From Burkholderiales bacterium (lineage in GTDB: Bacteria > Pseudomonadota > Gammaproteobacteria > Burkholderiales > Burkholderiaceae_C): DNA of 64,000 bases. The position numbers and the translations under genes are program-made. Location: assembly GCA_030604135.1 (NCBI GenBank), contig JAUVWL010000009.1:62001-126000 (forward strand), read 5' to 3'. The first letter of the stretch is position 1, and the number at the start of each line of letters is the position of its first letter. Below are positions 1 through 64,000 of this stretch, piece by piece. The notes below the pieces were generated by a model. That model had not been told where the DNA came from, ran no database searches, and worked only from the letters and a program-made list of their open reading frames with translations.

Positions 1-512
1 CCCAGGCTGCGCGCGCGCGCCTGCCAGCGCTCGCGCAGGTCAGGCGGCACCTGCGTGTCGCGCGCCAGGATCCAGAAGTAACCGCGGGTCGGCCCCATCA
101 CCAGCGCCCAGCGGTAGTCCGGGTCCAGGTCGACCACGTGGTAGCCGCCGAAGAAGGGGCCGAAGAACGACACCTTCAGCGAGGCCGTGCCCGGGTCCCC
201 GATGAAGCGCGCCTGGCCTTCCACCTGTCGCCACTGGCCCTTTTTGGCGTCGTAGCCCCGGTTGAGCACGTTCACAATGCCGTCGTCCCGGCGTGTGTAG
301 GTGGCGGACACGCGGCTGAGGCCGCGCTCGAAGCGGTGGTCCAGCCGCGCCATCGCGTACCACTGACCCAGGTAGCGCTCCAGCTCGAAGCCGCGCACGG
401 CCTGCACCCCGTCAGGAATTCCGGTGGCACAGCCCGACAGGGCTGTCGGCAGCAGCACACTGGCGGTGCCGGCCAGCAGCAGGCGACGGCGGATCGGATC
501 GGGGTCGGACAT
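1..512 (-). CDS. blc: Lipocalin-family lipoprotein (Blc-like), 3' end cut by the window edge
   Basis: Outer-membrane lipocalin, a small beta-barrel that binds lipids or other hydrophobic ligands. I translated 170 residues from an ATG at 512. The N-terminus has a basic stretch (IRRRLLLAG) and a hydrophobic segment ending in the lipobox LSGC, so it should be lipidated. The lipocalin GxW signature follows (LGQWYAMARLDHRFE), then the aromatic-rich barrel strands typical of Blc (SFFGPFFGGYHVVDLDPDY). The stop codon lies left of the window. It is divergent from the next gene, and both promoters must share positions 513-622. Family assignment is firm; the ligand is unknown. Confidence 0.9.
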   Translation of the reverse strand, partial: MSDPDPIRRRLLLAGTASVLLPTALSGCATGIPDGVQAVRGFELERYLGQWYAMARLDHRFERGLSRVSATYTRRDDGIVNVLNRGYDAKKGQWRQVEGQARFIGDPGTASLKVSFFGPFFGGYHVVDLDPDYRWALVMGPTRGYFWILARDTQVPPDLRERWQARARSL

Positions 513-622
513 GGTGAACTCCACAACCTGGTTTTGTCCAGGACAATTGATTCTGCCCAGGTTTTCCTGCCAACATGAACCTGTTGGGTTTTCCTGGTGT
601 CTGAACGACAAGGAGCGATGCC

Positions 623-970
623 ATGAACTGGTTCAAAAAGCTGCCCGGTTTCCAGAAAAGCCCGCCGGGGCTGGAGCGGGTCATCCTGCGCCGTCTGCCC
701 GGTCTGTTTGTCGGCGGCACCGCCGCCCTGGCGCTGGTGGCGCTGCTCGCCCGTCTGTGGCCGTGGGCCGGTGATACCGCCGAGGTGCACACCCGCCTCA
801 CCAGCCTGGACATCTGGCTGATCTCCCTGGGCATCCTGCACTGGACCGTGTTGCTCACCGTGGGCATCGGCGCCTTCATCGTGATGGTCATGAAAGGCCC
901 GGCCTACGTGGCCGACGCCTACCCGCTGCCCAGCCTGCCGCCCGGGCAGCGCGGCCCCAGGGAGCCGTGA
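623..970 (+). CDS. Small inner-membrane protein, function unknown
   Basis: 115 residues with a basic N-terminus (MNWFKKL), two clear hydrophobic spans (about residues 29-50 and 68-92) and a Pro/Gly-rich tail. I do not recognise a named family. The start is supported by AAGGAG about 8 bases upstream of the ATG. It lies divergent to the lipocalin and 61 bp before another small exported protein, so it may share a transcript with that gene. An inner-membrane location is inferred from hydrophobicity only. Confidence 0.7.
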   Translation: MNWFKKLPGFQKSPPGLERVILRRLPGLFVGGTAALALVALLARLWPWAGDTAEVHTRLTSLDIWLISLGILHWTVLLTVGIGAFIVMVMKGPAYVADAYPLPSLPPGQRGPREP

Positions 971-1031
971 GACAATAGCAGGCTGTCGCCGGCCATCAGG
1001 GCCGGTGTGCACCAGCCTCTGGATCTACACC

Positions 1032-1430
1032 ATGAACCGCTGCAAGACCCACCCCACCCGACGTCCACTGATCGGCCTCGTCGGCACCGCCATCGTGCTG
1101 GGCCTGACACAGCTCGCCCAGGCGCAGACGGGCGTGCGCAATTTCCCCGAGCAAGCCATCCGGGCCACCATGGTGGTGGTCCAGCCGCCCGAAGTGCGCA
1201 TGGACGGCCAGCCCATGCGCCTGTCGCCCGGCGCCCGAATCCTCGGCACCTCCAACACGGTGGTGCTCTCGGCAAGCCTGGTGGGCCAGGAACTGACCGT
1301 CAACTACGTGCCCGACCTGCAGGGCCTGGCGCACCAGGTCTGGATCCTGACCCCGGCCGAAGCCGCCGAGAAGCGCCCCCGCCTGGCTGACCAGCGCAAC
1401 TACCGCACTGCCGCCGACGGCGCGAACTGA
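1032..1430 (+). CDS. Exported hypothetical protein
   Basis: 132 residues. The N-terminus is a conventional signal peptide: basic start (MNRCKTHPTRR), hydrophobic core, and an AQA-like cleavage region near residue 30. The mature part is a short beta-rich domain (VRMDGQPMRLSPGARI) that I cannot assign to a named family. The internal ATG at 1032 is preferred over an in-frame start at 1005 because it places the signal peptide at the very N-terminus. It sits just upstream of miaB on the same strand; an 80-bp gap with a CCCGG...CCGGG hairpin separates them. Confidence 0.7.
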   Translation: MNRCKTHPTRRPLIGLVGTAIVLGLTQLAQAQTGVRNFPEQAIRATMVVVQPPEVRMDGQPMRLSPGARILGTSNTVVLSASLVGQELTVNYVPDLQGLAHQVWILTPAEAAEKRPRLADQRNYRTAADGAN

Positions 1431-1510
1431 ACCCGGCCCATTTCCGGGCCCCCTGATTCACCCGACTGAGCCGGATCGCCCCAGTTGCGTCCGGTGCAAG
1501 GAGCATTCCC

Positions 1511-2854
1511 ATGACACGCAAGGTCTTCATCAAGACGTTCGGTTGCCAGATGAACGAGTACGACTCGGACAAGATGGCCGACGTGCTCGGCGCCGCCGAG
1601 GGCTTCGAGAAAACCCAGGACCCCGAAGAAGCGGACCTGATCCTGTTCAACACCTGCTCGGTGCGCGAGAAGGCGCAGGAGAAGGTCTTCAGTGACCTCG
1701 GCCGCGTCAAGCACCTCAAGAAAAAGGGCGTGCTGATCGGCGTCGGCGGCTGCGTGGCCAGCCAGGAAGGCGCCGAGATCATCAAGCGCGCGCCCTTCGT
1801 GGACGTGGTGTTCGGCCCCCAGACCCTGCACCGCCTGCCCGAGATGCTCAAGGCGCGCGAGCGCCTGGCCCAGCCGCAGGTGGACATCAGCTTCCCCGAG
1901 ATCGAGAAGTTCGACCACCTGCCGCCCGCGCGCGTGGAAGGCGCCTCGGCCTTTGTATCGATCATGGAAGGCTGCAGCAAGTATTGCAGCTACTGCGTGG
2001 TGCCCTACACCCGCGGCGAAGAGGTCAGCCGCCCGTTCGAGGACGTGCTGGTCGAGGTGGCCGGCCTGGCCGACCAGGGCGTCAAGGAAGTGACGCTGCT
2101 GGGCCAGAACGTCAACGCCTACCGCGGCAGGATGGGCGACACCGACGAGATCGCCGACTTCGCGATGCTGATCGAATACGTGGCCGACATCCCCGGCATC
2201 GAGCGCATCCGCTACACCACCAGCCACCCCAACGAGTTCACCCAGCGCCTGATCGACACCTACGCCAAGGTGCCCAAGCTGGTGAGTCACCTGCACCTGC
2301 CGGTGCAGCACGGGTCGGACCGCATCCTCATGGCCATGAAGCGCGGCTACACCGCCATGGAATACAAGAGCACGATCCGCAAGCTGCGCGCCATCCGCCC
2401 CGACATGTCCATGAGCAGCGACTTCATCGTCGGCTTCCCGGGCGAGACGGACGACGACTTCGAGAAGATGATGAAGCTCATCACCGACATCGGCTACGAC
2501 AGCAGCTTCAGCTTCATCTTCAGCCCGCGCCCGGGCACACCGGCCGCCAACCTGCCCGACGACACGCCACACGAGGTGAAACTCAAGCGCCTGCAGCACC
2601 TGCAGGCCACCATCGAGGAGAACGTGCGCCGCATCAGCGCCAGCCGCGAAGGCACGGTGCAGCGTATCCTGGTGGAAGGGCCGTCGCGCAAGAACGCGGC
2701 CGAACTCATGGGTCGCACCGAGTGCAACCGCATCGTCAACTTCGACGGCGGTCCGAACAGCGCTCGCCTGGTCGGTCAGATGATCGATGTGCGCATCACC
2801 CAGGCACTGCCGCACTCCCTGCGCGGCGAAGTGCTGGTGCGCGAGACCGTCTGA
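1511..2854 (+). CDS. miaB: tRNA-2-methylthio-N6-dimethylallyladenosine synthase
   Basis: Radical-SAM methylthiotransferase that converts i6A37 to ms2i6A37 in tRNAs reading UNN codons. It carries the N-terminal UPF0004 domain with its three cluster-binding cysteines ([30 protein letters not shown]), the radical-SAM motif CSKYCSYC near residues 156-163, and a C-terminal TRAM region ending [11 protein letters not shown]. The length of 447 residues is normal for MiaB. AAGGAG lies 7-8 bases before the ATG. It is followed by glrK after only 41 bp, so the glr operon may be read partly from the miaB promoter. Confidence 0.97.
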
Positions 2855-2895
2855 ATCCACCCATCCGTCACCCCGCTGTACCTGCCCACCGCTTC

Positions 2896-4314
2896 ATGCG
2901 CTGGTTCCGGCCGTCCTTCCCGCAACTGCTGCTGGCTGCTTTCCTGCTGATCGGCCTGCTGCTGGGCGCCACCGCCTTGCGGGCATTGTTTTCGCTGGAG
3001 TCGCTGATGGCCCAGAGCCGCGCCAGCGCAGCCCAGGCGGTGGAGCTGACCAGCGCGGCGCAATCCCTCTCAGAGCGCAGCGTCGCCATGGAGCGGGCCG
3101 CTCGCCAGTCACTGGTGCTGCGCGATGCGCAGTTGCGCCAGCAGTTCGACGACGGAGCCCGCCAGGCTCAGGAGATCCTGCGCCGGCTGGAAGACAACGA
3201 CCTGCCCGCCCAAACGGGTCAGGCATGGCGACAGCAACTGGCTCAGGTGACGTCCGATCTGGACGACCCGACCGAGCCGGCGCTGGATCAGGACCGCCTG
3301 ATTGCCCAGTCGTTTCGCGAGATGGACCTGCTCAACCGGACGGTTGCCCAGCAAGTCCAAGCCATCATGGCCGAACGCAACACCGCCTTGCAGGACCGAC
3401 TGGACCTGAGCCGTCAACAACTGGCCATTCAGGTGACCGGCTCCATCCTGCTGTCGGCCGCCATGGCCATCGGATTTGGTGTCTGGCTGGCCAGACCGCT
3501 GCAGCGACTGGAGAAGGCCATCGTCGGTCTGGGCGAGAACCGTCTGACAGACGGCATCGACATTCCCGGCCCGCCGGACATCCAGCGCGTTGGCCAGCAG
3601 CTCGAGTGGCTGCGCCTGCGCCTGACCGAGCTCGACGCGGACAAGGCCCGCTTCCTGCGTCACATCTCGCACGAGCTGAAGACCCCACTGGCGTCGATTC
3701 ATGAAGGTGTGGCCGTGCTGGGCGACGGCGTGGCCGGCGCGCTGAACGAGAACCAGAGCGAGGTGGTGCGCATCCTGCAGCACAACACCCACAGCCTGCA
3801 GGAACAGATCGAGGCCCTGTTGCGGTTCAATGCCGCGGCATTTGAAGCCAGGCAATTGCGGCGCCAGCCCACCGACCTTCGTGCCCTGGTCGACCACCAG
3901 ATCGAGACGCTGCGCCTGCGCTGGCAGTCGCGGCAGATCCAGATGCGGGTCACTGGCGATGCACCACCGCTGCAGCTGGACCCTGAAAAAATGGGCTCGG
4001 CCATTGGCAACCTGCTGATCAACGCCATTCGCTTCGCCCCGCCAGCATCGCGGGTGGAGGTGGTTCTCAGCCGTACGCCGGGCCTTGTGCAGATCGATGT
4101 GATCGACGAAGGTCCAGGCATCGACGAACAGGACCGGGCCTACGTTTTTGAACCCTTCTACCGCGGCCGACGCCAGCCGGACGATGCGGTGCGTGGCACG
4201 GGCGTCGGACTGTCGATCGTCCAAGAGTACATTCAGGCCCATGGCGGCCGTGCCCAGCTGCTCACCACGGAGCGCGGCGCCCATTTCCGGATCGAATTGC
4301 CCCATGCCGCCTGA
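2896..4314 (+). CDS. glrK: Sensor histidine kinase, GlrK (QseE) type
   Basis: Membrane sensor kinase of the GlrK/GlrR pair. There is one membrane span at residues 9-32, a periplasmic helical region of about 140 residues, a second span around 175-198 and a HAMP-like linker. The H-box is FLRHISHELKTPLASIHEG. The ATP-binding part has an N-box (LLINAIRFAP), G1 (DEGPGIDEQ) and G2 (GTGVGLSIVQEY). The frame is open far upstream inside miaB, but the ATG at 2896 gives a normal N-terminus and a length of 472. It overlaps the next gene by 11 bp. The assignment rests on the three-gene order kinase / lipoprotein / sigma54 activator, which is diagnostic for this system. Confidence 0.85.
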   Translation: MRWFRPSFPQLLLAAFLLIGLLLGATALRALFSLESLMAQSRASAAQAVELTSAAQSLSERSVAMERAARQSLVLRDAQLRQQFDDGARQAQEILRRLEDNDLPAQTGQAWRQQLAQVTSDLDDPTEPALDQDRLIAQSFREMDLLNRTVAQQVQAIMAERNTALQDRLDLSRQQLAIQVTGSILLSAAMAIGFGVWLARPLQRLEKAIVGLGENRLTDGIDIPGPPDIQRVGQQLEWLRLRLTELDADKARFLRHISHELKTPLASIHEGVAVLGDGVAGALNENQSEVVRILQHNTHSLQEQIEALLRFNAAAFEARQLRRQPTDLRALVDHQIETLRLRWQSRQIQMRVTGDAPPLQLDPEKMGSAIGNLLINAIRFAPPASRVEVVLSRTPGLVQIDVIDEGPGIDEQDRAYVFEPFYRGRRQPDDAVRGTGVGLSIVQEYIQAHGGRAQLLTTERGAHFRIELPHAA

Positions 4315-4957
4315 CCTTGTTCGCCACTCGCTGACCATCATGACCTGCGTCCTGCTGGGGGCCTGCAGCGCCACCCGGCCCGACTCGGCTGCGGTGCTCG
4401 CGACGCACCCACCCGCCGCCATCAACCCCACTCCCGCTCCAGCCGAGCCGGCTCAATGCGTGACCGATGCCCCCGTCCGTGTGCTGACAGACCAGCACGG
4501 CGATGGTCTTTCCTGCGTCGATTCAATCGACAGCCTGGACCAGGCCCTGGCCTATGCCGAGCGCGTGCGCCCCATGTCCCAGACCGAACTGCAAGCCGAA
4601 CTGAAGGCCCTGGGCGACCCCGGGCATCAACCGGCGCGCCAGATGCAGGTGGCCCTGGTCCTGATGCAGATGCAGCAGCCGGTCGAGACGGCGCGCGCGC
4701 TGGGCTTGCTGCAACGCGTTCAGGCCTCGGCCACCACCGAGGCCGAGACGCTGCGGCCATTGGCTCGGCTGCTGGCCGGCGTGTTGTCCAACCAGCGGCG
4801 CCTGGAAGAGCAACTCGAACGGCATGCGGCGCAGTTGCGCGATGCCCAGCGGCGCATCGACCGGCTGGGCGAGCGCCTGGAGGCCATGCGAGCCATCGAG
4901 CGCAGCCTGGGTCCACGGGGCAACGGTGCACCACCCGCGGCCCGACCCACGCCATGA
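4304..4957 (+). CDS. QseG/GlrL-like outer-membrane lipoprotein of the glr operon
   Basis: 217-residue predicted lipoprotein. The ATG at 4304 gives MPPDLVRHSLTIMTCVLLGAC, with lipobox LLGAC. A Pro/Ala-rich linker follows, then an alpha-helical body ending in a strongly charged coiled coil (EEQLERHAAQLRDAQRRIDR). In enterobacteria the middle gene of this operon encodes a lipoprotein that activates the kinase from the periplasmic side, and this protein has the right position, size and architecture. Its start overlaps the glrK stop, and its TGA overlaps the glrR ATG (ATGA), so all three proteins are probably made by coupled translation. Sequence similarity to the enteric protein was not tested. 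Confidence 0.75.
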   Translation: MPPDLVRHSLTIMTCVLLGACSATRPDSAAVLATHPPAAINPTPAPAEPAQCVTDAPVRVLTDQHGDGLSCVDSIDSLDQALAYAERVRPMSQTELQAELKALGDPGHQPARQMQVALVLMQMQQPVETARALGLLQRVQASATTEAETLRPLARLLAGVLSNQRRLEEQLERHAAQLRDAQRRIDRLGERLEAMRAIERSLGPRGNGAPPAARPTP

Positions 4958-6354
4958 GCGGCAGCAACAGCCCACTGGCTGCCCGCGCCCGCCTGCTGGT
5001 GGTCGATGACGACCCCGACATGCTTCGGCTGCTCTCGATGCGCCTGCATGCGGCCGGGTACCGGGTCACAGCGGTGGGCTCAGCCGAAGCCGCGTTGGGC
5101 CAGCTGGACATCGAACGCCCCCAGCTGGTGCTGTCGGACGTGCGCCTGCCCGGCAAGGACGGGTTGACGCTGTTCGACGAGATCCGGGCACGGCACCCCT
5201 CGCTGCCAGTGATCCTGCTGACGGCCCACGGCACCATCCCCGACGCGGTCGAGGCCACGGCGAGGGGGGTGTTCGGCTACCTCACCAAACCCTTCGACGC
5301 CAAGGAGCTGCTGGAGAAAATCGGGCAGGCACTGTCCCTGTCCGCGCCTGCCGGCCCGGCCCCCACCGCCGACGAAAGCTGGCGCGCCGGCATCGTCAGC
5401 CGCTCCAGCCGCATGGCCGACCTGCTGGCCGAGGCGCGCCTGATCGCCCAGGGCGATGCCAGTGTGCTGCTGCGTGGCGACAGCGGAACCGGCAAGGAGC
5501 TGCTGGCCCGGGCCATCCACCTGGCCAGCCGACGGGCCCGGCGCCCGTTCGTGGCGGTCAATTGCGGCGCCATTCCGGAGGCCTTGCTGGAGTCCGAACT
5601 GTTCGGGCATGTCAAGGGTGCCTTCACCGACGCGGTGGCCAACCACAAAGGCCTGTTCCAGGCGGCCGACGGCGGCACACTGCTGCTCGACGAAATCGGC
5701 GACATGCCCCCGGCCCTGCAGGTCAAGCTCTTGCGGGTGCTGCAGGAGCGCGCCGTGCGCCCGCTCGGATCCAGCCAGTCCATTCCGGTGGATGTGCGCA
5801 TCATCTCGGCCACCCACCGCGACCTGGAAGCCGCCATGGCCCAAGGCCAGTTCCGCGAGGACCTGTACTACCGCCTCAACGTCGTCACCCTGCAGCTGCC
5901 CACCCTGGCCGAGCGGCGGGAGGACATTCCGCTGCTGGCCAACCACTTCCTGACCCTCCTTGCGGCCAAATACGGCAAACGCAGCGCCGGCTTCGCCCCC
6001 GAAGCGCTCAAGGCCCTCACCCTGGCCAGCTGGCCCGGCAACGTCCGGCAGCTCTACAACGTGGTGGAGCAGACCTGCGCCCTGTCCACCACACCGCTGG
6101 TGTCGCTGGCCATGGTGCAGCGCGCGCTGCGCACCCCTTCCGTCGAGGTGCTGAGTTTTGCTGAAGCCCGCCAGCGCTTTGAGCGCGACTACCTGGTGGG
6201 CCTGCTGAAGATGACGGACGGCAATGTCGCCGACGCCGCCCGCCTGGCCCAGCGCAACCGCACCGAGTTCTACCGCCTGCTGCAGAAGCACGATCTCACG
6301 CCCGGACTCTTCAAGAGCGATACCGCAGGGGCCGACCCTGTCGCCGATTCGTGA
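4954..6354 (+). CDS. glrR: Sigma54-dependent response regulator, GlrR (QseF) type
   Basis: NtrC-family activator of 466 residues. The receiver domain has acidic residues DDD at 18-20 and phospho-acceptor Asp62 (LSDVRLPGKDG). The AAA+ domain has Walker A GDSGTGKE (175-182), Walker B LLLDEIGDMP and the arginine-finger region. The sigma54-contact loop reads GAFTDA (222-227) instead of the consensus GAFTGA. The C-terminal Fis-type helix-turn-helix (TDGNVADAARLAQRNRTEFYRLL) matches the GlrR subgroup. A perfect GlrR-type operator and a -24/-12 promoter lie immediately downstream, before opgG, so opgGH is the likely local target. Confidence 0.88.
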   Translation: MSGSNSPLAARARLLVVDDDPDMLRLLSMRLHAAGYRVTAVGSAEAALGQLDIERPQLVLSDVRLPGKDGLTLFDEIRARHPSLPVILLTAHGTIPDAVEATARGVFGYLTKPFDAKELLEKIGQALSLSAPAGPAPTADESWRAGIVSRSSRMADLLAEARLIAQGDASVLLRGDSGTGKELLARAIHLASRRARRPFVAVNCGAIPEALLESELFGHVKGAFTDAVANHKGLFQAADGGTLLLDEIGDMPPALQVKLLRVLQERAVRPLGSSQSIPVDVRIISATHRDLEAAMAQGQFREDLYYRLNVVTLQLPTLAERREDIPLLANHFLTLLAAKYGKRSAGFAPEALKALTLASWPGNVRQLYNVVEQTCALSTTPLVSLAMVQRALRTPSVEVLSFAEARQRFERDYLVGLLKMTDGNVADAARLAQRNRTEFYRLLQKHDLTPGLFKSDTAGADPVADS

Positions 6355-6404
6355 CCCTCGCAAAGCGTTGATTCACAAAGATTTTTTCTCGGCAACCGAG
6401 CGGC

Positions 6405-6424
6405 CTGTCGCCAATTGGCGACAG
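6405..6424. promoter_or_regulatory. Perfect 20-bp palindrome matching the GlrR operator TGTC-N10-GACA
   Basis: CTGTCGCCAATTGGCGACAG is a perfect inverted repeat. Its core, TGTC then 10 bases then GACA (6406-6423), matches the enhancer sequence described for enteric GlrR upstream of glmY. It lies 50 bp after the glrR stop and about 130 bp upstream of the predicted start point of the opgG promoter, the usual place for a sigma54 activator site. That GlrR binds it is inferred. Confidence 0.75.
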
Positions 6425-6485
6425 ATTCGGCCCTCGGCGGGGTGTTCTTGCCGGAAAAAGCGTCCAATCCCCCAAGAGAGTCGTC

Positions 6486-6498
6486 CAAGTCTTTGATC
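6486..6498 (-). promoter_or_regulatory. IHF-like site between operator and sigma54 promoter
   Basis: CAAGTCTTTGATC fits the reverse complement of the IHF consensus WATCAANNNNTTR at every defined position but the last. It is centred about 50 bp upstream of the predicted start point, between the palindrome and the -24/-12 element, where IHF normally bends DNA to bring the activator to sigma54 polymerase. IHF sites are degenerate, so this alone would be weak; the position is what supports it. Confidence 0.5.
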
Positions 6499-6517
6499 TG
6501 AAAAGGAAAAACCGACC

Positions 6518-6533
6518 TGGCACAGGGTTTGCC
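6518..6533 (+). promoter_or_regulatory. Sigma54 (-24/-12) promoter of opgGH
   Basis: TGGCACAGGGTTTGCC: TGGCAC, five bases, TTGC, with GG and GC at the exact -24/-12 spacing. The start point would fall at or within a few bases of 6544, which is also the first ATG of the opgG frame. That leaves no room for a leader with a Shine-Dalgarno sequence. Confidence 0.75.
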
Positions 6534-6543
6534 CTAGTTGGGC

Positions 6544-8103
6544 ATGACTCTCTGTTTGTTCCCCTCGGTCTCCATTGCGGGTACGCGCCTGGCGCTGACG
6601 CTGATGACCTGCCTGGCCTGTGCCACCTCGTGGGCACAGGCCATGGACTGGCCGGGCCTGAAGGACCTGGCCCGCAGCCGGTCGCTGGCTCCCTACATCC
6701 CCACGCCCGATCAGTTGCCCCCCGACCTGGCCGCGCTGGACTACGACGGGGTCCGGGACATCCGCTTTCGGCCCGAGCGCGCCCTCTGGCGGGACCGTCA
6801 GCTGCGCTTTGAGGTCCAGTTCTTCCACCTCGGCCTGTACCAGCGACAAGCCGTGCGCATCCACGAGGTGGGACCCGAAGGCACCCGGCAGCTGCCGCAC
6901 CAGTCGGCCGACTACGACTACGGCCGCAACCGCCTGGACACCGCCGCCTGGGACGAACTCGGTCATGCCGGGTTCCGCCTGCACCATCCCCTGAACAACC
7001 CCGCGTACAAGGACGAGCTGGTGGTCTTCCTGGGCGCCAGCTACTTCCGCGCCCTGGGCGCCGGACAGCAGTACGGCCTTTCGGCCCGGGGACTGGCCAT
7101 CGACACCGTCGGCGGACAAGGGGAGGAGTTTCCCCGCTTCACCGACTTCTGGCTGCTTCAACCCGAGGCTCAAGCCGACCGCGTGACCGTGCTCGCCCTG
7201 CTCGATTCGCCGCGCGCCACCGGCGCCTACCGCTTCGAGATCCGACCGGGCACATCCACCGTGATGACCGTCGATGCGAGCGTCTACCTGCGCGACGGCG
7301 GACAGCCCATTGCCCGCCTCGCCCTGGCCCCCCTGACCAGCATGTTCCTGCACGGCGAGAACCAGCCCAGCGCCACCGATTTCCGCCCCGAGGTGCACGA
7401 CTCCGACGGCCTGCTCATGCACAGCGGCAGCGGCGAATGGCTCTGGCGCCCTTTGCAGAACCCCCGGCAGATTTCGGTCAGCAGCTTCCAGATGACGGCC
7501 CCGAAAGGTTTCGGCCTGATGCAGCGCGACCGGCGCCACACCAGCTACGAGGACCCGGAAGCCCACTATGAGAAGCGCCCGAGTGCCTGGGTCGTTCCTC
7601 AGGGCGACTGGGGGACGGGTCAGGTCGAACTGGTGCAACTGCCCACACCCGACGAAACCCACGACAACATCGTTGCGTACTGGGTCCCGGCCACGCTGCC
7701 GGCACCGGGCCAGCCGCTGGACTTCAGCTACGAACTGCACTGGCAGGGCGACCAGCAGCAAAAGCCGCCCGGCGCCTGGGTAAGCCAAACCCGGATCGGA
7801 CACGGCTACACCCGCCTGACGCCGGACGAACAGCGTCTTCAGCCGCACTTCGTCGTCGACTTTGACGGCCCTGCCCTGAAAGCCCTGCCGGCAGACGCCA
7901 CCGTGCGCGCGGTGGTCACGGCCGACGCCAACGGCCAGGTTGTCGAATCCCTGGTCTACCCCTACCCGGCCGCCGGCACCTGGCGCCTGAGCCTGCGTGT
8001 GCAGCGCCTGGATCCGGCGCGACCGGTCGAGCTGCGCGCCTTCCTTCAAACGGACAACCACACCCTGAGCGAAACATGGACGCACGTCATACTGCCCGAC
8101 TGA
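6544..8103 (+). CDS. opgG: Periplasmic glucan biosynthesis protein OpgG/MdoG
   Basis: Periplasmic protein needed to make or branch osmoregulated periplasmic glucans. The N-terminus has a hydrophobic signal (residues about 14-31) ending in SWAQA. The MdoG fold follows, with family motifs such as YDGVRDIRFRPERALWR, YFRALGAGQQYGLSARGLA and GDWGTGQVELVQLPT. The length is 519 from the ATG at 6544. The start is uncertain: no Shine-Dalgarno precedes 6544 and the sigma54 start point maps there, so either the mRNA is leaderless or translation begins at a downstream codon such as TTG 6556. The gene overlaps opgH by 28 bp. Confidence 0.93.
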   Translation: MTLCLFPSVSIAGTRLALTLMTCLACATSWAQAMDWPGLKDLARSRSLAPYIPTPDQLPPDLAALDYDGVRDIRFRPERALWRDRQLRFEVQFFHLGLYQRQAVRIHEVGPEGTRQLPHQSADYDYGRNRLDTAAWDELGHAGFRLHHPLNNPAYKDELVVFLGASYFRALGAGQQYGLSARGLAIDTVGGQGEEFPRFTDFWLLQPEAQADRVTVLALLDSPRATGAYRFEIRPGTSTVMTVDASVYLRDGGQPIARLALAPLTSMFLHGENQPSATDFRPEVHDSDGLLMHSGSGEWLWRPLQNPRQISVSSFQMTAPKGFGLMQRDRRHTSYEDPEAHYEKRPSAWVVPQGDWGTGQVELVQLPTPDETHDNIVAYWVPATLPAPGQPLDFSYELHWQGDQQQKPPGAWVSQTRIGHGYTRLTPDEQRLQPHFVVDFDGPALKALPADATVRAVVTADANGQVVESLVYPYPAAGTWRLSLRVQRLDPARPVELRAFLQTDNHTLSETWTHVILPD

Positions 8104-10073
8104 ATGCGCCCGCCCGCGGCCTGCTGCGCGAAGAGCGACACCCCAACTCGGTGACGGCCCCGCCGTTGCTGCGCGGGTCCATGCCACCCCGTCCCTGGGC
8201 GGGATTCTGGAAGGGTCTGGGTTCGGCCGCGCTGTTCATCGCGACCCGACTGATGCCCCCCCGGGAACCACGGGCACCCCTCGCCGCCACAGCAGCGGCA
8301 TGGGAGCGCGCGGCGATCCAACGTCGCCGCAGCTTTCTGGCCCTGACGGTCTGCATCAGCCTGCTCGCTGCCCTGCTGTTCGTGCAGGTGCAGCCCGAGA
8401 TCGGACCTGCCTGGGTACAGGCCCTGCACGCCCTCCTGTTCGTGGTGCTGACCACCTGGGTGGCCACCGGGTTCGTGACCGCCCTCATGGGGGCCTGGGT
8501 TCTGCTGCGCGGCGACCGGCACAGCGTGTCGGCGGCCTCGGTCCGAGATCGCGAGCTGTCGGGTGACACCCGCACCGCCATCATCATGCCCATCTGCAAC
8601 GAGGACGTTGCCACCGTCTTTGCCGGCCTGCGGGCCACTTGCGAATCGCTGGCTGGAACCGGCCATGCAAGGCAATTCGACGTCTATGTCCTGTCGGACA
8701 GCAACGACCCTGAGACCATCGCCGCTGAACGGCAGGCATGGGAAGCCCTGCGATCGGCACTGACCACACCGTCTGGCGAGGCGGCCGTGCAGGTGTACTA
8801 CCGCCTGCGCCGCCGGCGCACGCACCGCAAGGCCGGCAACGTGGCCGACTTCTGCCGTCGCTGGGGCCGGCAATACGACCATATGGTGGTGCTCGACGCC
8901 GACAGCGTGATGAGCGGCGCCTCGCTGGTCACCCTGGCCAAACTCATGGAAGCGAACCCCCAGGCCGGCATCATCCAGACCGCCACCCAGTCGATCGGTC
9001 ACCAGACGCTGCACGCACGGGCCCAGCAGTTCGCCGCCCGGGTCACGGGCCGGCTGTTCACCCTGGGCATGCAGTACTGGCAGCTCGGCGAATCCCACTA
9101 CTGGGGGCACAACGCCATCATCCGCGTCGACGCCTTCATGCGCCACTGCGCCCTGGCACCGATCCAGGGGCGCGGCGGCCTCAGTGGCGGCATCCTGTCG
9201 CACGACTTTGTCGAAGCAGCCCTGATGCGACGCGCCGGCTACCACGTGTGGCTGGTGGCCGACGTCGGCGGCAGCTTCGAACAGCAGCCCCCGGACCTGC
9301 TGTCCGAACTGCAACGCGACCGTCGCTGGTGCCAGGGCAACCTGCAGAACGCCCGCCTGATCGCCGAACCCGGTCTTCACGGCATGCACCGGGCCATGCT
9401 GGCCGTGGGCACCATGTCATACCTGTCGGCACCGCTTTGGCTGGGCTTCATGGTCCTGGGGCTGGCCATGCTGCTGTCAAGCGGCCTGGGCGTGGCAGGT
9501 GCGCGCCCCCTGTCTGGCGCCAGCCTGGGCCTGTGGGCCGTGACCCTGACCCTGCTGTTTATGCCCCGGGTGCTTGGCGTGGCCGCCGTCCTGCTCAAGG
9601 GACAGCAACGCGGCTTCGGCGGCACCTGGCGCCTGCTGGGCAGTGCCCTGCTGGAAACCATTCTGGCCATCCTGCAGGCGCCCGTGCGCATGATCGCTCA
9701 CTCGATCTTTGTCTGGGCCGCGCTGACCGGCATGAAGCTGGACTGGAAATCCCCGCCACGGGAAGCCACCGGTGTGTCCTGGCGCACCGCCGCGGGCCGG
9801 CTGGGCGCCATGCAGATGGCGGCACTGATGTTCATGAGCGCCATGGCACTGACCCATCCGGGCCTTTTGCCCTGGTTGCTGCCGGTCACCCTGCCACTGG
9901 CGCTGGCTGTCTTCACCACCGTGCTCACCGGTCACGTCCGCCTGGGCGAGTGGGCACGTTCCGGTGGTGCGCTGCTGGTTCCGGAGGAAGCCTGGTCACC
10001 CGCCGTCCTTCGCAAGGCCTGGCGCCACGCTTCCCGCATGAGCATGAGCCGAGCCGCCGTCACAGCCGGCTGA
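8076..10073 (+). CDS. opgH: Glucans biosynthesis glucosyltransferase OpgH/MdoH
   Basis: Inner-membrane family-2 glycosyltransferase that polymerises the glucan backbone from UDP-glucose. It has two N-terminal membrane spans (about residues 86-145) and a cytoplasmic GT domain with MPICNEDVATV, the metal-binding DxD (VVLDADSVMSG), the catalytic HDFVEAALMRRAG and the QRDRRWCQGN motif. Several C-terminal spans follow. At 665 residues it is shorter than enteric OpgH (about 850), mainly in the N-terminal tail. The 28-bp overlap with opgG suggests coupled translation, and both are probably under the GlrR/sigma54 control region at 6405-6533. Confidence 0.94.
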   Translation: MDARHTARLNAPARGLLREERHPNSVTAPPLLRGSMPPRPWAGFWKGLGSAALFIATRLMPPREPRAPLAATAAAWERAAIQRRRSFLALTVCISLLAALLFVQVQPEIGPAWVQALHALLFVVLTTWVATGFVTALMGAWVLLRGDRHSVSAASVRDRELSGDTRTAIIMPICNEDVATVFAGLRATCESLAGTGHARQFDVYVLSDSNDPETIAAERQAWEALRSALTTPSGEAAVQVYYRLRRRRTHRKAGNVADFCRRWGRQYDHMVVLDADSVMSGASLVTLAKLMEANPQAGIIQTATQSIGHQTLHARAQQFAARVTGRLFTLGMQYWQLGESHYWGHNAIIRVDAFMRHCALAPIQGRGGLSGGILSHDFVEAALMRRAGYHVWLVADVGGSFEQQPPDLLSELQRDRRWCQGNLQNARLIAEPGLHGMHRAMLAVGTMSYLSAPLWLGFMVLGLAMLLSSGLGVAGARPLSGASLGLWAVTLTLLFMPRVLGVAAVLLKGQQRGFGGTWRLLGSALLETILAILQAPVRMIAHSIFVWAALTGMKLDWKSPPREATGVSWRTAAGRLGAMQMAALMFMSAMALTHPGLLPWLLPVTLPLALAVFTTVLTGHVRLGEWARSGGALLVPEEAWSPAVLRKAWRHASRMSMSRAAVTAG

Positions 10074-10090
10074 CGAGATCAGACCGCCCT

Positions 10091-10714
10091 CTACTGGTCC
10101 GGGCGCAGGTAGCGCGCGTCCGACCAGGTGGCCAGCCACTGGGGCACAAAGGCCACAAAAATGGCAGCAAACATACCTGTCAGGAAGGCATCGCCCCAGG
10201 CCATGAGCCCGCGCGCCACCAGCGCCTGCTCCAGTGCCACACCGCCAGCCAGACGGTACAACAGTTCGCGCAAGACACCTGCAGCGAACACCGCCACGGC
10301 GGTGCCCAGAAAGGCCCGTCCCAGCGTGTAGATGAACAGGTTGGGCGGTAGCCAGCGCCGCAGACCCGCGCCAATGCCCAGAGCCAGGGTGGCCGGCGCC
10401 AGCCCGACCCAAAGCAACTGCGAAATCACCATCTCGGGTGGCAGGACGCCCACCAGCCACACGACCAAGGCCACCCCCACGAGCACCGGCACAGCCAGCG
10501 GCCAACCGAGCACCAGCACGAGCAGGCAGGCGCCCGATAGCTGCACCTGCAGGCCCTGCGGCATCTTCTGTGGCATCAGCCAGAGCCAGGGCAGCAGAGC
10601 CAGGGCGGCCAGCGCGGGCGTGAGCAGCGGTCCATCCAGCATGCGCCACGGCCGCAGCGAAAGCGCCACCAGCAACGCCAGCACACAAAGCGCGATTTCC
10701 AGGCCGTTCAACAT
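10091..10714 (-). CDS. CbiM-like energy-coupling-factor permease / integral membrane protein
   Basis: 207 residues and almost entirely hydrophobic, with about six predicted spans. Conserved-looking segments are WLPPNLFIYTLGRAFLGTAV and GLMAWGDAFLTGMFAAIFVA. They resemble the CbiM-type substrate-binding subunits of ECF transporters found in proteobacteria without neighbouring ATPase genes. No histidine-rich nickel/cobalt N-terminus is seen, so the substrate is not predicted. It starts 46 bp downstream of the ffh stop on the same strand and is convergent with opgH (17 bp between stops). Confidence 0.65.
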   Translation of the reverse strand: MLNGLEIALCVLALLVALSLRPWRMLDGPLLTPALAALALLPWLWLMPQKMPQGLQVQLSGACLLVLVLGWPLAVPVLVGVALVVWLVGVLPPEMVISQLLWVGLAPATLALGIGAGLRRWLPPNLFIYTLGRAFLGTAVAVFAAGVLRELLYRLAGGVALEQALVARGLMAWGDAFLTGMFAAIFVAFVPQWLATWSDARYLRPDQ

Positions 10715-10760
10715 GGGGCTGCAGTATCGGCCCGCCAGACCCGCGCTGGCTTGACTTTGG

Positions 10761-12131
10761 TCAACCCATGCCGGGGAGCTTGGGCATGCCCTTCATGCCA
10801 CCCATGCGCTTCATCATCTTCATGAGGCCGCCGCCCTTCATTTTTTTCATCATGCCCTGCATCTGCTCGAACTCCTTGAGCAGCCGGTTGACTTCCTGCA
10901 CATGCACACCGGCACCGGCGGCGATGCGGCGCTTGCGTGTGGCCTTGATGAGCTCGGGCTTGCTGCGCTCCTTGGGCGTCATGCTGCAGATGATGCCCTC
11001 CTTGCGCTTGATGTCCTTTTCGGCGCGGGTCAGGTCGGCCTCGCTGGCCTTGGCCGCCAGGTTGCCCGGCAATTTGTCCATCAGGCTGGACAGCCCCCCC
11101 ATCTGCTTCATCTGGCGGATCTGCTCGAGGAAGTCATTGAGGTCGAAACCCTCGCCGCTCTTGACCTTGGCCGCCAGCTTCTGAGCCGCGGCCATGTCGA
11201 CACCGGCCGTGACCTGCTCGACCAGGGCAACGATGTCGCCCATGCCCAGCACGCGCCCGGCATGACGCTCGGCGTCGAACACCTCCAGCCCGTCGATCTT
11301 CTCGGACACACCGGCGAACTTGATCGGCGCCCCGGTCACCTGGCGCACCGACAGGGCGGCGCCCCCGCGCGAGTCGCCGTCGGTCTTGGTCAGAATGATG
11401 CCGGTCAGTGGCAGGGCCTCCTTGAAGGCCTTGGCGGTGTTGATCGCATCCTGGCCCTGCATGGCATCGACCACGAACAGGGTCTCCACCGGGTGGATGG
11501 CCGCGTGCAGTTCCTGGATCTCGCGCATCAGGACTTCGTCGATCGCCAGACGACCGGCCGTATCCACCAGCAGCACATCAAAAAAGTGCTTGCGCGCGTA
11601 ATCCAGCGCTCCGCGGGCGATGTCCAGCGGCTTCTGGTCGGGCGTGCTCGGAAACCATTCGGCGCCGGCCTGGGCGGTCACCGTTTTCAGCTGTTCGATG
11701 GCCGCCGGCCGGTAGACGTCGCCCGAGACCGTCAGCACCTTCTTCTTGCGCTTTTCGATCAGGTGTTTGGCCAGCTTGGCGGTGGTGGTGGTCTTGCCGG
11801 CACCCTGCAGGCCCGCCATCAGGATGACGGCCGGCGGCTGCGCCGCCAGGTTCAGGTCGGCCACCCCCTCGCCCATGGTGGCGGCGAGTTCCCGGTTGAC
11901 GATACCCACCAGGGCCTGGCCCGGGGTTAGCGAGCCGACCACTTCCTGCCCGAGTGCCTTTTCTTTCACCCGGGCGATGAAATCGCGCACCACCGGCAGG
12001 GCCACATCGGCCTCGAGCAGCGCCATGCGCACCTCGCGCAGCATCTCGCTGACGTTGTCCTCGGTGATGCGGGCCTGGCCGCGCATCGTCTTGACGATGC
12101 GTGACAGGCGTTCGGAAAGTGCTGATGCCAT
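10761..12131 (-). CDS. ffh: Signal recognition particle protein Ffh (SRP54)
   Basis: GTPase subunit of the bacterial SRP, which binds 4.5S RNA and delivers nascent membrane proteins to FtsY. The N domain starts MASALSERLSRIVKTMRG. The G domain has the P-loop GLQGAGKTTTTAKLA near residues 107-121, DTAGRL and TKTDGDSRGG. The M domain is Met-rich (about residues 295-456), with the RNA-binding SKPELIKATRKRRIAAGAG and the tail MMKRMGGMKGMPKLPGMG. The length of 456 is typical. The 104-bp gap to the CcsA-like gene must hold two divergent promoters. Confidence 0.97.
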   Translation of the reverse strand: MASALSERLSRIVKTMRGQARITEDNVSEMLREVRMALLEADVALPVVRDFIARVKEKALGQEVVGSLTPGQALVGIVNRELAATMGEGVADLNLAAQPPAVILMAGLQGAGKTTTTAKLAKHLIEKRKKKVLTVSGDVYRPAAIEQLKTVTAQAGAEWFPSTPDQKPLDIARGALDYARKHFFDVLLVDTAGRLAIDEVLMREIQELHAAIHPVETLFVVDAMQGQDAINTAKAFKEALPLTGIILTKTDGDSRGGAALSVRQVTGAPIKFAGVSEKIDGLEVFDAERHAGRVLGMGDIVALVEQVTAGVDMAAAQKLAAKVKSGEGFDLNDFLEQIRQMKQMGGLSSLMDKLPGNLAAKASEADLTRAEKDIKRKEGIICSMTPKERSKPELIKATRKRRIAAGAGVHVQEVNRLLKEFEQMQGMMKKMKGGGLMKMMKRMGGMKGMPKLPGMG

Positions 12132-12235
12132 GATGTGCCTGAACCGCGGCCCGGTCGCGGACGGACCTTGCCTTAAACTGTGCGGATGATTCTAGCTGCG
12201 CCCGGCCATGCCCACCGACTTGGCGGCGTCACCCC

Positions 12236-13036
12236 ATGAACCTCATGTCTGCCGTGGTTGCCAACCCGTCTGCCGCCGTCTTGTCGTCGGTGGCGGCCCT
12301 GTCCTACGCCTGTCTGGCGTGGGCGCACCACCGCATGACGGCCACGCAGGTGCGTGTGGCCATCGGGGCGGCGTGGCTGTTGCACCTGTTGGCACTGGGG
12401 CAAGGCCTGGTGGGAGACCCGGTGCGCTTCGGCTTTGCACCGGCGCTCTCGATCACCGCCTGGTTGCTGCTCACAGTCTACCTGGTGGAGAGCCGGCTGT
12501 ACCCGCAGCTTCAGGCCCGCTGGCCACTGGCCGCGCTCGGCGCCCTCACCGTGGTACTCGCCCTGCTGTTTCCCGGCACCGATTACCCCACCCTGAAGTC
12601 TCCCTGGTTGCCTTTGCACTGGGCACTGGGCATCGCGTCTTACGGCTTGATTGGCGCGGCGGTGGTGCATGCGTGGTTGATGCAGCGTGCCGAACGCGCC
12701 ATGCGCATGGGCTCTTCGAGCGAAACCAGCATGCCCTTGCTCATGCTGGAGCGCCTGACTTTCCGCTTCGTCGGTGCCGGCTTTGCCCTGCTGACCGCCA
12801 CCCTGGTGGCCGGCACCCTGTTTGCCGAAGCCTTCCGCCAGGCCTGGGTCTGGGATCACAAGACCGTGTTCTCGGTGCTGTCCTGGTTCACCATGGGTGT
12901 GCTGCTGTGGGGACGCTGGCGACTGGGATGGCGTGGTCGACTGGCCGTGCGCATGCTGTACCTGGGTGCGGGCTTGCTTCTGCTGGGCTATGTCGGCTCC
13001 CGCTTTGTCATCGAGGTCGTGCTGCAGCGGATGTGA
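12236..13036 (+). CDS. CcsA/YpjD-family inner-membrane protein
   Basis: 266 residues with about eight membrane spans, resembling the cytochrome-c assembly (CcsA/CcmC-like) family and enteric YpjD. YpjD is likewise found beside ffh. Histidines near LLHLLALGQ and WLPLHWALGIASYG lie at span edges, as heme-handling members have. Whether it truly transports or handles heme is unknown, because YpjD-type members lack the rest of a system II cytochrome maturation operon nearby. The start at 12236 is used; the ATG at 12245 is possible. Confidence 0.8.
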   Translation: MNLMSAVVANPSAAVLSSVAALSYACLAWAHHRMTATQVRVAIGAAWLLHLLALGQGLVGDPVRFGFAPALSITAWLLLTVYLVESRLYPQLQARWPLAALGALTVVLALLFPGTDYPTLKSPWLPLHWALGIASYGLIGAAVVHAWLMQRAERAMRMGSSSETSMPLLMLERLTFRFVGAGFALLTATLVAGTLFAEAFRQAWVWDHKTVFSVLSWFTMGVLLWGRWRLGWRGRLAVRMLYLGAGLLLLGYVGSRFVIEVVLQRM

Positions 13037-13049
13037 AATGCCGGTCATC

Positions 13050-13280
13050 ATGAAATACCTGCTGGTGCTGGCCGTGGTGCTGGTCGCTTTCTGGATCTGG
13101 CGCAACAACCGCATCCAGAACGACACGCCGCCCAAACCGCCAAAGAAGCGCAAGACCCGGACGCCCATGGTCATGGTCGAATGCCGCCACTGTGGCACCC
13201 ACCTGCCCGAAAGCGAAGCCTTCGTCGGTCGGCACGGCAGCTATTGCAGCGAAGAACACCGTCGCCTGCAGGGCGACTGA
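13050..13280 (+). CDS. PP0621-family small zinc-ribbon-like membrane protein
   Basis: 76 residues. One N-terminal membrane span (MKYLLVLAVVLVAFWIW) is followed by a basic linker (PPKPPKKRKTR) and a cytoplasmic metal-ribbon-like domain with three cysteines (VECRHCGTHLPESEAF, SYCSEEH). Genes of this type regularly sit just before pilS in Burkholderiales. The start at the second in-frame ATG (13050) is chosen because it begins directly with the membrane span. Function is unknown. Confidence 0.75.
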   Translation: MKYLLVLAVVLVAFWIWRNNRIQNDTPPKPPKKRKTRTPMVMVECRHCGTHLPESEAFVGRHGSYCSEEHRRLQGD

Positions 13281-13304
13281 AGCGCAGCCACCGCAGACAC
13301 CGTC

Positions 13305-15104
13305 ATGGCGCGAGACAACCCGTCGCAGTTTGCACCTTCCTGGTTCTCCGTTTTCGAGGGCCAGAGCAGCCACGGACGCCAGCAGCGCCAGCGCGCCCTG
13401 GACCGCCTATGGCGAACCTTCATGCGCGCGCGGGTCTTCATCTCCGTGGTTCTGCTGGCACTGCAGGTCTACCTGCTGGTGTCCGGAACCGGTGGGCCGG
13501 ACTGGCTGGTCCTGGTCTGTGCCTTGCATGTGACGGCCGCGGTGGCCGTCCTGCTGTGGCTGGAGCCGGTTGCGCACAACCGACTGATCCAGCTGCAGTG
13601 GCTGCTGACCATCGGTGTGGACATCGTGGTGTTTGCGCTCTTGCAGCACTTTCAGAAGGGTGGCTTCAACTACCTGCCGCTGTTTGCGCTACCGGTGTTG
13701 CTGGCCTCCATCCTGGGCCCATTGACCCTGGGGCTGGCCGCTGCGGCCGCGGTCACCCTCTACCTGTTGGGTGATGCCGCGCTGAGTGCGCCCCTGCTCA
13801 GCGAGATCTCCACCGCCCGTCTGCTGCAGGCCGGCCTGACAGCCACCGGTTTCTTCTTGGTGGCGGTTCTGGCCAACCAGCTGGCGCTTCGCCTGGCGCG
13901 TGAAGAGGCTGTGGCCAAGAGCAGCCAGGACGCCGCACGCGCCCAGGCCCAGGTCAACGAGCTCATCATCGAAAGCCTGAGCGAGGGCGTGATGGTGGTG
14001 GATCCCCATGGGGTGGTGCGCAACGCCAACCCGGCGGCACAGACCATGCTTATGGGTGGGGTCTACCCCCAGAACACCCGCCTGCTGCTGTCCGCCAGGG
14101 ACAACTGGGCCGGGCTGGCGCAGCTGGTGCAAGAAACCTACCTGCTGGGCCAGCCCATGGAATCCGAGGTCCACATCGACATCGACGAACTCACCACACA
14201 CCGGCTGTTTGCACGCACCCGGCTGACCACCCAGAGCGGGAGAAATGCCGGCCTGTGTGTGCTGTTCCTGGAGGACTTGCGCGAGCTCGAGGCGCAGGTG
14301 CGAACCGAAAAGCTCGCTTCCATGGGCCGCATGTCCGCAGCCGTGGCACACGAAATCCGCAACCCCTTGTCCGCCATCACCCAGGCCAATGCCCTGCTGG
14401 ATGAAGAGGTACAGCACCCGACTCAGAAGAAGCTGACCCACATGATCGGTCAGAACGCCCAGCGGCTCTCGCGCATCGTCGACGACATCCTTAATGTCGC
14501 ACGTGCCCAGCCGAGCCAGATCGAGGACAACCTGCCGACCATTCCGCTGGACGACCACATCCGCCTGATCACCCGCGAGTGGGTTCGACAGAACCAGGCC
14601 AAGGGCAAGATCGGGGTGCACGTGCACGCGCCAGGCGCACTGGTTCGATTCGACCTCGAGCACCTTCGCCGCTTGATGATCAACCTGCTCGACAACGCCC
14701 TCAAGCACGCCAGTGGCCAGCCCTCCTCCATCCGCGTCATCACCCAGCCCAGCGGCCATGAGCGGATTCGCTTGTCGGTCTGGAGCGACGGTGCGCCGCT
14801 GGAGCCGAGCGTGCTGCGTCACCTGTTCGAGCCCTTCTTCTCGTCCGAAAGCCGCTCCAGTGGTCTGGGTCTGTACATCTGCCGAGAACTGTGCGAGCGC
14901 TATGGCGCCCAGATTGCCTACCAGCGGACCGTGCTGGACCAGCGGGAAGGCAACGAGTTCTATGTGTTCATGCCGGCCTCCGGCCTGGCGCCGCGGGCTT
15001 CGGGGTCTTCGCACCGATCGACACCACCGGGCGATTCGGTGCCGGCCCTCAGCCGACCGCCTGGCCTGTCGCGCCTGAGTGGTACTCCCCTTTCCACCCG
15101 CTGA
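13305..15104 (+). CDS. pilS: Type IV pilus sensor kinase PilS
   Basis: Membrane histidine kinase that controls pilin gene transcription through PilR. About six spans occupy residues 40-200, as expected for PilS, followed by a short coiled region and a PAS domain (IIESLSEGVMVVDPHGVVRNAN). The H-box is RMSAAVAHEIRNPLSAI. The N-box is INLLDNALKHAS and the degenerate glycine box ends SSGLGLYICRELC. The G1 box is not canonical. The 599-residue length includes a Ser/Pro-rich tail. pilR begins 6 bp after the stop. Confidence 0.92.
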   Translation: MARDNPSQFAPSWFSVFEGQSSHGRQQRQRALDRLWRTFMRARVFISVVLLALQVYLLVSGTGGPDWLVLVCALHVTAAVAVLLWLEPVAHNRLIQLQWLLTIGVDIVVFALLQHFQKGGFNYLPLFALPVLLASILGPLTLGLAAAAAVTLYLLGDAALSAPLLSEISTARLLQAGLTATGFFLVAVLANQLALRLAREEAVAKSSQDAARAQAQVNELIIESLSEGVMVVDPHGVVRNANPAAQTMLMGGVYPQNTRLLLSARDNWAGLAQLVQETYLLGQPMESEVHIDIDELTTHRLFARTRLTTQSGRNAGLCVLFLEDLRELEAQVRTEKLASMGRMSAAVAHEIRNPLSAITQANALLDEEVQHPTQKKLTHMIGQNAQRLSRIVDDILNVARAQPSQIEDNLPTIPLDDHIRLITREWVRQNQAKGKIGVHVHAPGALVRFDLEHLRRLMINLLDNALKHASGQPSSIRVITQPSGHERIRLSVWSDGAPLEPSVLRHLFEPFFSSESRSSGLGLYICRELCERYGAQIAYQRTVLDQREGNEFYVFMPASGLAPRASGSSHRSTPPGDSVPALSRPPGLSRLSGTPLSTR

Positions 15105-15110
15105 TCCGGC

Positions 15111-16604
15111 ATGCCCGAGAAACTGACCGCCTCCATCCTTGTGGTCGACGACGAGCCCGACCTGAGAACGCTCTATGAACTGACTTTGCTTCGGGAAGGC
15201 CACGAGGTGGTGGCCGCCCCCGATCTGGCCCAGGCCCGCGAATGGTTGGCCCAACGCCAGTTCGACGTGCTGATCACCGACATGCGACTGCCCGATGGGC
15301 TGGGACTGGAGCTGCTGCACGAGCTGGCCGAGCGGCAGCGCACCGAAAAGAGCATCGTGATCACCGCCTATGGTTCGGCGGAAAACGCGGTGGAAGCCCT
15401 CAAGAGCGGGGCCTTCGACTACCTGACCAAACCGGTGGATCTCAAGCAGCTGCGCACGGCCGTCACGTCGGCCATGACCAGCCAGCGACACATGCCCGCC
15501 ACGCGCCAGACAGCCAGTCCTATGACGCCTGGTCTGCCTGTGGCACCCCCATCGATCGCTCCGCCCCCGCCGGCGGGCGTTCGCGCGCTGGCCCGCATCG
15601 TGGGTGATTCGGCCGTGATCCGGCAGATCAAGGGCCGCATTGAAAAAGTCGCCTCCAGCATGGCACCGGTGCTCATCCTTGGTGAATCGGGCACCGGCAA
15701 AGAGCTGGTGGCCCGAGCCGTGCACGAATGCAGCCACCGATGCGCAGGCCCGTTTGTGGCTGTTAACTGCGGCGCCATCCCGGAGCACCTGATCGAAGCC
15801 GAATTCTTCGGCGCGCGCAAAGGCGCCTACACGGGCGCCAGCCAGGACCGCGAAGGCTTCTTCCAGGCCGCCAGAGGGGGCACCCTGTTTCTCGACGAGA
15901 TCGGCGACCTGCCCCTGGCCATGCAGGCCAAATTGCTGCGCGTGATTCAGGAGCGTCGTGTTCGGCCACTCGGTGGCGTCCAGGAAGAGGCGGTGGATGT
16001 CCGACTGGTCAGCGCCACCCACCGCAATCTGTCCGTCATGGTGCAGGATGGCGGCTTCCGCCAGGACCTGTTCTACCGCCTCAACGTGATCGAGCTTCGC
16101 ACACCGTCCCTGCGCGAACGGCGCGACGACCTGCCTGCGCTGGCCAGGGCATTGTTGCAGCGCATCTGTGAAGACAGCGGGCTTCCAGCACCCGAACTGT
16201 CCCCAGCGGCGCTCGACTGGCTGCAGGCCCACCCCTTGGTGGGCAATGTCCGCGAACTGGAAAACCTGCTGCAACGCGCTCTGGCGCTGAGCGACGGGCA
16301 ACAGCTGCAGCCGACAGACTTTGGCGACAGCCCACCGTCACACCATCGGAACAGCCCGGCTTCGCCCGAGTCGGCACCGGGGCTGGTCACCGAGCCGGAC
16401 ACCTTGCCTCAGGACCCGATCCCCACCGACCTCCAGCGCTACCTCGACGAGCAGGAGCGTGAGGTCCTGCTCAAGGCCCTGAAAGAGTGCGGCTTCAACC
16501 GCACGGCCGCCGCTGCCCGCCTGGGATTGAACCTGCGGCAGATGCGATACCGCATCCAGCGACTGGGCATTGCCATGCCATCGGACGACGACGATGCGGC
16601 CTGA
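15111..16604 (+). CDS. pilR: Type IV pilus response regulator PilR (sigma54 activator)
   Basis: NtrC-family activator partnered with PilS, classically driving the pilA sigma54 promoter. The receiver has DDEPD at 13-17 and phospho-acceptor Asp57 (LITDMRLPDG). The AAA+ domain has Walker A GESGTGKE, the sigma54 loop GAYTGA and Walker B LFLDEIGDLP. The C-terminal Fis-type helix-turn-helix (CGFNRTAAAARLGLNLRQMRYRIQRL) ends the protein at 497 residues. It overlaps ampD by 11 bp. No pilin gene is present in this window. Confidence 0.95.
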   Translation: MPEKLTASILVVDDEPDLRTLYELTLLREGHEVVAAPDLAQAREWLAQRQFDVLITDMRLPDGLGLELLHELAERQRTEKSIVITAYGSAENAVEALKSGAFDYLTKPVDLKQLRTAVTSAMTSQRHMPATRQTASPMTPGLPVAPPSIAPPPPAGVRALARIVGDSAVIRQIKGRIEKVASSMAPVLILGESGTGKELVARAVHECSHRCAGPFVAVNCGAIPEHLIEAEFFGARKGAYTGASQDREGFFQAARGGTLFLDEIGDLPLAMQAKLLRVIQERRVRPLGGVQEEAVDVRLVSATHRNLSVMVQDGGFRQDLFYRLNVIELRTPSLRERRDDLPALARALLQRICEDSGLPAPELSPAALDWLQAHPLVGNVRELENLLQRALALSDGQQLQPTDFGDSPPSHHRNSPASPESAPGLVTEPDTLPQDPIPTDLQRYLDEQEREVLLKALKECGFNRTAAAARLGLNLRQMRYRIQRLGIAMPSDDDDAA

Positions 16605-17220
16605 GACCTGCCCCCCCCTGCCCGATCCCCAATGGGAGGATGGGTGGCTGAGCTCCGCCCGCCGCTGCCCCTCGCCCAACCACGGTGAACGGCCTGCCTT
16701 CGCCTGCATCGACCTGATCGTGTTGCACTCGATCAGCCTGCCACCCGGCGTGTACGGCGGACGGGAAATCGAGCAGTTGTTCACCAACCAACTCGACTGG
16801 GACAGCCACCCCTACTTCGGGCAGATCCGGGGCTTGCAGGTTTCCAGCCATTTCCTGATCCGCCGAGACGGCGAGCTGGTGCAGTTTGTCAGTGGCGATG
16901 CAAGGGCCTGGCACGCAGGCGAATCCTGCTGGCGGGGACGGACACAGTGCAACGACGACTCTGTGGGCATTGAACTCGAAGGACTTGAAGGGGATGTCTT
17001 CGAGGTGGCGCAGTACGACAGCCTGGTTCATCTGTGCCAGGCCATCCGGCGACGCTATCCGGTGTGCCATGTGGCCGGTCACGAGCACATAGCGCCTGGG
17101 CGAAAGCACGACCCCGGCCCGGGCTTCGACTGGCTTCAACTGCAGCGAGCCCTCGGTTGGGACACAGCCTGTTTCCCACCCGCAACAGTCCGGGAACACT
17201 GGGCTCAAAGCGCCCCTTGA
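16594..17220 (+). CDS. ampD: 1,6-anhydro-N-acetylmuramyl-L-alanine amidase AmpD
   Basis: Cytoplasmic zinc amidase that removes the stem peptide from anhydromuropeptides during wall recycling; where present, its loss induces AmpC. The Amidase_2 fold is clear: LIVLHSISLP (first zinc His), SSHFLIRRDGELVQFV, WHAGES, and the C-terminal zinc site VAGHEHIAPGRKHDPGPGF. The length is 208 from the ATG at 16594, which lies inside the end of pilR. It feeds the same recycling route as Mpl at 29260. No terminator with a T-tract follows; a GC-only hairpin lies at 17226-17249. Confidence 0.95.
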   Translation: MRPETCPPLPDPQWEDGWLSSARRCPSPNHGERPAFACIDLIVLHSISLPPGVYGGREIEQLFTNQLDWDSHPYFGQIRGLQVSSHFLIRRDGELVQFVSGDARAWHAGESCWRGRTQCNDDSVGIELEGLEGDVFEVAQYDSLVHLCQAIRRRYPVCHVAGHEHIAPGRKHDPGPGFDWLQLQRALGWDTACFPPATVREHWAQSAP

Positions 17221-17438
17221 TCGGCCGGCCCCCCCATTCAGGGGGGCCGACGAAGGAACGCCGCCGCCCGCAGCGGAAAATCGGCCTGGACCACCGGCCG
17301 ATGCTGGCTTTCCAGTCACAAGCGCCGATGGCGCCTGCGCTGCGGCCCTCCCGGGTGCCTGACACGACCTGGCTCGAAGCCACCGGGTTTTTGCCTGACG
17401 AAATAGGGGAGTGAGACAATCCCCGTGTTTTCCCGAAC

Positions 17439-17454
17439 ACACTACCTGTAGTGG
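17439..17454. promoter_or_regulatory. NrdR box 1
   Basis: ACACTACCTGTAGTGG matches 12 of 16 positions of the NrdR consensus acaCwAtATaTwGtgt as I recall it, including both conserved half-sites. It starts exactly 32 bp upstream of box 2, about three helical turns, as NrdR box pairs normally do. Confidence 0.7.
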
Positions 17455-17455
17455 C

Positions 17456-17484
17456 TTGTACCACCCTGAGACACCAGATATAGT
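17456..17484 (+). promoter_or_regulatory. Sigma70 promoter of nrdA
   Basis: TTGTAC (17456-17461), a 17-bp spacer, then TATAGT (17479-17484). The -10 lies inside NrdR box 2 and the -35 directly follows box 1, so NrdR binding should block polymerase. The transcript would start near 17491, leaving a leader of about 160 nt. Confidence 0.7.
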
Positions 17485-17486
17485 GT
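17471..17486. promoter_or_regulatory. NrdR box 2
   Basis: ACACCAGATATAGTGT matches 14 of 16 positions of the NrdR consensus. It overlaps the -10 hexamer of the nrdA promoter. NrdR is the ATP/dATP-sensing repressor of ribonucleotide reductase genes; its own gene is not in the window. Confidence 0.8.
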
Positions 17487-17650
17487 GTGCCGGTGTCAAA
17501 CAGAATTCGCGAACGCCCAGTCCGAAAGCCGCATTCAGGGTTGATCCTTACCGGGTCACCACTTGAAATCATGCCGGGTTTTGGTGCGCGACTCGACCGC
17601 TGCCCGCCCCCGCCCCGGGGGAGAACTCCAGAAGAATCGAAAGAGGAACC

Positions 17651-20524
<2,874 letters not shown>

Positions 20525-20551
20525 GCCATCGCTCTGACGCGTGGTTCATGT

Positions 20552-20588
20552 GTGTTGTGGTGTCGCATTCGATGCGGCATCACAACAC
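20552..20588 (+). promoter_or_regulatory. Large hairpin in the nrdA-nrdB gap
   Basis: Arms of 17 bases (20552-20568 and 20572-20588) around a TCG loop pair at 15 of 17 positions in DNA; both exceptions can form G-U or A-C type contacts in RNA. There is no T-tract, so it is not a clear intrinsic terminator. It lies upstream of a candidate nrdB promoter and could tune R1:R2 ratio by mRNA processing or stability. Confidence 0.55.
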
Positions 20589-20615
20589 AATCACATGGCC
20601 TCGTGCATGAGTCCT

Positions 20616-20643
20616 TTGCTTTTCATGCCGACACTTCGATAAT
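20616..20643 (+). promoter_or_regulatory. Candidate internal sigma70 promoter for nrdB
   Basis: TTGCTT (20616-20621), a 16-bp spacer, and GATAAT (20638-20643), 20 bp before the nrdB ATG. The -10 is 5/6 to consensus and the -35 is weaker. No NrdR box overlaps it, so it could give basal R2 synthesis. Confidence 0.4.
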
Positions 20644-20663
20644 CCGATGAATTGGACATCACT

Positions 20664-21809
20664 ATGTTGACCTGGGACGAACCCGTCACTCCTTCGTTGA
20701 AGCCTCACACCTCTTCTCAGCCGGCCCCTGTGCCGGCGGCGTCAGGCTCACTGTCCAGCTCCTCTGCCTCCTCCGCCAGCACCGCCCAGGGGCGTCGCGT
20801 CAATGTGGCCGACAAGCGCATCATCAACGGCCAGACCGACGTCAATCAACTGGTGCCGTTCAAGTACAAGTGGGCCTGGGAAAAGTACCTCGCCACCTGT
20901 GCCAACCACTGGATGCCGCAGGAAGTGAACATGAGCCGCGACATCGCGCTCTGGAAAGACCCCAACGGCCTGACCGAAGACGAGCGACGCATCGTCAAGC
21001 GCAACCTCGGTTTCTTCGTCACCGCCGACTCGCTGGCCGCCAACAACATCACACTGGGCACCTACCGCCACATCACTGCGCCCGAGTGCCGCCAGTTCCT
21101 GCTGCGCCAGGCGTTCGAGGAAGCCATTCACACCCACGCCTACCAGTACATCGTGGAGTCGCTGGGCCTGGACGAAGGCGAGATCTTCAATGCCTACCAC
21201 GAGGTGAAGTCCATCCGCGACAAGGACGAGTTCCTGATCCCGTTCATCGACGCGATCATGGATCCCAACTTCAAGACCGGCACACCGGAGGCCGACCAGA
21301 CGCTGCTGAAGTCGCTGATCGTGTTTGCCTGCCTCATGGAGGGCCTGTTCTTCTACGTCGGCTTCACACAGATCCTCGCATTGGGCCGCCAGAACAAGAT
21401 GACCGGCGCTGCCGAGCAGTACCAGTACATCCTGCGCGACGAGTCCATGCACTGCAATTTCGGTATCGACCTGATCAACGCGATCAAGCTCGAGAACCCC
21501 ATGCTCTGGACATCCGAATTCAAGGCCGAGATCAAGGCCCTGTTCATCGAGGCGGTCGAACTCGAGTACCGCTACGCCGAAGACACCATGCCGCGTGGCG
21601 TGCTGGGGCTCAATGCGTCGATGTTCAAAGGCTACCTGCGCTACATCGCCAACCGCCGCGCGACCCAGATTGGTCTGGATCCGCTGTTCCCCAACGAAGA
21701 AAACCCGTTCCCCTGGATGAGCGAGATGATCGACCTCAAGAAAGAGCGCAACTTCTTCGAAACCCGGGTCATCGAGTACCAGTCCGGCGGCGCGCTGTCC
21801 TGGGACTGA
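20664..21809 (+). CDS. nrdB: Class Ia ribonucleoside-diphosphate reductase, beta subunit
   Basis: Ferritin-like radical-generating subunit that partners NrdA. The first ~30 residues are a low-complexity Pro/Ser stretch. The fold then follows with iron-ligand helices ([36 protein letters not shown]) and the radical-site region [12 protein letters not shown]. The usual C-terminal tail that docks on NrdA is present ([14 protein letters not shown]). The length is 381 from the ATG at 20664; an upstream TTG at 20652 is less likely. The 139-bp gap to nrdA carries a hairpin and a candidate internal promoter. Confidence 0.96.
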
Positions 21810-21863
21810 TCCTCTGCCTCGGGGCTGGCCACACCTTCCTGCACCATGCGTTCCCACACCAAG

Positions 21864-21903
21864 ACCCTGTATCCGGCGCTTCGGCATCCGGCACAGGGTT
21901 TTG
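21864..21903 (+). terminator. Probable terminator after nrdB
   Basis: Outer arms ACCCTGT / ACAGGGT (21864-21870 and 21893-21899) enclose an inner CCGG/CCGG pairing and are followed by TTTTG. The stem is interrupted, so termination may be partial. Confidence 0.5.
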
Positions 21904-22024
21904 TCACAGCGTTCAACCTCCTGCGGTCAACGGTGGATGCATCCGCCCGACCACAGGGGGCTGAATCACTTCCTCGGCTGAGTCCGGGCGAAGTGCTCTT
22001 TGCAACTTGATCAAGGAGAAAACA

Positions 22025-22537
22025 ATGGCAACTGCGAAAAAAGCCCCGGCCAAGAAGGCCGCTCCGGCGAAGAAGGCCGCCCCGGCGAAGAAGGCCGCCC
22101 CGGCGAAGAAAGCCGCTCCGGCGAAGAAGGCCGCTCCGGCGAAGAAAGCCGCTCCGGCGAAGAAAGCCGCTCCGGCGAAGAAAGCCGCTCCGGCCAAGAA
22201 AGCCGCTCCGGCCAAGAAAGCCGCTCCGGCGAAGAAAGCCGCTCCGGCCAAGAAAGCCGCTCCGGCGAAGAAAGCCGCTCCGGCGAAGAAAGCCGCCCCG
22301 GCGAAGAAAGCCGCCCCGGCGAAGAAAGCCGCTCCGGCGAAGAAGGCTGCTCCGGCGAAGAAAGCCGCTCCGGCGAAGAAAGCGGCTCCTGCCAAAAAGG
22401 CCGCTCCGGCGAAGAAGGCAGCCCCCGCAAAAAAAGCTAAGCCGGCCTCGAAGCCGGCAGCCCCTGCGGCCCCTGCAGCACAGACCAAGTTGAACCCACA
22501 GGCAGCCTGGCCGTTCCCCACGTCCAGCAAGCCCTGA
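22025..22537 (+). CDS. Histone H1-like (HC2/AlgP-type) Ala-Lys-Pro repeat protein
   Basis: 170-residue basic nucleoid-binding protein. After MATAKK it consists of 22 consecutive copies of APAKKA (residues 7-138), then a short Pro/Ala tail ending WPFPTSSKP. This is the architecture of bacterial H1-like proteins, which bind DNA without sequence specificity through an extended lysine-rich chain. The ATG at 22025 is chosen because AAGGAG lies 6-7 bases upstream; the in-frame codon at 22007 lies before that site. A strong terminator follows. Copy number in such tracts is unstable, so length probably varies between strains. Confidence 0.9.
   Translation: MATAKKAPAKKAAPAKKAAPAKKAAPAKKAAPAKKAAPAKKAAPAKKAAPAKKAAPAKKAAPAKKAAPAKKAAPAKKAAPAKKAAPAKKAAPAKKAAPAKKAAPAKKAAPAKKAAPAKKAAPAKKAAPAKKAAPAKKAKPASKPAAPAAPAAQTKLNPQAAWPFPTSSKP
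22043..22438 (+). repeat. 22 tandem copies of an 18-bp coding repeat
   Basis: Each unit encodes APAKKA; the commonest form is GCTCCGGCGAAGAAAGCC. Units differ only at synonymous sites (GCC/GCT, GCG/GCC, AAG/AAA). The first and last units are the most diverged, as expected for unequal exchange in the middle of the array. Confidence 0.95.
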
Positions 22538-22560
22538 GTTCAGACCGGTTTCGGCTGACG

Positions 22561-22590
22561 AGCCCGACGCTTGCGCGTCGGGCTTTTTTT
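22561..22590. terminator. Strong intrinsic terminator shared by convergent genes
   Basis: A perfect 10-bp stem AGCCCGACGC / GCGTCGGGCT around TTGC, followed by eight T on the plus strand. It ends the H1-like gene and sits 10 bp from the end of the convergent kinase gene; on the minus strand the T-tract is poor, so it mainly serves the plus strand. Confidence 0.92.
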
Positions 22591-22599
22591 ATGCCCGCA

Positions 22600-23487
22600 T
22601 CACGCGGTGAAACGGTAGTTCTGCCCACCGCGACTGGCGATTTTGGCGGCCCCGATGCGGTTGCCCAACTCGGCACCACGGCGCAGCGTCCAGCCTTGTG
22701 AGAGTCCGTGCAGCAGGGCTGCCCTGAATGCATCTCCACAACCCGTGGGATCCACCACCTCGCTGGCCTGTATACCCGCCAAGCGCACCCGCTGCCCCTC
22801 TTCCCAGACGTCACAGCCCTGCTCACCCAGTGTCACCACCAGACCGCGCACACGGTTGGCTATCTCGTCCAGCGAGAAACCGGTTCGGTCGCAGAGCATC
22901 TGACCTTCATAGTCGTTCACTGTGACCCAGCTGGCCAACTCAATGAACTGGCGCAGCTCTTCTCCGTTGAACATGGGCAAACCCTGGCCCGGGTCGAATA
23001 CAAAGGGAATCCCGGCCTCATGCAACTGCCGTGCGTGGGAGAGCATGGCGTCACGCCCGTCGGGCGAAATGATGGCCAATGTGATGTCCTGGCGCGACGG
23101 CACCGGGTTCTCATGCGCCTGTGACATGGCACCCGGGTGAAAGGCCGTGATCTGGTTGTTGTCGCGATCGGTCATGATCATCGCCTGTGCGGTGTAGCTC
23201 TGAGTGGTGGTGCCGACGTGCGTGGTGTCCACCCCCAAGGCCTGCAGGCGCTCCAGGTAATCCTGTGCATCGCCGCCCACCATGGCCAGGGGCGCCACCG
23301 GCGATCCGAGCTGACGCAAGCCATAGGCGATATTCCCGGCACACCCGCCAAACTCGCGCCGAAGGCCCGGAACCAGAAAAGACACATTGAGGATGTGCAA
23401 CTGGCTGGGCAATATCTGTTCGGCAAAACGCCCTTCAAACCCCATGATGGTGTCAAAGGCCAGTGAGCCACAAACCAGAATTGTCAT
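22600..23487 (-). CDS. PfkB-family carbohydrate/nucleoside kinase
   Basis: 295-residue ribokinase-superfamily enzyme. The N-terminus MTILVCGSLAFDTIM leads into the substrate domain with the glycine motif GGCAGNIAYGLRQLG. The C-terminal signature DPTGCGDAFRAALLHG contains the catalytic Asp and anion hole (GCGD in place of the usual GAGD). Family members of this shape in proteobacteria are often annotated adenosine kinase; the substrate cannot be fixed from sequence. The start at 23487 is 14 bp after the stop of the DUF3426 gene, so it is last in the accB-accC-prmA transcript. Confidence 0.85.
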   Translation of the reverse strand: MTILVCGSLAFDTIMGFEGRFAEQILPSQLHILNVSFLVPGLRREFGGCAGNIAYGLRQLGSPVAPLAMVGGDAQDYLERLQALGVDTTHVGTTTQSYTAQAMIMTDRDNNQITAFHPGAMSQAHENPVPSRQDITLAIISPDGRDAMLSHARQLHEAGIPFVFDPGQGLPMFNGEELRQFIELASWVTVNDYEGQMLCDRTGFSLDEIANRVRGLVVTLGEQGCDVWEEGQRVRLAGIQASEVVDPTGCGDAFRAALLHGLSQGWTLRRGAELGNRIGAAKIASRGGQNYRFTA

Positions 23488-23501
23488 GTCGTTCTTTCGC
23501 T

Positions 23502-24827
23502 TCAAGGATAAAAGACCAGTGCCCGGTAGCCAGCCATCGGCACCGATTCGCCGAGATCGATGGCCAGTTGCAGCTGCACGGACAAGGAGCCGCGTGCCGG
23601 CACGACGACCGGTTGCCCGGGCCATTCGGAAGGCAGAAACACCCGGCGAGCCACCGTCTGGTCGCGGGTATCGGTGAGGGTAAGCTCCAACGCCGGGACC
23701 GCCAGTGGCAAGTCGGAGCGATTCTTCAGGACGAGATCGAAGGCATAGGCAGTGCCCACCCGCCGAATCAGTTGCGCACTTTCGATGACGATGTCATCGA
23801 TGCGGCGCACCGGACCGATCTCACAGGCGGGCGGATGACACACCCAGCGCACGACCGACTCCAGTTGCGGCTGCCACGCCACAACGCGGGCGCGCTCGTG
23901 GTACATCCACTGGGCCAGCAGCGCACCGCCCAGGCACAGGGCCAGCAGCGACAAGGCGGCACGCACCGAAGGCCTTCGCCAAAAGGCCTTGCGGCGCGCC
24001 TGCTGCACGAACTGGGGCACTGCATCGGGTACCTCGGCTTCAGGCAAGATCGACTCGAGGGAGGGAGGGGGAGCGTCCCGATCCGGCACCTGGGGTGGCA
24101 CGGGAGGCGCCAGGGGCGGTTCGGCGTGCAGTGGCAGACCGATCGGGAGATCCACCGCAGCCGCTGTGGGTGGGTCGGCGCTCGAGGTCGAAGAGGCAAA
24201 CTGCAACAACTCGGCGTGAAAGTCTTCAGTCACACCCCGTCGGACACGGGTTGGCGCCGGGCCTCCGGCGGGCTTGTCTGCGCTGGGCTCCGGACCCAGC
24301 ACATCGCCATGGGGAACAGGCCGCACTGCCTGGGCGACGGGAGCCGTTGGCGAGTACAAGGCGCGCGTCAATGCATCGGAGACACGTTCAGGCAGGCGTG
24401 CGGCACTGGCTGTCATACCATCCGACTCGGCCAAAGGTGAGAAGCCGGACAAGACCTCTCCCGGCGCATCGTCGTCAAAAGGCCAGGGCAAACCGGACGA
24501 AACAGTGCTGGGAGCACCGACCTGCGCTGCAACCTCTACCGGCAATGACTCAGAGGCTGCGTCGGGCACCCGAACCGATTGGCCGCCGCCCAATGAGCCA
24601 TTGGGCGGCCGGACCTGCTCACGGGCTGACACCTGCGTCGGGGTGGCCTGTTGTTCTGCCTCTGCCACCGGTGCCGGCTCGTCATCGGTCCAGCCGTCCA
24701 GATAGAGGGTCGCATCGAACACGTCCGCACAATGTCCGCACCGTACCCAGCCGTCCGAAATTTTCAGCTGATCGGGAACGACCTTGAACATCGTTCCACA
24801 AGCCGGACAGCGGGTGGTGTAACTCAT
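23502..24827 (-). CDS. DUF3426 zinc-ribbon membrane protein
   Basis: 441 residues. The N-terminal MJ0042-type zinc ribbon has two CxxC pairs (TTRCPACGTMFKV and WVRCGHCADVF). A long low-complexity Pro/Ala/Glu linker of about 200 residues follows, then one membrane span (LSLLALCLGGALLAQWMY) and a C-terminal DUF3426 domain predicted to be extracytoplasmic (VWLP-type beta segments, VVPARGSLSVQLQLAI). Function is unknown. Position directly after prmA is conserved in Burkholderiales as I know them. Confidence 0.85.
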   Translation of the reverse strand: MSYTTRCPACGTMFKVVPDQLKISDGWVRCGHCADVFDATLYLDGWTDDEPAPVAEAEQQATPTQVSAREQVRPPNGSLGGGQSVRVPDAASESLPVEVAAQVGAPSTVSSGLPWPFDDDAPGEVLSGFSPLAESDGMTASAARLPERVSDALTRALYSPTAPVAQAVRPVPHGDVLGPEPSADKPAGGPAPTRVRRGVTEDFHAELLQFASSTSSADPPTAAAVDLPIGLPLHAEPPLAPPVPPQVPDRDAPPPSLESILPEAEVPDAVPQFVQQARRKAFWRRPSVRAALSLLALCLGGALLAQWMYHERARVVAWQPQLESVVRWVCHPPACEIGPVRRIDDIVIESAQLIRRVGTAYAFDLVLKNRSDLPLAVPALELTLTDTRDQTVARRVFLPSEWPGQPVVVPARGSLSVQLQLAIDLGESVPMAGYRALVFYP

Positions 24828-24898
24828 GCACGAATTATTGCAGCAGCCAGAGACCGCGCCAGACCGGATCGGTCTCGGTTGCGAGATCGGGCCGGGGG

Positions 24899-25789
24899 TC
24901 AGCCGCGCCTGGCGGTCATGAGCACCCAACCATCCTGCTCGTCATGAACATCGAGCGCCAGCCAGGGCGCATAGGCTTCGCGCAGCTCGTCAGACTGCCG
25001 CGCCAGAATACCGGCCAACACCAGGTTCCCTGAGGATCCGACATGCTGGCACAACAGCGGCGCCAGCACCTTCAGGGGCGTGGCCAGGATGTTGGCCAGC
25101 ACCAGATCAAACCGACCCGATGCCTGGTCGGGCAAGCCGGCCAGCAGTTCGACGCGATTGGCTTGCGCGTTGACACGGGTGGCCTCCACAGCAGCCGGGT
25201 CGATGTCGACGGCCACAATTTCCCGTGCGCCGAAGCGCCCCGCCCCGATGGCCAGAATGCCCGAGCCACAACCGTAGTCGAGCACCCGGGCACCTGCTGG
25301 CGGGTGGCTGGCAATCCAGCGCAGACACATGTGCGTTGTCGGATGGGTTCCGGTGCCAAAAGCCAGCCCCGGGTCCAGACGGATGATTTCGCTCGCTTGC
25401 GCGGGTGGCTCATGCCAGGAAGGCACGATCCAGAAACTGGGTGTGACCTCGACAGGGGCAAACTGAGACTGGGTCAGACGAACCCAGTCCTGTTCGGCCA
25501 CCGCCTGCACACCAATCACACTGCAGCCCTTGAAAAAGTCCTGCAAGGCCAGCAGGCGGGCGGCCTCCCGCGCGGCGGACTCGTCAGGAAACAGGGCCAC
25601 CACGCGGGAGCGTTGCCAGCCTTCTCGCGGCGGCGGCATGCCTGGCTCGCCAAACAGCGCCGACTCGGCCGGCGTCATGGCATCGGCGTCTTCGACCGAC
25701 ACACTCAATGCCTCCAATGCGTCCAGCGCATCACCCAGGGGCTCGACCGCCGGCTCCGGCGCCAGCATCACCAGTTCATGCATTGCCAT
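24899..25789 (-). CDS. prmA: Ribosomal protein L11 methyltransferase
   Basis: SAM-dependent enzyme that trimethylates L11. The N-terminal substrate-recognition domain is followed by the Rossmann methyltransferase domain. Motif I is VLDYGCGSGILAIGA, the acidic ribose-binding segment is VDIDPAAVEATRVNA, and motif IV is NILATPLKVLAP. The GLAFGTGTHPTT loop is diagnostic of PrmA. The length of 296 is normal. It lies 24 bp downstream of accC. Confidence 0.96.
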   Translation of the reverse strand: MAMHELVMLAPEPAVEPLGDALDALEALSVSVEDADAMTPAESALFGEPGMPPPREGWQRSRVVALFPDESAAREAARLLALQDFFKGCSVIGVQAVAEQDWVRLTQSQFAPVEVTPSFWIVPSWHEPPAQASEIIRLDPGLAFGTGTHPTTHMCLRWIASHPPAGARVLDYGCGSGILAIGAGRFGAREIVAVDIDPAAVEATRVNAQANRVELLAGLPDQASGRFDLVLANILATPLKVLAPLLCQHVGSSGNLVLAGILARQSDELREAYAPWLALDVHDEQDGWVLMTARRG

Positions 25790-25813
25790 CGCGCCCGTGC
25801 CGGTGTGAAGCGT

Positions 25814-27163
25814 TCAGCGAACGTGGTTGGCCAGCCACTCTTCGAGGTAGTGGATGTTGGTGCCGCCGGCCATGAAGCTGGCATCGACCATGAGCTCCCG
25901 GTGCAGCGGGATGTTGGTCTTGATGCCCTCGACCACCGTTTCCGCAAGCGCCGTGCGCATGCGCGCCAGGGCCTGCTCGCGCGTGTCGCCGTGCACGATG
26001 ACCTTGCCAATCATCGAGTCGTAGTTGGGTGGAACGAAATAGTTGGTGTAGACGTGGGAATCTACCCGAACCCCGGGCCCGCCCGGAGCATGCCAGGTGG
26101 TGATGCGACCCGGCGAGGGCGTGAACTTGTAGGGGTCTTCGGCGTTGACGCGGCACTCGATGGCATGGCCGCGCAACTGGATCTGACGCTGGGTGAAAGG
26201 CAGCTTCTCGCCAGCGGCGACCGCAATCTGGGTGCGCACGATATCGATGCCGGTGATCAGCTCGGTGACCGGGTGCTCCACCTGCACCCGTGTGTTCATC
26301 TCGATGAAATAGAACTCGCCGTTTTCATACAAGAACTCGAAGGTACCGGCACCCCGGTAACCGATTTTCTTGCAGGCGGCGGCACATCGGTCGCCAATCT
26401 TCTCGATCAGGCGACGTGCAATGCCGGGCGCCGGCGCCTCTTCGATCACCTTCTGGTGGCGCCGCTGCATGGAGCAGTCGCGCTCGCCCAGGTAGACCGC
26501 ATTGCGGTGTGTGTCGGCCAGAACCTGGATCTCGATGTGTCGGGGGTTCTGGAGAAACTTCTCCATGTAGACCTCCGGGTTGCCGAAGGCTGCACCCGCT
26601 TCCGCCTTGGTGGTCTGCACCGCGTGGATCAGCGCCGCCTCGGTGTGAACCACGCGCATGCCCCGTCCACCACCACCGCCTGCGGCCTTGATGATGACCG
26701 GATAACCGACGCTCTTGGCGATGCGCTTGATCTGTGCCGGATCGTCGGGCAGGGCGCCGTCCGAGCCAGGCACACAGGGCACGCCGGCCCGGATCATGGC
26801 CTGTTTGGCCGAAACCTTGTCGCCCATCAGGCGGATCGACTCAGGAGTGGGTCCGATGAAGGTGAAGCCACTTTTCTCGACGCGCTCGGCGAAATCGGCG
26901 TTCTCGGACAGGAAACCGTATCCGGGATGGATGGCTTCGGCATCGGTCACCTCGGCGGCCGAGATGATGGCCGGCATATTGAGGTAGCTCTGGCCACTGG
27001 GCGCGGGGCCGATGCACACTGCTTCGTCGGCCAGCCGAACGTACTTGGCGTCGCGATCGGCTTCCGAGTACACCATCACGGCCTTGATGCCCATCTCACG
27101 GCAGGCGCGCTGCACACGCAGGGCGATTTCTCCGCGGTTTGCAATCAGGATCTTCTTGAACAT
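25814..27163 (-). CDS. accC: Biotin carboxylase subunit of acetyl-CoA carboxylase
   Basis: ATP-grasp enzyme that carboxylates the biotin on AccB, the first step of fatty-acid synthesis. Motifs: [16 protein letters not shown], the Gly-rich ATP lid [32 protein letters not shown], and the catalytic [14 protein letters not shown]. The length of 449 matches the family. It follows accB after 147 bp, which contains no terminator I can see. The alpha/beta carboxyltransferase genes are elsewhere. Confidence 0.98.
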
Positions 27164-27310
27164 GGCGATTCCGGTTCGGGCGCCCGGGTCAGACCGGCCC
27201 CGACGTGAGGGTATGGATGGGATTGGACGCCTGCAAGCGCGCCACCCGCACAGGGTTCCCGCAAGCGCCTGGAGCGCCCGGGACGAATGGCTGGGTCTGC
27301 CGTGCTGGAC

Positions 27311-27790
27311 TCACTCGATCACAAACAGCGGCTGTCCGTACTCGACCGCCTGACCATTCTCGACCAGGATCTGGGTCACGGTGCCGGACTTGTCGGCCTC
27401 GATCTCGTTGAGGATCTTCATGGCCTCGACGATGCAGATGGTCTCGCCTTCCTTGATCGTGTCACCGATCTCGACAAAGGCCTTGGCGCCCGGGCTGGAG
27501 GCCCGGTAGAACGTGCCCACCATGGGGGACTTCACGGTGTGGCCCACAGCAGCTTCGGGCACCACTGCGGCGGGACTGGCGGGTGCCGAAGCCACCTCCA
27601 CCACAGGCACCGACACCACCGGGGCAGCCTGCGCCGGTGCGGGCGCCATGGCGTAGGTCACCGGAGCTGCGGAGCCCATGGGCATGCTCTTGACGATGCG
27701 CACCTTGCCTTCGGCTTCGGTGATTTCCAGCTCGGACACGTTCGACTCGGACACGAGGTCGATCAGTGTTTTCAGTTTTCTCAAATCCAT
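27311..27790 (-). CDS. accB: Biotin carboxyl carrier protein of acetyl-CoA carboxylase
   Basis: 159 residues: a helical N-terminus ([17 protein letters not shown]), a Pro/Ala/Val-rich flexible linker (about 45-80) and a biotinyl domain. The biotinylated lysine is Lys125 in [12 protein letters not shown]; the canonical motif is EAMKM, so Met is replaced by Ile. The thumb loop region [12 protein letters not shown] precedes it. First gene of the accB-accC-prmA run; its promoter must lie in 27791-27996. Confidence 0.97.
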
Positions 27791-27996
27791 GCGATCTCCA
27801 ACGAAAATCGGTCAAGTTGGCGCAACTTCGTCGAAATTCTTCTGAACCTTCCCTCGCCAACCCCAAAAGGGTCACGAAGTGTACACGAAGCCAGGGCCAG
27901 GTGGATCCCTCTGCGTGACCGGGCGTCGGATGGCCCGGCCCCTGGCATGAATGAAATTGGTGAACGATGCTGGCATTTGACACGCAGATGCGGCCA

Positions 27997-28560
27997 TCAA
28001 CCCAATGAGGCCCACTGACTCAGGTCGGATTCGCTGACTTTGCCGATCTTTCGGTGAAGCACCATGCCATCACGCCCGAACACCACGGTGAATGGCAAGC
28101 CGCCGCTGACATTGCCCAGGGTCTTGCTCAACTCGGTGCCTGCCAGGCCTGCCATGCCCACCGGGAAGCGCAAAGGCAAGCGCTGGGTGAACTCGCGCAC
28201 AGCCGACGGGCGGTCCACCGCCAGGCCGAATACCTGCCAGCCCCGAGGCTCGTGCTCGGCATGAAAGGCATTGAGCATGGGCAGCTCTTCGACACAGGGA
28301 GGGCACCAGGTGGCCCAGAAGTTCACCAGCAACGGGCGCCCGCGCCAGTCGGCCACGGTCAGCTCGTGCCCTTCCGGGTCCGGGAATCGGCCCTCCCAGA
28401 AAGCGGCTTCCGCACCAGACAACAGCGGACCCGGGCTGTAGCGCCACCAGGCCAGCCCTGCGCCGGCAGCCGCCGCGGCCAGAGCCACGCCAGCGGTCCA
28501 GAAACGGCGACGCCCCACGCCTTCAATGCGGGAGTCGCTGGAATGAATGTGTGTACTCAC
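27997..28560 (-). CDS. TlpA/ResA-like membrane-anchored thioredoxin
   Basis: 187 residues. One N-terminal span after an arginine-rich start (GRRRFWTAGVALAAAAAGAG), then a periplasmic thioredoxin fold with active site WCPPC (LVNFWATWCPPCVEELPML) and the cis-Pro loop GGLPFTVVFGRDG. It probably reduces periplasmic disulfides, possibly of apocytochromes. Its ATG overlaps the stop of the upstream gene (ATGA), implying coupled translation. Confidence 0.9.
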   Translation of the reverse strand: MSTHIHSSDSRIEGVGRRRFWTAGVALAAAAAGAGLAWWRYSPGPLLSGAEAAFWEGRFPDPEGHELTVADWRGRPLLVNFWATWCPPCVEELPMLNAFHAEHEPRGWQVFGLAVDRPSAVREFTQRLPLRFPVGMAGLAGTELSKTLGNVSGGLPFTVVFGRDGMVLHRKIGKVSESDLSQWASLG

Positions 28561-29183
28561 TTCTGTATTTCGATGGAGTTATCTTGAAACTGATCCAGCA
28601 GACCGCGCAAGGCTGCCGCATCCCCCCGGGGCCTTCGACCCTGGGCATCGGGCTTGAGTGCGCCACGCAAGTCATCCAGATCGTGCAACACCAGGTGCAG
28701 CATGACCCAGTCCTGCAACGCCTCGCACCGCACCCGCAAGGTCAGGGATTCCATCACCTCACCCCGCACACCCGTTGCCTGGCCAGCCTGGTAGGCCATA
28801 CCGCGGTCCAGCAGCGTCCATTCGGCGCTTTTCGGGTCGTCACAGAACAGGTGCAGCAGGATGTCGCTGTGGGCCGTGGCAGTGCCATGCCAGACAGCGC
28901 CCGCCAGATGCGGCCGAAACGCCTGCAGGCGCTCCATCCACAGCAGGGCCACCTCGCGCAGCGCCCGCAGGGCCTGTGCCTGTTCCTCGGGGCAAAACAC
29001 CGCGATGTGCTCACGGATCGCCGCCTCCAGCTGGGCGTTGTCAGGCAGTTGAATCCGGCCAGACAGCCCCAGCTGGCGCAGCGCCTGCCGTTTGGCCGAG
29101 GCATAGTCCAGCCCCTCGTCCACCACGAGCCGGGCGGCCACGGCCGCGATGTCGGCGCTGGGTTGAAGGGGGCCGGTGTGCAT
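28557..29183 (-). CDS. Conserved hypothetical protein
   Basis: 208 residues from an ATG at 29183, mostly predicted alpha-helical, no membrane span or signal. The segment GTATAHSDILLHLFCDD is weakly reminiscent of the GS...SDID motif of nucleotidyltransferase-fold proteins, but the spacing is not convincing and I make no functional call. It overlaps the TlpA-like gene start by four bases and is divergent from mpl (76 bp between starts). Cytoplasmic location is inferred. Confidence 0.65.
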   Translation of the reverse strand: MHTGPLQPSADIAAVAARLVVDEGLDYASAKRQALRQLGLSGRIQLPDNAQLEAAIREHIAVFCPEEQAQALRALREVALLWMERLQAFRPHLAGAVWHGTATAHSDILLHLFCDDPKSAEWTLLDRGMAYQAGQATGVRGEVMESLTLRVRCEALQDWVMLHLVLHDLDDLRGALKPDAQGRRPRGDAAALRGLLDQFQDNSIEIQK

Positions 29184-29259
29184 GGGTCCATTGTGCCGCG
29201 ACAAAGCCCCCGAGGGGTACTGCGGCGCGCAAGACCCGGCGGGCTCCTAGAATCCCGGC

Positions 29260-30768
29260 ATGCATATCCACATTCTGGGCATTTGCGGCACCTTCATGGG
29301 AGGCGTCGCAGCCCTGGCCCGCGAGGCGGGCCACCGCGTGACCGGCTGCGACGCCGGCGTCTACCCCCCGATGAGCGACCAGCTCAGGGCCCTGGGCATC
29401 GACCTGATCGAAGGCTTCGGCGCCGACCAGATGGCCCTGCGCCCGGACGTGTTTGTCGTCGGCAACGTGGTCAGCCGGGCCCGTCTGCCCGATGGCAGCC
29501 CCAGATTCCCGCTGATGGAGGCGATCCTGGACGCCGGGGCGTCTTACACCAGCGGGCCGCAGTGGCTGGCCGAGCATGTGCTGCAGGGCCGCCATGTCAT
29601 GGCCGTGGCCGGCACCCACGGCAAGACCACCACCACCTCGATGCTGGCCTGGATCCTGGAGGCCAACGGCCTGAGTCCGGGTTTTCTCGTCGGCGGCGTA
29701 CCGATGAACTTCGGGATTTCTGCGCGCCTGGGCGGCGGGGTGGCTGTGCGCGCTGCGCAGGTAAAGGAGGAGCCCGCGCAGCGGGCGGGGGACACGGAGC
29801 AGAGCGCACAGCCGCCCCGTCGCCCTGTCTTCATCATTGAAGCCGACGAATACGACACCGCTTTTTTTGACAAACGCAGCAAATTTGTCCACTACCGCCC
29901 GCGCACGGCCATCCTGAACAACCTGGAGTTCGATCACGCCGACATCTTTGACGACCTCAAGGCCATCGAGCGCCAGTTCCACCACCTGGTGCGCACCGTG
30001 CCGGCCAGCGGCCGCGTCGTGGTCAATGGACTTGAGGAAAGCCTGGACCGGGTGCTGCACATGGGCTGCTGGAGCGAGGTGCGCAGCTTCGGCGCTGCGG
30101 TCAGCGACTTCACCGCGGTCGGCGAACCCCATGACTTCGAGGTCTGCCAGGCGGGTCGGTCCGTGGCCCGCGTGACCTGGGCACTGGAAGGCGTTCACAA
30201 CCAGCTCAATGCCCTGGCCGCCATCGCCGCTGCGGACCATGTGGGTGTGCCGGCGGCGCACGCCGCTCGCGCGCTGGCCGACTTTGCCAATGTGCGCCGC
30301 CGCATGGAACGGCGTGGCGCCGTCACGCTGCCCGCATCAGACAGACCGGTGACCGTGTACGACGACTTCGCGCACCACCCCACGGCCATCCGCACCACAC
30401 TCGACGGGCTGAAGCGGCGGCTGCAGGCCAGCGGTGACACAGGTCGCATCCTCGCCGCCTTCGAGCCACGCAGCAACACCATGAAGCTCGGCACCATGAA
30501 ATCGCAGCTGCCCTGGAGCCTCGAAGCAGCGGACCTGGCCTTCTGTCATGCCGGCGGTCTGGACTGGGATGCTGCCGAAGTGCTGGCACCCATGGGCGTG
30601 CGGGCACAGGTCAGCCCCTCGGTCGATGAACTGGTCCAGGCCGTGCTGCGGACAGTCCGCCCAGGCGACCACGTGGTCTGCATGAGCAACGGCGGGTTCG
30701 GCGGCGTGCACCAGCGCTTGCTGGACGGTCTGCTCTTCCAGGGCCGGAGCCGCGCACCCTCTCAGTAG
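29260..30768 (+). CDS. mpl: UDP-N-acetylmuramate:L-alanyl-gamma-D-glutamyl-meso-DAP ligase
   Basis: Mur-ligase that reattaches recycled tripeptide to UDP-MurNAc, bypassing MurC/D/E; AmpD (16594) generates its substrate. Motifs: HILGICGTFMGG at the N-terminus, P-loop GTHGKTTTT (118-126), IIEADEYDTAFFDKRSKF, NNLEFDHADIFDDL and YDDFAHHPTAI. The length is 502. Residues about 159-188 form a non-conserved Ala/Gln/Arg insertion between SARLG and the VFIIEADEYD strand. Its DNA contains a CCCGC-GCA-GCGGG palindrome in a G-rich context. The last 7 bp overlap the convergent gene. Confidence 0.96.
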   Translation: MHIHILGICGTFMGGVAALAREAGHRVTGCDAGVYPPMSDQLRALGIDLIEGFGADQMALRPDVFVVGNVVSRARLPDGSPRFPLMEAILDAGASYTSGPQWLAEHVLQGRHVMAVAGTHGKTTTTSMLAWILEANGLSPGFLVGGVPMNFGISARLGGGVAVRAAQVKEEPAQRAGDTEQSAQPPRRPVFIIEADEYDTAFFDKRSKFVHYRPRTAILNNLEFDHADIFDDLKAIERQFHHLVRTVPASGRVVVNGLEESLDRVLHMGCWSEVRSFGAAVSDFTAVGEPHDFEVCQAGRSVARVTWALEGVHNQLNALAAIAAADHVGVPAAHAARALADFANVRRRMERRGAVTLPASDRPVTVYDDFAHHPTAIRTTLDGLKRRLQASGDTGRILAAFEPRSNTMKLGTMKSQLPWSLEAADLAFCHAGGLDWDAAEVLAPMGVRAQVSPSVDELVQAVLRTVRPGDHVVCMSNGGFGGVHQRLLDGLLFQGRSRAPSQ

Positions 30769-31085
30769 GCGATGGACTGCCCTGGCACGTCCAGCGTGAT
30801 CACTGGCTTGGCAAGCGCCGCACTGGCAGCGCGGGCAAACGCCATGGCCCACGGGCGGTGACCTGCATCGCGAAAGCGCTCCTGACCGGCCGCCTCGGCC
30901 ACAGCCAGCACCTTGTCGGCGGTCAGTACCTTGCCGGTCGGTCGGATCGGGTCGCAGCCCATGAAGGTGAACTGCTCGTCCAGCCAGGTGCGCGCCAACT
31001 CATGCGGCATGGGCTGCACTTCTTCCAGATCGAAGGCGTAGGTGTTGAGAGGGTCACCCCAGCTCACGGTGACTTGACTGCGCAT
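30762..31085 (-). CDS. Small conserved hypothetical protein
   Basis: 107 residues from an ATG at 31085, with GAGGAGAG 8 bases upstream. No signal or membrane span. The sequence (MRSQVTVSWGDPLNTYAF...ARTWLDEQFTFMGCDPIRP) is not one I can assign. It is convergent with mpl, with a 7-bp overlap at the 3' ends, and 75 bp downstream of another unrecognised gene on the same strand. Confidence 0.65.
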   Translation of the reverse strand: MRSQVTVSWGDPLNTYAFDLEEVQPMPHELARTWLDEQFTFMGCDPIRPTGKVLTADKVLAVAEAAGQERFRDAGHRPWAMAFARAASAALAKPVITLDVPGQSIAY

Positions 31086-31160
31086 GTTCGACTCTCCTCG
31101 CGTGTCGGGCGGACGTCGGAAACGCGCCCGTCCCGGTGGCATCAAGTGTAGCCCAGGCAA

Positions 31161-32237
31161 TCAGACATCTTCTTCGCGAAGCGGCATGGGCGCCGTGAGG
31201 TCGTGGGGAGGGTGGATCGCACGCAAGGGGGAGTGCTGCGCTTCGCGCAGCGTGCTGGTTGGCGCACCCAGTTGCGAGTACTCCATGGTTCGCGAAACCG
31301 CCACCGTATCGGGCACAGCCTGATCGAGCTGCAGCACGCCCAGGTCCTTGCGCACGCGGCTCTCGGCACGGCGTGCTCTCTCGGCATCGGTGGTCACCGC
31401 ACCCGCGTAGTAGAGAGAAGCCAGGTGGTGGGCCAGGTCGGCTGCGGGGGCCCGCGTGCGCTCACCCAGCTCAGCCAGGGTAGCGGATCTCACGGTCAGC
31501 TCGCGCATGATCAGCAGGTGCAGGTCGTCAAACCAGCGTGCCGGCATGCGCGGAACGCGCCGCAGGTACACCGGCAGCTGCCGATAGCGGGCCGGCAACA
31601 CATCCAGGTGCGTGCGCACCGCATAGGTCCACATCACCCGGTGCAAGGGCAGACGAATGAACGACGATGGGATGTCGTTGGCCAGCGACGGGCGCCTGAC
31701 CCATTCGGCCGCCGCCAGGTCGACCGGCCGAGCCGGTATGTGCAGGCCGACACGCCACTGATCCAGGTCGATCACGGCCAGCAACTTGCCTTCATGGGTC
31801 AGGTGCACCACGCCGCGCCGGTATTGGTCGACCCGCTCAACCAGCAAGGCACCCAGTGCAAACTGGGTTCGCAAGGGGCGCAGCCAGGCCTCAAAGCGCT
31901 GCAGGCGCTGGCGCACGCTGGCCTCGTCATCGGCATCAAAAAACTCGGCCGACGCAAAGCCCTCCGGCAATGGGGAGGCAAAGGCCAGCGGTCGATCCAC
32001 CTCGGTGCGGTTGAGAGTCAACCGGGTGCCACTGCCGTGCGGATGGCGAATCACCACCGCATCGCGGCCCAGCACCTCCACCGAATGCCCGGCGATCATC
32101 CAGGCATCGGCGACGTGGGGGTCGAAGGCCTGCCACTCGGGCCAGCCCGGCTGCCCCTGCCGCATCCAGGCCACCATGCGGTTGGCCTGGGCTTCGGCGA
32201 AGCCCAGCAAACCCAGGCGCAAAACCGGCTGTTCCAA
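31161..32237 (-). CDS. Hypothetical protein with C-terminal winged-helix-like segment, TTG start
   Basis: 358 residues if started at TTG 32237, chosen because AGGAG lies exactly 5 bases upstream; no suitable ATG is near. No signal peptide or membrane span. Near residues 235-290 the segment LLIMRELTVRSATLAELGER...ADLAHHLASLYYAGAVTTD looks like a winged helix, which would suggest DNA binding or a protein-interaction module. The N-terminal ~200 residues (beginning LEQPVLRLGLLGFAEAQANRM) match no family I know. It lies downstream of aroG after 162 bp. Confidence 0.65.
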   Translation of the reverse strand: MEQPVLRLGLLGFAEAQANRMVAWMRQGQPGWPEWQAFDPHVADAWMIAGHSVEVLGRDAVVIRHPHGSGTRLTLNRTEVDRPLAFASPLPEGFASAEFFDADDEASVRQRLQRFEAWLRPLRTQFALGALLVERVDQYRRGVVHLTHEGKLLAVIDLDQWRVGLHIPARPVDLAAAEWVRRPSLANDIPSSFIRLPLHRVMWTYAVRTHLDVLPARYRQLPVYLRRVPRMPARWFDDLHLLIMRELTVRSATLAELGERTRAPAADLAHHLASLYYAGAVTTDAERARRAESRVRKDLGVLQLDQAVPDTVAVSRTMEYSQLGAPTSTLREAQHSPLRAIHPPHDLTAPMPLREEDV

Positions 32238-32399
32238 AAACTCTCCTGTCGAGGTGACGCTGTGCGAATCCGGATGAGCAGATCGGCCACCGACCCCTCC
32301 CCTATCAAGGATACCAAGCCATGCTCCCGGAAACAACGACCGGTTGTCACGGGCGTGCCGCTTGCATGAACGACAGCACGCCGCGACGATGGTCTCAGT

Positions 32400-33533
32400 T
32401 CAACTGCGCAGCTGGCGGGCCTGTTGAACCGCCCCCGCAAGCACCTCCAGCGCCTGCACCGAGTCGCTCCAGCCCAGACAGGCGTCGGTGATGCTCTTGC
32501 CGTACTCCAGCTGCCGCGCATCGTCCTTGCCCGGGGTGAACTTCTGGGCGCCGGCCTCGATATGGCTTTCGATCATGACCCCGAAGATGCTGCGCGAGCC
32601 GCCGGCAATCTGCGAGGCGATGTCACGCGCCACCTCCAGCTGCTTCTCGTGCTGCTTGCTGCTGTTGGCATGGCTGCAGTCGACCATCAGTCGCGGCGGC
32701 AGCTTGGCCGCCTCCAGCTCGCTGACGGCAGCGGCCACGTGCTGCGCATCGTAGTTCGGCGCCTTTCCACCACGCAGGATGACGTGGCAATCCTTGTTGC
32801 CCTTGGTCTGAACAATGGCCACCTGCCCGTTCTTGTGCACCGACAGGAAGTGGTGGCCACGCGCGGCCGCCTGGATGGCGTCGGTGGCGATCTTGATGTT
32901 GCCGTCGGTGCCGTTCTTGAAGCCGATCGGTGCCGACAGCCCCGAGGCCAGCTCGCGGTGCACCTGACTCTCGGTGGTCCGTGCGCCAATGGCACCCCAG
33001 GCGATCAGGTCTCCGATGTACTGCGGGCTGATCACGTCCAGGAACTCGCTGCCGGCCGGCAGGCCCAGCCGGTTGATCTCGATCAGCAGCTGGCGCGCCA
33101 TGCGCAGCCCTTCGTCGATACGGTAGCTTTCATCCAGGTAGGGGTCGTTGATGAGGCCCTTCCAGCCGACCGTGGTGCGTGGCTTCTCGAAATACACCCG
33201 CATCACGATCTCCAGCGTGTCGGCGAATTTCTCGCGCAGCGGCAGCAGCCGGCGCGCATAGTCCACCGCGGCGGCCGGGTCGTGAATGGAGCAAGGCCCA
33301 ATCACCACCAGCAGGCGGTCATCCTGGCCGTGCAGGATGCGGTGGATGTGCTTTCGGGTACGGCCGATCAGGGCCTCCACCGGCGTGCCACCGATGGGGA
33401 AGAAGCGGATGAGGTGCTCGGGAGGCGGCAACACGGTGATGTCCTTGATGCGTTCGTCGTCGGTTTCGCTGGTCTTGTCGACAGGACGGGCATGCCAGGC
33501 ATCGCTGCTGGGAGAGACGGTTTTCGCGTTCAT
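32400..33533 (-). CDS. aroG: 3-deoxy-7-phosphoheptulonate synthase (class I DAHP synthase)
   Basis: First enzyme of the shikimate pathway: condenses PEP with erythrose-4-phosphate. Class I motifs: VVIGPCSIHDPAAAVDYARRL, RVYFEKPRTTVGWKGLINDP, GARTTESQVHRELASGLS, GFKNGTDGNIKIA and DCSHANSSK. The length is 377 from the ATG at 33533. Which aromatic acid inhibits it is not clear from sequence. Upstream lies a leader peptide with six aromatic codons in eight and a Rho-independent terminator, so the gene is almost certainly controlled by transcription attenuation. Confidence 0.96.
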   Translation of the reverse strand: MNAKTVSPSSDAWHARPVDKTSETDDERIKDITVLPPPEHLIRFFPIGGTPVEALIGRTRKHIHRILHGQDDRLLVVIGPCSIHDPAAAVDYARRLLPLREKFADTLEIVMRVYFEKPRTTVGWKGLINDPYLDESYRIDEGLRMARQLLIEINRLGLPAGSEFLDVISPQYIGDLIAWGAIGARTTESQVHRELASGLSAPIGFKNGTDGNIKIATDAIQAAARGHHFLSVHKNGQVAIVQTKGNKDCHVILRGGKAPNYDAQHVAAAVSELEAAKLPPRLMVDCSHANSSKQHEKQLEVARDIASQIAGGSRSIFGVMIESHIEAGAQKFTPGKDDARQLEYGKSITDACLGWSDSVQALEVLAGAVQQARQLRS

Positions 33534-33584
33534 CGTGGGGCTCCTGAGGCTTCGGTGACGGGATCGGACAAATGGGAAGGGCAC

Positions 33585-33620
33585 AAGAAAAAACCGCCGG
33601 GCTTGTGGCGCCGGCGGTTT
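33585..33620 (-). terminator. Attenuator terminator in the aroG leader
   Basis: On the minus strand a 9-bp stem AACCGCCGG / CCGGCGGTT (33619-33611 and 33600-33592) with a 10-nt loop is followed by TTTTTTCTT. It lies before, not after, the structural gene. The leader-peptide segment CCCCGGCGG (33669-33661) is nearly identical to the 3' arm and could pair with the 5' arm CCGCCGG as antiterminator. Confidence 0.85.
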
Positions 33621-33641
33621 GATCGAGATTCGGTGATGCGA

Positions 33642-33716
33642 CTACAGCCTCGCCTCTCGTCCGCCGGGGACAGAGAACCAAAAGTAGCCAAAATGGAAGG
33701 CGACGGGCTTGTGCAT
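33642..33716 (-). CDS. Aromatic-rich leader peptide of the aroG attenuator
   Basis: 24 codons, translated as MHKPVAFHFGYFWFSVPGGR followed by EARL. Residues 7-14 contain four Phe, one Tyr and one Trp. Starvation for charged tRNA-Phe, -Tyr or -Trp would stall the ribosome here. The stop is 22 nt before the terminator stem begins, the usual geometry. Only a weak GGA lies before the ATG. No clear promoter was found between this ATG and the chrA stop (58 bp). Confidence 0.8.
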   Translation of the reverse strand: MHKPVAFHFGYFWFSVPGGREARL

Positions 33717-33774
33717 AAGTTCCAAATGTAGCACAGCCTGCATGACGGCCGTCTTACAGGTAGGTGCTCAGGCA

Positions 33775-35139
33775 TCAGACCACGCCTGCGCTTTGCCACA
33801 TCCAGCCGATGAGCGCGCTGGCCAATATGACCTTGACAACACCTTGCTTGAAAACGAACAGAGCCCATGCGGCGATCACCACGAGGACCAGGCCCACCCA
33901 GTCTGGAGATGACCAGTTCGCCACAGACCATCCGGACGGATAGGCCACGTGAAGCAAGAAGAACAAGGCAAGGCTGGCGACAACACCCACCACAGCAGCG
34001 GTGATCCCTGTCAGGGGAGCCGTGAAGTGGAGCTTGCCGTGGGTGCTTTCCACAAAGGGCCCGCCAGCGAGAATGAAAACAAAAGAGGGCAAGAAAGTGA
34101 ACCAGGTGACCACCATGGCCGCCAGGGTTGCCCCGACAAACAAGGCATCGGCGCCCAACACCTGCTGACCCCATCCCCCGAGAAATCCAACAAAGGCGAC
34201 CACCATGATCAAGGGGCCTGGCGTGCTTTCACCCAGCGCGAGGCCATCGATCATTTGAGGACCCAGCAACCACCCGTGCTCCAGCACCGCACCCTGGTAC
34301 ACGTAGGGCAGGACGGCATAGGCTCCACCAAAGGTGAGCAAGGCGGCCTTGGTGAAAAACCAGCCCATGGTGGCGAGCGTGCCGCTCCAGCCCTGCCACA
34401 CCACCAACATGCCCATCGATGCGATCCACAGCGCTGCGCCTGTGGCCACCACGCGCAGGAAGCGCGACCGCTTGAAACGCGCATGCACGGGCGTCGGTGT
34501 GTGGTCATCGATCACGGCCGGCGAATGGTCGCTGTCGGCCGCCTGCGCCCGATGACCACCCTCTCCCTGCACCAGCTGGGACGGAGCCCACCGCCCCGCC
34601 AGCCCGCCCGCCAGGGCCGCGCAAAGCACAACCAGTGGGAATGGAACGGCAAACAGCGCCAAGGCCACAAAACTGCCTATCGCAATACCCCACAGAAGCG
34701 GTGCGCGCCTGGGACTGCGCAAGGTCTTGGCACCCAATCGATGCACCGCGTGCAGGACCAGCGCCGCCACAGCAGGCTTGATGCCATAAAGCAGACCGGC
34801 AACCCAGCCCACCTGGCCATAGTTCAGGTAGACCCAGCTCAAGCCAATCAGGATCAGCAGCGACGGCAAGACGAATAGCACACCCGCCACGATGCCGCCC
34901 CAGGTGCGGTGAAGCAACCACCCGATATACACAGCCAGTTGCTGGGCCTCGGGGCCCGGCAGGAGCATGCAATAGTTCAATGCATGCAGAAAGCGCCGCT
35001 CACTGATCCAGCGTCGCTGTTCGACCAACTCCCGGTGCATGACGGCGATTTGCCCGGCCGGACCGCCAAAACTGATGAATCCCAGTTTGCACCAGAACCG
35101 CAAGGCCTCCCAGAAACTCACCTCGCGCGCAGCCGTCAC
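33775..35139 (-). CDS. chrA: Chromate transporter ChrA
   Basis: 454-residue two-domain CHR-family membrane protein that exports chromate. Both halves carry the family signature: GFISFGGPAGQIAVMHRELV with LLPGPEAQQLAVYIG in the N-half, and ALLTFGGAYAVLPYVYQGAV with LGESTPGPLIMVVAFVGFLGG in the C-half. About ten spans are predicted, with a His/Asp-rich linker near residues 195-225. The GTG start at 35139 overlaps the chrB stop (GTGA) and has GGAGG 5 bases upstream; no ATG is available. Confidence 0.93.
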   Translation of the reverse strand: MTAAREVSFWEALRFWCKLGFISFGGPAGQIAVMHRELVEQRRWISERRFLHALNYCMLLPGPEAQQLAVYIGWLLHRTWGGIVAGVLFVLPSLLILIGLSWVYLNYGQVGWVAGLLYGIKPAVAALVLHAVHRLGAKTLRSPRRAPLLWGIAIGSFVALALFAVPFPLVVLCAALAGGLAGRWAPSQLVQGEGGHRAQAADSDHSPAVIDDHTPTPVHARFKRSRFLRVVATGAALWIASMGMLVVWQGWSGTLATMGWFFTKAALLTFGGAYAVLPYVYQGAVLEHGWLLGPQMIDGLALGESTPGPLIMVVAFVGFLGGWGQQVLGADALFVGATLAAMVVTWFTFLPSFVFILAGGPFVESTHGKLHFTAPLTGITAAVVGVVASLALFFLLHVAYPSGWSVANWSSPDWVGLVLVVIAAWALFVFKQGVVKVILASALIGWMWQSAGVV

Positions 35140-36008
35140 AGTGGCCTCCAGTTGTGTGTTTCGACTCGACCACCCACCTGCTCGACACACCAGGTGTACA
35201 AGGCGTCATAGACCGGCACCATGGCGTCCAGCATGGCATGGTCATCGTCTGGATGCTGGCGCGACATACCCAGCGACACCGCCACCAGCCCGGCAGCAGG
35301 TGCTGCCAGTTCAAGGCGGTCGGTGTCGGCGCCCCGAACGATGCGGGCCAGCAAGTCGAGCGCTGGAAACCTCAGCTCAAAGGCCCCCAACAAGGCATCA
35401 AAGCTGCACAGATCGCCGACATGAGAAATGGGCGCCCCCGGGATATCAAACGGCGTGGCCTGAAGTTCCTGTGCGCGGTGCACCACCTGCACAGTGGGCA
35501 CATAGTGAAACACAGCTTTTCGGTCCACAAACCGCCGTATCAACCAAGGGCAGGCGATGCGATCGATCTTGGGACGCGCCCGTGTAACCCACCTGGATGG
35601 GCCCGCGCCACCCACACCCAGGTCAAGGCGTTTGCGCAGCACCGGGACAGGCTCCGCACTCAGCGCCTGCAACAGGTCAGGGCTGTCCACACCGGGTTCG
35701 CCACCTTCGATCCCTCCCAGCAGGTACCTGGCATCCCACCCCGCCTGACGCAAGCGTGCTGCCGCTGCCTGACTGACCTCGTGCCCATACACGCAGTACA
35801 CGATCACAGACTGCGGAGAACGGTCTTTTGACCAGAGGTCAATCTCGGTGGGCGGGACGCGCTGAGCCGACGGCAGCATGCTTTCACTGCCAGCGAAGCT
35901 CGCATCCCTGCGAACATCGAGAATCAGGGGAGTGTGTGCCCGCCCCAACAGAGAGGCAAGGGCCCCGGGGCTTATGGCGTGGCTGGGATCTGGTACTGGA
36001 ATGTCCAT
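35136..36008 (-). CDS. chrB: Rhodanese-ChrB fusion, chromate resistance protein
   Basis: 290 residues. The N-terminal rhodanese domain (about 15-105) has LILDVRRDASF and an active-site loop with Cys (VYCVYGHEVSQ). The C-terminal ChrB-type domain includes RPKIDRIACPWLIRRFVDRKAVFHYVP, HVGDLCSFDALLGAF and a DDDHAMLDAMVPVYDALY tail. ChrB is reported as a chromate-responsive regulator or chromate-handling enzyme in other chr operons. Here the usual DNA-binding N-terminus is replaced by the rhodanese, so an enzymatic role is more likely than repression. It is translationally coupled to chrA. Confidence 0.85.
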   Translation of the reverse strand: MDIPVPDPSHAISPGALASLLGRAHTPLILDVRRDASFAGSESMLPSAQRVPPTEIDLWSKDRSPQSVIVYCVYGHEVSQAAAARLRQAGWDARYLLGGIEGGEPGVDSPDLLQALSAEPVPVLRKRLDLGVGGAGPSRWVTRARPKIDRIACPWLIRRFVDRKAVFHYVPTVQVVHRAQELQATPFDIPGAPISHVGDLCSFDALLGAFELRFPALDLLARIVRGADTDRLELAAPAAGLVAVSLGMSRQHPDDDHAMLDAMVPVYDALYTWCVEQVGGRVETHNWRPL

Positions 36009-36132
36009 GGGTGGCTCTCCACATCGAGGAGTGGCCAGCGCTTGGACGGGTACCGTCTATCCAACACAGGATCCGGGAGGCTGTTTTCCCGGGTGGCTCA
36101 AATCATATCAGGTCGAGCCACGCGCAAGTGGT

Positions 36133-37593
36133 TCAAGCCGTGCCGCCCACGGTCAAGGCGTCGATGCGCAATGTTGGCTGACCGACGCCCACCGGCACGC
36201 TCTGGCCTTCCTTGCCGCAAGTACCGACGCCGCTGTCCAGGCGCAGGTCGTTGCCGATCATGCTGACGCGGGTCAGGGCATCGGGGCCGTTGCCAATGAT
36301 CGTTGCCCCTTTGACCGGGTACTGGATCCGGCCGTTCTCCACCCAGTAGGCCTGGCTGGCGGAGAAAACGAACTTGCCGCTGGTGATGTCCACCTGACCC
36401 CCACCGAAGTTGGTGGCGTACAGGCCTTTCTTGATGCTGGCCACGATCTCGTCGGGCGCGTGCTGGCCACCGAGCATGTAGGTGTTGGTCATGCGCGGCA
36501 TGGGCAGGTGGGCGTAGCTCTCGCGACGCCCGTTGCCGGTCGGCTTGACCCCCATCAGGCGCGCATTGAGCGTGTCCTGGATGTAGCCGCGCAGGATGCC
36601 GTCCTCGATCAGCACGTTCTTCTGGGTGGCATGACCTTCGTCATCGACGTTGAGCGAGCCGCGCCGGTCGGCAATGGTGCCGTCGTCCAGCACGGTCACA
36701 CCCTTGGCCGCCACGCGCTGGCCGATGCGACCGGCAAAGGCGCTGGAGCCCTTGCGGTTGAAGTCGCCTTCCAGGCCATGGCCGACCGCTTCGTGCAACA
36801 GCACGCCGGGCCAGCCCGGGCCCAGCACCACGGTCATCTCCCCGGCCGGTGCCGGGCGGGCGTCCAGGTTGGTCAACGCCGCGGAGACCGCCTCGTCAAC
36901 ATAGGACTGGATCATCGCCTCGTCGAAATAGGCCAGGCCGAAACGGCCCCCACCACCGGAGGATCCGACCTCGCGGCGCCCCTTCTGCTCGGCGATGACG
37001 GTGACCGACAGGCGCACCAGCGGCCGCACATCGGCCGCCAGGGTGCCGTCGGCCCGCGCCACCAGCACCACGTCGTGCTCGGCGGCCAGACCGGCCATCA
37101 CCTGCACGATGCGCGGGTCGGCGGCCTTGGCCAGGCGTTCGACCTGCTCCAGCAGAGCCACCTTGGCGCTGCTGTCCAGGGAACCGATGGGGTCGGTGCC
37201 AGGATAGAGCGAACGCGAACGTGACACCTTGGCCGCTGGCGCGCGCACCCGGCGGCTCTGGCCCTGCCCGGAGATGGTGCGCACCGTGTGGGCGGCGTCC
37301 AGCAGGGAGGCCCAGGAAAGGTCATCCGAATAGGCAAACGCGGTTTTTTCGCCGCTGACCGCACGCACGCCAACACCCTGGTCGATGCTGAAGCTGCCGG
37401 TCTTGACGATGCCCTCTTCCAGGCTCCAGCCCTCGCTGCGGGTGGTCTGGAAGTACAGGTCGGCGTCGTCCACCCCGTGCGAGAGAATCTCTCCCAGCGC
37501 CTGGCGCAAGCGGGCCGGGCTCAGGTCGTAGGGTTCGAGCAGGGCCTGCTCGGCAATGGCCAGACGGGCCAGGGTGGGTTCGCGCGCAATCAT
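36133..37593 (-). CDS. tldD: Metalloprotease TldD
   Basis: Cytoplasmic zinc protease subunit that works with TldE/PmbA in degrading unfolded peptides and maturing some ribosomally made peptides and antitoxins. The zinc motif is HEAVGHGLEGD (HExxxH type). Other conserved segments are LEEGIVKTGSFSIDQGVGVRAVSG, GSLNVDDEGHATQKNVLIEDG and TNTYMLGG. The length is 486 from the ATG at 37593, normal for TldD. A pmbA gene is not in the window. Confidence 0.96.
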   Translation of the reverse strand: MIAREPTLARLAIAEQALLEPYDLSPARLRQALGEILSHGVDDADLYFQTTRSEGWSLEEGIVKTGSFSIDQGVGVRAVSGEKTAFAYSDDLSWASLLDAAHTVRTISGQGQSRRVRAPAAKVSRSRSLYPGTDPIGSLDSSAKVALLEQVERLAKAADPRIVQVMAGLAAEHDVVLVARADGTLAADVRPLVRLSVTVIAEQKGRREVGSSGGGGRFGLAYFDEAMIQSYVDEAVSAALTNLDARPAPAGEMTVVLGPGWPGVLLHEAVGHGLEGDFNRKGSSAFAGRIGQRVAAKGVTVLDDGTIADRRGSLNVDDEGHATQKNVLIEDGILRGYIQDTLNARLMGVKPTGNGRRESYAHLPMPRMTNTYMLGGQHAPDEIVASIKKGLYATNFGGGQVDITSGKFVFSASQAYWVENGRIQYPVKGATIIGNGPDALTRVSMIGNDLRLDSGVGTCGKEGQSVPVGVGQPTLRIDALTVGGTA

Positions 37594-37636
37594 GCCGTCA
37601 TTGTAGGGATCTACCCAGGGCACTGCACGGGTCGGG

Positions 37637-38545
37637 TCATCGCCCGGAATCTCCCTGCTGGCGCAGCAGCTGAAGCAGGGCTCCATCGTCCAGCTCGGCC
37701 AGACCGGCGGCATGCGCCTGTGCAAACACCTGCGCCGCTCGCTCACCAAGAGGCCCCTCGAATCCAGCCCGCGCAGCCGCCTCGGTGGCCAGGCGGGTGT
37801 CCTTTTCGAGCAGGGTGACGTGGGCCCGCGGAGCGAAGTCACCGGCAATGGCGCGGCGCATGCGGTCCGATCCGATCCAGCTCTGTCCGCTGGACTGCTC
37901 GATCACGTCCAGCGTCCGGCTGACGTCCAGGCCCAGTCGCTCGGCGAGGGCCAGCACCTCGGCCGCGCCGACCAGATTGATGCCGGCCAGCAGGTTGTTG
38001 ACCAGTTTGGTGCGGGCCCCGTCGCCGGGGCGCTCGCTGAGCTCGAAACAGGGATCCGCCAGTTGGGTCATCAGGGGACGACGCCGTGCCAGCACCGAGG
38101 CCGGGGCCGCCAGCATGAGGCTCATGCGGCCCTCGCGCGCCCGGGCCGGGCCACCCGACATCGGGGCATCAATGCAGCCGATGCCGGCATCGGTCAGGCG
38201 CTGCGCCAGCCGCTCGACGTCTTCCGGTGCGATGGTCGGGCACAACAACACGTCCTGGCCGGGCGACAGACGGGCGGCCGCCCCGTCAGGACCGAACAGC
38301 ACGTCCTCACACTGGCTGGCGTCCACCACACAGACGATCAGCAGGCCATCGGGCGAAAGGGCATGGGCCGCTTGGGCGGGGGTGGCCAGCACGCAGGCGC
38401 CCAGGGTGGCGGCCTCTTGCTGGCGTGCCGGGTCGATGTCGCACACCACCACCGCATGACCCAGCGAACGAAGGCGGGCCAGCATGGCGCCGCCCATGTT
38501 GCCGGCCCCGACCAGGGCCACGGGAAAGGAACAGGATGCGATCAC
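37637..38545 (-). CDS. NAD(P)-dependent beta-hydroxyacid dehydrogenase (3-hydroxyisobutyrate dehydrogenase family)
   Basis: 302 residues. N-terminal Rossmann fold with ALVGAGNMGGAML and an Asp after the second strand (VVCDIDPAR), which favours NAD over NADP. The substrate motif is DAPMSGGPARAREGRMSLM and the catalytic Lys region is KLVNNLLAGINLVGAAE. The exact hydroxyacid (hydroxyisobutyrate, tartronate semialdehyde, threonate and others) cannot be told. The GTG start at 38545 overlaps the rodA stop (GTGA), so translation is coupled to rodA, an unexpected partner. Confidence 0.85.
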   Translation of the reverse strand: MIASCSFPVALVGAGNMGGAMLARLRSLGHAVVVCDIDPARQQEAATLGACVLATPAQAAHALSPDGLLIVCVVDASQCEDVLFGPDGAAARLSPGQDVLLCPTIAPEDVERLAQRLTDAGIGCIDAPMSGGPARAREGRMSLMLAAPASVLARRRPLMTQLADPCFELSERPGDGARTKLVNNLLAGINLVGAAEVLALAERLGLDVSRTLDVIEQSSGQSWIGSDRMRRAIAGDFAPRAHVTLLEKDTRLATEAAARAGFEGPLGERAAQVFAQAHAAGLAELDDGALLQLLRQQGDSGR

Positions 38546-39696
38546 GACTGCATCAGGCGTTTGGAGCGGCCGATGGCCATCAGGATGCCCAGGCCGACCC
38601 CCATGCTGACCATGGCCGTGCCGCCGTAGCTGACAAAGGGCAATGGCACCCCGACCACCGGAAGAATGCCACTGACCATGCCCATGTTGACGAAAGCGTA
38701 GACAAAGATGTTGAGCGTCATGGCGCCGGCCAGGAGGCGGGTGAACAGCGTGGGCGCGTCCAGCGCGATCATCAGGCCGCGCAAGATCAGGAACAGAAAG
38801 GCCGCCATCAGGGCCAGTACGCCCACCAGCCCGAATTCTTCGGCAAAGGCCGCATAGATGAAATCGGTGGCCCGCTCGGGAATGAATTCCAGGTGGGTCT
38901 GGGTCCCCTGAAGAAAGCCCTTGCCCCAGACACCACCGGACCCGATAGCGATCATGCCCTGGATGATGTGAAAACCCTTGCCCAGGGGATCCTGGTACGG
39001 ATCCAGCAGGGTGCAGACCCGCACCTTCTGGTACGGACGGAGCACCTTCCAGTCGACACCGGAGGCACACCATTGCTCCTGCATCAGAATCAAAGTGAGG
39101 ATGGCAATGCCCCCGATCAACAAAGGCGGCACGATCAGCTTCCAGCTCAGGCCGGCGAAAAAAATGACGAACAGGCCCGAGGCCAGCACCAGCAAGGTGG
39201 TGCCTAGGTCGGGCTGCTTGAGGATCAGCGCCGCAGGCACCGCCAGCAGGATCAAGGCGGCGAGAAAATCGACGGGTTTGAGCTGGCCTTCCCTGCGCTG
39301 AAACCACCAGGCCAACATGAGTGGCATGGCAATCTTCATCAGCTCGCTGGGCTGGATCACGATGCCCAGGTTCAGCCAGCGCTGGGAGCCCTTGCGTTCG
39401 ATACCAAACAACTCCACGCCCAACAGCAGCAGCACGGCCACGATGTACATCGGCAGCGCCAGCGACATCAGGCGCTGGGGTGGCACCTGGGCCACCACGA
39501 ACAGGACCAGGGCGGCCACCAGCATGTTGCGCCCATGGCTGGCAAAACGCGTGCCCTGCTCAAAGCCGACGGAGTACATGGTCACCAGACCGAAGCCGGC
39601 CAGAATCAGGATGGCGAACACCAACGGCCAGTCAAAGCCCCGGAACACCGGAGCCATGCGCTGCAGCAGGTGGGGTTTCTCGATCACGGCGACCAT
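38542..39696 (-). CDS. rodA: Rod-shape SEDS peptidoglycan polymerase RodA (MrdB)
   Basis: Inner-membrane glycosyltransferase of the elongasome, partner of PBP2. The 384 residues have about ten spans. SEDS motifs: NLGIVIQPSELMKIAMPL, LKQPDLGTTLLVLASG (with the catalytic-site Asp), GKGFLQGTQTHLEFIPE, ATDFIYAAFAEEFGLVG and GVPLPFVSYGG. It is distinguished from FtsW (54984) by the QTHLEFIPERATDFIYA region. mrdA is not adjacent; the gene is divergent from a YqiA-like esterase. Confidence 0.95.
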   Translation of the reverse strand: MVAVIEKPHLLQRMAPVFRGFDWPLVFAILILAGFGLVTMYSVGFEQGTRFASHGRNMLVAALVLFVVAQVPPQRLMSLALPMYIVAVLLLLGVELFGIERKGSQRWLNLGIVIQPSELMKIAMPLMLAWWFQRREGQLKPVDFLAALILLAVPAALILKQPDLGTTLLVLASGLFVIFFAGLSWKLIVPPLLIGGIAILTLILMQEQWCASGVDWKVLRPYQKVRVCTLLDPYQDPLGKGFHIIQGMIAIGSGGVWGKGFLQGTQTHLEFIPERATDFIYAAFAEEFGLVGVLALMAAFLFLILRGLMIALDAPTLFTRLLAGAMTLNIFVYAFVNMGMVSGILPVVGVPLPFVSYGGTAMVSMGVGLGILMAIGRSKRLMQS

Positions 39697-39767
39697 GGGG
39701 CGTGATTATCCCTGCTCGAACCGGAGCGCACCGCCCGGACAGGGTGTCCGGAGGGCATACTGCCACC

Positions 39768-40397
39768 ATGAACCCGTTGAAGCCTCGCCACAAGACCACC
39801 CACCTGCTCTACCTGCACGGGTTTCGCTCATCACCCCGGTCCACCAAAGCCCGCCTGGTGGCCGAACGGGTACAAGGCGGGCACCCCGGCGTGGTCTGGT
39901 TGTGCCCGCAGTTGCCGCCCTCGCCTGCGGCCGCCATTGCACTGGCGCAGGAAGCCACCCAAGCCTGGCCAGCCGACAGCTCGGCGGTGATCGGCTCATC
40001 CCTCGGCGGGTTTTATGCCAGGTATCTGGGCCTGTGCAGGCGCTGGAAGCGTGCCCTGCTGAATCCTGCCGTGTACCCGGCACGGGACCTGGCTCGGTAC
40101 ATCGGCGAGCAAACCGCCTGGCACGACCCGCAGGAGCGGTTTTTCTTCGGGCCCGACTTTGTGGACGAGCTGCGGCAACTGGAGACCGACATGGACCGGA
40201 TGGCCGCGCACGAACCGGCCACGCCGGCCATGCAATTCGCCCTGATTGCCCAGGGCGACGAGGTGCTTGACTGGCGGGAGATGCGAGGATTCTGTGCCGG
40301 TGGACAGCTGACGGTGCTGCCCGGATCGGACCATGCCATCACCGACTTCCCTGAACATCTGGATGCCCTCATGGACTTCCTTGGGCTGGCAGGGTGA
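39768..40397 (+). CDS. YqiA-like alpha/beta-hydrolase (esterase)
   Basis: 209 residues from an ATG at 39768. Alpha/beta-hydrolase with nucleophile motif VIGSSLGGFYA (Ser in GSSLG), the acid in AQGDEVLDWRE and the catalytic His in PGSDHAITDFPEH. The N-terminal oxyanion region is LLYLHGFRSSPRSTKA. These are the features of the UPF0227/YqiA esterase group. The natural substrate is unknown. It is 40 bp upstream of the RNB exonuclease gene. Confidence 0.88.
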   Translation: MNPLKPRHKTTHLLYLHGFRSSPRSTKARLVAERVQGGHPGVVWLCPQLPPSPAAAIALAQEATQAWPADSSAVIGSSLGGFYARYLGLCRRWKRALLNPAVYPARDLARYIGEQTAWHDPQERFFFGPDFVDELRQLETDMDRMAAHEPATPAMQFALIAQGDEVLDWREMRGFCAGGQLTVLPGSDHAITDFPEHLDALMDFLGLAG

Positions 40398-40437
40398 GCT
40401 GGTCGGGGCGCCGACGCCCCGTGGGACAATCGGTGCC

Positions 40438-42495
40438 ATGTACATTCTGTTCGACGAGGCCGGCAAGCTGCAGACCGGCCGTCTTCTTTCCGAAGCCGAA
40501 AGCTCGCTGCAAGTGGAGCTGGACACCGGCAAGCGGGTCAAGGTCAAGACCGCCCACAGCCTGCTGCGCTTCGACAAGCCGGCGCCAGCCCAGCTGATGC
40601 CGGCTGCTGCGGCCCTGGCCGAGTCCATGGAGCTGGACCTGGCCTACGAGTTCGCGCCCGAAGACGAATTCGGCTTCGAGGAGTTGGCGCGCGACTACTT
40701 CAGTGCACAGGCCAGCACCGAGCAGCTGGTGGCGACCATGGTCTGCCTGCACGGGGCCCCCCACTATTTCCGGCGCGCCGGCAAGGGACGCTTTCGCAAG
40801 GCACCACCCGAGATCCTGGCCCAGGCACTGGCCGCGATCGAAAAGAAAAAGCAGGTGCAGGCACGCATCGAAAGCTGGGCGGCCGATCTGCTGGAGGGCC
40901 GCTGCCCTGCCGAGGTGCGCGAGCAGCTCTACCGCATCCTGTTCAAACCCGACAAGAATGCACCCGAATACAAGGCGGTGGTCGAGGCCGCCCGTCAGGG
41001 CAAGCTGGCCCCGCTGACCTTGCTGGAGCGCGCGGGCGCGATCACCAGCGCCTACGAATTCCACTGGCAGCGCTTCCTGTTCGAGCATTTCCCCAAAGGC
41101 ACGGGCTTTCCAGCCCTGCCGGTGCCCGCCGTGTCCGAGGATTTGCCCCTGGCCGACGTGCAGGCCTTCTCGATCGACGACTCGCACACGACCGAGATCG
41201 ACGATGCCCTGTCCCTGCAGGGCCTGGGCTCAGGCACGGTGACCCTGGGTATCCACATTGCGGCCCCGGGGCTGGCCATCACCCCGGACGACGCCCTCGA
41301 CCAGATCGCCCGCCAGCGGCTGTCCACGGTCTACATGCCCGGCCACAAGATCACCATGCTGCCCGACACGGTGGTACAGGCCTACACGCTCGAAGCCGGC
41401 CGTGCCTGCCCGGCGGTCTCGCTGTACCTGACGATCGACGAGGGCAGCCTGGCGGTGTCGGAGAGCCGCACCGCGCTGGAGCGGGTGCCGATTGCCAGCA
41501 ACCTGCGCCACGACCGGCTCGACGACGTGATCACCGCCGCCTGGCTGGGTGGCGAAGCCACCGGCGCGGCGGCACCGGCCGAAGTCGAGGCCTTGCGCCC
41601 CTCGCTGGGCTTTCTGTACCGGCTGGCGCTGCACCTGAAAGCGCAGCGCGAACAGGTGCGGGGCAAGCCCGAGACCTTCACCCGACCCGACTACAGCTTC
41701 CGGCTGGAAGGTGTGCAGAGCGACCAGCCCGACGGCAGCGAGACGGTGCACATCGGCACACGCCGCCGAGGTGAGCCGCTGGACCTGATGGTGGCCGAGG
41801 CCATGATCCTGGCCAACAGCACCTGGGGCCAGTGGCTGGCCGACTGTGGCGTGCCTGGCATCTACCGCAGTCAGGCCAGCCTGGCGCCTGGCGTCAAGGT
41901 GCGCATGGGCACCAAGGCCCAGCCACACGCGGGCATCGGGGTGCGCTGCTATGCCTGGAGCACCTCGCCGCTGCGCCGCTACGTCGATCTGGTCAACCAG
42001 TGGCAGATCATCGCGTGTGCCCGCTTCGGCAAGACGGCTGCACTGGCCGCGCCGTTCAAGCCGAAGGACGCCAGCCTGTTCTCGGTGGTCAGCGCCTTCG
42101 ACGCGGCCTACAGCGCCTACAACGGGTTCCAAAACGGCATGGAACGCTTCTGGACCCTGCGCTACCTGCAGCAGGAACAGATCGGCGAGCTCACGGCGAC
42201 CCTGGTACGCGACAACCTGGTGCGTGCCGACATGCTGCCGCTGGTGCTGCCGGTTCTGGGTGCCGAGGGCCTGCCGCGCGGAGCCCATGTTCGCGTGAAG
42301 CTGGGAGCGATCGACGAGATGGCACTGGATGTAAACGGGACTGTCAGCGAGCGGCTGGATCTGGCGGCCGGGTCCTTGGACGAGGTCGGTGGTGACGAGT
42401 CCGATGAGGACGATGCCATGGCCACACCCTTGCACCTGGCCATCGATGTGGACGAAGCGCCAACCGACGGTGCGGCGCCGGCCCCGGCCGGTTGA
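40438..42495 (+). CDS. RNB-domain exoribonuclease (RNase II/R family)
   Basis: 685-residue 3'-5' exoribonuclease. The central RNB domain (about 255-590) has the catalytic acidic cluster in SIDDSHTTEIDDALS and the motifs LSTVYMPGHKITMLPD and WSTSPLRRYVDLVNQ. An N-terminal OB-like region and an acidic C-terminal tail (GGDESDEDDAMATP) flank it. In Burkholderiales this group is annotated ribonuclease II; it is not a full-length RNase R, which would carry a basic C-terminus. The start at the ATG at 40438 fits the beta-strand MYILFDEAG. Confidence 0.93.
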   Translation: MYILFDEAGKLQTGRLLSEAESSLQVELDTGKRVKVKTAHSLLRFDKPAPAQLMPAAAALAESMELDLAYEFAPEDEFGFEELARDYFSAQASTEQLVATMVCLHGAPHYFRRAGKGRFRKAPPEILAQALAAIEKKKQVQARIESWAADLLEGRCPAEVREQLYRILFKPDKNAPEYKAVVEAARQGKLAPLTLLERAGAITSAYEFHWQRFLFEHFPKGTGFPALPVPAVSEDLPLADVQAFSIDDSHTTEIDDALSLQGLGSGTVTLGIHIAAPGLAITPDDALDQIARQRLSTVYMPGHKITMLPDTVVQAYTLEAGRACPAVSLYLTIDEGSLAVSESRTALERVPIASNLRHDRLDDVITAAWLGGEATGAAAPAEVEALRPSLGFLYRLALHLKAQREQVRGKPETFTRPDYSFRLEGVQSDQPDGSETVHIGTRRRGEPLDLMVAEAMILANSTWGQWLADCGVPGIYRSQASLAPGVKVRMGTKAQPHAGIGVRCYAWSTSPLRRYVDLVNQWQIIACARFGKTAALAAPFKPKDASLFSVVSAFDAAYSAYNGFQNGMERFWTLRYLQQEQIGELTATLVRDNLVRADMLPLVLPVLGAEGLPRGAHVRVKLGAIDEMALDVNGTVSERLDLAAGSLDEVGGDESDEDDAMATPLHLAIDVDEAPTDGAAPAPAG

Positions 42496-42514
42496 GACCA
42501 CCGACAATGCGCCC

Positions 42515-43474
42515 ATGAGCAAGCGCCGCCGCTCCCAGCAGAATCCCCGGGCCAACCCGCCTGCTCGGGTCGAGCCCAGACACGGCGGCAGGCAGGCCGC
42601 GCGTTCGAACGCACTGGCCGCCTTCTACCGGCGCATGACCACCTTGCAACTGGCGCTGCTCGTGTCGCTGGGGGTGCATGCGGCCTTGCTGACGGTTCGC
42701 TTCGTCAACCCGGAAGGCTTCAACCGCATCTTCAAGGACACACCACTGGAAGTGATCCTGGTCAACGCGCGCAGCGACGAACGGCCAGAACAGGCCATGG
42801 CGATTGCCCAGGCCTCGCTGGCCGGGGGAGGCGATGCGGAGAAAGGCCGGGCCACCTCGCCACTGCCGCCCTCCACCGTGGCCCGACTGGGCGACACGAT
42901 CGAAGAAGACCAGCAACGGCGAATCGAGTCGCTCAGGGAAAGGCAGGAGCAAATCCTGGCAGAGGTGCGCCAGCGCCTGGCCAACATGCCCGCACCCGAT
43001 CTGCAGGCGATCAACCCGAGCCGCGAGACCATCGAGCGAGAACAGCAGCGCCAGGCACTGGTCAGGCTGCTGGCCGAGATCGAGAAGCGCATCAACGAGG
43101 AGAATGCCCGTCCCCGCAAGCGCTACATCAGCCCGGCCACACGGGAAGAGGTCTACGCCATCTACTACGACGAGTTGCGTCGCAAGATCGAGGACCGTGG
43201 CACGCGCAATTTCCCGGAGGCGGGTGGCCGCAAGCTCTACGGTGAGCTCACCATGATCATGACGATCAACCACACCGGCAGTGTGCTCGACACCGAGGTG
43301 GTGCAGGGCTCGGGCAACCCGACACTGGATCGCCGCGCCCAGGCCATCGTGCGCGGCCTGGAGTTTGGCCGCTTCAGCGACGCGATGCGCCGTCAGGCCG
43401 ACCAGATCGTCGTGGTGTCCCGCTTCCGGTTCACGCGCGACGAGGGCCTGCGCACCCAGATGAGCGCGCAGTAA
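42515..43474 (+). CDS. TonB-like energy transducer protein
   Basis: 319 residues. A basic cytoplasmic N-terminus (MSKRRRSQQ) precedes a single span (QLALLVSLGVHAALLTVRF) with the SxxxH pattern seen in TonB anchors. A long Glu/Arg-rich coiled region (about 130-210) follows. The C-terminal TonB domain includes GELTMIMTINHTGSVLDTEVVQGSGNPTLDRRA. No exbB/exbD genes are near, so it may be a structural relative rather than a transporter energiser. It is 19 bp after rnb. Confidence 0.85.
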   Translation: MSKRRRSQQNPRANPPARVEPRHGGRQAARSNALAAFYRRMTTLQLALLVSLGVHAALLTVRFVNPEGFNRIFKDTPLEVILVNARSDERPEQAMAIAQASLAGGGDAEKGRATSPLPPSTVARLGDTIEEDQQRRIESLRERQEQILAEVRQRLANMPAPDLQAINPSRETIEREQQRQALVRLLAEIEKRINEENARPRKRYISPATREEVYAIYYDELRRKIEDRGTRNFPEAGGRKLYGELTMIMTINHTGSVLDTEVVQGSGNPTLDRRAQAIVRGLEFGRFSDAMRRQADQIVVVSRFRFTRDEGLRTQMSAQ

Positions 43475-43524
43475 ATGCAGGGCATGAGCGACCCCCTGCG
43501 TGTGACAGGCTGTTCGGGGCACAC

Positions 43525-44256
43525 ATGAGATCGTTCGGACGCTGGCTGCTGTGGTTGCTGCTGGCCGGACTGGCATTGCAGCTGGCCTTCCTGTTGCGCA
43601 TTGCCCTGATGGTGGTGGTCGCTCCCGAAAGCACGACCTTCATGCGTTCGGAAGCCTGGCGAATCGCTCGCCATGCGACCACCGACAAGGGCCAGTGGCG
43701 CTGGTCGGCACAATGGGTGCCCAGGGATCAGATCAGCGTTCACCTGCAACGCGCCGTGATCGCCTCGGAAGACGCCGGTTTTGTCAGCCACGGCGGCGTC
43801 GACTGGCAAGCCATCGAGTCGGCATGGAAGCGCAACCGCCATCGGCAGCAACAGGCCCAGAGCGCCAGCAGCCCGTCCCGTCCGGTGCGCCTGATCGGAG
43901 GGTCGACCATCACGCAGCAGCTGGCCAAGAACCTGCTGCTCTCCGGGGAACGCAATTTTGTGCGCAAGGCGCAGGAGCTGGTGCTCGCCCTGATGCTGGA
44001 AGCCCTGCTGGACAAGGGACGGATTCTGGAGATCTACCTCAACAGCGTGGAATGGGGTGACGGGGTGTTCGGCGCCGAGGCTGCGGCCCAGCGCTACTTC
44101 CGCAAATCGGCACGCCAGCTGAACGCGCAGGAAGCGGCCCGACTCGCTGTCATGCTGCCCTCCCCACGATTCTTCGAAACACGCCAGGGATCGGCCTACC
44201 TGGCGGGGCGCACACGCACCATTGTCGCCCGCATGGGCGCGGTGAAACTGCCATGA
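43525..44256 (+). CDS. mtgA: Monofunctional peptidoglycan glycosyltransferase MtgA
   Basis: Family-51 glycosyltransferase that polymerises lipid II. The 243 residues comprise one N-terminal span and the GT51 motifs: RAVIASEDAGFVSHGGVDW (catalytic Glu in ASEDAGF), GGSTITQQLAKNLLLSGER, RKAQELVLALMLEALLDKGRILEIYLN and EAARLAVMLPSPR. It is followed by an acyltransferase after 10 bp. It lies in the same envelope-oriented plus-strand run as rnb and tonB. Confidence 0.96.
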   Translation: MRSFGRWLLWLLLAGLALQLAFLLRIALMVVVAPESTTFMRSEAWRIARHATTDKGQWRWSAQWVPRDQISVHLQRAVIASEDAGFVSHGGVDWQAIESAWKRNRHRQQQAQSASSPSRPVRLIGGSTITQQLAKNLLLSGERNFVRKAQELVLALMLEALLDKGRILEIYLNSVEWGDGVFGAEAAAQRYFRKSARQLNAQEAARLAVMLPSPRFFETRQGSAYLAGRTRTIVARMGAVKLP

Positions 44257-44266
44257 GGACAAGCCC

Positions 44267-44884
44267 ATGAACTGGCGTGCCCAGGCGGCTGGAACCCTGC
44301 TTCTGGGCGTGGTGCGTCTGCTCACGGGCGCCCAGGCAAGGTGGTATGGCTGTCCACCGAAGGCCGAACAGCGCATCTACTTTGCCAACCACCAGAGCCA
44401 CGCCGACCTGGTGTTGATATGGGCAGCCCTTCCCCGCTCGCTGCGCAGCATCACACGGCCGATTGCCGCGCGCGACTACTGGACCGCTTCGCGCTTCAAG
44501 CGCTGGATCACCACCGCCGTCTTCAACGCCGTGTACGTCGAGCGGGAACGCAAGGGCGACGAAGACCCCCTGCAGCCACTGATCGAGGCGTTGGCCAGTG
44601 GCGACTCGCTGATCCTGTTTCCCGAGGGCACGCGGGGGTTCGACGAAGATCCCCAACCGTTCAAATCCGGCCTGTACAACCTGGCACGGCGCTTCCCCGA
44701 TGTGGTGCTCGTGCCCACCTGGATCCACAATGTCCAGCGTGTGATGCCCAAGGGCGAGGTGCTGCCGGTGCCGGTGCTGTGTTCGGTGACCTTCGGTGAG
44801 CCGCTGGTGCTGGGTCCGGATGAGGACCGGGGGGACTTTCTCGGGCGTGCGCGGGCGGCCGTGATGGCCCTGAGGGAGGTCTGA
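44267..44884 (+). CDS. PlsC-family 1-acyl-sn-glycerol-3-phosphate acyltransferase
   Basis: 205 residues with the acyltransferase motifs NHQSHADLVL (HxxxxD catalytic pair) and LFPEGTRGFDEDPQPFKSGL. It should acylate lysophosphatidic acid or a related glycerol-lipid at the inner membrane. Its TGA overlaps the next ATG by one base (TGATG). The next gene is a CDP-diglyceride synthetase, so the pair makes phosphatidate and then CDP-diacylglycerol. Confidence 0.88.
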   Translation: MNWRAQAAGTLLLGVVRLLTGAQARWYGCPPKAEQRIYFANHQSHADLVLIWAALPRSLRSITRPIAARDYWTASRFKRWITTAVFNAVYVERERKGDEDPLQPLIEALASGDSLILFPEGTRGFDEDPQPFKSGLYNLARRFPDVVLVPTWIHNVQRVMPKGEVLPVPVLCSVTFGEPLVLGPDEDRGDFLGRARAAVMALREV

Positions 44885-45876
44885 TGGGCACGTTTGTGCG
44901 CAGCCTCTCCCCTTCGGCCCAGGTGGGCTTGCTGTTCGTGTGCCTGTTCGGGCTGCTGGCCCTGGCCAGCATCGGACTGCTGTTGTGGTCGCTGCGCGAT
45001 GACGATGACGCCAGCGATCAGCTCCACAGCCAGCGCCAACGCCTGCTGGAGGATTTGCGCTCCCTGCTGCGCAGCTCATGGCTGATGGCCATCGTCTTCT
45101 GGGTCGCCTGGGCGCTGGGTGACGGCATGGCCACCCTGCTGTTTGCGCTGGTGTCGTTCCTGATCCTGCGCGAGTTCATCAGCCTGTCACCGACACGGCG
45201 TGGCGACCACCGCTCCCTGCTGCTGGCCTTTTTTGTCATCCTGCCCTTCCAGTACGCCCTGGTCTGGACACGGCAGTTCGATCTGTTCACCGTGTTCATC
45301 CCGGTCTATGCGTTTCTCGGCGTCGCGGTGGTCAGCGCCTTTGGCAACGACCCGCAGCGCTTTCTGGAGCGCAACGCCAAGCTGCAGTGGGGCATCATGG
45401 TCTGCGTCTACGGCATGAGCCATGTGCCGGCCCTGATGATGCTCGATGCGCCGCGGCTGGCCGGTCGCGAAGCCTTCCTGGTGTTCTTTCTGGTTCTGGT
45501 GGTGCAGACCTGCATGCTGGTGCAGCACCTCACAGCCCGTGGGCAGGCGCGTCCGGCTGTGCCCGGCATCAGCACCGGTTTCGGCTGGCGCAGCTGGGGC
45601 TGGGGCCTGCTGGCCGGTGGCCTGCTGGGCGCGGCCCTGGCCGGCCTGACGCCGTTCAAGCCGATCATGGCCTTGCTGATGGCGGTGGTGGCCTGTGTGG
45701 CCGGCTCGCTGGGCCACCTGGTGATGAAGGCCATCAAGCGCGATCGCGGGGTGACCAACTGGGGTTCGGCCAGCCGATCCGTGACCGGCGCCAGCGGCCT
45801 GCTGGACCGAACCGATGCCCTGTGTTTTGCCGCCCCGGTGTTCTTCCACGCCGTGCGCTGGTCCCTTCAATCCTGA
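44884..45876 (+). CDS. Phosphatidate cytidylyltransferase (CdsA/YnbB-like)
   Basis: 330-residue integral membrane enzyme, about eight spans, making CDP-diacylglycerol. The C-terminal signature is recognisable: GSLGHLVMKAIKRDRGVTNW, then TGASGLLDRTDALCFAAPVFF. Typical CdsA has PGHGGxxDRxD, so the Pro-His pair is changed to Thr-Ala here, as in the YnbB-like branch. Such genes are usually next to a PlsC-like gene, as here, and are thought to be a second copy beside the housekeeping cdsA. Confidence 0.85.
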   Translation: MGTFVRSLSPSAQVGLLFVCLFGLLALASIGLLLWSLRDDDDASDQLHSQRQRLLEDLRSLLRSSWLMAIVFWVAWALGDGMATLLFALVSFLILREFISLSPTRRGDHRSLLLAFFVILPFQYALVWTRQFDLFTVFIPVYAFLGVAVVSAFGNDPQRFLERNAKLQWGIMVCVYGMSHVPALMMLDAPRLAGREAFLVFFLVLVVQTCMLVQHLTARGQARPAVPGISTGFGWRSWGWGLLAGGLLGAALAGLTPFKPIMALLMAVVACVAGSLGHLVMKAIKRDRGVTNWGSASRSVTGASGLLDRTDALCFAAPVFFHAVRWSLQS

Positions 45877-45879
45877 ACC

Positions 45880-46428
45880 ATGCGAATCCTTGGCATCGAC
45901 CCTGGACTGCAGTGCGCCGGCTTTGGTGTTATCGACACCGAAGGTGCCCAGATGCACTACGTGGCCAGCGGCACCATCCGCACCAGCCCGAAAGACGGTG
46001 CACTGCTGCCCGAGCGCCTGAAGGTGCTGTTCGACGGCATCACCGAGGTGGTCTCGCGCTACCAGCCGACGGTGGCGGTTTGCGAGATCGTGTTTGTCAA
46101 CGTCAACCCGCAGGCCACGCTGTTGCTGGGCCAGGCACGGGGCAGCTGCCTCACGGCGCTGGTGGCCAGCAACCTGCCCGTCGCGGAGTACACGGCCCTG
46201 CAACTCAAGAAGGCCGTGGCCGGGCACGGCCGCGCGACCAAGCCGCAGATCCAGGAAATGGTGCGCCGCCTGCTGCGCCTGCCCGGCCTGCCCGGCAAGG
46301 ACGCGGCCGACGCCCTGGGGCTGTGCATCACCCATGCCCAGGTCAGCCGCACCACGGCAGCGATCCAGCGTGTCAGCCCTTTGCAGGCCCGCACCCATGC
46401 CGCCTACAAGGCGGGGCGAAATTACTGA
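45880..46428 (+). CDS. ruvC: Holliday junction resolvase RuvC
   Basis: Endonuclease that cuts Holliday junctions as part of RuvABC. The 182 residues have the RNase H-like fold and four acidic catalytic residues in [17 protein letters not shown] (Asp7), [21 protein letters not shown] (Glu) and [14 protein letters not shown] (two Asp). The basic tail ends [12 protein letters not shown]. It starts 3 bp after the CDP-diglyceride synthetase stop. ruvA and ruvB are not in the window. Confidence 0.97.
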
Positions 46429-46610
46429 ATGTCGGTGAAGAGGCGCTCGGCAATGAGCACCGCAAAGAAGCCCAGCGCCGCGAACACGGTCCATTTCAGG
46501 ATGACCAGCCCCCACTGCCGGTAGTGGGCCTTACCGGTGCCGATGTACAGGGCAAAACAGGCGCCGGCCGCCAGCAGCAGCGCAAACAGGGCCAGCCGGA
46601 ACAGCAGCAT
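46422..46610 (-). CDS. Small two-span membrane protein
   Basis: 62 residues with two hydrophobic segments ([19 protein letters not shown] and [20 protein letters not shown]) joined by a short basic loop (TGKAHYRQW). Function unknown. It follows lpxC after 17 bp on the same strand and its 3' end overlaps ruvC by 7 bp in convergent orientation, so it is probably the last gene of the dcw/lpxC transcript. Hydrophobic pattern and tight packing support it as a real gene. Confidence 0.7.
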
Positions 46611-46627
46611 GGCGAATCAGCGCCCGC

Positions 46628-47551
46628 TCACCAGGCCGGCGCGAGCTGGGCAAATCCGCGCGGTGCTTCGCGGTCGTGGGTGAAGCTCACTTCTTCCCAG
46701 GCATCCGGCTGGTCCAGCAGGGCGCGCAGCAACTGGTTGTTCAGGGCATGGCCGGAGCGGAACGCGCTGTAGGCCGCCAGCAAAGGTTTGCCCAGGATGT
46801 ACAGGTCGCCGATGGCGTCGAGGATCTTGTGCTTGACGAACTCGTCCTGGTAGCGCAGGCCGTCGGCGTTGAGCACCTTGACGTCGTCCATGACGATGGC
46901 GTTGTCGAGACCACCACCCAGTGCCAGTCCGTGCGAGCGCATCATCTCGACGTCCCGGGTGAAGCCGAAGGTGCGCGCACGCGCGATCTCCCGTGCGTAC
47001 TGGCCACTGCTGAAGTCGAACTCGACCCGCTGGCCTGTGGAGTTGACGGCCGGGTGGTTGAACTCGATCTCGAAGCTCAGCTTGTAGCCGTGGAACGGAT
47101 CCAGCCGCGCCCACTTGAGCTGGGCGCCCTCACCCTCGCGCACCTCGACCGGGCGCAGGACCCGGATGAAGCGCTTGGGCGCCGCTTGCTGGACGATGCC
47201 CGCACTTTGCAGCAAGTAGACAAAGGAGGCTGCGGAGCCATCGAGAATGGGCACCTCTTCGGCCGTGATGTCGACGTACAGGTTGTCCAGCCCGAGGCCG
47301 GCGCAGGCGCTCATCAGGTGCTCGACCGTGTGCACCTTGGCGCCGCCGTTGGAAATGGTGGAAGCCAGGCGGGTGTCGGTCACCGTCTTGGCATTGACCG
47401 GGATCTCGACCGGCTCGGGCAGGTCGACGCGGCGAAAGACGATGCCGGTGTCGGGCGCTGCCGGACGCAAGGTCAGCTCGACACGCTGCCCGCTGTGCAG
47501 TCCGACACCGACCGCCTTGGTCAGGGATTTGAGCGTGCGTTGCGAAACCAT
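46628..47551 (-). CDS. lpxC: UDP-3-O-acyl-N-acetylglucosamine deacetylase
   Basis: Committed enzyme of lipid A synthesis, a zinc deacetylase. Zinc and catalytic motifs: [10 protein letters not shown] (His74, His78), [17 protein letters not shown] (His, Asp) and [10 protein letters not shown]. The length of 307 is normal. The N-terminus [21 protein letters not shown] aligns with the known LpxC start, so 47551 is right, yet no Shine-Dalgarno precedes it. A TACAAT hexamer at 47563-47558 would put the start point on the ATG. Confidence 0.97.
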
Positions 47552-47689
47552 CGGGCGATTGTAAGTTTTGCAGCCATTTTCATGCCATGGAAATGCCTAT
47601 GACAGCCATTGCCACAGACCCGCTGACCCAGTTGGCGAGCGACTCCTGGCCAGGGGCGACAAGGGTCCGGCTATGCCGGCCCGAGTCGC

Positions 47690-47762
47690 CGTCCCCCCTC
47701 GAAGCGCCAAAGGCGCGCCACAGAGGGGGGAAGCCGCGCAGCGGCGCAGGGGGGAGTCCACA
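47690..47762. repeat. REP-like G/C palindromic element between ftsZ and lpxC
   Basis: Nested inverted repeats: CCCCCCTC pairs with GAGGGGGG around GCC-AAA-GGC, followed by GCCGC-GCA-GCGGC and another GGGGGG run. This matches the style of intergenic palindromic elements scattered in Comamonadaceae genomes. It sits immediately after the ftsZ stop and could act as a transcript 3' structure. Family membership is inferred from structure only. Confidence 0.6.
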
Positions 47763-47763
47763 G

Positions 47764-48972
47764 TCAATCTGCCTGCTTGCGCAGAAACGCCGGGATCTCG
47801 AAGTCGTCCATGCCACCCGAGGCCAGTGCATCGACCTTGGCCGCCGCCTGGGTGCGGTTGGTGCGCCAGACACTGGGCACAGCCATCGACTGGTAGTCGG
47901 GCTGTGCGGCGCCACCCTGGGCTGCGCCCGACGGACCCTGGTTCACGGCAAATGGCGTGTTGTCGGTGCCGGTGCGCAGCACCTGCAGGGGTGGTGCACT
48001 GCGGCGGGCACCTTGACGCGACAGTCCGGTGGCCACCACGGTGACGCGCATGTCGTCGCCCAGGCTGTCGTCATAGGCAGCGCCATAGATGACATGGGCA
48101 TCCGGCGAAGCGTAGGCACGAATGGTGTTCATCGCCAGCTTCGACTCCGACAGCTTGAGCGAGCCCTTGGCCGCCGTGACCAGCACCAGCACGCCCTTGG
48201 CACCCGAGAGGTCGATGCCTTCGAGCAGCGGGCAGGCCACGGCCTGCTCGGCCGCGATGCGGGCCCGGTCGGGTCCGGATGCCACAGCCGTGCCCATCAT
48301 GGCCTTGCCCGGCTCACCCATCACGGTGCGAACGTCTTCGAAGTCGACGTTGACGTTGCCGTACTCGTTGATGATCTCGGCAATGCCACCCACGGCGTTC
48401 TTGAGCACGTCGTTGGCGTGGGCAAAGGCCTCGTCCTGCGTGATGTCGTCACCCAGCACCTCCAGCAGCTTCTCGTTGAGCACCACGATCAGCGAGTCGA
48501 CGTTCGCTTCCAGTTCGGCCAGGCCCTGGTCGGCATTGGTCATGCGGCGACCACCCTCCCAGTCGAAAGGCTTGGTAACCACGCCCACGGTCAGGATGCC
48601 CATTTCCTTGGCCACCCTGGCGATCACCGGCGCAGCGCCGGTGCCGGTGCCTCCTCCCATGCCGGCGGTGATGAACAGCATGTGGGCGCCGTCGATGGCG
48701 GCCCGGATGTCATCGATCGCCGATTCAGCGGCATCGCGGCCCTTCTCCGGCTTGCTGCCGGCACCCAGACCGGTCACGCCCAGCTGGATCGTTTTGTGCG
48801 CCGGGCTGCGACTGAGCGACTGGGCGTCGGTGTTGGCGCAGATGAATTCGACGCCCTGGACCTGGCGTTCGATCATGTGCTGAACGGCGTTGCCGCCGCC
48901 GCCGCCGACACCAATGACCTTGATCTGGGTGCCCAGGTTGAATTCTTCGACTTCGATCATTTCGATGCTCAT
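47764..48972 (-). CDS. ftsZ: Cell division GTPase FtsZ
   Basis: Tubulin-like protein that forms the division ring. The 402 residues have the nucleotide loop GVGGGGGNAV, tubulin signature GGGTGTG (106-112), T7-loop residues NVDFEDVRTVM and a variable linker. The conserved C-terminal peptide DDFEIPAFLRKQ binds FtsA and other partners. AGGAGG lies 5-6 bases before the ATG. A 230-bp gap to ftsA leaves room for a dedicated ftsZ promoter. Confidence 0.98.
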   Translation of the reverse strand: MSIEMIEVEEFNLGTQIKVIGVGGGGGNAVQHMIERQVQGVEFICANTDAQSLSRSPAHKTIQLGVTGLGAGSKPEKGRDAAESAIDDIRAAIDGAHMLFITAGMGGGTGTGAAPVIARVAKEMGILTVGVVTKPFDWEGGRRMTNADQGLAELEANVDSLIVVLNEKLLEVLGDDITQDEAFAHANDVLKNAVGGIAEIINEYGNVNVDFEDVRTVMGEPGKAMMGTAVASGPDRARIAAEQAVACPLLEGIDLSGAKGVLVLVTAAKGSLKLSESKLAMNTIRAYASPDAHVIYGAAYDDSLGDDMRVTVVATGLSRQGARRSAPPLQVLRTGTDNTPFAVNQGPSGAAQGGAAQPDYQSMAVPSVWRTNRTQAAAKVDALASGGMDDFEIPAFLRKQAD

Positions 48973-49202
48973 GTTGACCTCCTGTGGTGGCGCCCTGTGC
49001 AGGCGCTGGGTAATTCAAGAAAAGGGAAAACTCGCGATTCGGGATTCAATGGAAACGTGTGACCTTCATCCTGGGGGTCCGGTGCAGACCCGACATCGAA
49101 CGCGGGGGCGGCACCGGGGGCTGGTGAACAGCAACGCGCTGACGTGACCAAAAGACGGCATGCGAGCTCGCGCGCGTGACGAGTGACAGTGCAGGGTATT
49201 CA

Positions 49203-50432
49203 TCAGAAAGTTCCCACGAACCAGTTCTTGATTCGGTCCAGTGCACCCTGCACCGTTCCGGCCTTCTGGGCCACCTTGTGGCCACGAACGCGCGCCAGAC
49301 GCGCTTCTTCCAACAGGCCCATGACCGTGGCTGCCCGGGTCTGGGCCACCATGTCGGAAAGGGCACTGGTGTAGTTGGGGATGCCTCGGCGCACCGGCTT
49401 GAGGAAGATGTCCTCGCCCAGCTCGACCATGCCGGGCATGACAGCGCTGCCACCGGTGAGCACGATGCCGGACGACAGCACCTCCTCGAAGCCCGAGTCA
49501 CGCACGACCTGCTGGACCAGCGAAAAGATCTCTTCCACACGCGGCTCGATGACGCCGGCCAGCGCCTGACGCCCCAACAGGCGCGGACCCCGGTCGCCCA
49601 GCCCGGGCACCTCAACCTGGGTATCCGGGTCGGCCAGCAGCTGTTTGGCGCAACCGCTTTCGACCTTGATGTCCTCGGCGTCTTTGGTCGGTGTGCGCAG
49701 CGCCATCGCGATGTCGCTGGTGATCAGGTCGCCGGCAATGGGGATCACGGCGGTGTGGCGGATGGCACCACCGGCAAAGATGGCCACGTCGGTGGTGCCG
49801 GCGCCGATGTCCACCAGCGCCACGCCCAGGTCTTTCTCGTCGTCGGTCAGTACCGCCTGACTGGAAGCCAGCGGGTTGAGCATGAGCTGGTCGACCTCCA
49901 GCCCACACCGGCGCACGCACTTGATGATGTTCTCGGCGGCACTTTGCGCACCGGTGACGATGTGGACCTTGGCTTCGAGCCGGATGCCGCTCATGCCGAT
50001 GGGCTCGCGCACCTCCTGGCCGTCGATCACGAACTCCTGCGGCTCCACCAGCAACAGACGCTGATCGGTGGAAATGTTGATGGCCTTGGCGGTCTCGATC
50101 ACCCGCGCCACATCGGCCGGCGTGACCTCGCGGTCCTTGATGGCCACCATGCCACTGGAGTTGATGCCCCGAACATGGCTGCCGGTGATACCGGTGTAGA
50201 CCCGGGCGATCCGGCAGTCGGCCATCAACTCGGCTTCCTTGAGCGCCTGCTGGATGCTCTGCACGGTGGCGTCGATGTTGACCACCACCCCACGCTTGAG
50301 TCCGTGGCTGGGCGAGACACCCAGCCCGGCGAGCTTGAGCTCGCCGCCTGGCAGCACCTCGGCCACCACCACCATGATCTTGGCGGTGCCGATGTCCAGT
50401 CCGACCACCAAATCCTTGTATTCCTTGGCCAT
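49203..50432 (-). CDS. ftsA: Cell division actin-like ATPase FtsA
   Basis: Membrane-tethering partner of FtsZ. The 409 residues from the ATG at 50432 have the actin-fold phosphate motifs VVGLDIGTAKI and VDIGAGTTDVAIF, the SHVRGINSSGMVAI 1C region, and the adenosine motif VLTGGSAVMPG. The C-terminal amphipathic membrane helix is VQGALDRIKNWFVGTF. It follows ftsQ after 13 bp. Confidence 0.97.
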   Translation of the reverse strand: MAKEYKDLVVGLDIGTAKIMVVVAEVLPGGELKLAGLGVSPSHGLKRGVVVNIDATVQSIQQALKEAELMADCRIARVYTGITGSHVRGINSSGMVAIKDREVTPADVARVIETAKAINISTDQRLLLVEPQEFVIDGQEVREPIGMSGIRLEAKVHIVTGAQSAAENIIKCVRRCGLEVDQLMLNPLASSQAVLTDDEKDLGVALVDIGAGTTDVAIFAGGAIRHTAVIPIAGDLITSDIAMALRTPTKDAEDIKVESGCAKQLLADPDTQVEVPGLGDRGPRLLGRQALAGVIEPRVEEIFSLVQQVVRDSGFEEVLSSGIVLTGGSAVMPGMVELGEDIFLKPVRRGIPNYTSALSDMVAQTRAATVMGLLEEARLARVRGHKVAQKAGTVQGALDRIKNWFVGTF

Positions 50433-50445
50433 GATCGTTTCTCGA

Positions 50446-51231
50446 TTACCTTCTGTTTCCTGATGGCGCTGCATCGGTGACGGTGGTCACTCCCTGCAGG
50501 CGCAATGCGTAGCCGTTGGGGTAGCGCAGATCCACTGTCTGAATGGCACCGGCATAGCGCTGGGTCAGCTGGCCGACGGTGCCGGTGAAAAGCCTGGCGC
50601 GTTCCAGCAAGCGGTCTGGCGTGCCTCGGCCGAGTTCGATGTGTGCGCCGCTGTCCAGACGTGCCCGCCAGTTGCCCCGGTCGTTGAGTTCCAGCCGCTC
50701 CAGCTCCAGGTCGAGCCGGGCCAGCTCGGGGCCGAGCTGCTGGAACGCACCCCAGACCTGGGCCGCCTGGGCGACCGGTCCGGCCAGCTCAGGCAGGTCG
50801 TCGCGGTCGTCGGGCATGGCCTCGAAGACTTCACCAAAGCTGTTGACCAGCTGACCGGAACCGGATTGCCCCCACCAGGCGACGGCCACATGCTCTTCCA
50901 GGGTGACCTTCAGGCGGTTGGGAAACTCGCGCTGCACCTGGGCGCGGCGCACCCAGGGTACGGTCTCGAAGAGTTCACGCACCCGCTGCAGATCGGCATC
51001 GAGGAAGCTGCTGGAGACCTGCTGGCGCAGCTGCAGGGCGAGCTGGGCCCGCAAGCTCACCACATTCTGGTGGGCAACGTCACCGTGCACCGTGATGGCC
51101 TGGATGGTCCAGACCGGGTGGCGCAACGCCCACATTCCCAGCGCCAGCGCACCCATGGACAACAGCACCACGATCATGGCCGCAGAGGCCATGTTCATGA
51201 GCCGAATATCCAGGGGCAGCTGCGCCTTCAT
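50446..51231 (-). CDS. ftsQ: Cell division protein FtsQ
   Basis: Bitopic divisome protein. The 261 residues from the ATG at 51231 have a short cytoplasmic part, one span ([20 protein letters not shown]), a POTRA domain ([20 protein letters not shown]) and the beta domain with [24 protein letters not shown]. The ATG overlaps the ddl stop (ATGA). The length is normal for betaproteobacteria. Confidence 0.94.
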
Positions 51232-52205
51232 GGTCGACGATCTCCTGCAGCGTTGTCCAGGTCGGCACTTGCCAGCACGTTCAGGCACAAGTCCTCATAG
51301 GCCAGACCGGTTGCCCGGGCCGCCATCGGCACCAGCGAATGCCCGGTCATGCCCGGGGAGGTGTTGATCTCGAGCAGCCAGGGGCGGCGTGTGCGGGCGT
51401 CGATCATCACGTCGGCTCGGGCCCAGCCTCGGCAATCCAGGGTACGGAACGCCTTGAGCACCAGGTCCTGAATGACCGTTTCCTCGCCTTCAGGCAGGCC
51501 GCAGGGCACCAGGTACTGGGTGTCGTCGGTGAAATACTTGTTCTGGTAGTCGTAGTTGCCATCGGGCGCCACGATGCGGATCACCGGCAGCGCCCGGGCC
51601 TGGTCGCCCGTGCCCAGCACCGGGCAGGTCACTTCATCGCCGGCAATGAATTGTTCGCACATCACCATAGGATCCTGCCCGGCCGCCAGCGCGTAGGCCG
51701 CATCGCACTGCTCCAGAGACAATACCTTGGTCAGGCCGATGGTCGAGCCCTCGCGCACCGGTTTGACGATCATGGGCGAGCCCAGGGCCGAGAAGGCCGC
51801 GCGCGTTTCCTCAGCACTGTGGACCTGACGCCAGGCCGGCGTCGGCAGGCCCTCGGCCAGCCAGATGCGCTTGGTCATGAGCTTGTCCATGGCCACGGCC
51901 GAGGCCATCACGCCGGGGCCGGTGTAGGGAATGCCCAGCAGCTCCAGCGCACCCTGCACCGTGCCGTCCTCGCCGAAACGGCCATGCAGGGCAATGAAGC
52001 AACGGTCAAATCCGTCGCGCCGCAATTCGTCCATGGCGCGTTCGGCGGGATCGAAGGCGTGGGCATCAACCCCCCGGCTGCGCAGGGCGGCCAGCACGCC
52101 CGCGCCCGACATCAGCGAAACCTCGCGTTCGGCCGAGCGACCGCCCATGAGCACCGCCACCTTGCCCAGGGCTTGTACGTCGATCGGGTTCAGATGGGCA
52201 GTCAC
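51228..52205 (-). CDS. ddl: D-alanine--D-alanine ligase
   Basis: ATP-grasp ligase that makes D-Ala-D-Ala for MurF. Motifs: [47 protein letters not shown] and the metal-binding [20 protein letters not shown]. The length is 325 from the GTG at 52205, which overlaps the murC stop (GTGA). A longer reading from 52280 would run into murC without a start signal. Confidence 0.96.
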
Positions 52206-53617
52206 GCTCGGTTTCCTCCCTGGGTTGCCAGCTCGATCACCTGAGCGGCCACGGTGCCGATGGAGCCAGCACCCATGCACAGCACCACGTCTGCGTCACG
52301 GGCGTTGTCCAGCACCGCTTGTGGCATGGCGGTGATGTCGTCGACGAACACCGGCTCGACCTTGCCTGCGACACGAAGGGCCCGCGCCAGCGAGCGGCCA
52401 TCGGCGGCCACAATGGGCGACTCGCCAGCGGCATACACCTCGGCCAGCAGCACCGCATCGGCCTGGCCGATGACCTTGACAAAGTCCTCGAAGCAGTCGC
52501 GCGTGCGGCTGTAGCGGTGCGGCTGGAAGGCCAGCACCAGACGGCGACCCGGAAAGGCGCCGCGTGCGGCCGACAAGGTGGCGGCCATCTCGACCGGGTG
52601 GTGGCCGTAGTCATCAACGAGGGTGGCCACTCCGCCCGAGGGCAAGGGAGCGTCGCCGAATTGCTGGAAGCGCCGACCGACCCCTTTGAACTCCGCCAGC
52701 GCCTTGAGCACGGCCTCGTCCGGCACACCCAGTTCCACCGCAATACCAATCGCGGCCAAGGCGTTGAGCACGTTGTGCTGACCGGGCAGGTTGAGCACCA
52801 CCTCCAGATCGGGCAGTTCAACGCCGTTGCGGCGCTGCACGGTGAAGTGCATCTGTCCACCCACTGGCCGGACATCCATGGCCCGGACCTGGGCGTCGTC
52901 GGACAGACCGTAGCTGGTGATGGGACGGGCGATCTGCGGCAGGATCTCGCGAACGGCCGGGTCGTCCACACACACGACCGCAGCACCATAGAACGGCATG
53001 CGGTGTAGGAACTCGATGAAGGCCGCCTTCAGGCGGCCGAAATCGTGACCATAGGTGTCCATGTGATCGGCATCGATGTTGGTCACCACCGACAAAACCG
53101 GCAACAGGTTCAGGAACGACGCATCGGACTCGTCCGCCTCGACCACGATGTACTCACCCGAGCCCAGCTGGGCATTGGCCCCGGCGCTGTTGAGCCGGCC
53201 GCCGATCACAAAGGTGGGGTCCAGCTGGGCGGCGGCCAGCACGCTGGCGACCAGGCTGGTGGTGGTGGTCTTGCCATGGGTGCCGGCAATCGCCACCCCT
53301 TTTTTCATGCGCATCAGCTCGGCCAGCATGACCGCCCGCGGCACCACCGGAATCAGTCGCGCGTGGGCGGCCACCACCTCCGGGTTGTCGTCCTTGACCG
53401 CGGTGGAGGTCACGATGGCGTCGGCACCGGCAATGAACTGCGCGTCGTGCCCCCGGAACACCGTGGCCCCCAGCGACACCAGGCGGCGGGTGGCCGCGTT
53501 TTCACCCAGGTCGCTGCCGGAGACGACAAAGCCCTGGTTGAGCAACACCTCGGCGATGCCGCTCATGCCGGAACCGCCGATGCCGACGAAATGGATGTGG
53601 CGAATGGCGTGTTTCAT
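52202..53617 (-). CDS. murC: UDP-N-acetylmuramate--L-alanine ligase
   Basis: Adds L-Ala to UDP-MurNAc. The 471 residues from the ATG at 53617 begin [21 protein letters not shown]-loop GTHGKTTTT follows, then [21 protein letters not shown] and [10 protein letters not shown]. The ATG overlaps the stop of a short frame (53614-53733) that itself begins with a diverged copy of the murC start. An extension to 53638 is not needed. Confidence 0.97.
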
Positions 53618-53733
53618 GCCGTGAGCCCTCTTTTGCATTGCGCGGCATCGGCGGGCACCGCCCCACGCGGTCCAGACCTGGACTGCGTGCTCACGGACAC
53701 GACGAAGTGAATATGGCCAATGGCATGTTTCAT
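53614..53733 (-). CDS. Small coupled frame between murG and murC, starting with a murC-start duplicate
   Basis: 39 codons. The first residues, [12 protein letters not shown], copy the MurC N-terminus [12 protein letters not shown]; the rest ([20 protein letters not shown] and a short tail) is unrelated. Its ATG overlaps the murG TGA and its TGA overlaps the murC ATG, so it would be translated by coupling between the two. The 39-bp duplicated block differs at five bases, mostly third codon positions. It may be a relic of recombination or a true linker peptide. Confidence 0.45.
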
Positions 53734-54809
53734 GCCGTCTTTACTTTCGCAAGTTGTTCGCAGGCCGCCACCACGGCGCCCACGGCCTGGGTTTTTTCCA
53801 TCTGCTTGGCCTTGATGGCCATCTGCATGAGCTGGTCACGACGCAGCTCGCGCAGACGCTGGGCCAACCCGGCCGGCGTCAGCTCGTGCTGTGGCACCAG
53901 CCAGGCGGCGCCAGCATCGACCAGGAATCGGGCGTTGCTGGTCTGGTGGTCGTCCACCGCATGAGGAAACGGCACGAACAGCGCGGCTGCCCCGACGGCA
54001 GCAATTTCTGTCACCGTGCTCGCACCGGCCCGGCAGACAATCAGGTCGGCCTCGGCGAACGCCGCCGCGGTGTCGTCGATGAAGGGGGTGAGCTCGGCCT
54101 GCACGCCCGCGGCCTGGTAACTGGCGCGCAGCGCATCGATCTGCTTTTCGCCGCTCTGGTGCAGCACCTGGGGGCGTTCCGGGGCCGGAATCAGGGCCAA
54201 CGCCTGCGGCACCGTGTCGTTCAGGGCCTTGGCCCCCAGGCTCCCGCCGACCACCAGCACCCGCATGGGCCCCGTGCGTGCGGACAGGCGCTGTTCGGGT
54301 GCCGGCTGTTGCAGAAAGGCGCTGCGCAGCGGGTTGCCCACCCACTCGGCCTTGGACAAGGCGCCCGGAAACGCAGTGAATACCCGGTCGGCAATGCCCG
54401 CCAGCACCTTGTTCGCCATGCCCGCCACCGAATTCTGTTCGTGCAGCACCAGCGGCTTGCCAGCCAGTGTGCCCATCATGCCACCCGGGAAGGTGATGTA
54501 GCCACCCAGTCCCACCAACACGTCGGGTTGGACGCGGCGCACCACCTGCAAGGCCTGCCAGAACGCGCGCAGCAGGCGCAGCGGCAACAGTGCCAGGGTG
54601 AGCGGACCTTTGCCACGCACACCACCAAAGTCAATGGTTTCCAGGGGGAAACCTTTCGGCGGCACGAGCCGGCTTTCCATGCTGCCGGGCGCGCCCAGCC
54701 AGTGCACCCGCCAGCCGCGCTCACGCAGCCCCTCGGCCACGGCCAGGCCAGGAAATATGTGCCCACCGGTCCCGCCGGCCATCACCAAGGCGCAGGGTTG
54801 GTGGCTCAC
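53730..54809 (-). CDS. murG: UDP-N-acetylglucosamine--N-acetylmuramyl-(pentapeptide) transferase
   Basis: Peripheral membrane glycosyltransferase that converts lipid I to lipid II. The 359 residues from the GTG at 54809 have [62 protein letters not shown] and [22 protein letters not shown] lies just before the GTG. A longer frame from 54908 has no homology to MurG and crosses a tandem repeat, so it is rejected. The GTG overlaps the stop of a duplicated mini-frame. Confidence 0.96.
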
Positions 54810-54898
54810 GGGCGACCACCTTTCATCAGGAACGCATACCGCGTCCGCAGTCGCTGCGCGCCTGCCTGTCGGTTTTGATGAAACCGCCTGCGGGTCAT
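54806..54898 (-). CDS. Coupled mini-frame 2 between ftsW and murG
   Basis: 30 codons, nearly identical to mini-frame 1 (one residue differs, Tyr for His). Very basic, beginning [13 protein letters not shown] and ending LMKGGRP, the same seven residues that end FtsW. The ATG overlaps the stop of mini-frame 1 and the TGA overlaps the murG GTG. Its 3' end supplies the murG Shine-Dalgarno. Confidence 0.45.
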   Translation of the reverse strand: MTRRRFHQNRQAGAQRLRTRYAFLMKGGRP

Positions 54899-54987
54899 GG
54901 GCGCCCACCCTTCATCAGGAACGCGTGCCGCGTCCGCAGTCGCTGCGCGCCTGCCTGTCGGTTTTGATGAAACCGCCTGCGGGTCAT
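54810..54987. repeat. Two tandem 89-bp units between ftsW and murG
   Basis: Units 54810-54898 and 54899-54987 differ at only a few bases. A third partial copy (54988-55007) is the end of ftsW itself. Each unit ends, on the minus strand, with the 3' block of ftsW (CTGATGAAGGGTGGGCGCCC) plus an ATGA or GTGA junction, so each copy regenerates stop, start and ribosome site. Confidence 0.95.
54895..54987 (-). CDS. Coupled mini-frame 1 between ftsW and murG
   Basis: 30 codons, [20 protein letters not shown] then HAF and LMKGGRP. The ATG overlaps the ftsW TGA (ATGA) and its own TGA overlaps the ATG of mini-frame 2. Nothing in it resembles a known family apart from the FtsW-like tail. It should be translated if coupling works as at the other dcw junctions. 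Confidence 0.45.
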
Positions 54988-56273
54988 GGGCGCCCACCCT
55001 TCATCAGCTGGCGGTTTTCAAAATCCACTCTCAGCACGATGGCCAGGGCCACGAGGTTCATCAGAATGGCAGAACCGCCGTAGCTCATGAGCGGCAAGGT
55101 CAGGCCCTTGGTGGGCAGTGCGCCCAGGTTGACGCCAATGTTGATGAAGGCCTGAAAGCCGATCCACAGGCCGACGCCCTGCGCCACCAAGCCGGCAAAC
55201 ACCTTGTCCAGTGCAATGGCCTGGCGACCGATGAGCATGATGCGGCGGGTCAACCAGAGGAACAGGGCAATCAGGGCCAGCACACCAACCAGCCCGAATT
55301 CCTCGCCGATGACGGCCAGCAGAAAGTCGGTGTGGGCTTCGGGCAGCCAGTGGAGCTTCTCGACGCTGCCGCCCAGGCCGACGCCAAAGATCTCGCCACG
55401 CCCAAAGGCAATCAACGAATGGGACAGCTGGTAGCCCTTGCCCAGCACGTGTTCCTCGGCGAACGGGTCGAGGTAGGCGAAGATGCGCTCGCGGCGCCAT
55501 TCGCTCATCATCACCATGACGGCAAAGGCGGCCACCACCACGGTGGCGATCAGGAAGAACATGCGGGCGTTCACACCGCCAAGGAACAGGATGCCCATGG
55601 CGATGACGGCAATCACCATGAAAGCACCCATGTCGGGCTGCGCCAGCAACAGCATGCCGACCACCGCCAGCGCCACCGCCATGGGGGCAACCGCTTTGAA
55701 GAAGCGCTCCTTCACCTCCATCTTGCGCACCATGTAGTCGGCGGCATAGATCAGCACCGCAAGCTTGGCCAGCTCCGAGGGCTGAAAACTCAGCATGCCC
55801 AGCGGAATCCAGCGCCGCGCGCCGTTGACCATCGAGCCCACACTGGGTATGAGGACCACCACCAGCAACAGCAGCGAAGCCGCGAACATCCAGGGTGCCC
55901 AGAGCTCCCAGGACCGCATGGGCACCTGAAAAGCCAGTATGCCGGCCACCAGACCGATCACGATGAAGATGCCATGGCGCAACACAAAATGGTGCTGCGC
56001 GTAGTTGGCGAACCGGGGGTTGTCGGGCAGGGCGATGGAGGCAGAAAAAACCATCACCAGACCCCAGGCCAGGATGGTCACCACCACCCACAGCAGGGGT
56101 TGGTCAAAACCGAGCTCGCGCACCGCCACGGGCTGCGTTCCCGCATAGGTCCGGTTGGACAGGCGCACCGGCAACGCATCGGCCCCCGTGCGCGCCTTGC
56201 GGGCCCGGGCCGCTTTGCCCCGGCCCGGGCCAGGCCAGAGCACAGATAGGCGTTGGGCAAGCTGACCGATCAT
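54984..56273 (-). CDS. ftsW: Divisome SEDS peptidoglycan polymerase FtsW
   Basis: Septal glycosyltransferase partner of FtsI. The 429 residues have a basic cytoplasmic N-terminal extension of about 55 residues and ten spans. SEDS motifs are [63 protein letters not shown] and [13 protein letters not shown]. The ATG overlaps the murD stop. Its last seven residues LMKGGRP are duplicated twice downstream. Confidence 0.97.
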
Positions 56274-58096
56274 GCGCCGGCCTCCACAACAATGCCCCGG
56301 GAAAGCGCCAGTTCGTTCACCGCCTCGGCAAAGACACGCGCGCGGTGAACGTAGTTGTCGAACATGTCCAGGCTGGCACAGGCGGGCGACATCAGCACCG
56401 CATCGCCGCTGTGAGCCAGGCCGGCACCGGCAAACACGGCCGCCCGAAGATCGGCCACGTCTTCCAGCACCACGCCGGCTTCGGTCAGGGCCATCCCCAG
56501 TTGCTCTCGCAGCAGCGGTGCATCACGACCCATCAGCAAGACGGCCCGGGCATGACGGGCCAGCGGCTCGGCCAGGGGCCTGAAGTCCTGGCCCTTGCCG
56601 TCACCGCCCAGAATCATCACCAGGGTTCGCTCGGCGCCCAGACCGCGCACGGCGGCCAGGGTGGCGCCCACGTTGGTGCCCTTGCTGTCGTCGAAGTACT
56701 CGACACCGTCGATGATCGCCAGCGGCTCCACCCGGTGAGGTTCTCCCCGGTATTCACGCAGCCCGTGCAACATGGGCCCCAGTGCAGCGCCCGTGGACGC
56801 CGCCAGGGCCAGGGCAGCCAGCGCATTCGCCGCGTTGTGCCGACCACGGATGCGCAGCGCATCGACTGGCATCAGGCGCTGCATGTAGAGCTCGACCTCG
56901 ACTTCGGTTCGGCCGCGACGTCGGGTCTCGTCCAGCGCCTGGGCGCGCACCAGCCAGTCCATGCCGTTGACGGACTCGATGCCCCAGTCACCGGCCCGCT
57001 GCGGCGCGTCCAGGCCGAAGCTGGCATGGGCCCGGGACGGTTGCTGGCGGTTTCTGCCACCAAGCTTGACGGTGACCATGGGCGGCTGCATGGCCAGGAC
57101 CGCAGGGTCATCCCGGTTGAGCACCATCAGGGCCCCGGTGCCGAACACCGCGCGCTTGGCCCGCACATAGGCATCGAACGTGCCGTGCCAGTCCAGGTGG
57201 TCTTCGCTGATGTTGAGCACCGTGGCCGCCGAAGGCAAGGCATCCCAGGGTCCACCAGCCACACCGTCGAGCTGGAAGCTGGAGAGTTCGAGCACCCAGA
57301 CCTGGGGCAGGTGCGGCGGAATCGGAGCCTCTGGCTCAGGCGGCTGCAACAGGACAGCCGTGTCCGCGTCGGCCTCGTCCGTGCCACCGTCCGGCGCCGC
57401 GGCACCATCGCCTGTCACGTCTTCGAGACTCGTGGCGTCCATGTCCATGTCCGCGTTCGCAGCGGCGTCGGCTGACGACGGTGCGGTGGGCTCCGGTGCG
57501 CCTGCATCGGCCAGGGGCTGCGGCGCCTGTTGCTGTGCCTGGCGAGCCTCTTCGGCTTCGCGGGCCATCTCGGCCAGCTCGTGGTCGAGGGCGCCCGAGA
57601 GCACGTCCAGCAGCGCCGGACCGATGTTGCCGGCCACCGCGACCCTTCGTCCGGCCCGCTCCAGCAGCAGCCCGGTGAGCGAGGTGACGGTGGTCTTGCC
57701 ATTCGTGCCGGTGATGGCCAGCAGTTTCGGGCGGTACGGCCAGGCGTCACGACCGGCCAGGTCGGCCAGCGCCTGCGCAAACAGGTCCAGCTCACCGACC
57801 AGGGGCACGCCCTGCTGGCCGGTCCATTGCCGCACGGCCTCCAGCTGGGCAGGCGCCAGCCCCGGGCTGCGCGCGACCAGGTGCCATGACCCGGTGGTCA
57901 TCAGGGACGCATCGAAGGCGCTGCACACAAACCGGGCCTGCGGGCATTCGGTCTGCAAGGCAGCCAGTTGCGGCGGCGCTGGCCGGGTGTCGGCCACGGT
58001 CACGTGGGCGCCCTGGCGGGTGCACCAGCGCGCCATCGACAGACCTGAGATGCCCAGGCCGAGGATCAGGACGTTCTGCTCCTTCAGGTGATTCAT
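56270..58096 (-). CDS. murD: UDP-N-acetylmuramoylalanine--D-glutamate ligase with long acidic insertion
   Basis: Adds D-Glu in the precursor pathway. Motifs: [17 protein letters not shown]-loop GTNGKTTVT (130-138), [30 protein letters not shown] and [11 protein letters not shown]. At 608 residues it is over 100 longer than usual. The excess is mainly residues 172-265, an Ala/Asp/Glu/Pro-rich segment (for example [20 protein letters not shown]) between the GNIGPALL helix and the LELSSFQL strand. The start at 58096 overlaps the mraY stop; the open frame continuing to 59251 is only a shadow of mraY. Confidence 0.96.
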
Positions 58097-59271
58097 CGCA
58101 GTTTCAGGGTGGACAGGCCGACCAGACAGAGCAGCATGGTGATGATCCAGAAGCGGACCACGACCTGCGTCTCCTTCCAGCCTTTTTTCTCGAAATGGTG
58201 GTGCAACGGCGCCATCTGGAACAGGCGCCGGCCCTCGCCGAAGCGGCGCTTGGTGTACTTGAAGTAGCTGACCTGCAGCATCACCGACAGCGCCTCGACC
58301 ACAAAGATGCCGCCCATGATGGCCAGCACGATCTCCTGGCGGACGATCACGGCAATGGTTCCCAGGGCGCCACCCAGCGCCAGCGCACCCACGTCGCCCA
58401 TGAAGACCTGGGCCGGGTGGGTGTTGAACCAGAGGAATGCCAGGCCGGCACCGGCCATGGCAGCGCAGAAGATCAGCAGTTCGCCCACGCCGGGGATGTA
58501 GGGCACCAGCAGGTAGCGCGAGAAGACCACGTTGCCGGTGACATAGGCGAACACGCCCAGTGCCGAGCCCACCATCACCACCGGCATGATGGCCAGCCCA
58601 TCCAGGCCATCGGTGAGGTTGACCGCGTTGCTGGCACCCACGATCACCAGGTAGGTCAGCAGCACAAAGCCGAACACTCCCAGGGGGTAGCTGATTTCCT
58701 TGAAGAACGGCACCATCAGGCCGGAATGCGGTGGCAGGTCCACCGTGAAGCCGGACGCCACCCAGTCGTAGAACAGCTCCAGCACCTTCATGTTGCTGGT
58801 TTCCGAGATGGCAAAGACCAGGAAGAAGGCCGCCAGCAGCCCGATGACGGATTGCCAGAAGTACTTTTCCCGCGATCGCATCCCTTCGGGGTTCTTGTGC
58901 ACCACCTTGCGCCAGTCGTCGGCCCAGCCGATGGCGCCGAAGCCCAGGGTCACCAACAGCACGATCCAGACAAAGCGGTTGCTGAGATCGAACCACAGCA
59001 GGGTCGACAGGGCAATCGAGAACAGAATCAGCACCCCCCCCATGGTCGGCGTGCCGCCCTTGCTGAGATGGGTCTGCATGGCGTACTCGCGGATCGGCTG
59101 TCCGATCTTGAGCGCCGCCAGACGCCGGATGACATAGGGCCCGGCCAGCAAGCCGACGATCAGCGCCGTCATGGCGGCCATCACGGCACGAAAGGTCAGG
59201 TACTGGAACACCCGCAGAAACCCGAACTCCGGGCTCAGACTTTGCAACCATTGGGTCAGGCTAAGCAGCAT
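58093..59271 (-). CDS. mraY: Phospho-N-acetylmuramoyl-pentapeptide transferase
   Basis: Ten-span enzyme forming lipid I from UDP-MurNAc-pentapeptide and undecaprenyl phosphate. Motifs: [16 protein letters not shown] (catalytic Asp pair), [26 protein letters not shown] and [17 protein letters not shown]. The length is 392 from the ATG at 59271. It starts inside the last 11 bp of murE-murF. Confidence 0.98.
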
Positions 59272-62221
59272 GTGTGTGGTCCTCTTCTTGTTGTTCAGCC
59301 GCTGCCTGCAGGTCGAGCACCGCCTGCACCACACGTTCGAGTTTCATGAACCGCGAGCCCTTGACCAGCACGCTGGTGGGCGCTGCAGAGCCGCCTGCCA
59401 GCAAGGCGGCGCAGATGGCATCGATCATCGGAGGCATGTCGGGCCACCAGGTCGCTTGAGGCAGCTCGGCTGAGCCCATGGCCTCGGTCGCCCGCCGCAT
59501 CCATTCGCCACAGAGCTGCACCGACTCGATGCCTCGCGCGCGGGCATGGCGCAACACCTCCAGGTGAAAGGCCAGCCCCTGCTCACCGACTTCACCCATG
59601 TCACCCAGCACCAGAAGCCGTGGCCCGGGCAATTCGGCCAGCACATCGATGGCCGCCAGCACCGAGTCGGGATTGGCGTTGTAGCTGTCGTCAACCAGGA
59701 TGACGTCACGTCCAGCCAGTTGCATGGCGTGGGCCCGGGAGCGCCCGCCGACAGGCACAAAGGCTTCCAGCCCCCGCACGATCGAGGCCGGCGCCACACC
59801 CGCCGCCAGGGCACAGGCGGTGGCAGCCAGGGCATTGCGCACGTTGTGCCGCCCGGCGATGTGCAAGCGGCAGGACAGCTCGGCACCGGGTATCGCGATG
59901 CGCAGGGTCCAGGCGCCGTCGACCCAGTCGGCCTGCAGGGACCGCACCTCGGCGAGTGGGTCGCTGTCGCTAAAACGCAGCACCCGCCGATGTCCGGCCA
60001 GCTCCATCCACACGGGCGAGAATGCGTCATCGCTGGGGAACACAGCACAACCCTGCTCGGTCAGCGCCGAGATGACCGATCCGTTCTCGCGCGCCACGGC
60101 CTCGACACTGCTCATGAACTCCTGATGCTCGCGCTGGGCGTTGTTGACAAGGGCCACGGTGGGCCTGGCCAGGTCGGCCAGATAGGCGATCTCGCCCGGG
60201 TGGTTCATGCCCAGCTCGACCACCGCCATGCGGTGGTGGGGCCGCAAGCGCAAGAGCGTCAACGGCACCCCGATGTCGTTGTTGAAATTGCCGGCTGTGG
60301 CCAGCGCCGCCTCGCCACAGGCCGCACGCAGGATGCTGGCCACCATCTGGGTCACCGTGGTCTTGCCATTGCTGCCCGTGACCGCCACCAGCGGCATGTC
60401 GAACTGCCCGCGCCACGCGCGCCCCAGGGAGCCCAGGGCCAGGCGGGTGTCGGGCACTTCCACGCCAGGCAGGCCTGCATCGGCCAGGCCTCGCTGCGCC
60501 ACGGCCGCCAGGGCGCCCTGGCCCCGGGCCTGCGCCAGAAACTCATGGGCATCGAAGCGCTCCCCCTGCAGGGCGACGAACAGGTCACCGGGCTGCAGGC
60601 TGCGGGTGTCGGTGTTCACGCGTTGCATGCCCTCGGGCAAGGAACCCACCACACGCGCACCTGGCAGCTGCATCAGCAGCCCGGCCAGTCCGTTCATGGA
60701 GGCCGTGCCAGCCCTTGCCTCGTGACGGCGGAGCAGCGCGGCGCGGACTTCCTCCCGGTCGGAGAAGGGCCGGCGTACCCCCTGGATCTCCTGGTAGTCT
60801 TCGTGCCCCTTGCCGGCCACCAGTACCACGTCGGCCACCTGGGCCTGCGCTGCGGCCAGGCCGATGGCACGGGACCGATCCACCTCAAGGCGCACCCGTT
60901 CGGGGTGGCGCAGGCCGGCACGCATCTGCGCCAGAATCGCCAGCGGGTCCTCGCTGCGCGGGTTGTCGCTGGTCAGCACCACCTGATCGGCCCGTGCCTC
61001 GGCCGCGGCCGCCATCTGGGGCCGCTTGCCCGGGTCACGGTCTCCGCCACAACCCACCACCACCCACAGACGACCGGCGCGCCGTTGCGCCAGCGGCTGC
61101 AGGGCCAGCAAAGCCTGCTCCAGTGCATCCGGCGTGTGGGCATAGTCCACCAGCACCAACGGTTCCTGACCGGAGCCCTGACCGTGCACGGCTTCCATCC
61201 GCCCTGGTACCGGGCTCAATCGGGCGCATGCGCCCACCGCCTCGGACAGGGAAATGCCCAATGCGCGCGCCGCTGCGATCACACCCAGCAGATTGGACAC
61301 GTTGTAACGACCAACCAGGGGCAGACACAGGACATGGTCCTGTCCGTCTTCGCGCAAACGCAACGCAAACCCGTCGGGTGTGAGCGACACCGAATGCGCC
61401 TGCAATCGGGCATCCGGACGGTCAATACCCACGGTCCAGACGTCCAGGCCACGCTGTTGCACACGGGCCAGCAGCGATGGACCCCGCGGATCGTCCAGGT
61501 TCACCACCGCCGCCTGCAGACCGGACCAGTCGAACAACTGGAGCTTGGCGGCCCAATAGCGCTCCATGTCGCCGTGGTAGTCGAGGTGGTCCTGGGTAAG
61601 GTTGGTGAACACCGCCACACGAACCTGGCAGCCGGCCAGGCGATGCTCGACCAGGCCGATCGAAGACGCCTCGATGGCACAGGCGCGGTCACCTTCGTCC
61701 ACGAAACGCCGAAGTTCGCGCTGCAAGGCCACTGGGTCGGGTGTGGTCAGGCCGGTCGGCGTCAGGGTGGCACCGCCGTTCGATTCACCAACGGGTGGGC
61801 GACCCATGCCCAGGGTGCCAACGACGGCGCAGGGGCGACCGGCGGCGCACAGCAACTGAGCCATCCACCAGGCGCTGGAGGTCTTTCCGTTGGTGCCGGT
61901 GAAAGCCACCATATCCAGGGATCGCGACGGCTCGCCATGAAAAAGCGAAGCGATCGGTCCGGTCAGGGACTTGAGGCCGGGGACCGTGGCAATCCGCTCA
62001 TCCTGCCACGACCAGGCCTGAACACCCTCTTGCTCGACCAGCACCGCGCTGGCACCCGCCTCCAGCGCATCCGCCACGAAGTGGCGCCCGTCGGTCGCCG
62101 CGCCTGGCCAGGCGATGAAGGCATCGCCAGGGCGAACCTGGCGGCTGTCGACCTGCAGCCCGCCGCTGACGCGCGCGCGCAGCCAGGCGGTGATGTCCGG
62201 CAAGGAATGCAGCTGCTGCAT
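59261..62221 (-). CDS. Bifunctional MurE-MurF ligase fusion
   Basis: One 986-residue frame. Residues 1-505 are MurE: P-loop GTNGKTSS (109-116) and the DNPR motif in [10 protein letters not shown], which marks meso-diaminopimelate as substrate. Residues from Met509 are Mur[21 protein letters not shown]-loop GSNGKTT (616-622), [10 protein letters not shown] and [11 protein letters not shown]. The two are joined by a short Ala/Arg linker ([11 protein letters not shown]) with no stop or ribosome site between. It adds m-DAP and then D-Ala-D-Ala to the precursor. Its start shares one base with the ftsI stop (TGATG). Confidence 0.95.
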
Positions 62222-63954
62222 CAGAACGACTCCTCCACAACCTCGGCCACGATCTGTGGCTTGACATCCATGTCGGGCTGCACGCCCAGGATGCGCAAGG
62301 CATGCTGCACCGTTTCACTGAACACCGGCGCAGCCACGATGCCACCGTAATAGTGACCGTTGCGGGGTTCGTCGACCATCACGGCCACCACGATGCGCGG
62401 GTCTTCAATGGGTGCGAGTCCGACGAAGAAGCTGCGGTACTTGCGGTCCGAATAGCCGCGCCCTTCCTGCTTGCGGGCGGTTCCTGTCTTGCCTCCCACC
62501 GAGTAACCCATGGTCTGCGCCCGGGTGGCTGTTCCGCCCGGTTCGGTGGCCATGTGCAACATGCGGCGCACCGCCGTGGCGCTTTCGCGGCTGAAGACTC
62601 GAACACCAGCCACCGGCTCGTCGGTCTTGACCATGGTCAGCGGGATCAGCTCGCCATCGCGCGCGAACACCGTGTAGGCCTGCGCCAGCTGGAACAGGGA
62701 AGCCGACACGCCATAGCCGTAGCTCATGGTGGCGTGCTCGATCGGACGCCATGTCTTGTAGGGACGCAGCCGTCCGCTGACGGCTCCGGGAAATGGCACC
62801 ACCGGCTTTTGACCGAAACCCGACTGGGCATAGGTCTCCCAGAGATCACGTGCTGGCATCTGCATGGCCATCTTGACCGTGCCCACGTTGCTGGACTTCT
62901 GAATGACCTCCTTGACCGTCATGACCCCGTAGTCACGGGCATCGCGTATCGTCGCACCGCCTATGTTCATCCGGCCCGGCGCGGTCGCGATGCGCGAGTC
63001 GGGGCGGACCAGGCCCTTGTCCAGTGCCAGGGCCGCCACAAACGGCTTCATGGTGGAACCTGGCTCGAAACTGTCGGTCAGGATGCGGTTGCGCAGCTGC
63101 TCACCACTGAGGTTCTGGCGCCGGTTGGGGTTGTAGCTCGGGTAGTTGGCCAGAGCCAGCACCTCGCCGGTGTGGGTGTCGAGCACGATCACACTGCCGG
63201 CGCGCGCCTTGTGCGTGGCAATGGCCTCGCGCAGTTTCTGATAGGCAAAGAACTGGATTTTGCTGTCGATCGACAGCTGAAGATCGGCACCGTCCACCGG
63301 CGGCACGACCTCGCGGACATCCTCGATCACACGACCCAGGCGGTCCTTGATGACCCGACGCGAACCGTCTCGCCCGGCCAGGCGCTGCTGGAAAGCCAGC
63401 TCGATGCCCTCCTGCCCCCGGTCCTCGACGTTGGTGAAGCCCACCACGTGTGCAGCCGCTTCGGCTTCGGGATACTGTCGCTTGTACTCGGGACGCTGGT
63501 AAATGCCCTTGATGCCCAGCGCGGCGATCTCGGTGGCCACCGGCTGATCAACCTGGCGCTTGATCCAGACAAAGGTCTTGTCTTCAGCCGACAGGCGTTG
63601 GCGCAAGCTGCCCAGGGGCATCTCGAGCAAACGCGCCAGCTCCCGCAACCTGGGGTCGTCCTTGGGGACATCTTCCGGAATGGCCCAGATGCTCTGCGCG
63701 ACCACGCTCGATGCAAGCATCAGGCCATTGCGATCCAGAATGCGCCCCCGCTTGGCGGGAAGCGCCAGCGTGCGCGCATACCGCACCTCACCCTGACGCT
63801 GATAGAAATCCTTGCCGACCACCTGCACATACGTCGCCCGGCCCGCCAGCACGGCAAAAGCCATGGCCAGCACGGCCACAATGAACTTGCTGCGCCAGAC
63901 CGGTGTCTTGCTGGCCAGCAAGGGGTTGGTGTGGTAGCTGAGGCTGCGCGTCAC
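62221..63954 (-). CDS. ftsI: Septal penicillin-binding protein FtsI (PBP3)
   Basis: Class B transpeptidase of the divisome, target of beta-lactams. The 577 residues have one N-terminal span (FIVAVLAMAFAVLAGRATYV), a PBP dimer domain (KRGRILDRNGLMLA) and the transpeptidase motifs STMK (300-303, nucleophile Ser300), SSN (354-356) and KTG (489-491). The GTG start at 63954 overlaps the stop of the preceding frame (GTGA). Confidence 0.97.
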   Translation of the reverse strand: MTRSLSYHTNPLLASKTPVWRSKFIVAVLAMAFAVLAGRATYVQVVGKDFYQRQGEVRYARTLALPAKRGRILDRNGLMLASSVVAQSIWAIPEDVPKDDPRLRELARLLEMPLGSLRQRLSAEDKTFVWIKRQVDQPVATEIAALGIKGIYQRPEYKRQYPEAEAAAHVVGFTNVEDRGQEGIELAFQQRLAGRDGSRRVIKDRLGRVIEDVREVVPPVDGADLQLSIDSKIQFFAYQKLREAIATHKARAGSVIVLDTHTGEVLALANYPSYNPNRRQNLSGEQLRNRILTDSFEPGSTMKPFVAALALDKGLVRPDSRIATAPGRMNIGGATIRDARDYGVMTVKEVIQKSSNVGTVKMAMQMPARDLWETYAQSGFGQKPVVPFPGAVSGRLRPYKTWRPIEHATMSYGYGVSASLFQLAQAYTVFARDGELIPLTMVKTDEPVAGVRVFSRESATAVRRMLHMATEPGGTATRAQTMGYSVGGKTGTARKQEGRGYSDRKYRSFFVGLAPIEDPRIVVAVMVDEPRNGHYYGGIVAAPVFSETVQHALRILGVQPDMDVKPQIVAEVVEESF

Positions 63955-64000
63955 GGCCGACCTCCCGTCGCGGGCGTACCGCTGCCTGCCAGACCCTGCG
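63951..64000 (-). CDS. ftsL: Probable C-terminus of FtsL, cut by the window edge
   Basis: Only the last 15 codons are visible (QGLAGSGTPATGGRP, stop). The identity is inferred from position: ftsL precedes ftsI in nearly all proteobacterial dcw clusters, and the GTGA overlap with ftsI fits. A Gly/Pro-rich tail is common for FtsL in this group, but the fragment alone proves nothing. Confidence 0.55.
   Translation of the reverse strand, partial: QGLAGSGTPATGGRP

Follow-up and report, generated by a model that had tools for sequence, protein, structure and literature searches.

The window, by which we mean the whole 64-kb stretch of DNA that was analysed, is part of a 3.98-Mb genome (contig C26), and the closest relatives of its opgG gene, among the best 80 of 161, are found in Burkholderiales MAGs and in Hydrogenophaga. 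At the locus described here, a glrK-like gene, a gene for a putative lipoprotein and a glrR-like gene are followed by a 189-bp gap, opgG and opgH. The genes and the candidate regulatory features are as follows:

2896..4314, + strand: glrK-like sensor histidine kinase gene (matches E. coli GlrK in BLASTP; Pfam domains)
4304..4957, + strand: gene for a putative lipoprotein, at the position of qseG (LLGAC near the N-terminus)
4954..6354, + strand: glrR-like gene for a sigma54 activator (59% identity to E. coli GlrR)
6339..6356, + strand: distal GlrR operator (predicted), TGTCGCCGATTCGTGACC (10 of 12 consensus positions)
6405..6424, + strand: proximal GlrR operator (predicted), perfect 20-bp palindrome CTGTCGCCAATTGGCGACAG (TGTC-N10-GACA core at 6406-6423)
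6486..6498, - strand: IHF-type site, GATCAAAGACTTG (one mismatch to WATCAANNNNTTR)
6518..6532, + strand: sigma54 promoter (-24/-12, predicted), TGGCACAGGGTTTGC (sole exact TGGCAC-N5-TTGC in 64 kb)
6544..6546, + strand: opgG start codon ATG (its A 12 nt after the C of the -12 element; predicted transcription start at about 6544)
6544..8103, + strand: opgG (mdoG; PF04349, 637.8 bits)
8076..10073, + strand: opgH, glycosyltransferase gene (family 2 glycosyltransferase matches; overlaps opgG in the ORF list)

Encoded proteins and elements of the glrR-opgG gap

The glrK-like product matched E. coli GlrK (33% over almost the full length, E 4e-56, BLASTP) and possesses HisKA and HATPase_c domains. The product of the following gene, whose LLGAC motif we take to be a lipobox, showed a marginal match to E. 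coli QseG (26% over 93 aa, E 0.001) and no Pfam family above the cut-off. Based on NCBIfam, the best match of the third product was GlrR (equivalog NF011695, 616.6 bits), leading by 201 bits; because this score is under the curated cut-off of 763 bits, the protein is referred to as GlrR-like. Receiver and Sigma54_activat domains were detected in it with Pfam, and its HTH, placed by alignment only, contains an RNRTEFY stretch identical in E. coli GlrR. The GAFTGA loop of such activators contacts sigma54. In the window (5617-5634, in glrR) and at 39 related loci this loop reads GAFTDA; the 62 GlrR-like sequences compared, window included, comprised 40 with GAFTDA, 16 with GAFTGA, three with GSFTGA and three that were unreadable. 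The genome has one match to Sigma54_DBD and a single match to MdoG, namely opgG. The name opgH is assigned provisionally, by the position of the gene; OpgG and OpgH serve the production of periplasmic glucans in E. coli.

The sequence-only reading had described a control module in the gap, made up of a perfect TGTC-N10-GACA palindrome, an IHF-like site and a -24/-12 promoter. Each of these elements was found where described: the palindrome has no mismatch in its 20 bp, the IHF-type site lies on the minus strand and differs by one mismatch from the IHF consensus WATCAANNNNTTR, and the promoter is the only exact match of its kind in the 64 kb. The module as first drawn was, however, incomplete, as it lacked the second operator (6339-6356) and the abutment of the promoter on the start codon of opgG. 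This distal operator runs across the glrR stop codon to end just beyond it, 67 bp upstream of the proximal operator, and its terminal GACC represents one mismatch to TGTC-N10-GACA.

By itself, TGTC-N10-GACA is common and not significant: two copies were seen in the window against 0.82 expected, and the whole genome has 74, compared with 52 matches of a reversed-pattern control. The other copy in the window (11075-11092) falls within a long minus-strand ORF (10761-12131), probably by chance. The stricter TGTCGC-N6-GCGACA has one exact copy in the 3.98-Mb genome, in this palindrome. A genome-wide search for the operator upstream of a -24/-12 promoter, suggested by the sequence-only reading, returned the combination with TGGC-N7-TTGC at this geometry once, in this gap, with no control matches. 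A looser promoter pattern gave five further matches in the genome versus one control match, and TGGCAC-N5-TTGC with two mismatches occurs in the window at chance level. A wider GlrR regulon in this genome was considered and rejected, since the strict operator, when one mismatch was allowed, matched at 22 places versus 41 for the control.

Conservation of the operators and their association with GlrR

Conservation was examined in 80 opgG loci, i.e. the best 80 of 161 relatives together with the window and minus L027, which was without upstream sequence. Counting as an operator pair two or more operators upstream of the promoter, each matching at least 10 of 12 positions, we found a pair in 65 of these 80 loci, window included, and in none of 3250 shuffled upstream stretches. 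Operator pair, IHF-type site and promoter are retained jointly in loci of Hydrogenophaga, Acidovorax, Polaromonas, Rhodoferax and Ideonella, the opposite of the loss in relatives by which the earlier reading would have been refuted. Among the 65 pair loci, the operators are 67 bp apart in 35 and 65–69 bp apart in 54, and the proximal operator is 110–113 bp from the promoter in 44, 122 bp in three and 80–102 bp in 18; outside the main class, these distances cluster near 122, 101, 93 and 81 bp. Judged by counts only, the distance classes appear to be about one helix turn apart, near whole turns. In 48 of the pair loci an IHF-type site equals the consensus exactly, as was the case for 12 of 3250 shuffles; elsewhere the best site has one mismatch (15 loci) or two (two loci), and in 62 of the 65 it is found on the minus strand, 31–32 bp before the promoter. 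The idea that unrelated motifs happen to meet within 189 bp draws on the commonness of bare TGTC-N10-GACA, but it is refuted by this joint conservation at fixed offsets, along with the 0 of 3250 shuffles with a pair and the single genomic occurrence of the full geometry, and we give it practically no weight.

The promoter of E. coli glmY contains TGTCGCTTTCTGGCGACA, TGTCTCTTTTTAGCGACA and a third operator copy. The operator type is therefore shared with glmY, as had been claimed from the window alone, and so is the RNRTEFY stretch of the activator. No TGTC-N10-GACA within one mismatch was found in 1.2 kb at E. coli opgG. A third operator-like site, approximately 200 bp before the promoter, was seen in L032, L033, L035, L053, L054 and L060; E. 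coli glmY likewise has three.

Fifteen loci were without a pair (L037, L074-L077, L079-L081, L083-L085, L087, L088, L090 and L092). L037 was scored so only because the script picked a promoter further downstream; it has two operators, at -228 and -160, and alone among the fifteen it showed a match to GlrR in the DNA fetched. The search for GlrR covered fourteen genomes at a chosen cut-off of 1e-100, with L080, L083, L084 and L087, all Ralstonia, outside the search. At this cut-off, GlrR was absent from eight searched pairless genomes (L076, L077, L079, L081, L085, L088, L090 and L092); the pairless L074 and L075 have a more distant GlrR (58%). In three Rhizobacter genomes (L041, L048 and L055), a GlrR that is 75–76% identical is encoded away from opgG, and both operators are kept at opgG. 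Near the unlinked glrR genes of these three, no site exceeds 10 of 12; two sites reach 10, both in one stretch, and the other two stretches lack any at this level. A Polaromonas MAG (L065) has the same look, with no GlrR in the 2.4 kb before the opgG promoter and a GlrR on another contig, with no operators nearby. As far as these genomes go, the predicted operators accompany GlrR even where glrR and opgG are unlinked.

It might be argued that the operators act on glrKR, or are used by an activator other than GlrR, and stand before opgG through synteny, as the distal operator shares bases with the glrR stop codon and most loci with both genes have glrR ahead of opgG. This explanation appears very improbable to us in view of the three Rhizobacter genomes, of a promoter pointing towards opgG and not glrKR, and of an operator that is the same as that of E. 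coli GlrR.

A second sample was selected by GlrR. In a sample of 250 genomes of the family, GlrR-like proteins at 1e-150 were encoded by 67, which represent 42 genera. Two of these were set aside, G119 with both of its loci, as its glrR is unlinked, and G198, whose short fetched stretch gave no match to GlrR; 65 family loci were thus analysed. The promoter was taken to be the best-scoring GG-N10-GC, which may be wrong in weak cases. Two or more operators are found behind glrR in 59 of the 65 loci and one in the remaining six. The next recognised gene behind glrR is opgG in 31 loci, opgH in 25 (e.g. L110, L111, L127, L200, L204, L235, L244, L245, L252 and L257) and neither in nine.

Across the 250 genomes, the strict operator and promoter pattern (TGGC-N7-TTGC geometry) had 80 matches versus eight control matches. 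Of the 80, 31 were no more than 1.5 kb from glrR, 34 belonged to genomes that lack GlrR, and 15 were at other places in genomes with GlrR, including one at the Rhizobacter opgG. The 49 matches away from glrR are possible further targets; as the control gave eight matches in all, they may not all be background. At class level, 19 of 369 genomes, including that of the window, had matches to GlrR-type promoters. Six other class-level matches were inspected, and two of them, from one genus, are operator-like but precede a different small ORF. Furthermore, in L226, L241 and L227-L232, more distant GlrR-like genes (63–70% identical) are followed by operators and -24/-12 promoters with other genes behind them, possibly encoding small secreted proteins or a small RNA.

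Start codons at the predicted transcription start

The RefSeq start of E. coli glmY lies 13 nt after the C of the -12 element (C+13). At C+12 to C+15, 56 of the 65 operator-pair loci have an in-frame start codon of opgG (ATG in 54, GTG in two), and for 27 of these 56 starts there is no alternative ATG, GTG or TTG from the -12 C to approximately twelve codons before the mature protein. The nine loci that do not fit this position are L041, L048, L051, L052, L055, L082, L086, L089 and L095; in L082 and L089, the ATG is at C+54 and is preceded by a strong Shine-Dalgarno sequence (-6.1 and -5.9 kcal/mol). Shine-Dalgarno scores before the 56 starts are like those of random 17-mers (medians -2.7 and -2.6), none being stronger than -4.0 kcal/mol, and two of the four other starts checked in the window were weak as well. 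The missing Shine-Dalgarno sequence is therefore weak evidence, taken only as consistent with a leaderless mRNA.

In the family sample, a gene starts at C+12 to C+15 in 34 of the 56 loci with opgG or opgH as first recognised gene (22 of 31 opgG-first, 12 of 25 opgH-first), spanning 23 genera, and among the 22 loci without a gene start there (nine opgG-first, 13 opgH-first) six have a short separate ORF with its ATG at C+13. Counted in any frame, an ATG occurs at these offsets in 41 of the 65 family loci (27 at +13, six at +14, four at +12 and four at +15), whereas no other offset from 1 to 59 has more than five in the same loci.

The gene behind the promoter is not always opgG. In L110, L111, L112 (from the same genome as L257) and L127, the promoter has no opgG behind it and an in-frame opgH start is found at +13 or +14. 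The 12 opgH-first loci with a start at C+12 to C+15 include two with GTG, and most offer an internal start too: an alternative internal opgH start is possible in L110, L111, L127 and several others, while L252 is without any other. In L236, L250, L251 and L253, an ORF of 66–67 codons with its ATG at +13 precedes opgH, and L238 has the same small ORF with no opgG or opgH in the stretch read. The coordinates are:

L250:398-595, small ORF
L251:398-598, small ORF
L253:419-616, small ORF
L236:398-598, small ORF
L238:423-623, small ORF

These ORFs of five genomes are related to each other (alignment A2) and have no Pfam or NCBIfam match above the cut-off. Full-length copies were confined to these five among the 250 genomes, with 18 other places giving partial and weak matches (E 1.8e-4 or worse).

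In the genome of the window, TGGCAY-N5-TTGC has 35 sites versus five for the control. Other leaderless sigma54 genes were sought at the 30 of these 35 sites that were fetched, and an ATG at C+12 to C+15 was seen only at opgG; a GTG occupies this position behind three other sites (L159, L162 and L170). In L174 (1501-1515), TGGCACAGATGTTGC occurs 43 bases before an ORF that we take to resemble ribosomal protein L20, and may be a chance match or an odd sigma54 site.

The position of the start codons points to a putative conserved leaderless sigma54 mRNA. Another explanation is that GlrR and sigma54 do control opgGH, with OpgG made mainly from a leadered transcript, either by read-through from glrKR or from another promoter, so that the leaderless transcript would be accidental or poorly productive. 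The shared strand of glrR and opgG, only 189 bp apart, would permit read-through, and no terminator-like site was found between them (none at 6200-6750, where 0.5 were expected, hence with little power); moreover, the lineages of L082 and L089 do have leaders with strong Shine-Dalgarno sequences. Against a mainly leadered OpgG, the start remains within C+12 to C+15 in loci that differ in the signal-peptide coding region following it, and the ATG keeps its place when the gene behind it becomes opgH or the small ORF. Weaker arguments in the same direction are the Shine-Dalgarno scores, none beyond -4.0 kcal/mol before the 56 starts, and the lack of a sigma70-type promoter at 6200-6750, a search of little power with 0.0 expected. 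On balance, we consider the leadered explanation rather improbable.

Proposed control of opgGH and comparison with known systems

With a probability of roughly 0.8, we read the gap as holding the enhancer and the promoter from which GlrR and sigma54 would drive opgGH, the leaderless start included. The GlrR/sigma54 link to opgGH, the central proposal of the sequence-only reading, is strongly supported by comparison, because the operator pair is conserved, E. coli glmY has the same operator, genomes with an unlinked GlrR keep the operators at opgG and the eight searched genomes without this GlrR have no pair; the GlrR-based sample adds to this support. Relatives of Hydrogenophaga and Acidovorax appear to switch on periplasmic glucan genes with the envelope-sensing regulator that E. 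coli uses to activate a small RNA.

The following sequence of events is proposed. Envelope trouble would be sensed by the GlrK-like kinase and its lipoprotein partner, as suggested by E. coli, and phosphorylated GlrR would bind the operators seen at 6339-6356 and 6405-6424. IHF would bend the DNA at the site present at 6486-6498, and the bend would let GlrR meet sigma54-RNA polymerase at 6518-6532. Going by the promoter and by E. coli glmY, transcription would start on the opgG AUG or no more than about two bases from it. A leaderless mRNA would in this way be the template for OpgG, and OpgGH, if their role is that known from E. coli, would raise periplasmic glucan.

We lean, if only slightly, towards regarding the leaderless opgGH mRNA made by GlrR and sigma54 as a selected design, in which the fusion of promoter and start was kept across many genera and passed from opgG to opgH or the small ORF. 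If so, envelope stress would both switch on the glucan genes and route them to leaderless translation. Since sigma54 promoters are silent without their activator, such a fusion, if maintained from genus to genus, would provide a clean natural on/off system for leaderless translation. If the link holds, one sensor would act through a small RNA on envelope precursors in one group and directly on glucans in the other. The proposal offers a testable answer to what GlrR targets outside enterobacteria and to how periplasmic glucans are controlled in Burkholderiales.

The regulator and the promoter type are known; the proposed target opgGH and the predicted, unusual start are new. In line with the sequence-only reading, which knew of no description of the link, no publication joining GlrR or sigma54 with opg genes was found in the open-licence literature, and the glucan and opg/mdo terms looked up in PMC3162934 and PMC8657755 are absent from both. 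Likewise, the accessible portions of the open-licence literature contained no publication on a conserved sigma54 leaderless mRNA. GlrK-GlrR has been reported in beta-proteobacteria, with no target named there in the available part of the source (PMC8895600).

The closest counterpart of the region is the enterobacterial glmY promoter under GlrR (QseF) and sigma54, which has the same operator and, as predicted here, more than one copy of it ahead of a -24/-12 promoter assisted by IHF. For E. coli QseF, the available text of PMC6075780 describes three UAS with the consensus TGTN12ACA, help from IHF, the targets glmY and rpoE, and the lipoprotein QseG. Adjacent genes for glrK, a lipoprotein and glrR are a further common trait. 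In contrast to glmY, a small RNA encoded upstream of glrK, the proposed target here is the opgGH mRNA downstream of glrR, and, unlike at E. coli glmY, the promoter abuts a start codon. The opgGH genes resemble the E. coli opgGH (mdoGH) operon in encoding OpgG and OpgH, but opgG is situated behind glrR, with GlrR-type operators. Finally, other proteobacterial leaderless mRNAs resemble the predicted opgG mRNA in having their 5' end at an AUG that no clear Shine-Dalgarno sequence precedes. In the available parts of the respective reports, leaderless genes of C. jejuni are preceded by sigma70 promoters (PMC3847290) and leaderless mRNAs of B. japonicum have an extended -10 motif upstream (PMC4842269), whereas the promoter predicted here is of the sigma54 type, in an arrangement found in 23 genera of the sample.
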